Shown here in pieces: positions 1 to 45,724 of a stretch of 45,724 nucleotides of DNA. A program made the translations under genes and the position numbers. Where the stretch lies: contig CAJVZM010000003.1 in assembly GCA_913020475.1 (NCBI GenBank), forward strand, positions 1 through 45,724. Reading direction: 5' to 3'. The notes below the pieces were generated by a model. The model did not search any database. It worked only from the letters and a program-made list of their open reading frames with translations, and had not been told where the DNA came from. Numbering within the stretch: the first letter of the stretch is position 1; each line of letters starts with the position of its first letter. Origin of the DNA: an uncultured Flavobacteriaceae bacterium. Its GTDB lineage: Bacteria; Bacteroidota; Bacteroidia; Flavobacteriales; Flavobacteriaceae.

Positions 1-1079
1 TGGTTGCAGAGGGAAAGCCCGTTATAAATATGGGTATTGGTAGTCCTGACCTTCCAGCCCATCCAAAGGTAGTCGCCGCACTTAAGGAGAGTTTTGATTA
101 TCCTAAGGTTCATCAATACCAAAGTTATCAGGGACTCCCTGAGTTGCGCCAAGCCATTGCCAATTTCTATCAAAAATATTATCAATATACTGCCGACCCT
201 ACAAGTGAAATCCTTCCCCTGATGGGATCAAAGGAGGGAATTATGCACATCTCTATGGCTTTTCTTAACCCTGGCGACAAAGTATTGATTCCGAATCCTG
301 GCTACCCTACCTATCAGTCCGTTACTAGATTGGTGGAGGCAGAACCCATTTTTTATGATTTAAAAGCTGAAAACAAATGGCAACCGGATATGGAGGCCCT
401 GAATCACATGGACTTGACCGATGTAAAACTGATGTGGGTCAATTATCCCCATATGCCAACCGGAGCCAAAGCCCAAAAAGACACTTTTCAAAAATTGATT
501 CCTTGGGCAAAGGAAAAAGATATTTTATTAGTCAACGACAATCCATATAGTTTTGTGTTGACGGATCAACCCCAAAGTATGATGACTGTCTCAGGGGCGC
601 GGGAAGTTGGGATGGAATTGAATTCCCTAAGTAAGTCATTTAACATGGCTGGCTGGCGTGTGGGCATGGTTTTGGGTAACAAAGAAAACATAAATGCAGT
701 GTTGAACGTTAAAAGCAACATGGATTCAGGTATGTTTTATGGGATTCAGCAAGGTGCCATCGTTGCACTTCAGGCTCAAGAATCTTGGTTTAAAAAATTG
801 AATGATGTCTACCATCAAAGAAGAAAGCTCATTTTTGAACTGGCCTCCCGTCTGAATACTGACTTTGACACTCAAAGTAGTGGATTGTTCGTTTGGGCTA
901 AAATGAAAGATATTTCCAAATCCTCGGTATCTTATGTAGAAGAAATTTTACAAAATTACCACATTTTTATAGCACCCGGGAGTATATTTGGAAGTCAAGG
1001 TGAAGGATATATCCGTTTCTCCCTTTGTATAGAGGAAGAACTAATCAGTAAAGCCATAGAAAGAATTATGAAAGCATGA
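1..1079 (+). CDS. PLP-dependent class I/II aminotransferase, 5' truncated
   Basis: The reading frame is open from base 3 and the coding sequence continues left of the window: the residues before the Met at 30 (VAEGKPVIN) fit the usual N-terminal strand of fold-type I aminotransferases, so 30 is not the start. Seen: MGIGSPDLP near the N-terminus, the NPGYPTY segment, a NYPHMPTG variant of the NPxNPT loop, and the PLP-binding Lys in SLSKSFNMAGWR (Lys202 counted from the Met at 30). It overlaps tyrA by 4 nt and sits in an aromatic operon. I infer that it transaminates phenylpyruvate or hydroxyphenylpyruvate, or makes aspartate/glutamate for the pathway. The fold is certain; the substrate is not. 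Confidence 0.9.
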   Translation, partial: VAEGKPVINMGIGSPDLPAHPKVVAALKESFDYPKVHQYQSYQGLPELRQAIANFYQKYYQYTADPTSEILPLMGSKEGIMHISMAFLNPGDKVLIPNPGYPTYQSVTRLVEAEPIFYDLKAENKWQPDMEALNHMDLTDVKLMWVNYPHMPTGAKAQKDTFQKLIPWAKEKDILLVNDNPYSFVLTDQPQSMMTVSGAREVGMELNSLSKSFNMAGWRVGMVLGNKENINAVLNVKSNMDSGMFYGIQQGAIVALQAQESWFKKLNDVYHQRRKLIFELASRLNTDFDTQSSGLFVWAKMKDISKSSVSYVEEILQNYHIFIAPGSIFGSQGEGYIRFSLCIEEELISKAIERIMKA

Positions 1080-1942
1080 AAATAGGTATAATAGGTGTTG
1101 GATTAATAGGAGGTTCGTTGGCAATATCAGCTCGGCAACACATTCCCGACGTAGAAATTTATGGGAACAACAGAAGCCAAGCTAATTTGCAAAAGTCTTT
1201 GGACTTGGGATTGGTCGATTTCAGATTGGATGAGGCCATGATCAAACAAATGGATATCATTCTTCTGGCGATACCCGTTGATACCGCATTGGAACGATTG
1301 GTTGACCTCTTGGATGAAGTAAATGACAATGCTTTGATCATAGATTTTGGATCGACTAAAGCTGCAATTTGTCAACAAGTGGCCTTGCATTCCAAACGGG
1401 GACAGTTTTTGGCCACTCACCCCATTGCAGGTACAGAATATTCTGGCCCTGCGGCAGCGTTACCAAATTTGTTTGAAGAAAAGATTCAAATCCTTTGTGA
1501 AGCTCATAAAACTCGTCCTGATCTGCTGGAATGGGCCCAGGATTGGTTCAAAAAAACAGGGATGATCCTAAGGGAAATGGATCCAGTGGAACACGACCAA
1601 CAAATTACCTATGTCTCACATTTATCCCACATCAGCTCCTATATGTTGGGTAAAACCGTAATGGAAAAAGAAAAAGATCAGTCTGCTATTTTTGATATGG
1701 CTGGGAGTGGTTTTTCCTCTACTGTACGTTTGGCAAAAAGTTCCCCCTTCATGTGGGTTCCCATTTTCGAACAGAATAAAGAAAACATTAGTGAAACACT
1801 ATCACAATACATTAATAATTTAAATCAATTTAAACAACTTTTGGATGCCAATCGATTTGACGATTTACATGAGCAAATTCTCGAGATCAATAACATTCGT
1901 CAAATTTTAGAGGGTATAACCAATACCAAAAACAATAAATGA
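1076..1942 (+). CDS. tyrA: Prephenate dehydrogenase
   Basis: Converts prephenate to 4-hydroxyphenylpyruvate with NAD(P)+, the committed step to tyrosine. The 288-aa protein begins with a Rossmann dinucleotide motif (GIIGVGLIGGSLA, residues about 4-16) and carries the HPIAGTEYSGP active-site segment near residue 115, where the His is typical of the family. The C-terminal half is helical, as in dimeric TyrA. There is no fused chorismate mutase or ACT domain; the mutase is supplied by the next gene. It starts on ATGA overlapping the aminotransferase stop and ends 4 nt into the next gene, so the three genes are translationally coupled. Confidence 0.95.
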   Translation: MKIGIIGVGLIGGSLAISARQHIPDVEIYGNNRSQANLQKSLDLGLVDFRLDEAMIKQMDIILLAIPVDTALERLVDLLDEVNDNALIIDFGSTKAAICQQVALHSKRGQFLATHPIAGTEYSGPAAALPNLFEEKIQILCEAHKTRPDLLEWAQDWFKKTGMILREMDPVEHDQQITYVSHLSHISSYMLGKTVMEKEKDQSAIFDMAGSGFSSTVRLAKSSPFMWVPIFEQNKENISETLSQYINNLNQFKQLLDANRFDDLHEQILEINNIRQILEGITNTKNNK

Positions 1943-3027
1943 AAATGGAAAACATTCAAGAGATGAGTACTTGGCTAAAAGATTTCGGATTGGACCATCC
2001 TTTGGTCATCGCAGGTCCCTGCAGTGCAGAAACCGAGGAACAAGTTTTAAAAATTGCACATGAACTCAAAGACACCGATGTAACCGTTTACCGCGCAGGG
2101 ATATGGAAACCCAGAACCCGACCTGGTATGTTCGAAGGGGTAGGTGCCATTGGCTTGGACTGGCTCAAAAAAGTAAAAGAACAAACTGGTTTACTTACCT
2201 CAACCGAGGTGGCCAATAAAGACCATGTTAAATTGGCCTTAGAGGCAGACATCGATATTTTGTGGATTGGAGCGCGTTCTACTGTAAGTCCATTTATTAT
2301 CCAAGAAATTGCTGATGCACTTGAGGGCACAGATAAGGTCGTTTTAGTCAAAAACCCTGTAAATCCCGATCTAGCCCTTTGGATGGGGGGTCTAGAAAGA
2401 CTTTATGCCGCCAACATCAAAAAGTTAGGTGTGATTCACCGGGGGTTTTCGACCTATGACAAATCTAAATACAGAAACAATCCCGAGTGGCAAATTGCTG
2501 TTGAGTTTCAAAATAAATTTCCAGATATGCCATTAATTTGCGATCCATCGCATATTGCAGGGCGTAGAGATTTGATTTTTAACCTAAGCCAAAGGGCCTT
2601 GGATCTCAATTTTGATGGGTTGATGATAGAAACCCACTGGGATCCAGATAATGCATGGAGTGATGCCAAACAGCAGGTAACCCCTGCCCGTTTGGTTGAG
2701 ATCATGAATGATTTAAAGATCCGAAAAGAAACTACTGACAAAGAAAGCTATCAAAAGGAACTTGAAACCCTTAGAGAGCAAATTGACGTGAGTGATCAAG
2801 CCATTCTAGACGCTTTGGGCAAGCGTATGAAAGTTGCTGAGTTGATTGGTCAACTCAAAAAAGACAATAATGTAGCCGTTTTGCAAAATAAACGTTGGAA
2901 TAAAATTTTGGAGACCATGCAAGCAGAAGGAGGCGAAAGAGATTTGAGTGAGGAATTCATCACCCGAATTTTTAAAGCCATCCACCAGGAGTCAATTAAT
3001 CACCAAGAAAAGGTGATTAACGGATAA
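1939..3027 (+). CDS. aroG: Bifunctional DAHP synthase / chorismate mutase
   Basis: Fusion protein of 362 aa. Residues about 15-260 are a short class I (KDO8P-like) DAHP synthase that condenses erythrose-4-phosphate and phosphoenolpyruvate. Visible marks are AGPCSAE, GIWKPRTRPG, WIGARSTVSPF, KNPVNPDLALW and CDPSHIAGRRD. Residues about 270-355 are an AroQ-type helical chorismate mutase (LREQIDVSDQAIL, KRMKVAELIGQLKK). The mutase domain may also act as the feedback sensor for prephenate or chorismate, as known for related fusions. Start could be ATG 1939 or ATG 1945; 1939 overlaps the tyrA stop as ATGA. Last gene of the operon, convergent with an aminotransferase 33 nt away. Confidence 0.95.
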   Translation: MKMENIQEMSTWLKDFGLDHPLVIAGPCSAETEEQVLKIAHELKDTDVTVYRAGIWKPRTRPGMFEGVGAIGLDWLKKVKEQTGLLTSTEVANKDHVKLALEADIDILWIGARSTVSPFIIQEIADALEGTDKVVLVKNPVNPDLALWMGGLERLYAANIKKLGVIHRGFSTYDKSKYRNNPEWQIAVEFQNKFPDMPLICDPSHIAGRRDLIFNLSQRALDLNFDGLMIETHWDPDNAWSDAKQQVTPARLVEIMNDLKIRKETTDKESYQKELETLREQIDVSDQAILDALGKRMKVAELIGQLKKDNNVAVLQNKRWNKILETMQAEGGERDLSEEFITRIFKAIHQESINHQEKVING

Positions 3028-3060
3028 ATTAAAAACCTCCAATAAGAGACTTGTTAATTT

Positions 3061-4239
3061 TTAACTTAAAGCATTTTTTATTCTATCGATAGCTGTCTCA
3101 ATTTCTTCTTTGGAGGCAGCATATGAAATCCTGATGCAATCAGAATTGCCAAAGGCCTCACCAGTAACTGTTGCTACATGGGCTTCTTCCAATAAAAACA
3201 GAGCAAAATCATTCGAATTTTGGATGGCTTTTCCTTTGATGGTTTTTCCAAAATAAAAGGAAACATCTGGGAATACATAAAATGCACCTTGGGGTTCGTT
3301 TAGTTTGAATCCAGGAATTTTAGAGAGTAAGTTCAATATCAAGCCTCTTCTATTATTGAATTCATTTACCATGTATTGTATTTTAGTTGTGGGAGCTGAA
3401 ACTGCAGCAATAGTTGCCCTTTGGGCGATACAGTTGGCACCCGAAGTCATTTGACCCTGCATTTTGTTGCAAGCCTTTGCAATCCATTCTGGAGCTCCGA
3501 TATATCCGATTCGCCAACCAGTCATGGCAAACGCTTTGGCCACTCCATTTACTGTTACGGTTCTGTCATACAATTCCTCAATGGCAGCAATACTAAAATG
3601 CGGTGTGCCATAATTGATATGTTCGTAAATTTCATCCGACAGTATATATATGTTGGGGTGTTTTTTAAGTACAGCTCCCAGCGCCCTGTATTCCGATTCT
3701 GTGTAGATGGTTCCACTGGGATTGTTAGGGGAATTGAACATAACTAGTTTGGTTTTTGGTGTGATGGCCTCCTCGAGTTGTTCGGGGGTAATTTTAAAAT
3801 CATGCTCTATAGAAGAAGGAATGATTATGGATTTGGCCTCTGCTAAAGTAGCGATGGCCGAATAGCTTACCCAGTAGGGAGCAGGCAAAAGTACTTCGTC
3901 GCCTGGATCGAGTAAGACCATACACACATTAGCGATTGATTGCTTGGCCCCCGTTGAAACAACGATCTGGGAGGCTTGGTATTCCAATTTATTATCCCGC
4001 ATAAATTTCTCACAGATAGCCGCTTTTAGATCGGCATAGCCATCGACCGGTGAATAGGAATTGTAATTGTCTTTGACCGCTTGGATGGCAGCATCTTTGA
4101 TAAATTCAGGAGTGTTGAAATCGGGTTCTCCCAAACTGAGACCGATAATGTCAATACCTTGATTTTTAAGCTCTCTAGCTTTAGCCGCCATAGCCAAAGT
4201 TGCCGAGGCTGGCAGACTCTTAATTCGATTGGATAACAT
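3061..4239 (-). CDS. aspC: Aspartate aminotransferase (class I, subgroup Ib)
   Basis: Interconverts aspartate and 2-oxoglutarate with oxaloacetate and glutamate. The 392-aa length is normal for the family. Seen: GLSLGEPDFNTP near the N-terminus, STGAKQ contacting PLP phosphate, NSPNNPSG (169-176), SDEIYE with Asp202 and Tyr205, and the PLP Lys235 in NGVAKAFAMTGWR. The residue before the Lys is Ala rather than Ser, a conservative change that I believe is common in this group. It lies 14 nt downstream of the desaturase on the same strand, so co-transcription is likely. It is one of three fold-type I aminotransferases in the window. Confidence 0.92.
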   Translation of the reverse strand: MLSNRIKSLPASATLAMAAKARELKNQGIDIIGLSLGEPDFNTPEFIKDAAIQAVKDNYNSYSPVDGYADLKAAICEKFMRDNKLEYQASQIVVSTGAKQSIANVCMVLLDPGDEVLLPAPYWVSYSAIATLAEAKSIIIPSSIEHDFKITPEQLEEAITPKTKLVMFNSPNNPSGTIYTESEYRALGAVLKKHPNIYILSDEIYEHINYGTPHFSIAAIEELYDRTVTVNGVAKAFAMTGWRIGYIGAPEWIAKACNKMQGQMTSGANCIAQRATIAAVSAPTTKIQYMVNEFNNRRGLILNLLSKIPGFKLNEPQGAFYVFPDVSFYFGKTIKGKAIQNSNDFALFLLEEAHVATVTGEAFGNSDCIRISYAASKEEIETAIDRIKNALS

Positions 4240-4253
4240 TAAAAATTGACTTA

Positions 4254-5360
4254 TTATTGAACATATATAGGCCGCATGCCCATTTGTTTTAAAAACTTAA
4301 AGTGTGATAGTATTGCACTGCGCGTGGTTTTGTATTCATTATAGGGCAAGTTGAATTCGCGCGCTGTTTTCTTTACTATTTCTGAAATCTTAGTATAGTG
4401 AACATGAGAAATATGAGGGAAAATATGGTGTTCGATCTGATGATTTAAGCCTCCTGTAAACCAGTTGACAATCCTGTTTTTAGTTGAGAAGTTCACGGTG
4501 GTTTTGAGTTGGTGAACAGCCCAAGAATTCTTCATAGTCCCTGTTTTAAAATCAGGCAAAGGCATGTCGGCCTCTCCGATCACGTGAGCCAATTGGAAGA
4601 CTAAACTCAAAATCAAACTAGCAGTATAGTGCATCACAAAAAAACCAATTAATACCTTCCACCAAACGATGTTAAACACGAATATGGGTAAGACGATCCA
4701 TATTGAAAAATATAGGATTTTAGATATCACCAACCCCACCCATTGTGTGGAATGACTTTTACTATTGGCGTAAGATAAATTTTCTTTGTGATAACGGTTC
4801 AGCTTAACAAAATCCGAAACAATTGCCCATTTGAGGGTCAATAGACCATATAGTATTATAGAGTAAAAGTGTTGAAACTGGTGATGAGGTTTCCACTCTG
4901 CATGCTTGGAAAAACGTAAAACGATCCCTGCTTCAAGATCTTCATCATGGTTTTTGATGTTTGTGTAGGTGTGGTGTAAAACATTGTGTTGTACCTTCCA
5001 GTTAAAAACATTTCCTGCCAGTATGTAAATGCTGCTACCCATCAATTTATTGATCCAAGGATATTTAGAAAATGAACCGTGATTGCCATCATGCATAACA
5101 TTCATGCCTACTCCCGCCATTCCAACTCCAATCAAAGCGGCCAGTATGAGCTTTAACCAATCACTTAAGTTTAAGGATAGGATAAGTACAAATGGAGCAA
5201 TCAATATGGTGAACATAATGATTGACTTTAAGTAAAGTTTCCAGTTACCGGTCTTAGCCAATTGGTTGTCTTTAAAATACTGGTTAACTCTTTTGTTTAG
5301 CGTTTGGAAAAACTCTTTGGATTCTTTTCTGGAAAATCGAGGGATTAATCTTTTGGTCAT
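4254..5360 (-). CDS. Membrane fatty acyl desaturase (acyl-CoA/acyl-lipid type)
   Basis: Di-iron membrane desaturase of 368 aa that introduces a double bond into fatty acyl chains, and so adjusts membrane fluidity. All three histidine boxes are visible: HDGNH (90-94), HNVLHH (125-130) and HQIEHH (307-312). The Q-type third box is typical of front-end and linoleoyl-CoA-like desaturases; there is no fused cytochrome b5 domain. Hydrophobic stretches at about 45-65, 70-90, 105-120 and two in the middle fit four or more membrane helices. Divergent from rsmG across a 71-nt gap. Regiospecificity cannot be read from the sequence. Confidence 0.92.
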   Translation of the reverse strand: MTKRLIPRFSRKESKEFFQTLNKRVNQYFKDNQLAKTGNWKLYLKSIIMFTILIAPFVLILSLNLSDWLKLILAALIGVGMAGVGMNVMHDGNHGSFSKYPWINKLMGSSIYILAGNVFNWKVQHNVLHHTYTNIKNHDEDLEAGIVLRFSKHAEWKPHHQFQHFYSIILYGLLTLKWAIVSDFVKLNRYHKENLSYANSKSHSTQWVGLVISKILYFSIWIVLPIFVFNIVWWKVLIGFFVMHYTASLILSLVFQLAHVIGEADMPLPDFKTGTMKNSWAVHQLKTTVNFSTKNRIVNWFTGGLNHQIEHHIFPHISHVHYTKISEIVKKTAREFNLPYNEYKTTRSAILSHFKFLKQMGMRPIYVQ

Positions 5361-5389
5361 AGTTAATTATTGTTGCGATTGTAAAATTA

Positions 5390-5419
5390 TTGAATTTTAA
5401 AGCATTATATCTACTTTTA
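5390..5419 (+). promoter_or_regulatory. Promoter of rsmG (Bacteroidetes type)
   Basis: TTG at 5390-5392, a 19-nt spacer and TACTTTTA at 5412-5419 match TTG-N19-21-TAnnTTTG with one mismatch. Transcription would start near 5425, just before the TTG codon at 5432. This argues that the longer reading frame beginning at 5390 starts inside the promoter. Confidence 0.55.
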
Positions 5420-5431
5420 GCAAAAAATGAC

Positions 5432-6052
5432 TTGAAATTTATTTACCACTACCTTCCCGCTTTAGACTCTAAGCAAATACAACAGCTAGAATCCCTATTC
5501 GAAATCTATAAACATTGGAATTCTCGCATCAATGTAATTTCCAGAAAAGACATTGATTATTTCTATTTGCACCATGTGCTTCATTCCTTGTCAATATCCA
5601 AATTTATCCAATTCAAGGCGGGTACTAAGATTCTTGATATTGGCACAGGAGGTGGTTTTCCCGGTGTGCCCTTGGCCATTGTGTTTCCCAAAGTACATTT
5701 TTATCTGGCAGACAGTATTGGAAAGAAAATCAAAGTCATCAATGATGTTAAAGAGAAATTGGAATTGGACAACATCAGTACTCATTACGATCGGGTAGAA
5801 AATTTAGAATTCAAAGTGGATTTTGTGGTCTGTAGGGCTGTCGCTCCGTTGGAGACATTGTTGAGTTGGTCAGCAAACAGAATCAGCAAACAACAAAATC
5901 ATCCGATTAGAAATGGTTTTTTGTGTCTCAAGGGGGGAGATCTAAGCAATGAACTTTCGAATTTTAAGAAGGCACAAGTATTACCATTAAAAGAATATTT
6001 TAGCGAAGCTTTTTTTGAAACTAAAAAATTGGTCTATTTCCCTCTAGACTAA
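5432..6052 (+). CDS. rsmG: 16S rRNA (guanine-N7) methyltransferase RsmG
   Basis: Methylates N7 of G527 in 16S rRNA; loss gives low-level streptomycin resistance in other bacteria. Visible are WNSRINVISRKDID before the catalytic core and the SAM-binding motif ILDIGTGGGFPGVPLA. A longer frame starts at TTG 5390, but that codon is the -33 element of a promoter. The TTG at 5432 gives MKFIYHYLP, which fits flavobacterial homologues as I remember them, and a usual length of 206 aa. No ATG start is in frame. Its TAA stop shares two bases with the stop of convergent apaG. Confidence 0.92.
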   Translation: MKFIYHYLPALDSKQIQQLESLFEIYKHWNSRINVISRKDIDYFYLHHVLHSLSISKFIQFKAGTKILDIGTGGGFPGVPLAIVFPKVHFYLADSIGKKIKVINDVKEKLELDNISTHYDRVENLEFKVDFVVCRAVAPLETLLSWSANRISKQQNHPIRNGFLCLKGGDLSNELSNFKKAQVLPLKEYFSEAFFETKKLVYFPLD

Positions 6053-6438
6053 TTCAGAACAAAAGGAGCTGAAAGTTTGAAGGGGGGGATTTCCACGTTA
6101 AACTTTTGGGTAGAGGAAAAATCAATCATAATGAAAGCCCCTTTCATGGCTCCTAGAGCTGAGGAGATTAAGCATCCAGATTTGTATTTGTGAATTTCGC
6201 CAGGGTTGATAACGGGTTTCTCACCAACCACACCATTTCCATTGACATATTGGGTTTTGTTCAAAGCCTCTATAGTTTTCCAATGACGGGTCAACAATTG
6301 AACAGAATTTTTACTTTGATTTTCTATTTCAATTCGGTAAGTAAAAGCATAGTGAAGAACGTTTTCTTTGAGGAAACTGCCTTCATAATCAGTTTCCACA
6401 GAGATTTTTATTCCTCTAGTTACCTGTTGAATCTTCAA
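6049..6438 (-). CDS. apaG: ApaG family protein
   Basis: Small all-beta (fibronectin III-like) protein of 129 aa, linked in enterobacteria to cobalt/magnesium handling; its molecular role is unsettled. The conserved RGIKISVETDY opening, the RHW motif, GVVGEKPVINPGE and the MKGAF segment are clear. The start is TTG at 6438 (MKIQQVTRG); no in-frame ATG lies close upstream. It lies 79 nt downstream of the T9SS plug gene on the same strand, and that gap holds no obvious signal. Its stop codon (6049-6051) interlocks with the stop of rsmG. Confidence 0.9.
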   Translation of the reverse strand: MKIQQVTRGIKISVETDYEGSFLKENVLHYAFTYRIEIENQSKNSVQLLTRHWKTIEALNKTQYVNGNGVVGEKPVINPGEIHKYKSGCLISSALGAMKGAFIMIDFSSTQKFNVEIPPFKLSAPFVLN

Positions 6439-6517
6439 ATGATTTTCATTAAACTACTATTACTAAAGTAGATAAAATAAATGTGATTATCAATTCTAAA
6501 AATTTAAATAAAAACCA

Positions 6518-7777
6518 CTAGTCAATTATTTCAAAAGAGGAAGTTTCACTCCAAGCAATCAGTGAATCGTGTTGATTTCCAAAATATCTGTAGTAAACTA
6601 AAATCAAATAGCGGTTTTCTGTCAGGGCGTGAGAACCGCAAATGGCATTATACAATTCGAACTGCGGAGTTTTGGCTACAAATTTGTAATTGTAAATTCC
6701 TTGTTTGAGTAACATCACTCCTTCATAGGTTTCTAAAGCCCGATTGTAGTACATCCTATTGGACTCATTCAACTCATAATTGTTGAATTTTCCATAAATA
6801 TAAATTTCTTGATCTTTCAGTAAAAGTGGGGCCGACAGACTGAAATGAACCCAGCTATAGTCCGCTTCTATATCTCCATTTTCTGACCCTTGAAGGGTTC
6901 TTACGATAAAATCCCCATTTAAGTCTTGGGTAAAGTTGTATGGATATCCCCTGCGTAAAAAATTGGTCGTTAGGTAATTTTCGTACAAGCGATTTAATTC
7001 TACGAAACTGACATTTGCACTTGAAATTTGAATATTCTTGGTGTCAAAAAAAAGGTATTCATTGCCCCCTTCGAATCTGCTTTCTGCGTCATAGCGGTAT
7101 ACCAAGCTACTGCCGTTATTGTATTGTGGCTTCAGATCATTAATGGCAGTATTCCACTGTTCGTTTTGAAGGATGGTTATGTGCAATTGATTTTGTGGAT
7201 CACGAAAAAATTCTCCCTTTGGAGGAAAGATAGAGAATTGAATACTTTGATGGGTTTGGTAAAATTCTAGATCTCGGGTTCTGAAAACTCCTGCGCTTAC
7301 CAAACCTCCCTCTTCATATATCAAAAATCTTCGTGAAAAAACCATTTTATTGGCTTCGTTGTAGATTTCCAAAAGGTAATTCCCAGAAATTAAAAATTCA
7401 GTTTGTTCATTAGGTAATTCGAGCTTGTAGTGGGTATAAGGCTGAAGAGTGTTAAAAGAAGTCTGATAGTTATCGATTCTCAAATTGTCAAAACCATTAA
7501 GATACTCATTTTGAAATAAGTTAGAAGCTGTCCAATCGTGATTAAAATATTTGATTTTGTAATAATAATTCCTTTCATCTCCATTCAGATCATCAAAATG
7601 CAATTGAAAAGTTTCTCCAAGTTTAACGATGGGAAATTGAATTTCAAAAGCCTGGTTTTTAAAAACTATGGATTTAATGGATTGATCGATTGGTGTCTCT
7701 TCTGGATTTTGTGCCAAAAGTATTTGTAAGCAACAGATTGTAAATCCAAAACGTTTAAGCAAGGAATTTTTCAACAT
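6518..7777 (-). CDS. Type IX secretion system plug protein (DUF5103)
   Basis: Secreted or periplasmic protein of 419 aa with an N-terminal signal peptide ending near residue 22 (CLQILLAQ). The sequence pattern matches the DUF5103/T9SS plug family as I remember it: QLHFDDLNGDERNYYYKI, EYLNGFDNLRIDNYQTSFN, FLIYEEGG, RYDAESRFEGGNEYL and KQGIYNYKFVA. In Flavobacterium johnsoniae, Plug closes the periplasmic side of the SprA outer-membrane channel. Expected site of action is therefore the inner face of the outer membrane. No other T9SS gene is in the window. It is divergent from nqrA across 169 nt and runs towards apaG. Confidence 0.85.
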   Translation of the reverse strand: MLKNSLLKRFGFTICCLQILLAQNPEETPIDQSIKSIVFKNQAFEIQFPIVKLGETFQLHFDDLNGDERNYYYKIKYFNHDWTASNLFQNEYLNGFDNLRIDNYQTSFNTLQPYTHYKLELPNEQTEFLISGNYLLEIYNEANKMVFSRRFLIYEEGGLVSAGVFRTRDLEFYQTHQSIQFSIFPPKGEFFRDPQNQLHITILQNEQWNTAINDLKPQYNNGSSLVYRYDAESRFEGGNEYLFFDTKNIQISSANVSFVELNRLYENYLTTNFLRRGYPYNFTQDLNGDFIVRTLQGSENGDIEADYSWVHFSLSAPLLLKDQEIYIYGKFNNYELNESNRMYYNRALETYEGVMLLKQGIYNYKFVAKTPQFELYNAICGSHALTENRYLILVYYRYFGNQHDSLIAWSETSSFEIID

Positions 7778-7891
7778 ATCGTAAAATTAGGAATTTAAAA
7801 GCATTTGACGGATCATTGCTAAGCCGCTTTTATGAAAAGTTAAACGACTATTTAGAATTATTATAAATTATTCATTTTTGCCATTTATTCA

Positions 7892-7923
7892 TTTAAAGAG
7901 ATGGGCCTTTATTATTAAATTTG
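7892..7923 (+). promoter_or_regulatory. Promoter of the nqr operon
   Basis: TAAATTTG at 7916-7923 is a perfect TAnnTTTG element. TTT at 7892-7894, 21 nt upstream, is a one-mismatch -33 element. Transcription would start near 7929, giving a leader of about 18 nt before the nqrA ATG at 7947. The rest of the 169-nt divergent region shows no other clear element. Confidence 0.55.
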
Positions 7924-7946
7924 TGTGATTTTAGAAAAATTCATTT

Positions 7947-9299
7947 ATGTCTGTAGGCATTCGTATCCGTAGGGGTGCAACCATACCATTGAAAGGTGAG
8001 TCTGAAAAAATTTTATCAGATGCTGCCCCTTCCGAAACATATGCTCTAAAACCTGATAATTTTTTTGGAATTGTTCCTCGATTAATGGTCAAAGAAGGAG
8101 AAGAAATTGCCGAAGGAGCGCCTGTTTTTCATTGCAAAAAAGATCCGCGAATATTCTTCGTTTCCCCAGTATCGGGTCGGGTAAAAGAGGTGGTAAGGGG
8201 CGCTAAAAGAAAAATTTTAAAAATCATTATAGAACAGCAAGTGGGTGATGTGATAACCCACAAAATCCCTGCTTCGAAATCTTTGAGTCGTGAAAAAATT
8301 ATCGAAATTCTTTTGAAGAGCGGCGCCTGGCCTTTTATCAAACAAAGGCCTTATGGGATTATTGCCGATCCAGATGCTATTCCAAAGGCTATTTATGTTT
8401 CTACTTATTCCTCAGCCCCATTAGATGTTGACTTTCAGTTTTTACTCAAAAATGATAAAGAAGACTTCCAAAAGGGAATTGACGTACTCAATACTTTGGT
8501 AGTAAGTCCTGTGATACTCTCCGTAGATGCCACTTTTTCAGGATTTTTTGAGTATATTAAAGGGGTAGATTTGTTGCAGATCAAAGGGCCACACCCTGCT
8601 GGAAATGTTAGTGTTCAAATCCACAAACACAAGCCTATCAACATGGGAGAGAAAGTTTGGGAATTGCGTCCCGAAGACGTGGTCAACATCGGTAAATTAT
8701 TCATCAATGGTCAATTTAGTGCCCAACGAACATTGGCCGTAGCTGGAGAATCGGTTTTTCAACCCCAATACATTAAAACCAAAATCGGTGCTCTTATAAC
8801 TGCATTAACAGACATTACAGGCTTTGATAATAGCCAACAAAATCGTTTTATCAACGGTGATGTTCTAAGTGGAAAGGCTGAGGCCCCCAACGGTCACTTG
8901 GATTTCCACAACAATTTATTAACCATCATACCAGAGGGAAACCATTACCGTATGTTCGGATGGTTACCTTTTATGGATAACAAAATTCCCAGCTTATCCA
9001 AAACCTCTTTGTCTTGGTTGTTTGGCAAAAAGCCCTATAATGTTGATACTAACATGAATGGAGAGGAAAGAGCCCTTGTGGTTACTGGTGAAATGGAAAA
9101 AGTTTTTCCAATGGAGATCTATCCCATGCAGCTACTCAAAGCTTGTATGGCGAATGACATTGAAAAAATGGAAGCTTTGGGTATATATGAAGTCATTCCA
9201 GAAGACTTTGGGTTGATTGATTATGCCAACACTTCCAAAATTGAAGCCCAGCAAATTATCAAAGAAGGGATTGAATTAATGATTAAAGAAGTAGGATAA
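7947..9299 (+). CDS. nqrA: Na+-translocating NADH:quinone reductase subunit A
   Basis: Peripheral cytoplasmic subunit of the Na+-NQR pump, about 450 aa as expected. The N-terminal GATIPLKGE and the RLMVKEGEEIAEGAPVFHCKKDP segment form the barrel-sandwich (biotinyl/lipoyl-like) domain. Later KRPYG-type and HPAGNVSVQIHKHKPIN regions are family hallmarks, and the C-terminus is helical. It is the first gene of the operon; 10 nt separate it from nqrB. The Bacteroidetes-type promoter upstream probably drives all eight genes. Confidence 0.97.
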   Translation: MSVGIRIRRGATIPLKGESEKILSDAAPSETYALKPDNFFGIVPRLMVKEGEEIAEGAPVFHCKKDPRIFFVSPVSGRVKEVVRGAKRKILKIIIEQQVGDVITHKIPASKSLSREKIIEILLKSGAWPFIKQRPYGIIADPDAIPKAIYVSTYSSAPLDVDFQFLLKNDKEDFQKGIDVLNTLVVSPVILSVDATFSGFFEYIKGVDLLQIKGPHPAGNVSVQIHKHKPINMGEKVWELRPEDVVNIGKLFINGQFSAQRTLAVAGESVFQPQYIKTKIGALITALTDITGFDNSQQNRFINGDVLSGKAEAPNGHLDFHNNLLTIIPEGNHYRMFGWLPFMDNKIPSLSKTSLSWLFGKKPYNVDTNMNGEERALVVTGEMEKVFPMEIYPMQLLKACMANDIEKMEALGIYEVIPEDFGLIDYANTSKIEAQQIIKEGIELMIKEVG

Positions 9300-9309
9300 T
9301 ATTTACAGC

Positions 9310-10464
9310 ATGAATTTTTTGAGGAATAAATTAGACGATCTTAAAAGACCTTTTGGAAAAGGCCAGAAATGGGAAAGGTATGCCCCGGCCATAAACGCCT
9401 TCGATACTTTTCTTTTTGTACCTAACCATACCACCTATACCGGGGCACACATTCGAGATGCTGTTGATCTCAAAAGAACAATGGTAACGGTTATAATCGC
9501 ATTGATGCCTGCTTTGATCTATGGTATTTACAATACTGGATATCAGCATTTTATTCAAACCGGAGAGGCTTTTAGCTTTTTGGACGCATTTATTCACGGG
9601 TCTTGGAAAATTATTCCTATGATTATTGTTTCCTATGTGGTAGGATTGACTATTGAATTTATTTTTGCCGTCTATCGCGGTCATGAAGTCAACGAGGGAT
9701 ATTTGGTAACAGGTCTTTTGATTCCAATGATTATGCCTGTTGACATCCCCCTATGGATGGTTGCCATTTCGGTTGCTTTTTCGGTTTTAATTGCCAAAGA
9801 AGCTTTTGGAGGAACGGGGATGAATATTTTAAATCCTGCACTTACCGCAAGAGCCTTTGCATTTTTTGCCTATCCCACCTACATGTCGGGAAATAAGGTT
9901 TGGGTTTCCGAAGCTTCCAACATCGACGGGATTTCGGGTGAAACCATCTTGGGTAATTTGGCCGCAGGGGGTAACGTCAACTATAGTTTTTTTGAAATGT
10001 TTCAAGGTTCTATCCCAGGTTCCATCGCAGAGACCTCAGCCCTTTATGTTTTGATTGGTGCGGCCATCTTGATTATTACAGGGGTGGGCAGTTGGAGGAT
10101 CATGTTAGGGAGTGTTATTGGAGCAGCCATAGTAGGATTTTTATTCAATCTTTGGGGTGCCAATGCCCTGATGAGCTTTTCATGGGTCAATCACTTGGTC
10201 GTAGGAGGTTTTGCTTTTGGTGTTGTATTTATGGCTACCGATCCCGTTTCTGCCGCCCAAACCAATAAGGGAAAATGGGTATATGGAATCCTCGTGGGTG
10301 TATTTTGTATTTTAATTAGAGTATTCAACCCTGCCTATCCGGAGGGTGTTATGTTGGCTATATTGTTGATGAATGTTTTTGCACCCACCATCGACCATTA
10401 TGTCATTCAGGCAAATATAAACAAACGTAAAAAAAGATGGGCTTCAGCTCTCAAAACTGCATAG
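9310..10464 (+). CDS. nqrB: Na+-translocating NADH:quinone reductase subunit B
   Basis: Membrane subunit (384 aa) of the NqrB/RnfD family that carries a covalent FMN and riboflavin and takes part in Na+ transfer. About ten hydrophobic helices are visible, with family segments GYLVTGLLIPMI, FGGTGMNILNPALTARAF and MATDPVSAAQT. The FMN attachment site, normally S/T-G-A-T, reads DGISGETIL: Thr212 is present but Glu211 replaces Ala (codon gaa, 9940-9942). The acceptor Thr is kept, so the subunit is probably functional. An overlapping reading frame for nqrC could start inside its last codons at 10437, but ATG 10467 is preferred. Confidence 0.96.
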   Translation: MNFLRNKLDDLKRPFGKGQKWERYAPAINAFDTFLFVPNHTTYTGAHIRDAVDLKRTMVTVIIALMPALIYGIYNTGYQHFIQTGEAFSFLDAFIHGSWKIIPMIIVSYVVGLTIEFIFAVYRGHEVNEGYLVTGLLIPMIMPVDIPLWMVAISVAFSVLIAKEAFGGTGMNILNPALTARAFAFFAYPTYMSGNKVWVSEASNIDGISGETILGNLAAGGNVNYSFFEMFQGSIPGSIAETSALYVLIGAAILIITGVGSWRIMLGSVIGAAIVGFLFNLWGANALMSFSWVNHLVVGGFAFGVVFMATDPVSAAQTNKGKWVYGILVGVFCILIRVFNPAYPEGVMLAILLMNVFAPTIDHYVIQANINKRKKRWASALKTA

Positions 10465-10466
10465 TC

Positions 10467-11198
10467 ATGAACAGAGACTCCAACGGATATACTTTTCTAT
10501 TTGCTGCTGCAATGGTACTTGTGGTTGCTTCCACTTTGGCCTTTACAGCCAGTTCACTCAAATCTCTTCAGGCAGATAATGTAAGAAAGGAAAAAATGCA
10601 GAATATACTATCTACAATTGGCATCCACACTGATAGAGAGCAAGCCGAAACACTCTATAAGCAATATATTACCGGAACTTTGGCTTTGGATCATATGGGG
10701 AATGCGGACCAGACAGTGGACGCCTTCCAACTCAAGCTGAATTACGAAATTAAAAAACCAGCCAACGAACAGCGTTTTCCTCTTTATAAAGCTATAGTTG
10801 ATGGGGTGAGTTACTACATTATACCACTTCGAGGTTCTGGTTTGTGGGATGCTATTTGGGGATATATCGCCCTTAAGTCTGACATCAATACTATTCAAGG
10901 TGCAGTATTTGACCACAAAGGAGAAACCGCCGGACTCGGTGCTGAAATTACCCAGCAGTGGTTTATGGATCGATTCAAAGAAGAAAAAGTCTTCGATAGC
11001 ATGGGTAAACTGGTTGGAATCAGTGTTTCAAAGTCTAATAACGACCCTAAAGACATAGACAAAGATGATCATGAGGTTGACGCCATTTCTGGTGCTACCA
11101 TAACTGGAGACGGTATAACGGATATGATTTTTGAGAGACTGACTCATTATCTTCCCTATTTCGAAAAAGAAAAAACCACCATGGCCTCGATAAACTAA
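10467..11198 (+). CDS. nqrC: Na+-translocating NADH:quinone reductase subunit C
   Basis: Single-span membrane subunit with a large periplasmic FMN-binding domain (243 aa from this start). The ATG at 10467 gives MNRDSNGYTFLFAAAMVLVV, the standard N-terminal helix, whereas 10437 would overlap nqrB by 28 nt. The FMN-attachment motif DAISGATIT is intact, with Thr at about residue 211. The LWDAIWGYIAL and ETAGLGAEI segments are typical of FMN-bind domains. ApbE, encoded at the operon end, is the enzyme that flavinylates this Thr. It is 6 nt from nqrD. Confidence 0.96.
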   Translation: MNRDSNGYTFLFAAAMVLVVASTLAFTASSLKSLQADNVRKEKMQNILSTIGIHTDREQAETLYKQYITGTLALDHMGNADQTVDAFQLKLNYEIKKPANEQRFPLYKAIVDGVSYYIIPLRGSGLWDAIWGYIALKSDINTIQGAVFDHKGETAGLGAEITQQWFMDRFKEEKVFDSMGKLVGISVSKSNNDPKDIDKDDHEVDAISGATITGDGITDMIFERLTHYLPYFEKEKTTMASIN

Positions 11199-11204
11199 CA
11201 AACT

Positions 11205-11900
11205 ATGTCAGACAAAGAAGTAAAATCTTTAAAAAAACCAACCCTCTTTTTTCTCAACAAGGAATCTGAGCCTTTGTTTTCCAAAAAGAATAGGGCACTT
11301 TTAACCGACCCATTGGATGATAACAACCCCATTACCGTTCAGGTTTTAGGCGTATGTTCGGCTCTCGCAATTACTGTACAACTTAAGCCTGCTATTGTGA
11401 TGACTTTATCGGTAATCGCTGTAATGGGAGCAAGTAATGTCATCATTTCACTTTTGAGAAATCTAATTCCCAACCGAATTCGAATCATCGTTCAATTGGT
11501 GGTAGTTGCTTCTATGGTTATTTTAGTAGATCAAATTCTCAGGGCTTATGCTTATGATGTTAGTAAACAACTATCAATTTTTATTGGATTGATCATCACA
11601 AATTGTATTGTAATGGGTCGCTTAGAGGCTTTTGCTTTGGGCAACGGAGTATGGAAATCTTTCTTGGACGGTGTTGGAAACGCTGCCGGTTACGGATTTA
11701 TCCTTATAGTAGTTGCTTTCTTTAGAGAACTGCTTGGCTCGGGAAAACTTTTTGGCTTTCAAGTTATTCCTGATGCACTATATGAAATGGGATACGAAAA
11801 TAATGGTTTGATGCTCTTGTCTCCCATGGCGCTCATCACTGTGGGGATCTTTATCTGGATTCAACGCGCTCAAAATCGTAAACTCATAGAAAAGAATTAG
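11205..11900 (+). CDS. nqrD: Na+-translocating NADH:quinone reductase subunit D
   Basis: Integral membrane subunit of the NqrD/RnfE family, 231 aa. It has six hydrophobic helices. The two Cys residues that help hold the intramembrane iron-sulfur centre at the NqrD/NqrE interface are visible in VLGVCSALA and IITNCIVMGRLEAFA. After the latter comes the GNGVWKSFLDGVGNAAGYG region and FRELLGSGKLFG, both diagnostic. The N-terminal 35 residues are a charged extension. It is followed by nqrE after 3 nt. Confidence 0.96.
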   Translation: MSDKEVKSLKKPTLFFLNKESEPLFSKKNRALLTDPLDDNNPITVQVLGVCSALAITVQLKPAIVMTLSVIAVMGASNVIISLLRNLIPNRIRIIVQLVVVASMVILVDQILRAYAYDVSKQLSIFIGLIITNCIVMGRLEAFALGNGVWKSFLDGVGNAAGYGFILIVVAFFRELLGSGKLFGFQVIPDALYEMGYENNGLMLLSPMALITVGIFIWIQRAQNRKLIEKN

Positions 11901-11903
11901 ATC

Positions 11904-12521
11904 ATGGAAGGATTTTTAAACTTATTCGTTAAAAGTATTTTTATTGAGAACATGATCTTTGCTTATTTCTTGGGGATGTGTTCTTATTTAGCAGTTTCAA
12001 AAACTGTAAAAACAGCTGTTGGACTTGGTTTTGCTGTTATTTTTGTCTTAGCCATAACGGTTCCAATTAATTTTTTGTTGGACACTTATCTTTTACGTGC
12101 TGGCGCATTGCAATGGTTGGATTCTTCCTATGCAGAGATCGACCTGAGCTTTTTGAGCTTTATTATGTTTATTGCTGTCATTGCCTCCATGGTACAATTA
12201 GTTGAAATGATTGTTGAAAAATTTGCTCCTGCTCTATACGGAGCTTTGGGAATCTTTCTTCCACTTATCGCAGTAAATTGTGCCATATTGGGAGGATCAT
12301 TGTTTATGCAACAAAAAGACTTTTCGGGTGTAACCGAATCTGCGGTATATGGATTAGGTTCAGGTGTAGGCTGGTTATTGGCCATTTTGGCCATCGCTGC
12401 CATAAGAGAAAAAATTATTTATTCAAATGTGCCAGCTCCACTACGTGGACTTGGTATTACCTTTATAATAACAGGTTTGATGGCGTTAGGTTTTATGAGT
12501 TTTATGGGTATTAAATTATAG
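11904..12521 (+). CDS. nqrE: Na+-translocating NADH:quinone reductase subunit E
   Basis: Integral membrane subunit of the NqrE/RnfA family, 205 aa, inverted in topology relative to NqrD. The opening [19 protein letters not shown], the Cys in [11 protein letters not shown] and the Cys in [13 protein letters not shown] mark the family; these Cys pair with those of NqrD around the metal centre. The [20 protein letters not shown] segment is also standard. There is a 10-nt gap to nqrF. Confidence 0.96.
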
Positions 12522-12531
12522 TAAATTATAG

Positions 12532-13827
12532 ATGGATTATTCAGTTATTGTAGCTAGTATTGCGGTTTTTTTGGTCATCACCTTTCTTTTGGTGGGAATG
12601 CTTCTGGGGGCCAAGGCAAAATTATTGCCCTCTGGACCAGTAAATCTTTTAATCAACGGAGATAATGATGTAGAGGTTTCCTCTGGGAATACTTTACTTA
12701 CCACTCTGGGGAACAATAAAATATTTTTGCCATCCGCCTGTGGAGGAGGTGGAACCTGTATTCAATGTAAGTGTAAGGTCATTGAAGGAGGTGGAGAAAT
12801 CCTCCCCACTGAAGCTCCGCACTTTACCCGAAAAGAAATAGCCGAGGGATGGCGTTTGGGGTGTCAGGTCAAGGTAAAAGAAAATATGGTCATTCAAGTT
12901 CCTGAGGAGGTATTTGGGATAAAAAAATGGGAGGCTACGGTGGTCAGAAATTGGAATGTCGCCTCTTTTATCAAAGAATTTGTGGTCGAGATACCCGAAG
13001 CTATGAATTATGAAGCTGGGGGTTATATTCAGATTGAAATCCCTCAATGTGAGATTAAATACAGTGACATAGATATTTCTGCCCACCCAGAAGAACATCC
13101 CGGCGAACCCGATAAGTTCAAGTTAGAATGGGATAAATTTAACCTTTGGCCCTTGACGATGAAAAATCCCGAAACAGTTGAGCGAGCATATTCTATGGCT
13201 TCCTTTCCTGCCGAAGGTCGAGAGATCATGCTTAACGTCAGGATTGCCACCCCACCTTGGGATCGCAATAAAAATGACTGGATGGAAGTCAATCCTGGAG
13301 TAGCATCCTCGTATATTTTCTCCAAAAAAGCAGGTGACAAAGTAACCATTTCTGGACCATATGGTGAATTTTTCATCAATCACTCAGAGGCCGAAATGCT
13401 ATATGTAGGAGGTGGAGCCGGTATGGCACCCATGCGTTCGCACTTATATGAGTTATTCAGAACACTAAAAACTGGACGAAAGGTAAGTTTCTGGTATGGT
13501 GGTCGTTCTAAGAGAGAACTATTCTACTTGGATCATTTCAGGGCTTTGGAAAAAGATTTCGAAAACTTTAAGTTCTATGTTGCCCTTTCAGAACCAATGA
13601 AAGAGGACAACTGGAAAATCAAAGACGGACTTGATGGTGAAGGTGATGGATTTAAAGGTTTTGTTCACCAGTGTCTCATCGATAACTATCTCAACCATCA
13701 TGAAGCCCCGGAAGACATCGAGGTTTATTTTTGCGGGCCTCCATTGATGAATCAAGCGGTTGAAAAAATGTCTGAGGATTTTGGTATTCCTCCCGAAAAT
13801 GTTCGATTTGATGATTTCGGTGGATAG
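12532..13827 (+). CDS. nqrF: Na+-translocating NADH:quinone reductase subunit F
   Basis: Electron-entry subunit, 431 aa: oxidises NADH via FAD and passes electrons to a 2Fe-2S cluster. Order of parts: N-terminal membrane helix (about 5-25); ferredoxin domain with Cys70, Cys76, Cys79 and Cys111, matching the known ligand spacing; FAD-binding barrel with RAYSMAS; NADH-binding domain with GGGAGMAPMRSH and the C-terminal YFCGPPLMNQAV. The stop is immediately followed by the ATG of the next gene with no gap. Nothing is missing compared with characterised NqrF. Confidence 0.97.
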   Translation: MDYSVIVASIAVFLVITFLLVGMLLGAKAKLLPSGPVNLLINGDNDVEVSSGNTLLTTLGNNKIFLPSACGGGGTCIQCKCKVIEGGGEILPTEAPHFTRKEIAEGWRLGCQVKVKENMVIQVPEEVFGIKKWEATVVRNWNVASFIKEFVVEIPEAMNYEAGGYIQIEIPQCEIKYSDIDISAHPEEHPGEPDKFKLEWDKFNLWPLTMKNPETVERAYSMASFPAEGREIMLNVRIATPPWDRNKNDWMEVNPGVASSYIFSKKAGDKVTISGPYGEFFINHSEAEMLYVGGGAGMAPMRSHLYELFRTLKTGRKVSFWYGGRSKRELFYLDHFRALEKDFENFKFYVALSEPMKEDNWKIKDGLDGEGDGFKGFVHQCLIDNYLNHHEAPEDIEVYFCGPPLMNQAVEKMSEDFGIPPENVRFDDFGG

Positions 13828-14181
13828 ATGCTTGATGCGCAAGATATTCATCAGTTAGCAATGAAAGAGGTTGGCGACCATCTAAAATCAAATGGTTTTG
13901 AGTTTCTGGCTGTCAATTCACAACCCAAAAAAGATCCACAGTTTGTTTGCCTAAAGGGCCAAAAACTTCATTTCGTTGTAGTAAGGGGGTGTTTGTATCC
14001 CGAAAACCCCAAAAAATATGATGTCAAATTGTTGGAGCAAGTCAAAGATCACGGCATAAAATACAAAGCCACCACCTATTATGCTGGAGTAGGTTTTGCC
14101 AATGCCCATGATTATGAATTACCATTAACTCAAAACGATCCCTATGCAGTCAATTTTGACGGGCTTCAAATTATGGACTAG
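13828..14181 (+). CDS. Conserved small protein of unknown function in the nqr operon
   Basis: A 117-aa soluble protein whose ATG directly abuts the nqrF stop and whose end overlaps apbE by 38 nt, so expression is tightly tied to the pump. No signal peptide, membrane helix or cofactor motif is visible. The middle reads FVCLKGQKLHFVVVRG, a beta pattern faintly like the core of small endonuclease-fold proteins but without an obvious catalytic D-ExK set. A TTYYAGVGFANAHD segment follows. I do not recognise a function. Position between nqrF and apbE suggests a role in assembly, flavinylation or regulation of Na+-NQR (inference only). Confidence 0.85.
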   Translation: MLDAQDIHQLAMKEVGDHLKSNGFEFLAVNSQPKKDPQFVCLKGQKLHFVVVRGCLYPENPKKYDVKLLEQVKDHGIKYKATTYYAGVGFANAHDYELPLTQNDPYAVNFDGLQIMD

Positions 14182-15151
14182 TCTCAGCCTTTTCGGGCTT
14201 ATATTTTCATGTAGTCCAAATCCTATAAAAGTCAAAAGACTAAAAGGTTTCGCTCTGGGGACCTCCTACAATATTCAATATGTGGCCGATATTTCCGAGG
14301 ATGTAGCTCAAAAAGGTGTGGACTCTATATTTAACGTTATTAATAAATCTTTGTCTACCTATCTGCCACAATCCGATATCTCCAAAATCAATAGAGGCGA
14401 CACTACGGTGGTTGTAGATCATCACTTTAGAAAAGTATTCCAAAAAGCGACTGAAGTTTGGAAAGCAACAGGGGGATACTTTGACCCCACTGTTGGATCT
14501 TTGGTAAATGCCTATGGCTTTGGTCCTTCAAAATTAATAAATACAGTAAGTAAAGAACAACTGGATAGCCTCCTGAGACTGACGGGTTGGCAAAAGGTGC
14601 AAATGAGAGCGAACCATACCATAAAGAAGGACTTTCCAAATATTTACATTGACTTTAATGCCCTGGCCAAAGGATACACGGTTGATATTATAGGAAATTT
14701 TATACAAAGTTTTGGTAGTTCAGATTATATGGTGGAAATAGGAGGTGAAATCGTCGCCAAAGGCAATAGTCCCAAAACCAGAAAACTTTGGAAAATTGCC
14801 ATTGACGATCCTCGTCAACTAAAGGAAAGTCATTTTTTGCAAACCCTAACGCTTCATGATCAAGCCGTTGCTAGTTCTGGAAACTATCGTAAGTACAGGC
14901 TAGACCCCTCCGGGGGAGATTGGTTTGTTCATTCCATCAACCCTCTTACAGGTTCACCACACAAAACCAATATTCTTAGTACTTCAGTCAAAGCTCCCGA
15001 CTGTATGACCGCAGATGCTTGGGCTACTGCACTCATGGTCATGCCTCTAGAAGAAGGAAAAGCACTCATAGAGAATAAGACACTATTAGAGGCACTTTGG
15101 ACAATTGTTGACGGGCCGGATTTCCTTGTTGTGGAGTCAAAAAATTGGTAG
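14144..15151 (+). CDS. apbE: FAD:protein FMN transferase (ApbE), lipoprotein
   Basis: Transfers FMN from FAD to the Thr of S/T-G-A-T motifs in NqrB and NqrC on the outer side of the inner membrane. The 335-aa frame starts at ATG 14144 inside the preceding gene. A short hydrophobic segment ends in LIFSC, a usable lipobox, so it is probably a lipoprotein. Family marks are the FALGTSYNIQY opening, TGGYFDPTVGSLVNAYGFG, DFNALAKGYTVD, EIGGEIVAKG and ASSGNYRKY, with MTADAWATALMVM near the C-terminus. Its place at the end of the nqr operon matches its substrates. It is convergent with a methyltransferase 243 nt away. Confidence 0.95.
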   Translation: MQSILTGFKLWTSLSLFGLIFSCSPNPIKVKRLKGFALGTSYNIQYVADISEDVAQKGVDSIFNVINKSLSTYLPQSDISKINRGDTTVVVDHHFRKVFQKATEVWKATGGYFDPTVGSLVNAYGFGPSKLINTVSKEQLDSLLRLTGWQKVQMRANHTIKKDFPNIYIDFNALAKGYTVDIIGNFIQSFGSSDYMVEIGGEIVAKGNSPKTRKLWKIAIDDPRQLKESHFLQTLTLHDQAVASSGNYRKYRLDPSGGDWFVHSINPLTGSPHKTNILSTSVKAPDCMTADAWATALMVMPLEEGKALIENKTLLEALWTIVDGPDFLVVESKNW

Positions 15152-15177
15152 TTATTCTTTTTTCTAAATTACATTTG
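15145..15177 (+). promoter_or_regulatory. Orphan promoter-like element after apbE
   Basis: TTG at 15145-15147 and a perfect TACATTTG at 15170-15177 are 22 nt apart, one over the usual spacer. No reading frame follows on this strand; it points into the 243-nt convergent gap and then antisense into the methyltransferase gene. It may be chance or the start of a small RNA. Confidence 0.3.
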
Positions 15178-15394
15178 TCCAATCTCATAAATATTTACCC
15201 ACGTTTGGTCAATACTTTCGATTTAAAAGGACCTCACTTTTCAAAGTTTATTTTTTGAATTGTTTATTTTCAAATCCCACTCAATAGAGATAACAATATC
15301 TTTCAAATAACTTTAAAGATCTTAGTCGTCAGGGTTGAGGTTTTGAAGAATCATACAACTCTTCAAATGAAAAGTCTTTAGGGATTAGAATAAG
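15152..15394. other. Convergent intergenic region with one hairpin
   Basis: AT-rich 243-nt gap between apbE and the methyltransferase. It contains an 8-bp perfect inverted repeat, TTTGAAGA (15342-15349) and TCTTCAAA (15360-15367), with a 10-nt loop and no T-run on either side, so it is not a classical intrinsic terminator. No coding sequence is supported. Confidence 0.5.
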
Positions 15395-16150
15395 TTATTT
15401 CCGCATCAGTGGAATTTTTTCTTGTTTTGGAAGTGCAAATAAAACTATCTCCTCAAGGGTCAAATCCTTTTGTATAAAAATACGCTCAGTAGAAAAACCT
15501 ACTGACTCCAGTCGGTTGTAGTAGTCTTGTCCATATACTCTTACATGGTCATATTGCCCAAAAGATTTTGTACGTTTATAGACATCAGTAATACTGCTGT
15601 CTTCAAATGTTTTCTCACTTTCCTCATCCAAAGGGACTTGTGCTATCAGTATTCCGTCATTTTTTAAAACACGATACAATTCGGCCATGGCTTTAAGATC
15701 ATCGGGAATGTGCTCTAATACATGGTTGCATAAGATTAAATCATAATGATTGTCAGGAAAAGGCAGGTTGCAAATGTCTGCTTTCACATCGGCCAAAGGT
15801 GATTGGAGGTCGGTGGTGGTATACTCCCAATGTTTAAATAGTTTGAATTTGTGGTAAAAAACCTGTTCGGGAGCCACATGAAGAACCCTGAGTTTTTGGC
15901 TTAAAAAATCTGTTTTTCTAACCAGGTAAAGCCAAAGCAAACGATGGCGTTCCAGAGAAAGTGTTCCGGGACAAAGGGCATTTGGGCGTAAGCTATTACC
16001 ATAGCCATAGGATAAAAATTTTCGGTATCGGGAACCATCAATGGGATCAATAAGTTGATTCCCTTTATAATAGATTCGCAAAAAGGGTCGAAAAAACAGA
16101 CTCATTTGGATCAATAACGACCGTGGAAAAAAGCGTAAGATCCACTTCAT
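15395..16150 (-). CDS. SAM-dependent class I methyltransferase
   Basis: A 251-aa protein with a methyltransferase-11-like core: LRVLHVAPEQ corresponds to the SAM motif I strand, ADICNLPFPDNHYDLILCNHVLEHIPDD covers motifs II and III, and VLKNDGILIAQVPL is the following strand. The N-terminal 60 residues include a hydrophobic stretch (FLIQMSLFFRP region) that could bind membrane. Its start overlaps the map stop as ATGA, so it is the last gene of the gpmI-lipoprotein-map-methyltransferase unit. Substrate unknown. Confidence 0.85.
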   Translation of the reverse strand: MKWILRFFPRSLLIQMSLFFRPFLRIYYKGNQLIDPIDGSRYRKFLSYGYGNSLRPNALCPGTLSLERHRLLWLYLVRKTDFLSQKLRVLHVAPEQVFYHKFKLFKHWEYTTTDLQSPLADVKADICNLPFPDNHYDLILCNHVLEHIPDDLKAMAELYRVLKNDGILIAQVPLDEESEKTFEDSSITDVYKRTKSFGQYDHVRVYGQDYYNRLESVGFSTERIFIQKDLTLEEIVLFALPKQEKIPLMRK

Positions 16151-16965
16151 ACCTCAGTAGTGATTTTTTTAAAAGGAACTTCTTCATCGGATTGAATCCC
16201 TAGAGCTTCATAGATATAATCAAAGGTGGAAAGCAGTTGAGGTTTTCCATCGATTAATGCCACATTGTGTTCAAAATGAGCACTTGGCTGGTTGTCGGCA
16301 GTTTTGATGGTCCATCCATCACTAAAATGACGTATGTTTTTGGTACCCATATTGATCATAGGTTCTATGGCGATGACCATACCGTTGATAAATTTTTTTC
16401 CCTTACCTCTTTTGCCATAGTTGGGAATTTCGGGAGATTCGTGCATGTTTCTTCCCAAGCCATGTCCTACTAATTCTCTTACTACTCCATAGCCAAAAGA
16501 CTCTGCATAGCTTTGGATGGCATGACCTAAATCACCCACTCGATTACCGTGATAAAATGCTTCTATACCAATGTAGAGCGATTTTTTGGTCACCTCCAAT
16601 AGTTTTTTGGTTTGATCGGGTACCGTCCCAAGCTCGAATGTGTAGGCATGGTCACCGTAAAATTTGTTTTTAAGCGCCCCGCAATCCACAGAGAGGATGT
16701 CACCTTCCTGTAAGGGTTTGTTGTTGGGAATTCCATGAACGACCTCTTCGTTGGGGCTTACGCAAAGCGTATTGGGAAAGTCATACAATCCCAAAAAACC
16801 TGGTTCAGCTCCATGGTCTCGAATAAAAGCTTCGGCCATGCTATCCAAATGGAGCGTAGTCACTCCAGGTTTTATCTCTTTGGACAGCATGCCAAGGGTT
16901 TTGGATACAATCAATGCGCTTTCTCGCATTAACTCGATTTCTTCTAAACTTTTGATATTTACCAT
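16147..16965 (-). CDS. map: Type I methionine aminopeptidase
   Basis: Removes the initiator Met from new proteins in the cytoplasm. The 272-aa sequence has the five metal ligands at the expected spacing: Asp94 (SVDCG), Asp105 (YGDHAYTF), His168 (ELVGHGLGRNMHE), Glu201 (AIEPMI) and Glu232 (HFEHNVAL), plus His77 in VHGIP. It has no N-terminal zinc-finger extension. It follows the thioredoxin-like gene by 3 nt and overlaps the methyltransferase by 4 nt. Confidence 0.96.
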   Translation of the reverse strand: MVNIKSLEEIELMRESALIVSKTLGMLSKEIKPGVTTLHLDSMAEAFIRDHGAEPGFLGLYDFPNTLCVSPNEEVVHGIPNNKPLQEGDILSVDCGALKNKFYGDHAYTFELGTVPDQTKKLLEVTKKSLYIGIEAFYHGNRVGDLGHAIQSYAESFGYGVVRELVGHGLGRNMHESPEIPNYGKRGKGKKFINGMVIAIEPMINMGTKNIRHFSDGWTIKTADNQPSAHFEHNVALIDGKPQLLSTFDYIYEALGIQSDEEVPFKKITTEV

Positions 16966-16968
16966 GAG

Positions 16969-17508
16969 CTATTCATACGAATGAGTATAGGACTCCCCTT
17001 TAATGATTTTTGAAATATCAGATTCGAGACTGTTTACGGGCAACTCGACAAATCTATTGATTTCGTTCTTATTTCTAAAAAAAATAAGGGTAGGTACGTT
17101 ATATATTTCCAACCCTTTCTCAAAATTTTCGGGTGTGGTTTTTTCTTCCGACATTGCATATATTTCAAGATTATTTTGGTCAAATCGTATTTGATCTAGT
17201 AACTTCAAAAAGTGCGGTATTTCTCTTTGACTGTCCTCACACCAAGTTCCCATAAAAACTTTGATTTTCAAACCTTTGAGATGAGGTTGTAAGTCCTTTC
17301 CCCATTGAGGATCCGCTGAAATTTCATGGTATTGTTTCTCAAACCATAAGGTAATGTCCGATGTTTGTAAATTAGCTTTATTGATTTTACCCAAGAGAAT
17401 GATTTCGCCACTGCTGGCTTTGGTTGGTTCGGTTGGTATAGGTTTTTGAGGCTGAGTCACACAACTTACCAAAAGGACGATCAGGCTGATTAAAAAAACT
17501 TTTTTCAT
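16969..17508 (-). CDS. Thioredoxin-fold lipoprotein with a CxxS site
   Basis: The preferred start is the ATG at 17508 (MKKVFLISLIVLLVSC), 12 codons inside the longest frame; it gives a clean lipoprotein signal with LVSC as lipobox and removes the overlap with gpmI. The 179-aa product has a thioredoxin-like core with KVFMGTWCEDSQREIP at the usual active-site position and VPTLIFF containing the cis-Pro. The active site is Cys-Glu-Asp-Ser rather than CxxC, so a two-Cys oxidoreductase mechanism is unlikely; a monothiol or binding role is possible. Predicted to face the periplasm. Confidence 0.8.
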   Translation of the reverse strand: MKKVFLISLIVLLVSCVTQPQKPIPTEPTKASSGEIILLGKINKANLQTSDITLWFEKQYHEISADPQWGKDLQPHLKGLKIKVFMGTWCEDSQREIPHFLKLLDQIRFDQNNLEIYAMSEEKTTPENFEKGLEIYNVPTLIFFRNKNEINRFVELPVNSLESDISKIIKGESYTHSYE

Positions 17509-17536
17509 AGTTTGAGTATATGGAGGATGATAAATT

Positions 17537-19054
17537 TTAGACAAGAGGTTTTCCTGTCATTGCACTAGGAATTTCAACCGCCATTAGCTTTAGAATGGTA
17601 GGTGCAATGTCACCTAAGATACCGTCAATGGTGGGGGCATTGTTTTTATCGACCAAAATTAATGGCACTGGGTTTACAGTATGAGCCGTGTTGGGCGAGC
17701 CATCTGCATTAACCATGGTTTCACAATTGCCGTGATCGGCAATGATAATGATTTTGTATTGGTTTTCTATAGCAGCATCAATGATGTCTCCAGCACATTG
17801 ATCCACAGTTTCACAGGCTTTTATAGCCGATTGTAAATCTCCGGTATGACCTACCATATCAGGATTGGCAAAGTTTAAACAGATAAAATCGGGTTGTTCC
17901 TCTCTAATTTTTGGGATGATGGCATCCCTAACGTCAAAAGCACTCATTTCGGGTTGGAGGTCATAGGTTGCAACTTTGGGTGAGGGACACATGATTCGCT
18001 CCTCCCCTTTAAAAGGCTCTTCTCTTCCACCGTTAAAAAAAAAGGTAACGTGGGGGTATTTTTCGGTCTCTGCAATTCTTATTTGGGTTTTCCCCGCTTT
18101 GGAAAGGGTTTCCCCCAAAGTATCTTCTAAGTTGTCTTTTTCAAATACAACCTTAATATTTTTAAAGGTTTTATCGTAATTGGTTAGGGTTACATAATGT
18201 AAATCCAAAGGGATCATGTCCTGTTCTGGGAAAGCACTTTGTGAAAGGGCATTGGTCAATTGTCGCCCGCGGTCGGTCCGGTAATTGAAAAAGATTACCA
18301 CATCCCCCTGGGTAATTTTACCTAAGGGCTGGTGGTTAGAGTCAATGGCTATCAAGGGTTCAATAAACTCGTCCGTAACTCCCGCAGCATAGCTTAACTC
18401 AATACTTTCGATTATATTTTGGGTGGGTGTGCCCTTGCCGTGCACCAATGCATCATAGGCTTTTTTAACTCTTTCCCATCTTTTGTCCCGATCCATGGCA
18501 TAGTATCGCCCGGTGATGGAGGCCAGTTTTGCCTGGGTCTGATCAAGCTTTCGGTACAATCTCCGTAGATATTTGACGCCAGATTTGGGATCCACATCTC
18601 GACCGTCAGTGAAACCGTGAACAAAAACTTGGGGAACATCGAATTGCGCCGCCATCTCCAAAAGTCCTTCCAAGTGATCCAGATGTGCATGCACACCTCC
18701 ATCTGAAAGCAATCCCAAAAAATGCAAATTTTTTCCTTGGTTTTGGGCGTAGGTTAAAGCATCGATCAAAACCTGATTTTTTTCAACGCTTTTGTCTTCA
18801 ATGGCTTTCGAAATTTTAACCAAGTCTTGATAAACAATTCTTCCTGCTCCCAAGTTCATGTGTCCCACTTCACTATTTCCCATTTGACCGTTGGGAAGAC
18901 CCACGTTTTCTCCATGGGTTAAAAGAGAGGCATGAGGATACTTATTAGACCAGGCATCCATATTGGGTGTTTTGGCTAAATCTACTGCAGAGACTTTAGG
19001 GTTGGGTGCCAAACCCCATCCGTCTAAGATCATTAAAATTACTTTTTGAGCCAT
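17537..19054 (-). CDS. gpmI: 2,3-bisphosphoglycerate-independent phosphoglycerate mutase
   Basis: Interconverts 3- and 2-phosphoglycerate in glycolysis using two Mn2+. The 505-aa length is standard. Seen: ILMILDGWG with the first metal Asp, the phosphorylated Ser61 in QMGNSEVGHMNLGAGR, GLLSDGGVHAH, FTDGRDVDP, GRYYAMDRDKRWER, NFANPDMVGHTGD and IIADHGNCE with C-terminal metal ligands. First gene of its unit; a perfect -7 element (TATCTTTG) lies just upstream, divergent from rsgA. Confidence 0.97.
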   Translation of the reverse strand: MAQKVILMILDGWGLAPNPKVSAVDLAKTPNMDAWSNKYPHASLLTHGENVGLPNGQMGNSEVGHMNLGAGRIVYQDLVKISKAIEDKSVEKNQVLIDALTYAQNQGKNLHFLGLLSDGGVHAHLDHLEGLLEMAAQFDVPQVFVHGFTDGRDVDPKSGVKYLRRLYRKLDQTQAKLASITGRYYAMDRDKRWERVKKAYDALVHGKGTPTQNIIESIELSYAAGVTDEFIEPLIAIDSNHQPLGKITQGDVVIFFNYRTDRGRQLTNALSQSAFPEQDMIPLDLHYVTLTNYDKTFKNIKVVFEKDNLEDTLGETLSKAGKTQIRIAETEKYPHVTFFFNGGREEPFKGEERIMCPSPKVATYDLQPEMSAFDVRDAIIPKIREEQPDFICLNFANPDMVGHTGDLQSAIKACETVDQCAGDIIDAAIENQYKIIIIADHGNCETMVNADGSPNTAHTVNPVPLILVDKNNAPTIDGILGDIAPTILKLMAVEIPSAMTGKPLV

Positions 19055-19065
19055 TTATTTTTTTA

Positions 19066-19073
19066 CAAAGATA
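19066..19073 (-). promoter_or_regulatory. -7 element of the gpmI promoter
   Basis: TATCTTTG on the minus strand matches TAnnTTTG perfectly, 12 nt before the gpmI ATG. No TTG lies at the expected -33 distance, so recognition may rely on the -7 element. Confidence 0.45.
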
Positions 19074-19137
19074 GCAATTCCACCAGCTTGTCTTTCGAGT
19101 ATACAGCGAAAAAAATATTTGTTGTTTCTTTGTGTAT

Positions 19138-20067
19138 ATGAGACAAAAAGGGATCGTTTATTGTTCTACTGGAAGCCATTACCGTGTGAAATTCAACGGA
19201 GCATTTTACGATTGTAGGATCAAGGGAAAATTCCGAATTAAAGGGATCAAAAGTACTAATCCCATTGCTGTAGGGGACAGGGTCTGGTTTGATAGGGAAT
19301 CAGACGGAGTGAAAAAAACGGGAGTGATCACCGAAATAGAATCCCGTCAGAACTACATTGTTAGAAAATCGGTTAACCTTTCCAAACAAATTCACATTAT
19401 TGCCTCCAATATTGATCAAGTTTTTTTGATGATTACCTTCAAAACACCAACTACTTTCCCAGCATTTATTGATCGTTTTTTGGTCACCGCCAAAGCCTAT
19501 GAAATCAAAACGATATTGGTATTCAATAAAATTGATCTCTATACTGCCCAAGAATTAAAGGATATGCGATCCCTTAAGGGCGTCTATGAAAAAATAGGTT
19601 ACGACTGTTACGAAGTTGTGGCGAAAGAGGATAATAGCTTGGGCGAGATTAAAAAAACCATGGCTAAAAAGGTGAGTGTATTTTCTGGTCACAGCGGGGT
19701 GGGAAAATCCACTTTATTGAACAGTCTTTCGCCTGGGCTGGATTTGAAAACCGCCAATGTTTCTACCCAACACGAACAGGGACAGCACACCACTACTTTT
19801 GCCGAAATGTTTGACCTGGAGGGAGGAGCCAAAATCATCGATACTCCTGGGATCAAAGGTTTTGGAGTAGTGGACATCCAAAAGGAAGAATTGTCGGGTT
19901 ATTTTAGAGAATTTTCTGTTTTGAGATCGCAGTGTAAATTTAATAACTGCTTACACACAACTGAACCTCAATGCGCAGTCAAAGTAGCATTGGAGGCAGG
20001 CGAAATCGCCCAAAGCCGATACAAATCTTATCTACAATTATTAGATGACGATGCTTTATACCGGTAA
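19138..20067 (+). CDS. rsgA: Ribosome small subunit-dependent GTPase A
   Basis: Circularly permuted GTPase that checks late 30S subunit maturation. The start is ATG 19138 (MRQKGIVYC); a GTG at 19132 is also possible. Order: N-terminal OB fold; G4 motif FNKIDLY near residue 131; G1 motif GHSGVGKST near 184-192; G3 motif DTPGIKGFG; C-terminal zinc finger CKFNNCLHTTEPQC. This order (G4-G1-G3) is diagnostic. It is followed by dtd after 3 nt. Confidence 0.97.
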   Translation: MRQKGIVYCSTGSHYRVKFNGAFYDCRIKGKFRIKGIKSTNPIAVGDRVWFDRESDGVKKTGVITEIESRQNYIVRKSVNLSKQIHIIASNIDQVFLMITFKTPTTFPAFIDRFLVTAKAYEIKTILVFNKIDLYTAQELKDMRSLKGVYEKIGYDCYEVVAKEDNSLGEIKKTMAKKVSVFSGHSGVGKSTLLNSLSPGLDLKTANVSTQHEQGQHTTTFAEMFDLEGGAKIIDTPGIKGFGVVDIQKEELSGYFREFSVLRSQCKFNNCLHTTEPQCAVKVALEAGEIAQSRYKSYLQLLDDDALYR

Positions 20068-20070
20068 GTT

Positions 20071-20523
20071 ATGAGAATTGTCATTCAGAGGGTCAGTCAA
20101 GCAGAAGTGAAAGTGGAAGGAAAAACTGTAGGAGCCATTGAAAAAGGACTATTGGTGTTGTTGGGAATTGAAAACGATGATAATTACTCTGATACAGAGT
20201 GGATGGTGAATAAACTTCTCAATTTGAGGATTTTTAATGATAAAAACCAAGTGATGAACTGTTCGGTCCTCGATGTGCAGGGGGAATTGATGGTCATTAG
20301 TCAGTTTACTTTGATCGCTGCGACCAAAAAGGGTAACCGACCCTCCTTCATTCGCGCTGCACGCCATGAAACAGCTCTTAAGTTGTATGAACAGTTTGTA
20401 AGTATGTCAGTGCAAAAATTGGGAAAAAAAATAGCCAAGGGTATTTTCGGTGCAGATATGAAAGTCAGCCTGACCAACGATGGGCCAGTAACAATCATTA
20501 TTGATTCCAAAAACAGGGAATAG
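20071..20523 (+). CDS. dtd: D-aminoacyl-tRNA deacylase
   Basis: Hydrolyses D-amino acids (and Gly from tRNA-Ala) off mischarged tRNA. The 150-aa protein is full length. It carries the MRIVIQRVSQAEVKVEG opening, the SQFTLIAATKKGNRPSF segment containing the SQxTL motif, and NDGPVTIIID with the conserved GPVT near the C-terminus. It forms a pair with rsgA. Its stop is 3 nt from the stop of convergent murB. Confidence 0.96.
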   Translation: MRIVIQRVSQAEVKVEGKTVGAIEKGLLVLLGIENDDNYSDTEWMVNKLLNLRIFNDKNQVMNCSVLDVQGELMVISQFTLIAATKKGNRPSFIRAARHETALKLYEQFVSMSVQKLGKKIAKGIFGADMKVSLTNDGPVTIIIDSKNRE

Positions 20524-20526
20524 TAC

Positions 20527-21537
20527 TTAAAGTATATTGACCTCAAATTCCAAGTCAATTGCAAAGTTTTCCAAAACCTTGTTTCTGATCTGTTGGGCTA
20601 GTTTTTTGATTTCAGTCCCGGAGGCCTTACCGTAGTTGACCAAAACTAAGGCTTGCTTTTGGTGGACACCTGCATCATTCTTACGATAGCCTTTGAAGCC
20701 CAAGTGGTCGATCAACCAAGCAGCTGGAATTTTGACTTTTCCCTCTCGATCGGGATAGTGAGGTAGGTTGGCATATTGTTTTTGCAGTGCCGCAAATTTC
20801 TCTGAGTCAACCACTGGATTTTTAAAAAAACTACCACAATTTCCAATTTGACGGGGATCGGGCAATTTGGACGACCGGATTTTGATCACCGCTTGTGCGA
20901 TCATTTGAATACTGGGAGACTTGGACTTGATTTTTTCGAACAAACCTTGGTAGGAGGTATTGATTTGGTGTGGTGCCTTTGTCAGATTAAACTGAGCTGA
21001 AGTAATTATGTATTTTCCTTTGAGTGCATTTTTAAAAATGGAATTTCTGTACCCAAATTCACATTCGGCCTTGTTAAAAGTTTTGATCTCGCCGGTCTCC
21101 CGAGACACGGCCTCGCAACTTTCAAAAACTTGGCTAAGCTCCACCCCATAGGCTCCTATATTTTGGATAGGAGCCGCTCCCACACTGCCTGGGATCAAGG
21201 CTAAATTTTCAACACCCCCAAAATCTTTTTCTAAACACCACAAAACAAAATCATGCCAGTTTTCCCCCGCAGCGACTTTGATTTTAGCCTTGTACTCATC
21301 CTCATGAAGGATTTCTATTCCACGGCTTTCAATTCTTAGGGTAAGTCCATCAAAATCTTGAGTGAGCAATAGGTTACTTCCTCCACCCAAAACTAAAAGT
21401 TGGCTATCTTGATTTTCGCTTAAAACTGCCTTTAATACATCAGTGGATTGAATGCTGATGAATTTTTTTGACTTAACGTCAATGCCAAATGTGTTGTAGG
21501 CACATAGGGAAATGTCTTTTTGGAAATTCAAAACCAT
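20527..21537 (-). CDS. murB: UDP-N-acetylenolpyruvoylglucosamine reductase, type I
   Basis: NADPH- and FAD-dependent enzyme that makes UDP-MurNAc for peptidoglycan. The 336-aa length and the tyrosine loop region fit type I MurB. Seen: NTFGIDVKSKKF, VLGGGSNLLL (FAD binding), ALIPGSVGAAPIQNIGAYGVE, EFGYRNSIFK and the proton-donor Ser in GNCGSFFKNPVV. It lies 20 nt downstream of an aminotransferase gene on the same strand, so the two are probably co-transcribed, although no functional link is obvious. Confidence 0.96.
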   Translation of the reverse strand: MVLNFQKDISLCAYNTFGIDVKSKKFISIQSTDVLKAVLSENQDSQLLVLGGGSNLLLTQDFDGLTLRIESRGIEILHEDEYKAKIKVAAGENWHDFVLWCLEKDFGGVENLALIPGSVGAAPIQNIGAYGVELSQVFESCEAVSRETGEIKTFNKAECEFGYRNSIFKNALKGKYIITSAQFNLTKAPHQINTSYQGLFEKIKSKSPSIQMIAQAVIKIRSSKLPDPRQIGNCGSFFKNPVVDSEKFAALQKQYANLPHYPDREGKVKIPAAWLIDHLGFKGYRKNDAGVHQKQALVLVNYGKASGTEIKKLAQQIRNKVLENFAIDLEFEVNIL

Positions 21538-21557
21538 AGGGAAAGATAGAAAAATGC

Positions 21558-22751
21558 CTAGGAATTACGATAGGCAGTCAAGGCTTTTTCCAAAATTTCG
21601 GCGGCGCGTTGGAGTTTTTTGCTGTCCAATACAAATGCCAATCGGACTTGATCTTTTCCTAATTCGGGTGAGGAGTAAAAGCCTGCAGCTGGAGCCAGCA
21701 TTATGGTTTGCCCCTGATCTTCAAAATCGGTAAGCAAAAATTTAGAAAAATCTTCGGCATTATTGACGGGGAGTTTAACAATACAATAAAATGCTCCCAT
21801 GGGGTTGGAAACTTCCACACCCTCTATTTTTTCCAGTGCAGCAAGGGTGATGTTTTTCCTTTTTTCGTATTCTTTTTTGATATCATTTAAATAGGATGAG
21901 GGTGATGAAACAGCCGCTTCACTCGCCATGAGTGCCAGAGCTGGTGGAGATAATCGAAGGTGTGCAAATTTAAGCGCAGTGGCCATCAATGCTCTGTTTT
22001 TAGAAATCATACAGCCCACCCTTGCACCACATAAACTATAACGCTTGGATACCGAATCAATCATCACGGCATGTTCACTACCTTTTTCCGACTTTAAAAC
22101 TGAATAATGGGACTGTTCAGTATATATAAATTCTCTATACACCTCATCTACAATTATAAAAATGTCGTGTGCTAAGGCCAGATCAATCAAGGCCTTGATT
22201 TCTGCCTCACTATAAAGGTAACCAGTTGGATTACTAGGGTTGCAAATCAGTATAGCTCGGGTCTTTTCACTGATTTTTTCTTCTAATTGGGCTATGGGGG
22301 GTAATTCGAATTGATTTTCAAAGTACGAAACCACTGGAATGACTTCCACACTACAAGCCGCTGCAAATCCGTTATAGTTGGCATAAAAAGGTTCAGGAAT
22401 GATGATTTCATCTCCAGCATCGCAAATCACGTTGAGAGTAAATGACAATGCCTCACTCGCTCCCGTGGTTACAATGATATCATCGGATTCAATGGATATG
22501 CCATGTTGCTCATAGTAATTACAGAGCTGAGTTCGGTAAGATAGGGAGCCTTGAGAGGAACCATACGGCAGGAGCTTAAGCGATTGTTTACGTACAATCT
22601 CCATCGCCTCTTTAGGAGCTTCAATGTCGGGTTGTCCAATATTGAGATGCAAAACTTCTACTCCGCGAGTTTTGGCTTTATCTGAGTGAAACACAAGTTT
22701 CCGGATAGGAGACGAGGGCAATTCTCGACCTTTTTTAGAAATTTTTGGCAT
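21558..22751 (-). CDS. PLP-dependent class I/II aminotransferase
   Basis: A 397-aa fold-type I aminotransferase. Seen: LHLNIGQPDIEAP near residue 35, YGSSQGSLSYR, TTGASEAL, CNPSNPTGYLY (170-180), VDEVYREF with Asp202 and Tyr205, and the PLP Lys236 in DSVSKRYSLCGARVG. The Ser-Lys-Arg-Tyr version of the Lys motif separates it from the aspC-type gene at 3061. Substrate cannot be assigned; aspartate or an aromatic or branched amino acid is possible. A promoter-like element lies just upstream. Confidence 0.88.
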   Translation of the reverse strand: MPKISKKGRELPSSPIRKLVFHSDKAKTRGVEVLHLNIGQPDIEAPKEAMEIVRKQSLKLLPYGSSQGSLSYRTQLCNYYEQHGISIESDDIIVTTGASEALSFTLNVICDAGDEIIIPEPFYANYNGFAAACSVEVIPVVSYFENQFELPPIAQLEEKISEKTRAILICNPSNPTGYLYSEAEIKALIDLALAHDIFIIVDEVYREFIYTEQSHYSVLKSEKGSEHAVMIDSVSKRYSLCGARVGCMISKNRALMATALKFAHLRLSPPALALMASEAAVSSPSSYLNDIKKEYEKRKNITLAALEKIEGVEVSNPMGAFYCIVKLPVNNAEDFSKFLLTDFEDQGQTIMLAPAAGFYSSPELGKDQVRLAFVLDSKKLQRAAEILEKALTAYRNS

Positions 22752-22768
22752 CTTATAATTTATGAGTG

Positions 22769-22800
22769 CAAATATTCAAAAAAAAAGCTCTGATTCTCAA
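22769..22800 (-). promoter_or_regulatory. Promoter of the aminotransferase-murB unit
   Basis: On the minus strand TTG (22800-22798), a 21-nt spacer and AATATTTG (22776-22769) match TTG-N19-21-TAnnTTTG with one mismatch. Transcription would start near 22763, about 12 nt before the ATG. Confidence 0.5.
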
Positions 22801-22840
22801 TTAAGGGCCGAAATTTAATTGATAATGGGATTAAAACAAA

Positions 22841-23221
22841 TCAATTATCCAATATGTTGCCTTTAATCTTTAATGCTATGATGCTAGCAGAAGTAACATT
22901 AGTGTTTACGGTGATCGTTTTTCTGAAAACCCCAATTCGATTAGTGTCATACCTTACCGTAATTTCCCCTTTTTCTCCAGGGGCTATAGGTCCCTCTGGT
23001 TTTTTTGGAATGGTGCATCCGCAACTGGATCTAACACCCTCAATCATTAGAGGAGCATCTCCTGTATTTTCAAAAATAAATGTCCTTATACCTTCGCTGC
23101 CTTTGGCAACTTCACCGTAATCGATGGTATCCATGTCAAAACTTATCATGGGACCAGAAGCTTGAGCACACAACATTAGCGGGGTAAAAATCAATAAAAT
23201 AAAAAGGATAGCTTTTTTCAT
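22841..23221 (-). CDS. Secreted DUF1573 domain protein
   Basis: A 126-aa protein with a signal peptide (residues 1-20, ending LCAQ) and a single DUF1573 domain, an Ig/ASH-like beta fold common in secreted proteins of Bacteroidota. Diagnostic segments are DTIDYGEVAKGSEG, FIFENTGDAPL, SSCGCTIPKKP and APGEKGEITVRYDT. The two Cys of SSCGCT may form a bond or bind metal. Function unknown. Probably monocistronic: 89 nt separate it from the aminotransferase downstream. A weak promoter (TAAATTTA at 23241-23248, with TTG 18 nt further) lies upstream on its strand. Confidence 0.85.
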   Translation of the reverse strand: MKKAILFILLIFTPLMLCAQASGPMISFDMDTIDYGEVAKGSEGIRTFIFENTGDAPLMIEGVRSSCGCTIPKKPEGPIAPGEKGEITVRYDTNRIGVFRKTITVNTNVTSASIIALKIKGNILDN

Positions 23222-23304
23222 TCTTATAAATTCTATTATATAAATTTACAACTTTAAAAAGAAAACCAAAACCGACAGAGTTTTTATAATCCCAAAAGTG
23301 TGAT

Positions 23305-23312
23305 TACTTTTG
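23305..23312 (+). promoter_or_regulatory. -7 element of the valS promoter
   Basis: TACTTTTG is a perfect TAnnTTTG match. TTT at 23281-23283, 21 nt upstream, is a one-mismatch -33 element. It lies inside the longer open frame that begins at 23300, so translation must start downstream at ATG 23342. Confidence 0.5.
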
Positions 23313-23341
23313 TCGAGCATTCTAAAGGCTTACTACATTTC

Positions 23342-25963
23342 ATGCAGATTCCATCTAAGTTTATTTCGCAAATTGTTGAAGATAAATGGTATTCATATTG
23401 GATGGAAAAAGATTTTTTTTCTTCTACTCCAGACGATAGGGAGCCCTACACCATAGTGATTCCTCCACCCAATGTTACTGGTGTGTTACATATGGGGCAT
23501 ATGTTGAACAACACGCTACAAGACATCATCATCCGCCGTTCCAGAATGCAAGGCTATAATGCCTGTTGGGTTCCTGGGACTGATCATGCCTCTATCGCCA
23601 CAGAGGCCAAGGTGGTGGCTAGCCTCAAAAAACAAGGCATCGAAAAATCGACGCTCAGCCGTCAAGATTTTTTAAATCACGCTTGGGATTGGACCCATAA
23701 GTACGGAGGGGTCATCCTTGAGCAGCTGAAAAAATTAGGGTGTTCCTGTGATTGGAGTCGCACCAAATTTACACTAGATGTGGACATGTCGGCTTCAGTT
23801 ATTGACACTTTTGTAAAGCTCTACAATAAAGGCTTGATCTACAGGGGTTACAGAATGGTTAATTGGGATCCCAAAGCCAAAACCACCCTCTCCGATGAGG
23901 AGGTGATTTATGAAGAGCGAGATGGCCAACTCTACCATATTGCCTATGATGTTGTGGACAGTGAAGAAAAAGTGATAATTGCAACCACACGACCCGAAAC
24001 CCTTTTGGGAGATACTGCCGTTTGTATTCATCCCGATGATGAGCGTTTTACCCACCTTAAAGGAAAACAATTAATTGTTCCCATCGCCAACCGAAAAATC
24101 CCCATCATCGAGGACGAATATGTGGACATAGAATTTGGAACGGGTTGTCTTAAAGTGACTCCAGCGCACGATATCAATGACAACGCTCTAGCTGAAAAAC
24201 ACCAATTGGGGGCCATAGATATTTTTAATGATGATGCCACCCTAAACCATCACGGTTTGGAATTTGAAGGCATGGATCGTTTTGTAGCGCGAAAAAAAAT
24301 AGTCAAAGCCCTGGAGGGAATTGGTCAATTGGTCAAAAAAGAAAACCACCGCCACAAAGTGGGGACATCAGAACGTACCAAAGCGGTCATAGAACCTCGA
24401 CTTTCGGATCAGTGGTTCCTTAAGATGGAAGGTCTGGCAAAGCCTGCCATTGAAGCAGTTTTGGAAAGCAAGGAGGTGAAGCTAGTACCTGAAAAGTTTA
24501 AAAACACCTACAGCCATTGGATGGAAAATATTCGAGATTGGAACATTTCCCGACAGTTATGGTGGGGACAGCAAATCCCAGCCTACTTTTACGGAAAGGG
24601 CAATTCCCATTTTGTAGTGGCTAAAGATAAAGCGACAGCTCTTGATTTGGCTAAGGCCAATTCTGGCGATGACCAGCTCCAAGCCTCCGATTTACGTCAA
24701 GACGAAGATGTTTTGGATACTTGGTTCTCTTCCTGGTTGTGGCCTATATCGGTTTTTAACGGAGTACTGGAACCAGATAATCCGGAGATCAATTATTACT
24801 ATCCCACTCAGGATTTGGTCACTGGCCCCGATATTTTATTCTTTTGGGTGGCTCGGATGATCATGTCCGGATATGAGTTACGTGAGGAAAAACCTTTTTC
24901 AAATGTTTATTTGACCGGATTGGTTCGAGATAAAAAAGGCAAAAAAATGTCTAAACAATTGGGCAACTCCCCCGACACGCTGGCCTTGATAGAGGAATAT
25001 GGCGCCGATGCCGTTAGGGTAGGTTTGATGCTGAGCTCTGCCGCTGGAAATGACCTATTGTTTGACGAAAGCCTTTGTCAGCAGGGCAAAAACTTTGCCA
25101 ACAAAATTTGGAATGCCTATCGTTTGCTGGAAGGATGGGAGGTAAATCCAACCCAAGAAACTCCTGCCGTGAACCAGGCAGCCATTCAGTGGTACAAAAA
25201 CCTATTTCAACAAACCCTCAGTCTTATCGATGATCACTTCAGTAAGTACAGAATCTCCGATGCTTTGATGAGTTTGTATAAACTAATTTGGGATAATTTT
25301 TGCTCCTGGTTTTTGGAAATGGTCAAACCCAGCTACGGAGATTCTATAGACAGTGCTACTCTTGAGAAAGTAAAAGTTTTGTTTGAAGACAACCTCAGGC
25401 TGCTGCACCCCTTTATGCCTTTTATCTCCGAAGAACTTTGGCACCAAATCGATAAACGAAACACCAATGAGGCACTGGTTATTTCCGATTGGCCCAAGGC
25501 CCAACCCATAGATCAAAACTGTATTGATGATTTTGAAATGGTCAAACAAATTGTGGCTGGGATAAGAAATTTTAGAAAAGAAAAAAACATCGGATTCAAA
25601 GAGCCATTGATTTTGATTTCCGAGGCACAACAACCTTATCCCGAAGTTATTCGTAAACTGGCACAGATAGAATCCATTGAATCCAAAGTCCAAGACGAAA
25701 GCCAAGCCCTGGGCTCTATTAGAGTGGGCCAATCTGAGTTTTTTATACCCCTGAATCAATCCATTGATCCAGAGGAGGAGCGCAAAAAGCTGACCCAAGA
25801 ATTGGAATACGCAAAAGGTTTTCTAAAATCAGTTGAGAAAAAACTATCCAACGAACGTTTTGTATCTAACGCCCCCGAAAAGGTCATCGAATTTGAGCGT
25901 AAAAAAGCTGCTGATGCTCATGAGAAAATTTCTCTATTGGAAAAAAGCTTGAACCAACTTTAG
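23342..25963 (+). CDS. valS: Valyl-tRNA synthetase
   Basis: Charges tRNA-Val with valine and edits threonine. From ATG 23342 the product is 873 aa (MQIPSKF); the frame extends upstream to 23300 but crosses the -7 promoter element. Visible: HIGH motif as HMGH (50-53) after PPPNVTGVL; CP1 editing domain with ATTRPETLLGDTAV; the WFSSWLWP region; KMSKS motif as KKMSKQLGNSPD; anticodon-binding domain; and a C-terminal coiled coil (EEERKKLTQELEYAKG onward) typical of ValRS. KMSKQ instead of KMSKS is a mild variant. It ends 1 nt from the stop of psd. Confidence 0.97.
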   Translation: MQIPSKFISQIVEDKWYSYWMEKDFFSSTPDDREPYTIVIPPPNVTGVLHMGHMLNNTLQDIIIRRSRMQGYNACWVPGTDHASIATEAKVVASLKKQGIEKSTLSRQDFLNHAWDWTHKYGGVILEQLKKLGCSCDWSRTKFTLDVDMSASVIDTFVKLYNKGLIYRGYRMVNWDPKAKTTLSDEEVIYEERDGQLYHIAYDVVDSEEKVIIATTRPETLLGDTAVCIHPDDERFTHLKGKQLIVPIANRKIPIIEDEYVDIEFGTGCLKVTPAHDINDNALAEKHQLGAIDIFNDDATLNHHGLEFEGMDRFVARKKIVKALEGIGQLVKKENHRHKVGTSERTKAVIEPRLSDQWFLKMEGLAKPAIEAVLESKEVKLVPEKFKNTYSHWMENIRDWNISRQLWWGQQIPAYFYGKGNSHFVVAKDKATALDLAKANSGDDQLQASDLRQDEDVLDTWFSSWLWPISVFNGVLEPDNPEINYYYPTQDLVTGPDILFFWVARMIMSGYELREEKPFSNVYLTGLVRDKKGKKMSKQLGNSPDTLALIEEYGADAVRVGLMLSSAAGNDLLFDESLCQQGKNFANKIWNAYRLLEGWEVNPTQETPAVNQAAIQWYKNLFQQTLSLIDDHFSKYRISDALMSLYKLIWDNFCSWFLEMVKPSYGDSIDSATLEKVKVLFEDNLRLLHPFMPFISEELWHQIDKRNTNEALVISDWPKAQPIDQNCIDDFEMVKQIVAGIRNFRKEKNIGFKEPLILISEAQQPYPEVIRKLAQIESIESKVQDESQALGSIRVGQSEFFIPLNQSIDPEEERKKLTQELEYAKGFLKSVEKKLSNERFVSNAPEKVIEFERKKAADAHEKISLLEKSLNQL

Positions 25964-25964
25964 T

Positions 25965-26615
25965 TTAGACTTCGGCAATACAATCCTGACCACCCTTTAC
26001 GACTTGATTTTTTTCAATATTGATCTTGGTGCCTAATGGTAAAAACAAATCTACTCTGGAACCAAATTTTATAAATCCGGCATCCTCGCCTTGAATTACC
26101 TCGTCTCCTACTTTTGCGTAGTTTACAATCCGGCGCGCCAATGCTCCAGCAATTTGGCGGTATAGGATTTGTCCTAGAGTTTTGTTTTCCAACACCACGG
26201 TAGTTCTTTCGTTTAATTCAGAGGATTTCGGATGCCAAGCCACCAGGTATTTTCCAGGGTGGTATTTGCTAAAAACAACCGATCCGCTCATGGCATAGCG
26301 TGTGACATGAACATTGAAAGGAGACATAAAAATAGACACTTGTAATCGCTTGTCTTTAAAATATTCCTTTTCAAAAACTTCTTCGATTACAACCACTTTT
26401 CCATCCACAGGTGAAATGATATGGCTTTCGTTGGGAAAGGTACTTCTCTTGGGATTTCTAAAAAATTGAAGCACTAATAACAAAATTATGACACTTAGTA
26501 ATTGGACTGCTTTTCTAAGCCAAAAAGTATCAATTCGGTATTCGGCCAGTATGGCGAAGAGCGCACAAATCAAAAAAGTGTAAATAATAATTTTAAAACC
26601 TTCTTTATGAAACAT
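25965..26615 (-). CDS. psd: Phosphatidylserine decarboxylase, short form
   Basis: Makes phosphatidylethanolamine in the inner membrane. The 216-aa short form is usual in Bacteroidota. Two N-terminal hydrophobic helices (about 10-25 and 36-52) precede the domain with SPVDGKVVVIEE, MSPFNVHVTRY and the self-cleavage site GFIKFGSRVDLFLP, in which Ser186 would become the pyruvoyl group. It overlaps the end of cdsA by 11 nt, so the two phospholipid enzymes are translated together. Confidence 0.95.
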   Translation of the reverse strand: MFHKEGFKIIIYTFLICALFAILAEYRIDTFWLRKAVQLLSVIILLLVLQFFRNPKRSTFPNESHIISPVDGKVVVIEEVFEKEYFKDKRLQVSIFMSPFNVHVTRYAMSGSVVFSKYHPGKYLVAWHPKSSELNERTTVVLENKTLGQILYRQIAGALARRIVNYAKVGDEVIQGEDAGFIKFGSRVDLFLPLGTKINIEKNQVVKGGQDCIAEV

Positions 26616-27408
26616 ATTCCTTAAAATTTAGTAGTAAGTAAAACCAAGGGGCAACAAAAATAGCACTATCCATTCGATCAAAAAATCCTCCGTGTCCTGG
26701 AATCAACGACCCGCTATCTTTAACTTTTGCGTGTCGTTTGAATTGGGACTGAATTAAATCACCTAAAGTCGCCAATACACCTGTGACGAAAGCAGTGACG
26801 AGGTAGTGTATTATGGATTGATTGGTATAAAAATATTGAAAAATAAAAACTGATATAATATTAAAAACAAGCCCTCCAACAAAACCTTCCCAAGTTTTTT
26901 TGGGAGATACACGTGAGAAAAGTGGATTTTTACCCAGCTTTTTTCCAACCAAGTAGGCGAATGTATTGTTGATCCATATTAGCATAAAAAACAATAAAAT
27001 ATTTTTGGGTTGGTATTGGTCGGCATTTCCGACTAAAGCAATTATAAAAAAGCATCCCAATCCCAAGTAGAATACGGTAAGAAGTGTTCTGGATAGATAA
27101 CCTAATTCTATGGCTTTATTGCTGTAAAGCCAATAGATCAAAAAAACATGAGCTATAAGAACACTCAACAGCGGGTAGAATAATTCGGGTGTATTGATTT
27201 TTGATTGGTAGAAATTGTAAACCAAGAGGATTAACAATGCAATAGGCATATAACTTTTGTGATTCACCAATCGCTGAAATTCAACCATTGCAAGGACTGA
27301 AAAGGTCAGTATGACCAAAGTAAAAATCAGTCCATCATAATAAACAGATCCCAGTATCAATCCAACATAAAACAGCCCTGAAATCCCTCTGATGTAAAAT
27401 TCCTTCAT
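26605..27408 (-). CDS. cdsA: Phosphatidate cytidylyltransferase
   Basis: Forms CDP-diacylglycerol from phosphatidate and CTP, feeding phosphatidylserine and then Psd. A 267-aa polytopic membrane protein with about eight hydrophobic segments. The CdsA signature is at the C-terminal side: SQFKRHAKVKDSGSLIPGHG followed by GFFDRMDS. SPKKTWEGFVGG is a further family mark. It sits between the LUD-domain gene (10 nt upstream) and psd (overlapping). Confidence 0.95.
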   Translation of the reverse strand: MKEFYIRGISGLFYVGLILGSVYYDGLIFTLVILTFSVLAMVEFQRLVNHKSYMPIALLILLVYNFYQSKINTPELFYPLLSVLIAHVFLIYWLYSNKAIELGYLSRTLLTVFYLGLGCFFIIALVGNADQYQPKNILLFFMLIWINNTFAYLVGKKLGKNPLFSRVSPKKTWEGFVGGLVFNIISVFIFQYFYTNQSIIHYLVTAFVTGVLATLGDLIQSQFKRHAKVKDSGSLIPGHGGFFDRMDSAIFVAPWFYLLLNFKEYVS

Positions 27409-27418
27409 AAATTCAATG

Positions 27419-28006
27419 CTATTGAAGAACTAAATATAGATTTTTCGCACTATTCCCGTATGATAAAAAGTCATTTTCGTCTTTAGAGTTTTTTACATTC
27501 AATGTGGTGATGTTAGTCGGCAGTTGATCGGAATATTTGTTTTTGAGTTTGGTCATCCCTTCGCTCACATCATTCACAAAGTTGTCCAAACCTGAATAAA
27601 CTATAAAGAAATCTGGTAAGGCCTCGAGTTTAAAATCTTTGAGTTGGTGGTGACAAATAAGCAAAGTACCCTTGTTGGCAATCAAATACTCACAACCGAT
27701 GAGCAGAGCTTTGAAATTTTGGGGATCAACGGAATTCGGCAAGGGTTCCAGCTCAAACTTCTGAATCAGCTGGGGATCAAAACATAATACGTCTTGAACA
27801 GACCAGAAATTTTCCTCCAGTATGAGTTTGAAAAATTTTTCGGTGGATTTAATATCCTCGCTATAGATGAATTTACCTCCTTTTTGAGTGAATTTTTCTG
27901 CAAAAATAATATCGATATCATTTTTCTTTTCAGGGAGGTAGGGACTGCTGGCCTCTTGACCTGGGATGTTTTTTTTTCTACCGAACAGTTTATTCCAGAG
28001 CCCCAC
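27419..28006 (-). CDS. LUD-domain protein (LutC/YkgG-like)
   Basis: A 195-aa protein starting at GTG 28006, 9 nt after the ftsH stop. The N-terminal basic segment (LWNKLFGRKK) is followed by a LUD-type fold: ALLIGCEYLIANKGTLLICHH matches the conserved region of the LutC family, and FFIVYSGLDNFVNDVSEGM continues it. LUD domains occur in lactate-utilisation proteins, but lutA and lutB are absent here. I recall this gene between ftsH and cdsA in other flavobacteria, which suggests a link to membrane homeostasis (inference). Function unknown. Confidence 0.75.
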   Translation of the reverse strand: MGLWNKLFGRKKNIPGQEASSPYLPEKKNDIDIIFAEKFTQKGGKFIYSEDIKSTEKFFKLILEENFWSVQDVLCFDPQLIQKFELEPLPNSVDPQNFKALLIGCEYLIANKGTLLICHHQLKDFKLEALPDFFIVYSGLDNFVNDVSEGMTKLKNKYSDQLPTNITTLNVKNSKDENDFLSYGNSAKNLYLVLQ

Positions 28007-28015
28007 AATAATATA

Positions 28016-29983
28016 TTATTTGACCGCTACCTTCACCCCATCTTTACCATCTTCTTTATTATCGGGTTTTGTATCAAAGGGTCGCTCTCCAAGGATGTTG
28101 AATAGGTCATCTTTGAAAATCACCTCTTTCTCTAACAGCCTTTCGGCAAGTTGCATAAGCTTGTTTTTATTTTTTTTCAAAAGATTACAAGCCCTTTTGT
28201 ACTGTAATTCTATGATATCAGAAATTTCCTTATCGATGACCTGTGCTGTTTTTTCGGAATAAGGTTTGGTGAAACTATTTTCCATCTGACCAGTGGAGTC
28301 GTAATACGTAATGTTACCTAAGGTATCATTCAGACCGTACACAGACACCATTGCCCTTGCTTGGCGAGTTACTTTTTCCAGATCACTTAGTGCACCGGTA
28401 GAAATTTTATTGAACATGATTTTTTCAGCGGCTCTTCCTCCCAGTGCTGCACACATTTCATCCAACATTTGTTCTGTTCTTACTATCATTCGCTCTTCGG
28501 GCAAGTACCAAGCGGCACCGAGGGATTGACCTCTGGGAACGATTGTTACTTTGACTAGGGGAGCAGCATGCTCTAGCAACCAACTGACAATGGCATGACC
28601 TGCTTCGTGAAATGCGATGGTTTTCTTTTCTTCTGAAGTCACAATCTTATTTTTCTTTTCCAGTCCCCCCACAATACGGTCTACGGCATCTAGGAAATCT
28701 TGTTTACCTACTGACTTTCTGTTTTTTCTTGCAGCAATCAATGCGGCTTCATTACAAACATTTGCAATGTCAGCACCCGAAAAACCTGGAGTCTGTTTAG
28801 CCAAAAACTCTACATCTAAACTTTTGATACTTTTTAAGGGTTTGAGGTGAACATTGAAAATTTCCCTCCTTTCATTCAGGTCGGGAAGATCAACGTATAT
28901 CTGTCGGTCGAATCGGCCCGCACGCATTAGAGCTTTATCCAAAACGTCTGCACGATTGGTTGCTGCAAGCACAATTACGTTGGTATTGGTGCCAAATCCG
29001 TCCATCTCAGTCAACAACTGGTTAAGCGTATTTTCTCGTTCATCGTTGGAACCAGTAAAATTATTTTTTCCTCTTGCACGGCCAATGGCATCAATTTCGT
29101 CTATAAAAATTATAGAGGGTGATTTGTCTTTGGCTTGCTTGAATAAATCTCTAACCCTCGACGCACCTACTCCCACAAACATTTCTACAAAGTCCGAACC
29201 TGATAAGGAGAAAAAAGGAACTTTAGCCTCTCCAGCTACCGCCTTGGCCAATAATGTTTTACCAGTACCAGGAGAACCGACCAAAAGGGCACCTTTGGGT
29301 ATCTTTCCCCCTAATACTGTATATTTTTTGGGGTTTTTTAGGAAATCAACGATCTCCTGGATTTCTTCTTTGGCACCCTCCAAACCGGCGACATCTTTGA
29401 AGGTAGTTTTGACCTCGGTATTTTGATCAAAAAGTTTTGCTTTGGATTTGCCAATATTAAAAATTTGACCTCCAGGCCCTCCAGCTCCACCGCCAGACAT
29501 CCGTCGCATGAGGAAAATCCATACTCCGATGATAATTATTATAGGAAGAAAACCAAGAATTACATCTAACCAACGATTTTCAACGGTCATAAACTCATAG
29601 CGGAATTTTATCCCTTTGTCTTCAGCTTGTTCCAGTTTTCGTTGGAAAAGCTCCAGGTTCCCCACCTCAAATTCGTAGTGTGGACCACCGGTGTTTTCCT
29701 GACCCAAGATGTTCTTGGATTTCACACTCTTGTGAACGCTTTTCTCTAAACCGTAGTTATTTAGGGTAACTTTAGCAAATTTTTGATTGACCACAATCAC
29801 TTGTTCAATGTCGCCCTCCTGGAGATAGCGTTCAAAATCCGAAATATTAGTTTTGTTAATCGATTGCCAGCTGCCATCACCTCCAAACATACTCATTCCA
29901 AGAAGTATGGTGATGATAATGGCATATACCCAATAAGGGCTAAACCTTGACTTATTATTATTATTTTTGTCTCCTTCTTTCAT
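28016..29983 (-). CDS. ftsH: ATP-dependent zinc metalloprotease FtsH
   Basis: Membrane-bound hexameric AAA+ protease that degrades damaged and regulated membrane proteins. The start is ATG 29983 (MKEGDKNNNN); a TTG at 29989 is in frame. Order: first helix about 17-33; periplasmic domain; second helix about 143-161; glycine-rich linker; Walker A GSPGTGKT; Walker B IIFIDEIDAIG; SRH NRADVLDKALMRAGRFDR; and protease motif HEAGH near residue 460. The 655-aa length is normal. Preceded by rsfS on the same strand and followed by the LUD gene. Confidence 0.97.
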   Translation of the reverse strand: MKEGDKNNNNKSRFSPYWVYAIIITILLGMSMFGGDGSWQSINKTNISDFERYLQEGDIEQVIVVNQKFAKVTLNNYGLEKSVHKSVKSKNILGQENTGGPHYEFEVGNLELFQRKLEQAEDKGIKFRYEFMTVENRWLDVILGFLPIIIIIGVWIFLMRRMSGGGAGGPGGQIFNIGKSKAKLFDQNTEVKTTFKDVAGLEGAKEEIQEIVDFLKNPKKYTVLGGKIPKGALLVGSPGTGKTLLAKAVAGEAKVPFFSLSGSDFVEMFVGVGASRVRDLFKQAKDKSPSIIFIDEIDAIGRARGKNNFTGSNDERENTLNQLLTEMDGFGTNTNVIVLAATNRADVLDKALMRAGRFDRQIYVDLPDLNERREIFNVHLKPLKSIKSLDVEFLAKQTPGFSGADIANVCNEAALIAARKNRKSVGKQDFLDAVDRIVGGLEKKNKIVTSEEKKTIAFHEAGHAIVSWLLEHAAPLVKVTIVPRGQSLGAAWYLPEERMIVRTEQMLDEMCAALGGRAAEKIMFNKISTGALSDLEKVTRQARAMVSVYGLNDTLGNITYYDSTGQMENSFTKPYSEKTAQVIDKEISDIIELQYKRACNLLKKNKNKLMQLAERLLEKEVIFKDDLFNILGERPFDTKPDNKEDGKDGVKVAVK

Positions 29984-29989
29984 TTTCAA

Positions 29990-30361
29990 TTAATAATTAG
30001 ATGCGATTTTTGTTGCTTTAGCATCTCCCCAAAGTTCTTCAATATTATAGTATTCTCTTGTTTGTCTCTGAAAAACGTGGACCACTACATTGATATAATC
30101 AATCAAAACCCACTCAGCGTTGTCATTCCCTTCGGTATGGAAAGGCTTCTCTTTCAGCTCTTTACTTACAGTTTTTTGGATGGAGCCAACGATGGCGTTG
30201 ACGTGGGTATTCGAACTTCCAGTACATACCACAAAATAGCTGCAAACTGTATTTTCAATGTCCCTTAAATCCAAAAGACTTACTTCTAGCCCCTTCACAT
30301 TATCAATGCCCGAAATAATATTTGAAATAAGAGAATCTTCAGTGGACTTCGGTTTTGACAT
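29990..30361 (-). CDS. rsfS: Ribosomal silencing factor RsfS
   Basis: Binds ribosomal protein L14 on the 50S subunit and blocks subunit joining when nutrients are low. The 123-aa protein carries the DUF143 core: GLEVSLLDLRDI, CSYFVVCTGSSNTHVNAI, GNDNAEWVLIDYINVVVHVF and REYYNIEELWGDA. First gene of the five-gene unit running to psd; only 6 nt precede ftsH. Confidence 0.96.
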   Translation of the reverse strand: MSKPKSTEDSLISNIISGIDNVKGLEVSLLDLRDIENTVCSYFVVCTGSSNTHVNAIVGSIQKTVSKELKEKPFHTEGNDNAEWVLIDYINVVVHVFQRQTREYYNIEELWGDAKATKIASNY

Positions 30362-30381
30362 TAAAAAATTTTAGTTTTACA

Positions 30382-30389
30382 CAAATTTA
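30382..30389 (-). promoter_or_regulatory. -7 element of the rsfS-ftsH-psd promoter
   Basis: TAAATTTG on the minus strand is a perfect TAnnTTTG match 20 nt before the rsfS ATG. No TTG is found at 19-21 nt. A weaker plus-strand element for birA (TACATTTT, 30391-30398) lies next to it, so the two divergent promoters appear nearly back to back in a 58-nt gap. Confidence 0.45.
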
Positions 30390-30419
30390 TTACATTTTAT
30401 ATTCATAGCGTTCTAAACC

Positions 30420-31157
30420 GTGAGCTATTTCAACATAATCAAACTTGATGCCACAGCCTCTTCAAACGACTGGTTAAAAAACAAATATTTGAAGGGGGAT
30501 TGCTCAGACGGAGACGTGGTTTGGGTGAGAAATCAAACCCGAGGAAAAGGGCAAAGGGGTAACCGTTGGCATACCGAACCCATGAAAAACCTAACATTCA
30601 GCCTGTTTAAGCTTTTTCCTGAGTTGACAGTGGAGAAAGCTTTTATCATTAATTATGTCGTTACTTTGGGGGTGACAAAGGCATTGTTAGAGATTGCAAA
30701 TATTGATTTTATGTTAAAATGGCCCAACGACATTTTGTCAGGGAATAATAAAATTGGAGGGGTTTTGATTGAAAATATAATTAAAGGAAACCGTATTAAT
30801 GGATCAATTATTGGTATTGGTATAAACATCAATCAAGCCAGTTTTGATGGGCTTCCAAAGGCGAGTTCTATTTTTCTAAAAACAGGAGTTGAGCTAAAAA
30901 TCGGCGATGTACTCAATCGTATTTTAACATTTTTGGAGATTTATATCAAACGGCTCTCTACAGACAGTTCGGCATCACTAAAATCGGAATACGAATCCAT
31001 GCTTTTTCAAAAAGGAAAAACATCAACTTTTATAGACCAAAAAGAAAAATTCCAGGGCGTCATTAAAGGCATTACCGATGAAGGATTGTTGAGCATTCAA
31101 AAACCTTCAGGACAAGTCCTAAACTATCCCCACGGTGGTGTTGAAATAATATTTTAA
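30420..31157 (+). CDS. birA: Biotin-[acetyl-CoA-carboxylase] ligase
   Basis: Activates biotin with ATP and attaches it to the carboxyl carrier protein. The 245-aa protein starts at GTG 30420 (MSYFNIIKLDATASSNDWL) and lacks the N-terminal helix-turn-helix of E. coli BirA, so it is a group I ligase without repressor function. Seen: the biotinoyl-AMP loop RGKGQRGNRW, LKWPNDILSGNNKIGGVLIEN with the catalytic Lys, and IIGIGININ. Its stop shares bases with the stop of convergent pyrE (ttaa, 31154-31157). Confidence 0.94.
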   Translation: MSYFNIIKLDATASSNDWLKNKYLKGDCSDGDVVWVRNQTRGKGQRGNRWHTEPMKNLTFSLFKLFPELTVEKAFIINYVVTLGVTKALLEIANIDFMLKWPNDILSGNNKIGGVLIENIIKGNRINGSIIGIGININQASFDGLPKASSIFLKTGVELKIGDVLNRILTFLEIYIKRLSTDSSASLKSEYESMLFQKGKTSTFIDQKEKFQGVIKGITDEGLLSIQKPSGQVLNYPHGGVEIIF

Positions 31158-31798
31158 GCAGGTTGCCATTCAGAAGGGGAGCGTCTCCAAGATTTAAGCA
31201 CTGATAATTGATGAACTTTAATATAACTGGATTTTTCCGCTTCAATGATCAAATGATCATAATCGCTCAGAGTGTGAAGTTGGATATTCTCAGCTTTGAA
31301 ATTGTCTATAGCTAGATCAAATCCATAATCAAATAGCCCCAACATGCCCAAGACCTCAATTCCCTCTTTTTTTAGGGCTTTTACTGCATTTAGACTACTT
31401 TTTCCCGAAGAGATTAAATCTTCTACCACCAGTACCTTTTGATAAGCAGACACCTGACCTTCAATCTGATTTTGTCTTCCGTGTGATTTAGGTTCTGGTC
31501 TGACGTAGATAAAAGGTGCGTTTAAGATGTCAGCGACCAACACCCCGATTCCAATTGCTCCAGTGGCCACTCCCGCCACTACATATCCCTTACCGTAAAT
31601 TTTTTGAGCTTGTTCGGCTATTTTTTGTGCCAAAAAACTTCTTGTTTGTGGATGAGAAAGTGCGATCCTATTATCACAGTAAATGGGGGACTTTAAACCA
31701 CTGGACCAAGTAAAGGGATTTTTAGGATTCAATTTTATTGCATTAATTTGCAATAGGGATTTTGCGGTCTTAATTGCTGTCTCTTGATCATAAATCAT
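31154..31798 (-). CDS. pyrE: Orotate phosphoribosyltransferase
   Basis: Converts orotate and PRPP to OMP in pyrimidine synthesis. The start is ATG 31798 (MIYDQETAIKTA); a TTG two codons upstream is less likely. The 214-aa protein contains AIKLNPKNPFTWSSGLKSPIYCDNR at the orotate site, RPEPKSHGRQNQIEG as the flexible catalytic loop, and the PRPP loop VLVVEDLISSGKS. The product is followed by a Trp-Arg-Arg tail, unusual only in detail. Its ATG lies 6 nt from the ATG of the divergent NUDIX gene. Confidence 0.96.
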   Translation of the reverse strand: MIYDQETAIKTAKSLLQINAIKLNPKNPFTWSSGLKSPIYCDNRIALSHPQTRSFLAQKIAEQAQKIYGKGYVVAGVATGAIGIGVLVADILNAPFIYVRPEPKSHGRQNQIEGQVSAYQKVLVVEDLISSGKSSLNAVKALKKEGIEVLGMLGLFDYGFDLAIDNFKAENIQLHTLSDYDHLIIEAEKSSYIKVHQLSVLKSWRRSPSEWQPA

Positions 31799-31801
31799 AA
31801 A

Positions 31802-31809
31802 CAAATGTA
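31802..31809 (-). promoter_or_regulatory. -7 element for pyrE overlapping the NUDIX start codon
   Basis: TACATTTG on the minus strand is a perfect match to TAnnTTTG, with TTT 19 nt further upstream as a one-mismatch -33 element. It covers the ATG of the divergent gene at 31805. Transcription would begin at or just inside the pyrE ATG, pointing to a leaderless or near-leaderless message. Confidence 0.4.
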
Positions 31810-32407
31810 TAAAGTTTTTTTCAATAGAAAATTTGTTTTACTTACTACAAAAATAGTTGATCATGATGATGAAACTCCTTTTTTCTATATTAAATATACT
31901 AATCAAGAACAGATCATTTCTGCTTTAAAATCCAAAAAAACTAAGGGTATTTATTTATATAATGCCAATCAGGACAAGCTATGGAAAAAGCTTTTAAAAA
32001 TATTTTCATTCGTCGAGGCTGCCGGTGGTCTTGTAGAGCATCAAAGCGGTAGGTTTTTATTTATCTTTAGAAATGATAAATGGGACTTACCAAAGGGCAA
32101 GGTTGAGAAAAAAGAAATTTTAATTGATGCGGCAGTTAGAGAGGTCATGGAAGAAACAGGAGTAAAGGATTTGATCGTCAAAAAGAATCTCAACCATACC
32201 TTTCATCTTTTTTCAAGAAATGGTAAGTATAAATTAAAAAAAACCTATTGGTATTTAATGACCACAACCTATAATGGTAATTTGGAACCTCAATTTGATG
32301 AGGGTATAGTAAAGGCCGAATGGAAAAACAAAGAAGAAATTCCCGATTTGATGGAAAATGCTTACCAAAATATCAAAATTCTTTTAGAAGAAGTTGATTT
32401 GATCTAA
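31805..32407 (+). CDS. NUDIX hydrolase
   Basis: Starts at ATG 31805 (MYKVFFNRKFVLL), which fits flavobacterial homologues as remembered; the frame is open further upstream into pyrE, but that part is not credible. The 200-aa protein has an extra N-terminal domain of about 75 residues followed by a NUDIX domain with the full box G-x5-E-x7-REVMEETGV (GKVEKKEILIDAAVREVMEE). Hydrolyses some nucleoside diphosphate linked to another moiety; the substrate is unknown. It ends 1 nt before the stop of convergent coaD. Confidence 0.88.
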   Translation: MYKVFFNRKFVLLTTKIVDHDDETPFFYIKYTNQEQIISALKSKKTKGIYLYNANQDKLWKKLLKIFSFVEAAGGLVEHQSGRFLFIFRNDKWDLPKGKVEKKEILIDAAVREVMEETGVKDLIVKKNLNHTFHLFSRNGKYKLKKTYWYLMTTTYNGNLEPQFDEGIVKAEWKNKEEIPDLMENAYQNIKILLEEVDLI

Positions 32408-32408
32408 A

Positions 32409-32861
32409 TTATTCCTTTACAGAGGCTGGAACTAATTGGGTGTAATCACCATGATTAGAAATTATCTCCCTGACTACACTGCTTCTGATAAAGGAAGTTT
32501 TTGCTGTTGTTAGTAGAAAAACTGTTTCTATGCCAGACAACTTTTTGTTGGTGTGGGCAATGGTCTTTTCAAATTCAAAATCTGCGGGGTTTCTCAAACC
32601 TCTGATGATAAAATCAGCTTGTACTTTTTTACAAAATTCGATGGTTAAGCCCTTATATTTGGTTACCGAAATACTTTTGTACTCAGCAAAAGTATCTTTA
32701 ACAAAACCAATTCTCTTGTCGAGTGAAAACATGTATTTTTTTTCGGAATTGGTACCCACCCCAATGATTATCTCATCAAAAAGAGGGGTGCTCCGTTGAA
32801 TGATGTCCAAGTGACCCAAAGTAATGGGATCAAAGGAACCAGGAAAAACAGCACGTTTCAT
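32409..32861 (-). CDS. coaD: Phosphopantetheine adenylyltransferase
   Basis: Penultimate step of coenzyme A synthesis: transfers AMP from ATP to 4'-phosphopantetheine. The 150-aa protein starts with AVFPGSFDPITLGHLDII containing the nucleotidyltransferase TxGH motif, followed by GVGTNSEKKYMF and FIRGLRNPADFEFE, then SSVVREI near the end. Its start overlaps the ddl stop by 4 nt (ATGA), so the two are coupled. Confidence 0.97.
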   Translation of the reverse strand: MKRAVFPGSFDPITLGHLDIIQRSTPLFDEIIIGVGTNSEKKYMFSLDKRIGFVKDTFAEYKSISVTKYKGLTIEFCKKVQADFIIRGLRNPADFEFEKTIAHTNKKLSGIETVFLLTTAKTSFIRSSVVREIISNHGDYTQLVPASVKE

Positions 32862-33856
32862 ATTTCTAAATTAGTGGTTTTTTTCATAGCCTCTTCCAGT
32901 AATGATTCAAAAAAGTCCACCAATTCAATTCCTGCGGCACTGAGTTGTTGGGGTATAAGACTGGCGGGGGTAAAACCAGGTATTGTATTGACCTCCAACA
33001 AATGGGGAATACCCTCTACAATGATAAATTCACTCCTACATACACCTAGGAGTCCAAATTTTTTAAATAGTTTTTTTACGTTTTTATGGACTTCTTCCTC
33101 GGTGGTTGGATCCAGTCGTGCTGGGGTGATTTCTTTAGATTTTCCATTGTACTTTGCATCATAGTCAAAAAAATCATTTTCGGAAATGATCTCAGTTATG
33201 GGCAAAATCACGACCTCGCCATTTAAAACATAAGCTCCAACAGAGATCTCTTTTCCAACCAATGCTGCTTCGATAATCAATTGATGATCTTCTTTTAGTG
33301 CGGTATCGACGGCTTCCTTCAGGTCTTTCTGTTCATAAACTTTTACAATACCATAACTACTTCCAGATCGATTTGGCTTGACAAAGCAGGGCAGACCAAC
33401 CTTATTGACTATGGTCTCGACGTCCAAATTGTCTCCTTGGTCAAAAGTGAATGATTTTGCTAACGGAACTTCCCATTTTTTGACCTTTTCCAGACAATCT
33501 CGTTTGTTAAAAGTCAGTGCTGCTGTTTTTTGATCACAACTAGTATGGGGAATATGATGTTGCTCTAAAATTTCAGCCAATAATCCATCTTCTCCAGGAG
33601 TGCCGTGAACAGCATTGAAAACCACATCAAAATGAACTGTTTTATGATCCCTTTTAAATGTGAAATTTTTTGGATTTATAGGGTAGTGGTTTTCTCGTGA
33701 ATCGATCACTGTCAAAAAGTTTTTATCGACTAGTATCTTAAAGCACTCCCAATGGGTTTGAGACACAACTTTATATACTGTATTTCCGCTTTCAAGAGAG
33801 ATTTCTCGTTCAGAGGAATATCCTCCCATAGCGATTCCCACTACTTTTTTAGTCAT
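32858..33856 (-). CDS. ddl: D-alanine--D-alanine ligase
   Basis: ATP-grasp ligase that joins two D-Ala residues for peptidoglycan. ATG 33856 (MTKKVVGIAMGGYSSERE) is the start; the frame extends to 33907 but crosses a perfect -7 element. The 332-aa product shows GGYSSEREISL near the N-terminus, VFNAVHGTPGEDG, KPNRSGSSYGI, EKEISV-like GKEISVGAYV and EVNTIPGFTPASLIPQQ at the C-terminus with metal ligands. Divergent from the PASTA gene across 83 nt. Confidence 0.96.
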   Translation of the reverse strand: MTKKVVGIAMGGYSSEREISLESGNTVYKVVSQTHWECFKILVDKNFLTVIDSRENHYPINPKNFTFKRDHKTVHFDVVFNAVHGTPGEDGLLAEILEQHHIPHTSCDQKTAALTFNKRDCLEKVKKWEVPLAKSFTFDQGDNLDVETIVNKVGLPCFVKPNRSGSSYGIVKVYEQKDLKEAVDTALKEDHQLIIEAALVGKEISVGAYVLNGEVVILPITEIISENDFFDYDAKYNGKSKEITPARLDPTTEEEVHKNVKKLFKKFGLLGVCRSEFIIVEGIPHLLEVNTIPGFTPASLIPQQLSAAGIELVDFFESLLEEAMKKTTNLEI

Positions 33857-33870
33857 CAAATTGCTTTCAA

Positions 33871-33878
33871 CAAAGGTA
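33871..33878 (-). promoter_or_regulatory. -7 element of the ddl-coaD promoter
   Basis: TACCTTTG on the minus strand is a perfect TAnnTTTG, 14 nt before ATG 33856. It lies inside the longer open frame and so supports the shorter ddl. No TTG at the -33 spacing. Confidence 0.45.
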
Positions 33879-33915
33879 TTGCATTTAAAATTAATCCTTA
33901 AGCGCATTGATTTAT

Positions 33916-33923
33916 TATCTTTG
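33916..33923 (+). promoter_or_regulatory. -7 element of the PASTA-rluD promoter
   Basis: TATCTTTG is a perfect TAnnTTTG match, 16 nt before ATG 33940. It also lies inside a longer open frame starting at TTG 33907, which supports the ATG as start. No TTG at the exact -33 spacing. Confidence 0.45.
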
Positions 33924-33939
33924 TAAAAGTTATAATAAA

Positions 33940-34494
33940 ATGAATTTTTTAAGGTTTCTTTTTAGTAAAACGTTGCTCGTTCAGTTTACTCTTGCATTTT
34001 TGGTGGGCTTATTGTTTGTTTATCTAACGCTGAGCTTTTTAAAATACATTACCTTACATGACGAACATCAAAAAGTTCCCAATCTTAAAGGGATCTCCCT
34101 TATCAATTTAGCCCAAATCACAGCGGATAAAAATCTTAGGTATCAAATCATTGATTCTTCAAAATTTACTCCAAACTTGCCACCTCTTAGTGTCATAGAG
34201 CATAAGCCAAGTCCTGGACAAATGGTAAAGAAAAACCGTATGATTTATGTCACTTTAAACCCCTCTGGCTACAGGAGAATTAGTGTTCCAGATGTGGTTC
34301 AGATTACCCGAAGAAGTGCGGAGGTCACTTTGCTTTCCGTTGGGTTTTTTATAGGTGAAATTAGTTACAGAGACAATATAGGCAAGGATATGGTTTTGGA
34401 AATGCGCTACAAAGGCGAGTCCCTTGAAGCGGGAACATTACTGCAAAAAACTGCAGCAATAGACTTGGTATTGGGTAATGGGAAAAGAAACTAA
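33940..34494 (+). CDS. PASTA-domain membrane protein
   Basis: A 184-aa protein with one N-terminal membrane helix (about 12-35) and an outward-facing part with two PASTA repeats: VPNLKGISLINLAQITADK with the closing PSPGQMVKKNRMIYVTLN, and VPDVVQITRRSAEVTLLSVG with SLEAGTLLQ. PASTA domains bind peptidoglycan fragments in kinases and penicillin-binding proteins; no kinase or transpeptidase domain is attached here. It is next to ddl on one side and overlaps the rluD-type gene by 17 nt on the other, so it may sense or organise cell-wall synthesis (inference). Confidence 0.88.
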   Translation: MNFLRFLFSKTLLVQFTLAFLVGLLFVYLTLSFLKYITLHDEHQKVPNLKGISLINLAQITADKNLRYQIIDSSKFTPNLPPLSVIEHKPSPGQMVKKNRMIYVTLNPSGYRRISVPDVVQITRRSAEVTLLSVGFFIGEISYRDNIGKDMVLEMRYKGESLEAGTLLQKTAAIDLVLGNGKRN

Positions 34495-35518
34495 ACTGAT
34501 GGTCGGAACAGATATTACCGACGATCATTTATATGAACATTGTGCATTTCATGCTGATCCAGGCCAACAGCCTTTGCGTATTGATAAGTTCTTGATGAAT
34601 AGGATCGAAAATGTAACCCGAAATAAAATACAACAAGCCGCAAAATCTGGAGCCATTGAAGTCAATGGTGCTTCAGTAAAGTCCAATTACAAGGTCAAGG
34701 GGGGTGATCATATCAAAGTATTATTTTCCCATCCACCCCATGAAAATTTATTGATCCCTGAAGCTATTGATTTGGATATTCAATATGAAGACGACGATTT
34801 GATTGTTGTCAACAAAAAAGCAGGGATTGTTGTTCATCCTGGATTTGGAAATTACAGTGGAACATTGATCAACGGTTTGTTATATCATTTTGAACAATTA
34901 CCTCTAAATTCAAGTGATAGACCTGGTTTGGTACATCGAATTGACAAAGATACCAGTGGGCTGTTGGTCGTGGCCAAAACCGAATTTTCTATGGCCAATC
35001 TTTCCAAACAATTTCAAGAAAAGACTTCTTCGAGAAAGTATATCGCTTTGGTTTGGGGAGATGTTAAAGAAGATGAAGGAACCATAGAGGGTAATATTGG
35101 CAGGCACCCTCAAAACCGACTACAAATGACTGTTTTCCCTGATACCAGTTCAGGAAAAATGGCTATTACCCACTACAGTGTAATCGAAAGATTGGGCTAT
35201 GTTACTCTTATAGAATGTCGACTCGAAACGGGTAGAACCCATCAAATTCGTACACATTTGAAATACATAGGTCATACTTTGTTCAATGATGCCCGTTATG
35301 GAGGGGATAACATTCTTAAGGGAACTACTTTTACCAAGTACAGACAATTTGTTCAAAATTGCTTTACCCTCTTACCCCGCCAAGCCCTTCACGCAAAAAC
35401 TCTGGGGTTTGAGCACCCCTCCCAAAAAAAATGGATGGATTTTGAGGCTCCTTTACCCCATGATATGGAAACGACTATTGACAAATGGAGGAATTACGCC
35501 CAACATAAGCATATCTGA
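34478..35518 (+). CDS. rluD: RluA/RluD-family 23S rRNA pseudouridine synthase
   Basis: Isomerises uridines in large-subunit rRNA. Order: N-terminal S4 RNA-binding domain (RIDKFLMNRIENVTRNKIQ onward), then the catalytic domain with VVNKKAGIVVHPG, catalytic Asp in LVHRIDKDTSGLL, and LETGRTHQIRTHLKYIGH. The 346-aa length is typical of RluD. The start may be ATG 34478 (overlapping the PASTA gene) or ATG 34499. The exact target site cannot be assigned from sequence alone, so the symbol is tentative. Confidence 0.93.
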   Translation: MGKETKLMVGTDITDDHLYEHCAFHADPGQQPLRIDKFLMNRIENVTRNKIQQAAKSGAIEVNGASVKSNYKVKGGDHIKVLFSHPPHENLLIPEAIDLDIQYEDDDLIVVNKKAGIVVHPGFGNYSGTLINGLLYHFEQLPLNSSDRPGLVHRIDKDTSGLLVVAKTEFSMANLSKQFQEKTSSRKYIALVWGDVKEDEGTIEGNIGRHPQNRLQMTVFPDTSSGKMAITHYSVIERLGYVTLIECRLETGRTHQIRTHLKYIGHTLFNDARYGGDNILKGTTFTKYRQFVQNCFTLLPRQALHAKTLGFEHPSQKKWMDFEAPLPHDMETTIDKWRNYAQHKHI

Positions 35519-35549
35519 TCCTTATATAAGTCCATATAATTCTTTTGAA

Positions 35550-35580
35550 TTGGTTTTCAGGCGAATTCATTATAAATTTG
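35550..35580 (+). promoter_or_regulatory. Promoter of yaaA (full consensus)
   Basis: TTG at 35550-35552, a 20-nt spacer and TAAATTTG at 35573-35580 match the Bacteroidetes consensus without mismatch. Transcription would start near 35586, about 9 nt before ATG 35595, and the leader is A-rich with no Shine-Dalgarno site. Confidence 0.65.
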
Positions 35581-35594
35581 AAAAAAAATTGAAT

Positions 35595-36356
35595 ATGAAA
35601 ATGGTTATTTCCCCAGCAAAATCCCTAAATTTCAAGCCAAATTTGCCTACCGAACAAGATTCAAATCCCTGTTTTCTCGCTGAAGCCAAGCGCATCAACG
35701 AATTGCTAAAAGAGAAAAAACCGAGTGAGTTATCACAATTGATGAAAATTTCTGAAAAACTTGGAAATCTGAATTGGGAAAGAAATCAAAATTTCAAAAC
35801 TCCTTTTAATAAGGACAATTCCCGGCCCGCAGTTTACACTTTTGATGGAGATGTTTATTTTGGATTAGATGTTTATTCCCTTCCAATGGAAAAAATAAAG
35901 ACACTTCAAGAAAGCCTCCGCATACTATCAGGCCTCTATGGTATTTTAAAACCATTGGATTTGATTCAACCCTATCGACTGGAGATGGGAACTAAATTCC
36001 CTGTCGGTAAAAACAAAAATCTATATGACTTTTGGAAGCAAAAAATAACCACCTTCCTTAATGATGAATTAGAGGAAAATGAATTGTTTGTGAATTTGGC
36101 CAGCAACGAATACTTTTCTGCCATAGATGCCAAAATAATCCATACAAGGGTAATGACGCCTAAGTTTATGGATTTCAAAAATGGTACCCTAAAAATGATT
36201 TCTTTTTATGCTAAGAGAGCCAGAGGGATGATGGTGCGCTATTTAATTGATCAAGAAAACCCTTCAGCCGATTCACTTCTGAAATTTGATTATGGTGGAT
36301 ATGCCTACAGTGAGAAACATACCGAATCTCCTTTAGCGCCAATATTTATTAGATAA
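35595..36356 (+). CDS. yaaA: YaaA family peroxide stress protein
   Basis: DUF328/UPF0246 protein that lowers free iron and limits oxidative damage in E. coli. ATG 35595 (MKMVISPAKSLNF) gives 253 aa, the normal size; the open frame extends far upstream into rluD but only this start follows the promoter. Diagnostic parts are SPAKSLNF, FDGDVYFGLD, LSGLYGILKPLDLIQPYRLEMG, NLASNEYFSAID and FYAKRARGMMVRY. It ends 1 nt before the stop of the convergent peptidase. Confidence 0.94.
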   Translation: MKMVISPAKSLNFKPNLPTEQDSNPCFLAEAKRINELLKEKKPSELSQLMKISEKLGNLNWERNQNFKTPFNKDNSRPAVYTFDGDVYFGLDVYSLPMEKIKTLQESLRILSGLYGILKPLDLIQPYRLEMGTKFPVGKNKNLYDFWKQKITTFLNDELEENELFVNLASNEYFSAIDAKIIHTRVMTPKFMDFKNGTLKMISFYAKRARGMMVRYLIDQENPSADSLLKFDYGGYAYSEKHTESPLAPIFIR

Positions 36357-36357
36357 G

Positions 36358-37077
36358 TCAGAGCAAAGAGGGGTTGATACCCAGAACATGGCTTTTTATG
36401 TATGATTCCAAAAATCCATGATCCAACACGGCTCCACCCATCAGGTCAGTGGTGAAGATCAATTCTTTGTGGTCAAGATCGAGATACTGTCTTAACATCG
36501 GTATTGATATGGGAGCATAGCTATAATGCCAAGGTTCATATTTAAAACCACTTCTTTTCTCGTCTTTAGTGTAGGGCAATTGAAAATCATAATCTTGGGC
36601 ATGGATTTCCATCCATTCTCTCAGAGTATTGTAGGGTCCATTGCCGTGAAATTTTTGAGCAAGTAAAAAATCACCCTCCTGCGCTGGCCCAGCGTCAATG
36701 ATGTCAATATCTGTGCCCCAATGATGGCGTGAGGTGCCGGGAAGTGTGGAGTATTCAATGATTTTTGCCACTGCATCTAGATCACTCATACCATGACTTT
36801 TAAACATTGAAAATTTCCTATTCCAAATACTTTTTTGTTTTTCAAAGGAGCGGTAAGAGGAAACCATTTTAATTACAATACCTTGCTTTTGAGCTGCTGC
36901 AGACATTTCCTGAAAGGCTTTATCGGCCTCAGCAAGTAAAGCGTAATTTTTTCCTACAAGCTTTGGACTTCCCTTACCAATAAGTAATTTTGGGTCGGTT
37001 TTCATACTATTATCAGTTTCAAAAAGGCTCATACCCAATATGGCTAAGCCCGTATGGAAAAATTCTAGTCGATTCAT
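36358..37077 (-). CDS. VanY-like D-alanyl-D-alanine carboxypeptidase (peptidase M15B)
   Basis: Zinc peptidase that trims peptidoglycan stem peptides. The start is ATG 37077 (MNRLEFFHTGLAILG); a TTG two codons earlier is in frame. The 239-aa protein shows the M15 zinc motif SRHHWGTDIDI (SxHxxGxAxD with Thr in place of Ala), the third ligand in EPWHYSY, and VSSYRSFEKQ upstream. The N-terminus is only weakly hydrophobic, so export is uncertain. The 179-nt region to the next gene shows no clear promoter on this strand. Confidence 0.88.
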   Translation of the reverse strand: MNRLEFFHTGLAILGMSLFETDNSMKTDPKLLIGKGSPKLVGKNYALLAEADKAFQEMSAAAQKQGIVIKMVSSYRSFEKQKSIWNRKFSMFKSHGMSDLDAVAKIIEYSTLPGTSRHHWGTDIDIIDAGPAQEGDFLLAQKFHGNGPYNTLREWMEIHAQDYDFQLPYTKDEKRSGFKYEPWHYSYAPISIPMLRQYLDLDHKELIFTTDLMGGAVLDHGFLESYIKSHVLGINPSLL

Positions 37078-37256
37078 AATCAATAAACTATAGATCTTTT
37101 AGGGTTCTATTGCTGAATGGTAAATTTAAATTTTTAGCCCCAGAACCAATCTAAATTTACATCATTTTATTGGAGTCCAAAAAATGTGTATCCATTGACA
37201 CCTATTTTAACGCTATTTTTAAGCTTTTGAATTGATTAGCTTATTATCTTTAAAGG

Positions 37257-37985
37257 ATGAAAAAAATATACTTACTTTTTTTTTTAATACCCATAATAGT
37301 TTTGGGTCAACAGAGAAAACTGATCAAGGGACAGTTGATTTATCGAAACCGCAATGTAGTAGCCGCTAATGTGATTAACAATACCGCCCAACTCAATACC
37401 ATTACTGATGGTGAGGGTGGATTTGAGATTGCGGTAGCTTTGGGGGATGATGTAGTTTTCTCTTCTGTCCAATACCTTATCAGAACTGTGAAAATAACCC
37501 CTGAAATTTTAAAAAAAAACAGATTGATAATCACAGTAAATGAAAAAATAAATGCACTTGAGGAGGTGGTGGTTACTCCAGAAAACACCGAAAAGTTTCT
37601 TGACCTCAAGGAGGAAGAATTTAAAGGGTATGACTACAACAGAGACAAATCCACAGAATTGGAAAATACCATCGTCACTCAAGGACAACTAAGAAATGGC
37701 CTTAACATCATTAACATAGCAAAATTGATCGCAAAAGTGGTCAGCAAGAAAACTGAGGAGGAAAAACTAAAAATAAAACCCAGTGAAATTCTGACTTATG
37801 TTTTTAACGATGAATTTTTCATTAATGATCTCGCCTTGAGAAATGACGAAGTCATTGGTTTTTTGGAGTATATTGATGAAAATCTTCCATCTCAAAGGTT
37901 ACTTAAAACAGGTCAGCAATTTCAATTAATTGACTATTTGATTTCTGAAAGCCAGATTTATCGTAATAAATTAAACACCAAATGA
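37257..37985 (+). CDS. Secreted carboxypeptidase-regulatory-like (CarboxypepD_reg) protein
   Basis: A 242-aa protein with a signal peptide (KKIYLLFFLIPIIVLGQQ) and an N-terminal CarboxypepD_reg-like beta domain (IKGQLIYRNRNVVAANVINN with TITDGEGGFEIAV and DDVVFSSVQY), the module found at the front of TonB-dependent receptors, here without any barrel. The C-terminal half (about 120-242) is mostly helical and of unknown function. It overlaps the next gene by 4 nt (ATGA). A near-consensus -7 element TATCTTTA (37245-37252) lies only 4 nt before the ATG, which would imply an almost leaderless message. Confidence 0.8.
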   Translation: MKKIYLLFFLIPIIVLGQQRKLIKGQLIYRNRNVVAANVINNTAQLNTITDGEGGFEIAVALGDDVVFSSVQYLIRTVKITPEILKKNRLIITVNEKINALEEVVVTPENTEKFLDLKEEEFKGYDYNRDKSTELENTIVTQGQLRNGLNIINIAKLIAKVVSKKTEEEKLKIKPSEILTYVFNDEFFINDLALRNDEVIGFLEYIDENLPSQRLLKTGQQFQLIDYLISESQIYRNKLNTK

Positions 37986-38494
37986 ACCACTTATTTTTAG
38001 GATTTTTCTTGGGGATAATGGGAGCTCTGTCTAGCCATAACTTTTACGTTTCTACGACTTCGATAAAATTTGTTCCAGAGGAAAAAACATTTCAAATAAC
38101 TGCTCAAGTCTTTCTGGACGATTTTGAAGCAGCTCTTCAGCATCAGGGAAATGAAAGTGTTAAGTTGGCTCCTAATATTTCTCAAAAGAAAATTGACAGT
38201 CTAGTGGAGGATTACTTTAAAAAAAATATTGTTTTTAAGACAGATGGGGAGGTAATTGATTTTGATTTTTTGGGTAAGGTCTATAAAAATGATCTTATGT
38301 TAGCTTATATGGAGTTGAAAAGGGTTCCAACAAATTCAGAATTGAGTCTGAAAAATACCATGCTCTTCAATTTATTGCCAGATCAAAAAAATATTATTCA
38401 TCTAAAAGTCGGGTCCAAAAGAAAAAGTTTTTTGGCAGTTTACTCAAAATCCAAGTTTGAACTCCCATCAGATTTTTTTGTTATACAGAATTAA
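37982..38494 (+). CDS. DUF6702 family envelope protein
   Basis: A 170-aa protein with a short hydrophobic N-terminus (LFLGFFLGIMGALS) that can serve as a signal peptide, followed by HNFYVSTTSIKFVPEEKTFQITAQVFLDDFEAAL, the hallmark as I remember it of a family named DUF6702. This family commonly lies next to M1 peptidases in flavobacteria, as here. The rest is beta-rich. No catalytic motif is visible. It is translationally coupled to the preceding gene; 50 nt separate it from the peptidase. Confidence 0.78.
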   Translation: MNHLFLGFFLGIMGALSSHNFYVSTTSIKFVPEEKTFQITAQVFLDDFEAALQHQGNESVKLAPNISQKKIDSLVEDYFKKNIVFKTDGEVIDFDFLGKVYKNDLMLAYMELKRVPTNSELSLKNTMLFNLLPDQKNIIHLKVGSKRKSFLAVYSKSKFELPSDFFVIQN

Positions 38495-38544
38495 CAGATT
38501 TTTTATTAATTGCATTTGATTTCCAAGTTTAAACCATTAATACT

Positions 38545-40866
38545 ATGATCACTAAAAAGCTTAATATTTTATTCTTTTCATTTTTATTTTTACAGCTTCC
38601 TGCCAATGCACAATTGGTTGACGATACAAAAGCTCTAATAGGCCATACCAACAATAATAAATTTAAACAACTGAAGGAAGAGTTGGCTACACCAAATAAT
38701 TATAGGACTGCTTCTGGGGCTCCAGGTAAAGATTATTATCAACAACAGGTTGACTATATAATGGATATAGAATTGGATGACAAGAATAAAAGGATTTACG
38801 GAGAGGAAGAAATTACCTACACTAACAATTCCCCGGATGAACTTCCCTACCTCTGGTTACAACTCGATCAGAATATAAGGAAAAAGAACGCTCCAGCACT
38901 ATTAAAAAACACAGAAGGTGAGGGGGCAATGAATAATATAAATGATCTTATTGTTGAAAGTGAGGTCAACCGTTTTGCGACCAAATACCTCAAAGAAAAA
39001 TTTGATGGAGGCTTTAATATTTCCTTCATCAAAGATGAAATGGGAAATCCCTTAGAGTACACGATTAATATGACTATGATGCGGGTTGATTTACCCCAGC
39101 CTTTGAAAAGTGGAGAACAATTTAAGTTTTCAATAAAATGGTGGTATAACATCAATAATCATGTAGAAAATAGAGCCCGATCAGGATATGAGTATTTCCC
39201 AGAAGATGATAATCGCCTTTATGTAATTGCTCAATTTTTTCCGCGGCTGGCCGTTTATAATGAGGTGGAGGGGTGGCAAAATCATCAATTCTGGGGCAAT
39301 GGGGAGTTTGCTCTAAACTTTGGTAATTATGAAGTCAATATTACTGTTCCAGCAGATCATATATTAGATGCTACTGGAGTACTTCAAAATCCAAAAGAGG
39401 TTCTTTCAAGAGAGCAATACAAGAGATATAAAGCTGCCCAAACCGAAACCGAAAAGCCAGTTTTTATTGTAAATAAGATTGAGGCAAAAGAGAATGAAAA
39501 AGGTTTTTCTGAAAAGAAAAAAACCTGGAAATTTAAAGCCTCTAAGGTTAGAGATTTTGGCTTTGCTAGTTCTCGAAAATTTATTTGGGAAATGATGGCT
39601 GTTCCCATAGGAGGTAAAAATATAATGGCAGTTTCTATGTATCCCAAGGAGGGCAATCCACTATGGGAGGAGTTTTCTACCAAAGCAGTTATTCAAGCTT
39701 TAAAAACCTATTCAAAATACACCTTTGATTATCCCTATCCCAAGGCTGTTTCCGTTCATTCTAAAAATCAGGGGATGGAGTACCCAATGATTTGTTGGAA
39801 TCCTGGGAGACCTGATTTGGATGGGAGTTATTCCTTATCAGTTAAATACAGGATGATCTATGTTATTATCCATGAAATAGGACATAATTTTTTCCCTATG
39901 ATTGTCAACTCAGATGAGCGGCAGTGGGGATGGATGGATGAAGGAATCAATTCATTTGTACAATATTTGGCCGAACAAGAATTTGGAAAAAAATATCCTT
40001 ATTTAATCGATGGTTTTCCGTCGTTCCCGTCCAGTAGTGGAAAACCCTCACAAATTGTTAGATATATGAGTGGAGATCAAAGTATAATTGCTCCCGTTAT
40101 GTCTAACCCTGAGAATGTATACCAATTAGGACCCAATGCATACGATAAGCCAGCCACAGCTCTCAATATATTGAGAGAAACTGTAATGGGCCCTGAATTA
40201 TTTGACTTTGCTTTTAAAACATACGCTCAAAGGTGGATGTTCAAACATCCTACACCAGAGGATTTTTTTAGAACTATGGAAGACGCATCCTCAGTAGATT
40301 TAGATTGGTTTTGGAGGGGTTGGTTCTACACAACTGACTATGTGGATATTGGAGTTGAGGGAGTAAAAAAACTTGAATTTACCAATCAACCTTATGGAAA
40401 GGCCAAAGAGATATTAGAAGATTTTCCTTCTATACTTGACCGTTATGATTTGGTATATCTCACAGAATTAACAACTGATGACAGTAAAAATAGTTCAGGA
40501 GCATCCCATTCCGAAGTTGTCAATAAATTCATTCAATTACAAAATGGTGTCAACAAGGACAATAAAATAGATCTACCTAAAAATATTTATCAAATCACCT
40601 TTAATAAACCTGGAGGTTTGGTTATGCCGGTTTTGGTAGATTATCACTTTTCAGATGGCGGTGTACAGCAAGTAACTTATCCCGCGGAAGTTTGGAGAAA
40701 AAATGATGATAAAATCAGTAAAATTTTTACTACCAACAAAGAGTTAGTCAGGGTAGAAGTTGATCCAAATGAGATGACTGCTGATATTAATAGAGAAAAC
40801 AATTCTTGGCCAAAGAATCAAACCCTATCTGATTTTGAAAAATTCAAGAAAAGTTTAGAAAAATGA
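38545..40866 (+). CDS. M1 family metallopeptidase (aminopeptidase N-like)
   Basis: A 773-aa exported zinc peptidase. A signal peptide covers residues 1-23 (ending PANAQ). The catalytic centre is complete: HEIGH at 443-447, 18 residues, then Glu466 in WMDEGINS, the HEXXH-x18-E pattern of gluzincins. The exopeptidase GxMEN motif is represented by QGMEYPM, so the substrate N-terminus contact is altered from N to Y; an aminopeptidase role is likely but not certain. No T9SS C-terminal sorting domain is present, so it is probably periplasmic. It follows the DUF6702 gene. Confidence 0.9.
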   Translation: MITKKLNILFFSFLFLQLPANAQLVDDTKALIGHTNNNKFKQLKEELATPNNYRTASGAPGKDYYQQQVDYIMDIELDDKNKRIYGEEEITYTNNSPDELPYLWLQLDQNIRKKNAPALLKNTEGEGAMNNINDLIVESEVNRFATKYLKEKFDGGFNISFIKDEMGNPLEYTINMTMMRVDLPQPLKSGEQFKFSIKWWYNINNHVENRARSGYEYFPEDDNRLYVIAQFFPRLAVYNEVEGWQNHQFWGNGEFALNFGNYEVNITVPADHILDATGVLQNPKEVLSREQYKRYKAAQTETEKPVFIVNKIEAKENEKGFSEKKKTWKFKASKVRDFGFASSRKFIWEMMAVPIGGKNIMAVSMYPKEGNPLWEEFSTKAVIQALKTYSKYTFDYPYPKAVSVHSKNQGMEYPMICWNPGRPDLDGSYSLSVKYRMIYVIIHEIGHNFFPMIVNSDERQWGWMDEGINSFVQYLAEQEFGKKYPYLIDGFPSFPSSSGKPSQIVRYMSGDQSIIAPVMSNPENVYQLGPNAYDKPATALNILRETVMGPELFDFAFKTYAQRWMFKHPTPEDFFRTMEDASSVDLDWFWRGWFYTTDYVDIGVEGVKKLEFTNQPYGKAKEILEDFPSILDRYDLVYLTELTTDDSKNSSGASHSEVVNKFIQLQNGVNKDNKIDLPKNIYQITFNKPGGLVMPVLVDYHFSDGGVQQVTYPAEVWRKNDDKISKIFTTNKELVRVEVDPNEMTADINRENNSWPKNQTLSDFEKFKKSLEK

Positions 40867-40910
40867 TTGTGAATTAGTTGACTAACTACCGATTTAAATA
40901 TTTGGATTTT

Positions 40911-40918
40911 TATCTTTG
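40911..40918 (+). promoter_or_regulatory. -7 element of the tatA promoter
   Basis: TATCTTTG is a perfect TAnnTTTG match. Its last three bases are the TTG at which a longer frame could begin (40916), so translation must start at ATG 40934, about 10 nt after the predicted transcription start. Confidence 0.5.
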
Positions 40919-40933
40919 TACAAATTCGTTTTA

Positions 40934-41206
40934 ATGAGTCTCTTCATAAGTGGAGCTGAAATAGTTTTTATTTTTTTTATCGTGCTTCTTATTTTCGGAG
41001 CCGATAGGATTCCTTCTATTGCCAAATCACTCGCCAAAGGCGTAAATCAAGTTAGGAATGCTACCAACGAAATTAAATCAGAAATTCAAAAATCTGTTGA
41101 TACCAAAAATCCTGTGGGTGGCATGGGAAAAGAATTTAAAAACCAAGTGGATAAGGTCAAGGAAGATTTTGATGATTTGACCGATTCGATCAAAAGAGAC
41201 CTCTAG
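40934..41206 (+). CDS. tatA: Twin-arginine translocase subunit TatA/TatE
   Basis: Forms the pore of the Tat export pathway for folded proteins. From ATG 40934 (MSLFISGAEIVFIFF) the product is 90 aa. It has one N-terminal membrane helix (about 6-22), the hinge FGADRIPSIAKSLAKG and an amphipathic helix, followed by a charged tail. TatC is not in the window. Its TAG stop interlocks with the stop of the convergent O-methyltransferase (ctag, 41203-41206). Confidence 0.93.
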   Translation: MSLFISGAEIVFIFFIVLLIFGADRIPSIAKSLAKGVNQVRNATNEIKSEIQKSVDTKNPVGGMGKEFKNQVDKVKEDFDDLTDSIKRDL

Positions 41207-41847
41207 ATTTTTCGACAAATCATCAGGCCATCTCTGATGGGGAGTAACAAAGTTTCTACTGCTTTATCAGCATTTACTTTATCATTAAAATTTTTTAATC
41301 CCAAAGTTTCGCTGTCCTTATCGGGGAGATTAGAATGGAGTACTTTTCCACTCCAGAGAACATTGTCCACAATGATAATTCCTCCCTTAACTAATTTTGG
41401 TAGGATCAGATCAAAATAGATACAATAGTTGGACTTATCGGCATCAATAAAGACCAAGTCAAAATTGAAATCAAGTTCTGGAATGATTTTTTTTGCGTCA
41501 CCGTGGTGGCCGAAGATTTGTTTTTTGAAATCACTCTTGTCAAAATATTTTCTTTGAAAATCAAGTAGTTCTTCATTAATTTCAATGGTGTGGATGGCTC
41601 CATTTTTTTTTAGACCTTCGGCCAAACAAAGCGTAGCGTAGCCAGTAAAAGTCCCTACCTCCAGTATTTTTTCAGGTTGAATCAATTGGGAGATCAAACT
41701 CAAAAATCTGCCTTGTAAATGACCACTGATCATTCTTGGCTTCAATACTTTCTGATGGGTTTCTTTTTGGAGCTCTTTAAGCAATTTCGATTCCTCTTGG
41801 GAGTGGTCCTCCGCATATTTCATGATGTTATCATTTATAAAATCCAT
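41203..41847 (-). CDS. O-methyltransferase, caffeoyl-CoA-type family
   Basis: A 214-aa SAM-dependent O-methyltransferase. Seen: KILEVGTFTGYATLCLAEG (SAM motif I), the acidic end of the second strand in HTIEINEE, GDAKKIIPEL, the metal-binding FDLVFIDADKSNY and GGIIIVDNVLWSGKV with the further Asp-Asn ligands. This pattern needs a divalent cation. The natural substrate is probably a catechol-like compound but is unknown. It is 8 nt downstream of the flavin reductase in one unit. Confidence 0.92.
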   Translation of the reverse strand: MDFINDNIMKYAEDHSQEESKLLKELQKETHQKVLKPRMISGHLQGRFLSLISQLIQPEKILEVGTFTGYATLCLAEGLKKNGAIHTIEINEELLDFQRKYFDKSDFKKQIFGHHGDAKKIIPELDFNFDLVFIDADKSNYCIYFDLILPKLVKGGIIIVDNVLWSGKVLHSNLPDKDSETLGLKNFNDKVNADKAVETLLLPIRDGLMICRKI

Positions 41848-41855
41848 CGAAGGCT

Positions 41856-42488
41856 TCAGGGTTTTTTAATGATATCATTGGGTCTTGCATATTCCAGCCT
41901 TTTTTGTAATTGAGGCAGTGCATATCCGTCAAGGCCATTGATGGCTACAACTTCACCAGATTCTAATTTGACCCAACCGTCTGCTTGAAGAAGTTGATCC
42001 TCAACAAAAACATGTTCTATGGCAGCTATGATTAACACACATCCGTTTTCTTTGATTTCGTATTCATTTAGATACCGACATCCCAAACAAATAGGGGAAC
42101 CTTTTACAAATGGAGCATGCCAATCCAATCTGTATTCTGATTCCAACTGAGTTTGATCAAATTCAGAAATATTTTCATCGTATTTAGCACTGGTGTGGTG
42201 GGCTTGGTCAATTTGACCCAATGAGACGTGGTTTACTGTAAAGAAATAGTTTTCTTTGATATTTTTGTAGGTGTCGCGAGGAACAGTATTTGGACGCAAG
42301 GTAAAGTGAAGCAAAGGAGGATTGCTTCCTAGGTGAGTGATGGAACTAAAAATGGCGACATTTTCCTCGCCAGAGTTTGATTTTGTTCCGATCATATTGG
42401 CAGACTTGTAGCCCGTAATGCTATTGATTAGGTTGAGACGATAAAGTTTTGAGAGTCCTTGGATGTCATCAGTGTTGAAATGCTGCAT
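41856..42488 (-). CDS. Flavin reductase family protein (FMN-binding split barrel)
   Basis: A 210-aa protein of the flavin reductase-like split-barrel fold. It shows SITGYKSANMIGTKSNSGEENVAIFSS with the small-residue FMN contacts, PPLLHFTLRPNTVPRDTYKNI, FTVNHVSLG and GSPICLGCRYLNEYEIKENG. Might supply reduced flavin to a partner oxygenase or reduce flavin itself; no partner is next to it except the O-methyltransferase. It starts 9 nt after the stop of a small membrane protein gene. Confidence 0.88.
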   Translation of the reverse strand: MQHFNTDDIQGLSKLYRLNLINSITGYKSANMIGTKSNSGEENVAIFSSITHLGSNPPLLHFTLRPNTVPRDTYKNIKENYFFTVNHVSLGQIDQAHHTSAKYDENISEFDQTQLESEYRLDWHAPFVKGSPICLGCRYLNEYEIKENGCVLIIAAIEHVFVEDQLLQADGWVKLESGEVVAINGLDGYALPQLQKRLEYARPNDIIKKP

Positions 42489-42497
42489 TATTACTAT

Positions 42498-42707
42498 TTA
42501 GGAATTGGATTGTTTATCATAGTAAAGGATGGCGACTAATAAACCAATTACAATGATTACCAAGCCTGCAATAAACAGGTAATGGTCTGAAATAGCATTG
42601 GTTGATAAAAAACCTTCTTGGGTTACTTTCTGATCGATGAATCGAATAATAATACCCAATGGAATTAACAGTAGTAAAAATTTAAATTTCTTTATTTTTT
42701 CTTTCAC
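42498..42707 (-). CDS. Small two-helix membrane protein
   Basis: A 69-aa hypothetical protein starting at GTG 42707, with a basic N-terminus (KEKIKKFK), a first helix (about 9-24), a short loop and a second helix (about 45-63) ending in charged residues. I do not recognise the family. It is 9 nt upstream of the flavin reductase on the same strand, so a shared transcript is likely. No promoter stands out in the 80-nt region upstream. Confidence 0.7.
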   Translation of the reverse strand: MKEKIKKFKFLLLLIPLGIIIRFIDQKVTQEGFLSTNAISDHYLFIAGLVIIVIGLLVAILYYDKQSNS

Positions 42708-42787
42708 GTGTTTATTTTAATCATATTAGTTCAAAAGTCAATTTGGGGGACTAGGATAATCTAAAATATAAAAACCGAATAACTAAT

Positions 42788-43066
42788 TCATGTAGATTTC
42801 AAAGAATCCTTTTTTATTTGATGATTATCGAATTTAAAAGATTTTATGCACTTAAGGTGAGCATTCTCAAAATCTTTGAATTTATCAATGCAATTCTTTA
42901 CTGATGGCATTTTATTTTTATTAATAATAAAAGTATCATTACTCAGAATTTCAGTGCATAAACAAGAGTCTAGTTCTTTAATTACATCTTCGGATAGAAT
43001 TATAAAAAAGAGTAAGATAGAGGAGAGTATGGTAGTTAGGGCTAAAATTTTATTTTTTATTTTCAT
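42788..43066 (-). CDS. Small Cys-containing exported or anchored protein, unknown
   Basis: A 92-aa hypothetical protein. The N-terminus (MKIKNKILALTTILSSILLFFIILS) is a signal peptide or anchor. The outside part has four Cys: a CxC pair at 35/37, Cys59 and Cys73, suggesting two disulfides or a metal site. Lys-rich C-terminus. No family recognised. The -7 element upstream (minus strand TACATTTA, 43080-43087) is one mismatch from consensus. It marks the beginning of the AT-rich accessory end of the window. Confidence 0.6.
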   Translation of the reverse strand: MKIKNKILALTTILSSILLFFIILSEDVIKELDSCLCTEILSNDTFIINKNKMPSVKNCIDKFKDFENAHLKCIKSFKFDNHQIKKDSLKST

Positions 43067-43278
43067 ACTACATTAAATCTAAATGTAATTATTGCTTTTG
43101 AATCTATTAAAAAATTTGTCAGGTTAAAAATATAAACCCAATTAATGAAATAATAAAAAACCAAACAATTAAATTAACCAAATTATGTATTGTAACGAAT
43201 TAATTTACTAAAGTAAAATGCTTTTGACTATCAACCCAAAAAAATTATTTTACAGAATAGTTTTTATCTTACTACAGT

Positions 43279-43395
43279 ATGAGATTACGAATAATGCAAA
43301 AAGTGAAGGGGCATTCATCTATAAACGTTAGTTTGACTTATCTAAGAGGCTTATAACTGCCAGAGCTTAAAGAGGAGGATATGCCTGAGTTGTAA
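43279..43395 (+). pseudogene. C-terminal relic of a tyrosine recombinase (integrase)
   Basis: Reading from 43279 gives RIMQKVKGHSSINVSLTYLR followed by GL, one stop (taa 43354-43356), then LPELKEEDMPEL and the final stop at 43393-43395. The GHSSI-x3-L-x-Y pattern is the His/Trp box plus the catalytic Tyr of tyrosine integrases, and the acidic tail fits such a C-terminus. One base change (for example GAA to TAA) explains the internal stop. Upstream the frame has no R-H-x-x-R box, so the rest of the gene is gone. The intrinsic hairpin follows its last stop by 5 nt, as expected of a true gene end. Confidence 0.55.
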
Positions 43396-43396
43396 T

Positions 43397-43429
43397 AAAA
43401 ACCCTCCACATGGGAGGGTCTATTTTTTT
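43397..43429 (+). terminator. Bidirectional intrinsic terminator
   Basis: ACCCTCC (43401-43407), loop ACATG, GGAGGGT (43413-43419): a 7-bp perfect stem, followed by seven T at 43423-43429 on the plus strand and by TTTTT on the minus strand. It closes the secreted-protein gene on the minus strand (stop at 43433) and the integrase relic on the plus strand. Confidence 0.8.
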
Positions 43430-43432
43430 AAT

Positions 43433-43852
43433 TTATTCGAATTGACTTGCGTCAAACTTTAGTGTTTTATTAACTAGGTCTAAAACCCCTTTTGCAACTG
43501 TTTTTTTACCGTCTGTAACGTTATCAAATGTATACAACTCAAATATTTTTCCATTTCTTTTCCATATTCCTTGAAGTGAAGCTCTTGCAAAATCTTCTCC
43601 TACTTGTGTCCATGCCAAACCAGTAAACTCTCCTGCATCTTTAGTATCCATTTTATTTGTAAAAACATAGGATAGATAAACACGACCATATTCTCCTGCT
43701 TCGCCAGAAACATTCATTTGGTTGCTGTCTATTCCTAAAGTTACTGAATCAACAGTAAAGTCAGCTTTAAACATATTTTTACCCAAAGGAATGTCTTGTC
43801 CAAATGTAAAACCTCCTAATAGGATTGATGCAAATAATAATAATTTTTTCAT
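43433..43852 (-). CDS. Secreted protein of unknown function
   Basis: A 139-aa protein with a clear signal peptide (MKKLLLFASILLGGFTFGQ). The mature part is beta-rich, with LGKNMFKADFTVDSVTLG, VYLSYVFTNK and GKIFELYTFDNVTDGKKTVA; no Cys and no catalytic motif are visible, and there is no T9SS sorting domain. It may be a lipid-binding or beta-sandwich protein (weak inference). A full-consensus promoter upstream and an intrinsic terminator downstream show it is a single-gene transcript. Confidence 0.78.
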   Translation of the reverse strand: MKKLLLFASILLGGFTFGQDIPLGKNMFKADFTVDSVTLGIDSNQMNVSGEAGEYGRVYLSYVFTNKMDTKDAGEFTGLAWTQVGEDFARASLQGIWKRNGKIFELYTFDNVTDGKKTVAKGVLDLVNKTLKFDASQFE

Positions 43853-43877
43853 CTTAATAATTTATAGTTAATAATAC

Positions 43878-43908
43878 CAAACATAAACTAATTACTTTTA
43901 ATTAACAA
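43878..43908 (-). promoter_or_regulatory. Promoter of the secreted-protein gene (full consensus)
   Basis: On the minus strand TTG (43908-43906), a 20-nt spacer and TATGTTTG (43885-43878) match TTG-N19-21-TAnnTTTG with no mismatch. Transcription would start near 43872, about 20 nt before the ATG at 43852. Confidence 0.65.
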
Positions 43909-43943
43909 GCAATTCGAAGCTTATACTGTATTTAATACTAAGA

Positions 43944-43986
43944 GTGTCCAACTGTCCCAAACCCTGAGGGTGAGAGACTGGAACAC
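43944..43986. other. Nested inverted repeats, possible structured RNA
   Basis: In a 290-nt gene-free stretch (43853-44143) between the secreted-protein gene and tRNA-Val, paired segments nest: GTGT with ACAC, CCA with TGG, GTC with GAC, and an inner ACCC-TGA-GGGT hairpin. Bulges separate the stems. No family is recognised and no coding sequence fits. The remainder of the gap holds only AT-rich DNA and the tandem repeat before the tRNA. Confidence 0.35.
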
Positions 43987-44092
43987 CTAACTACTCTGAA
44001 GCTTTACCTCTCTTTATGGATTAAATTCTATAAGCTAAGATGGGAACTTAGAAAAGAATAAAATTATATATTTGTCTGCCCAAGCAATTAAT

Positions 44093-44116
44093 ATGGTCAC
44101 TATAATGGTCACTATA
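44093..44116. repeat. Tandem 12-bp direct repeat
   Basis: ATGGTCACTATA occurs twice in exact tandem (44093-44104 and 44105-44116), ending 27 nt before tRNA-Val. It could be a protein-binding site, for instance for an integrase arm domain, or a replication slip. Confidence 0.75.
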
Positions 44117-44143
44117 CAATTGTTAAAATCTTGAAAGCCTTAA

Positions 44144-44218
44144 GGGTGTTTAGCTCAGTTGGTTTAGAGCGCTACCTTGACAGGGTAGAGGTCACCGGTT
44201 CGAATCCAGTAACACCCA
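44144..44218 (+). tRNA. tRNA-Val (anticodon GAC)
   Basis: A 75-nt cloverleaf: acceptor stem GGGTGTT/AACACCC with discriminator A; D arm around GCTC-AGTTGGTTTA-GAGC; anticodon stem CTACC/GGTAG with loop TTGACAG (anticodon GAC at 44179-44181); T arm CACCGG-TTCGAAT-CCAGT-type with TTCGAAT. CCA is not encoded. The 3' part is a common integration target, and the genes to its right look acquired. Confidence 0.95.
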
Positions 44219-44222
44219 CAAA

Positions 44223-44251
44223 GGTTCACAAAATAAAGTGAGCCTTTTTTT
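44223..44251 (+). terminator. Intrinsic terminator of tRNA-Val
   Basis: GGTTCAC (44223-44229), 8-nt loop, GTGAGCC (44238-44244) form a 7-bp stem with one G-U pair, followed by seven T (44245-44251). It begins 5 nt after the tRNA. Confidence 0.8.
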
Positions 44252-44259
44252 ATGTCTTT

Positions 44260-44278
44260 ACGAATTATATACGAATTA
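44260..44278. repeat. Direct repeat ACGAATTA x2
   Basis: ACGAATTA at 44260-44267 and 44271-44278, separated by TAT, about 40 nt right of the tRNA 3' end. A possible arm-type recombinase site; short enough to be chance in AT-rich DNA. Confidence 0.5.
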
Positions 44279-44311
44279 AAAGAATTTCTACTACGTGTTT
44301 TTCTTCTCTTG

Positions 44312-45241
44312 TTATTTTTTAAACTCGTTTAATGTGAACGATACATTATAAATAAATACATCAGTATCAAAAGGAGCATATTCTAACGCATAGTCAAGTT
44401 TCTTATCATACTTACCTGCTATTATTATACCTTTTACATTATCATCTTTTAGATGTCTTTTAACCCATCCCATATACCTTGTTAGCTGACCAAATGTATC
44501 ATCACTTGTTTGGTTTCTTTTAAGTTCTATAACTACGTGATTTTTGTTCTTTTTGTCCTTTACAAGAATATCAATAATGCCAATATCAGTTCTATATTGC
44601 TTGCTTATTAAATCCCCATTTTCATAAATCAAGTCATACTTTTTGCCAAGTTCTGTACTCTCCCAATTATTGATAATAAAATCTTCAAGTTGACTTTCCA
44701 TATAGAACAAACCTTGACTATATGATGAATCCTCATTTTTAATTTCAATATTTATAATCTTACCATAATACTCTACCAATTGGTTTAGGTCTTTATCAAA
44801 TTGCTCACCTGAAATAGTATTCCCATTCTTGTGGTTAATAAATGAAACTGTTCCATTTTCTACTTTAGGTTCGTATGATTTGAAAACATATGAATCTCCA
44901 TAGCGATAAGGCTTTTTAAAGGAGTTAGTTTCAAAATATTCAGCAATAGTTGGGTTGTTGTCTGAAACATCATTAGACCAAGTATCACCGCCTACAAACG
45001 CTTCCATAATACCATATGCTAAAACCAATATATTTTCTTCTTTATAATACAAATACACACAGTTTATGCCTTTTGTATTTCTAATATCATTGTTGTGGAT
45101 ACTTACCCAAGAAATTTTTGCAGGAGTACCCATACCAAATGAAAATTTAACGTCTAAATCAAGATACTCTTTAGGGTATTGTGATGATTTTAGATTTGTA
45201 GTTTTTGATTGAAGAATGAAATTAGAGATATGACTATACAT
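44312..45241 (-). CDS. MrcB-N (DUF3578)-like domain fused to NucS-like PD-(D/E)xK nuclease
   Basis: A 309-aa protein. Residues about 20-160 resemble the DUF3578/MrcB N-terminal domain: FSFGMGTPAKISWVSI, GINCVYLYYKEENILVLAYGI and a DLNQLVEYY closing helix. Residues about 180-300 match the NucS/DUF91 endonuclease: MESQLEDFIINNW (Glu183), TDIGIIDILVKD (Asp224), HVVIELKR (Glu239, Lys241), then GQLTRYMGWV (Gln252). The D-ExK-Q set is complete, so it should cut DNA. By analogy with McrB, the front domain may read modified or specific DNA, making this a possible stand-alone defence nuclease (inference). It has a 34-nt gap from the upstream gene on the same strand. Confidence 0.75.
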   Translation of the reverse strand: MYSHISNFILQSKTTNLKSSQYPKEYLDLDVKFSFGMGTPAKISWVSIHNNDIRNTKGINCVYLYYKEENILVLAYGIMEAFVGGDTWSNDVSDNNPTIAEYFETNSFKKPYRYGDSYVFKSYEPKVENGTVSFINHKNGNTISGEQFDKDLNQLVEYYGKIINIEIKNEDSSYSQGLFYMESQLEDFIINNWESTELGKKYDLIYENGDLISKQYRTDIGIIDILVKDKKNKNHVVIELKRNQTSDDTFGQLTRYMGWVKRHLKDDNVKGIIIAGKYDKKLDYALEYAPFDTDVFIYNVSFTLNEFKK

Positions 45242-45275
45242 CTTTTGAAGTTAGATAGTTTAATATACTAAAACT

Positions 45276-45602
45276 TTACAATATTTCTACTCCGTGTTCT
45301 TTTTCATATGCTTCCACTTTTTCTAGTCTTTCTTTTTCATCTACTGATGTAACTATTTGTATTTGGTCAAAGATTGGTAATTCAGGTGTCTCATCACTAA
45401 TAGTCTTGTGAGTGTACTTTGGAACTGCATAGGGGAGTAGCTTTATGATAAACTCCAACCTCTCTTTATTATTCAAACTTTCTATATAGGCAGGTATCTT
45501 GTTGAACTCCTGTAATACCATATCTTCTATATTTTCTGTAATTGCTGTTCTTTTGTTTGGTGTACCTGTTTTTCTGCCACCTGTTTTATAACCTTTTGCC
45601 AT
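45276..45602 (-). CDS. Phage-like small protein with GGRKxGTPNK motif
   Basis: A 108-aa soluble protein with a Lys/Arg/Gly-rich start (GYKTGGRKTGTPNKRT). This motif is common in DUF5681-type and terminase small-subunit-like proteins encoded by prophages and transposons. A helical middle (ITENIEDMVLQEFNK, RLEFIIKLLPYAVPKYTH) and an acidic C-terminus follow. In phages such a gene precedes the large terminase; here the next gene on the strand is the nuclease instead. Assignment to terminase is tentative. Confidence 0.6.
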   Translation of the reverse strand: MAKGYKTGGRKTGTPNKRTAITENIEDMVLQEFNKIPAYIESLNNKERLEFIIKLLPYAVPKYTHKTISDETPELPIFDQIQIVTSVDEKERLEKVEAYEKEHGVEIL

Positions 45603-45645
45603 TATCTATTTTTTTCTATTTTAGATGTTTAATAAAAATTAAGCT

Positions 45646-45724
45646 ATGAAAAACATTAAAGACATTACTATTTCAATCTTTGCTATAATTGGTTTTGCAG
45701 TATTAATAAGCTTTTCACAATCAA
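45646..45724 (+). CDS. Partial gene at window end, N-terminal hydrophobic segment
   Basis: ATG 45646 opens a frame of 26 codons that runs off the window: MKNIKDITISIF followed by AIIGFAVLISFSQS, which looks like a signal peptide or membrane anchor. Divergent from the GGRKxGTPNK gene. No family can be named from this much sequence. Confidence 0.4.
   Translation, partial: MKNIKDITISIFAIIGFAVLISFSQS

Follow-up and report, generated by a model that had tools for sequence, protein, structure and literature searches.

A gene near the end of a flavobacterial contig raises the question of what the DNA-reading domain of McrB may do in a protein that carries a nuclease of its own. McrBC depends on a ring driven by GTP and on a separate nuclease partner; in the protein considered here a reader of this type is joined within one chain to a NucS-type nuclease. 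By the window we mean the whole stretch of DNA that was analysed (45,724 nucleotides), in which the gene and its parts occupy the following positions.

44312..45241, minus strand: fusion of an McrB-N/ADAM reader with a NucS-type PD-(D/E)XK nuclease, 309 aa (open reading frame, Pfam, PDB sequence search, AlphaFold2 with structural alignment, 19 full-length homologues)
44753..45241, minus strand: reader domain, residues 1-163, McrB-N/ADAM/DUF3578 (Pfam, PDB sequence match, structural alignment)
44699..44752, minus strand: linker, residues about 164-181, with low model confidence (pLDDT)
44315..44698, minus strand: nuclease domain, residues 182-309, NucS/EndoMS C-domain (Pfam, PDB, PADLOC, and structural alignment, where the match starts at 178)

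The open reading frame starts with ATG, and the contig stops at position 45724, 483 bp upstream of this start codon. The genome itself (1.5 Mb, 80% completeness) contains a single match to the fusion protein. In Pfam, MrcB_N (PF12102) covers residues 19-162 with 32.4 bits (cut-off 25), and NucS_C (PF01939) covers residues 200-277 with 56.2 bits (cut-off 24). Among PDB sequences, residues 5-122 match the N-domain of E. coli McrB (3ssc, E = 1.9e-15) and residues 203-278 match NucS (2vld, E = 7.7e-4), while a profile of the 20-sequence fusion family finds the same two entries at E = 9.4e-30 and 3.4e-5, respectively. The AlphaFold2 model built from 20 full-length homologues has a mean pLDDT of 80, falling below 50 at residues 166-180, and a pTM of 0.52, which does not fix how the two halves are arranged. 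Structural alignment assigns residues 1-163 of the model to the McrB-N fold (8ik8_B, Z 18.6, rmsd 2.5, 145 aligned residues) and residues 178-302 to EndoMS (5gke_A, Z 14.9, rmsd 2.1, 112 aligned residues); the next row after McrB-N, EndoMS and NucS has Z 9.6. A chance similarity or a mis-annotation was rejected, since both domains exceed the Pfam cut-offs and the fold scores are well above those of the next rows.

The original prediction, which had proposed an MrcB-N-like front and a NucS-type nuclease, is thus borne out in both halves by Pfam, by the 3ssc and 2vld matches and by the predicted folds. This includes the comparison of AlphaFold models that it had suggested: the stretch of residues 1-165, where a lack of likeness to MrcB_N would have counted against it, has the McrB-N fold over residues 1-163. 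Asp224, Glu239, Lys241 and Gln252 are found at the positions claimed and, together with R255, Y256 and W259, do not vary in any of the 20 full-length fusions aligned.

The fusion belongs neither to McrBC nor to NucS. Pfam and NCBIfam find no GTPase domain in its 309 residues, their matches being limited to the nuclease and to the reader half of McrB, in agreement with the earlier claim of a protein having its own nuclease and no GTPase; unlike in McrBC, the reader is tethered directly to the nuclease. With NucS/EndoMS the fusion shares the C-terminal nuclease fold and the D, ExK and Q residues, but the alignment to EndoMS and NucS starts no earlier than residue 178, the N-terminal domain of NucS being replaced by McrB-N, and the patchy distribution and the variable slot described below also distinguish the fusion from them. 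A broken-off McrB was rejected as well, because 19 relatives have the same short layout and the same nuclease.

We consider it probable that the fusion is a compact single-chain, NTP-independent, modification-dependent (type IV) restriction endonuclease directed against foreign DNA. This reading draws on the two folds and the intact catalytic residues in a single chain, on the patchy spread and the purifying selection, on the slot at a tRNA gene, and on relatives with EVE/YTH-like fronts. How it acts is an inference, for defence as for base flipping, the nature of the base, cleavage and dimerisation, and would run as follows. The McrB-N half would read DNA from the minor groove and would take up in its pocket a flipped-out base, either a modified cytosine or a related one. 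A cut nearby would then be made by the NucS-type PD-(D/E)XK half tethered to it, most likely as a dimer or a pair of molecules, with neither an NTP nor a helper subunit. Incoming phage or plasmid DNA bearing the mark would be removed, and the host, having no such mark, would be spared.

If the front half reads a modified base, its pocket should be comparable with that of E. coli McrB. Passages of a review (PMC3874153), from which the roles of Y64, L68 and Y41 are taken, describe McrB-N as a reader of modified bases in E. coli, Tyr64 as contacting the methyl group, and binding as compromised in the Y41Q variant. Counting the E. coli residues on the alignment of the fusion with the 3ssc sequence, we find W45 and L64 of the fusion to be the equivalents of W49 and L68, and both are kept in 20 of 20 fusions. 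The equivalent of Tyr64 (position N60 of the fusion) is Tyr in 15 of the 20, Phe in one, and Asn in four, namely those of the window, L083, L084 and L092, while the equivalent of Tyr41 is Met or Gln in the 20 aligned fusions. Ten McrB GTPase relatives all retain Tyr64; the L68-equivalent is Phe in one of them, and the Tyr41-equivalent is Gln in seven, Lys in two and Ala in one. By alignment, then, the pocket is of the same build, with one contact altered in the clade of the window, where Asn replaces Tyr64; at Tyr41, Gln is also the commonest residue in the ten McrB GTPases. With Asn at this position the base read may differ, and reading of 5mC by the window protein is uncertain. The mean pairwise identity of the 20 fusions is 46% in the reader half vs 68% in the nuclease half, as would be expected if the more variable reader is the specificity module. 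As the 20 aligned sequences vary in the pocket and none of them varies in the catalytic residues, the specificity of the reader is directly testable.

The family was collected by a scan of one genome per bacterial or archaeal species with one motif of the nuclease half, which gave 417 stretches, 409 of them relatives, of which the best 80 were taken. These include at least 19 further full-length fusions, 46-83% identical to the window protein and matched almost end to end; this is a lower bound, since the scan required the motif. The possibility that the fusion is unique to this window was rejected on these grounds. The tree tool assigns the 19 fusions, bacterial and archaeal, to 12 phylum-level groups. 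The bacterial carriers are Flavobacteriaceae/Bacteroidetes (n = 2), Prochlorococcus (n = 3), SAR324, Pelagibacteraceae, Rhodobiaceae, an actinobacterium, Chloroflexota (n = 2), Neomarinimicrobiota, Peribacteria, Parcubacteria and Falkowbacteria; the archaeal ones (n = 4) include Woesearchaeota, Aenigmatarchaeota and Micrarchaeota. Genomes of the carriers measure 0.7-2.5 Mb, many of them being incomplete.

On the tree, Prochlorococcus, SAR324, one of the Chloroflexota, the actinobacterium, Rhodobiaceae and Pelagibacteraceae form one well-supported side, and the flavobacterial trio, the candidate-phylum bacteria, the second Chloroflexota, Neomarinimicrobiota and the archaea form the other, where the fusions of Woesearchaeota and Aenigmatarchaeota are closely related sisters. 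Neither Pseudomonadota nor Chloroflexota stays together. Such a pattern suggests that the fusion has crossed phylum borders; many rows, however, come from metagenome bins, and splits by themselves prove nothing. A quick tree of 80 nuclease domains, from which the short L107 was dropped, requires two changes for the fusions, and the test of a single clade gives p = 0.153.

Among close relatives the gene is rare. In 60 genomes (the own one, 21 others of the genus, the rest from the family and order), the genus yields a single further match, a remnant of the 3' end of the gene in the genome G002, and one more match is an McrB GTPase. Thus, the fusion is no housekeeping gene conserved in all relatives, an outcome that would have spoken against the original prediction. 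No second full-length fusion was found in these 60 relatives, in 397 genomes of the family or in 395 of the phylum (overlapping sets that include the own genome); the other matches in the family and phylum samples, apart from the G002 remnant, are McrB GTPases and nuclease halves bearing a different front, and the Flavobacteriaceae bin with the fusion L083 was evidently not matched in any of the three samples. Phage records contain no match to the fusion protein. In plasmids only the nuclease half is matched (20 records, none covering 80% of the query). In viral contigs the single-protein query gave 26 stretches with no relative among them, and only the nuclease half was found by alignment queries, at four loci with the nuclease alignment and at three with the 20-row alignment.

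Loss and truncation within the genus, as in G002, would also be seen if the gene were degrading or inactive. We regard this as very improbable: the frame is intact, the catalytic residues are invariant, and non-synonymous change is low relative to synonymous change in the comparisons of the window gene with L083 and L084. For L083, pS is 0.75, the synonymous sites being saturated, and pN is 0.095; for L084, dN/dS is 0.06. As both halves of the fusion combine low non-synonymous with near-saturated synonymous change, the gene is under purifying selection.

The surroundings of the gene were compared within the genus, starting from two further features of the window.

44144..44219, plus strand: tRNA-Val(GAC), left border of a variable slot (ARAGORN; variable content in same-genus genomes)
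45276..45602, minus strand: 108-aa gene in the same slot (open reading frame; its DNA follows the same tRNA-Val in the genome G016)

The tRNA gene and the end of the stop codon of the fusion are separated by 92 bp, as expected from the claim that the gene sits beside a tRNA. A stretch resembling the tRNA-Val(GAC) with its flank is matched in 22 of 22 genomes of the genus, the own one among them, but some of these matches (a few) are weak and could represent other tRNAs; for the comparison of slots, 15 loci around the better matches were taken. In G003, G015 and G018 the tRNA is followed, at 99, 250 and 110 bp, by a conserved gene of 70-74 aa, the slot being empty or nearly so. In G002, 89% identity extends from the tRNA to window position 44435, which takes in the fusion gene's 3' end; beyond this point the sequence diverges. 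In G016 the tRNA flank extends to window position 44287 and is followed, after 18 bp, by DNA 93% identical to window positions 45295-45473; hence the fusion gene is absent exactly where the window has it. Either the window lineage has gained about 1 kb here, or G016 has lost it. Other genomes of the genus have unrelated or additional genes after the tRNA, and some contigs end there. Thus, the slot is variable within the genus (intact, remnant, absent or near-empty) and relatives elsewhere are scattered, in line with the original prediction.

The 108-aa gene matches no family over the cut-off. A distant homologue of it (35% over 71 aa, E = 1e-11) adjoins the L084 fusion, near a tRNA-Ala. The gene may be a companion or belong to a mobile element. 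Small proteins that look secreted are also encoded near both flavobacterial tRNA sites (window 43433-43852, minus strand; L084 9664-10095); their mutual similarity is weak (27% identity over 95 aa, E = 9e-8).

The association with tRNA genes is seen beyond the genus. For 6 of 19 fusions (7 of 20 with the window) a tRNA lies no more than 2 kb away, vs 1 of 60 other loci of the scan (p = 0.0006), the comparison being post hoc, with taxa that differ between the groups and flanks cut by contig ends. The fusions come out ahead at each threshold used (0.5, 1, 2 and 4 kb), with p = 0.041, 0.0026, 0.0006 and 0.0002 when the window is excluded. The tRNA of L088 in this count was called as tRNA-SeC; L117, at a contig end with the nuclease alone visible, was left out, and the result with it counted as a fusion would be 6 of 20 (p = 0.0008).

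We then considered the neighbours of the 19 homologues, for which 110 of 120 selected open reading frames were scanned. Frames containing N were left out; of the ten others omitted, two are very long ones of L091 (rpoB/rpoC-like by our own reading) and eight are short or overlapping. In the two scans, 25 of 106 and 25 of 75 neighbour families were listed. Recognisable defence or mobile genes are found near at least 4 of the 19 homologues (L089, L097, L099 and L101). In a Micrarchaeota bin (L097 5601-12858) the fusion stands together with a tRNA-Pro, a phage-type integrase, an N6/N4 DNA methyltransferase and, following the latter, a large protein that we read as ATPase-like. In two distant genomes (L101 6045-8915 and L099 5687-8900) a MazG-like gene and a Schlafen-group-3 helicase are beside the fusion; in L101 the three genes are closely spaced on one strand, with about 22 bp from the helicase stop codon to the fusion, and a three-gene system is possible. 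L089 has a recombinase zinc-ribbon fragment nearby. Many other homologues sit among housekeeping genes: the L091 fusion comes after genes that we read as rpoB- and rpoC-like, the L085 fusion is beside those for glycyl-tRNA synthetase and pyruvate phosphate dikinase, and the L087 fusion is beside that for ribosomal protein L27. The anti-phage setting proposed initially is therefore upheld as regards the variable slot at the tRNA, but not as regards rich defence islands around the homologues, and it is the slot and the related nucleases, not the neighbours, that carry the argument for defence.

Given the slot, the fusion could be a selfish island gene, that is, a nuclease used in competition among mobile elements that share tRNA sites, with protection of the host as a by-product. 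The small companion gene, found also in another state of the slot, the L097 integrase near the tRNA-Pro and the fusion, and the L089 recombinase fragment are in line with this possibility. We nevertheless judge it improbable, as the window copy shows no integrase and several homologues are located among housekeeping genes; the biochemical mechanism, moreover, would be the same as that of a modification-dependent restriction enzyme.

The neighbours also bear on whether the fusion serves as the restriction enzyme in a restriction-modification pair of the ordinary kind, cutting an unmodified sequence while a methyltransferase protects the host. The L097 methyltransferase, directly downstream of the fusion, would fit such a pair, as would the methyltransferases that adjoin relatives of the nuclease on some plasmids. 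It is, on the other hand, the only DNA methyltransferase among the 33 nearest flanking open reading frames of the 19 loci, for which all families were viewed; none is seen near the window gene, on whose upstream side 483 bp are visible before the contig end; and McrB-N, at least as outlined in the reviewed E. coli work (PMC3874153), reads modified bases. Overall, a pair of this kind seems unlikely, if slightly less so than the selfish gene. Neither McrB nor McrC is present among these 33 frames. The fusion gene usually stands alone, as expected of a self-contained enzyme.

At the level of whole genomes, none of the 20 carriers, the window's genome included, gave a match to McrC (PF10117), a weak test in that the carriers are partly incomplete and the control (E. 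coli not among its genomes) gave a detection in 1 of 14. C5-methyltransferases occur in 1 of 20 carriers vs 16 of 50 controls (p = 0.028), the control consisting of 50 of the 60 non-fusion loci. Among controls of 2.5 Mb or less the count is 6 of 27 (p = 0.21 against the carriers), and in the genus of the window it is 1 of 22. Avoidance of C5-methyltransferases was accordingly dropped as evidence, given the result with small genomes and the low count in the genus as a whole.

The restriction endonuclease reading is further informed by the relatives of the nuclease half. The PADLOC defence candidate PDC-S02 matches residues 146-305 (E = 1.8e-41); none of the 14 PADLOC rows starts before residue 146, and the best covers positions 148-306 of a 308-position model, so that the likeness is confined to the nuclease side of the fusion. 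Classified by motif, the fronts of the best 80 of the 409 relatives are McrB-N (n = 19), EVE/YTH-like (n = 29), LTG (n = 15), YGVWN (n = 6) and unclassified or truncated (n = 11); L150 reads as EVE/YTH-like by sequence, which would make these 30 and the LTG ones 14. For the EVE/YTH-fronted proteins (about 310 aa, similar in size to the fusion but with a front other than McrB-N), a model was built on 27 of the 29 sequences, with two truncated rows left out (pLDDT 81). Its residues 1-162 match the EVE-HNH enzyme VcaM4I (6yex) at a moderate Z of 10.3 and YTH domains, one of them solved with m6A DNA, at an equally moderate Z of up to 9.6; beyond residue 162 it matches EndoMS. EVE and YTH domains are modified-base readers, according to parts of two publications (PMC7641849, PMC11037411). 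Plasmid relatives of the nuclease have further fronts, DUF7669 in L020 and a weak AlwI-like stretch in L019. As the same nuclease occurs with McrB-N, EVE/YTH-like or other fronts, it looks like a chassis on which one front end can be exchanged for another and, judging from the models, like one coupled to at least two kinds of modified-base reader, the second kind being EVE/YTH-like.

These relatives also help to assess a role in DNA repair, in which the fusion would act on mispaired or damaged bases in the manner of NucS/EndoMS, with the McrB-N fold flipping the damaged base. The nuclease half is indeed structurally closest to the mismatch endonuclease EndoMS/NucS, and a passage in the McrB review (PMC3874153) likens the DNA bending and base flipping of McrB-N to those of a human glycosylase. 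But the front half of NucS is replaced in the fusion, related nucleases have EVE/YTH-like fronts, and restriction-modification genes adjoin the nuclease in 4 of 8 plasmid regions viewed, two Acinetobacter ones among these being closely alike. The patchy occurrence, with intact, remnant and absent states of the slot in one genus, is also unlike that of a repair gene. We hold repair to be unlikely, though it is the least improbable of the alternatives to a modification-dependent restriction endonuclease.

Restriction enzymes that combine a reader and a nuclease in one chain are already known; for the pairing of McrB-N with a NucS-type nuclease, the literature searched, with most subscription papers outside its reach, gave no description. 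Like the fusion, MspJI, the EVE-HNH enzyme VcaM4I and the winged-helix fusions have a reader and a nuclease in one chain with no NTPase domain (PMC12707154, PMC11037411; see also PMC7897488); unlike it, they have SRA, EVE and winged-helix readers, respectively, with other nucleases, the MspJI nuclease reaching Z 7.1 against the fusion model. The scarcity of methyltransferases beside the McrB-N/NucS fusions resembles that reported for more than 1,000 such reader-nuclease fusion genes, 87% of which have no methyltransferase among three genes on either side (PMC11037411).

If the favoured reading is true, the methylcytosine reader of McrBC also works when tethered to a small nuclease, in a protein of about 300 residues. 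The fusion would then provide a restriction layer for small-genome lineages (Prochlorococcus, Pelagibacteraceae, SAR324, DPANN archaea, candidate-phylum bacteria), and it would be a candidate for a short reagent that cuts DNA at modified cytosines. A broader and distinctly more speculative proposal, to which we give well under an even chance, is that the NucS-type nuclease is a general restriction chassis with swapped modified-base readers (McrB-N, EVE/YTH-like and at least two fronts with no Pfam match), that its McrB-N branch has spread over bacteria and archaea, including small-genome lineages, as a GTP-free alternative to McrBC, and that the Tyr-to-Asn change in the flavobacterial pocket has shifted the base read from 5mC to another, perhaps a bulkier or hydroxylated phage base.

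Several observations concern the remaining fronts. Pfam gave no front domain over the cut-off in L021 and L013 (EVE/YTH-like), L102 and L105 (LTG), or L015 and L017 (YGVWN). The LTG front, of about 230 residues, is found on nuclease domains 52-67% identical to that of the window (L102-L106, L108, L110-L116, L119). The YGVWN or a similar front, helix-hairpin-helix-like by our own reading, is found in L015, L017, L118, L120, L123, L129, L137 and L146, and nucleases with fronts of this type occur in bacteria and on a haloarchaeal plasmid. Finally, on the 9.6-kb mobilisable plasmid pTK7 (L019 1833-4300) a site-specific DNA methyltransferase gene is directly followed by that of the NucS-domain protein with the weak AlwI-like stretch, and the two are perhaps a restriction-modification pair.
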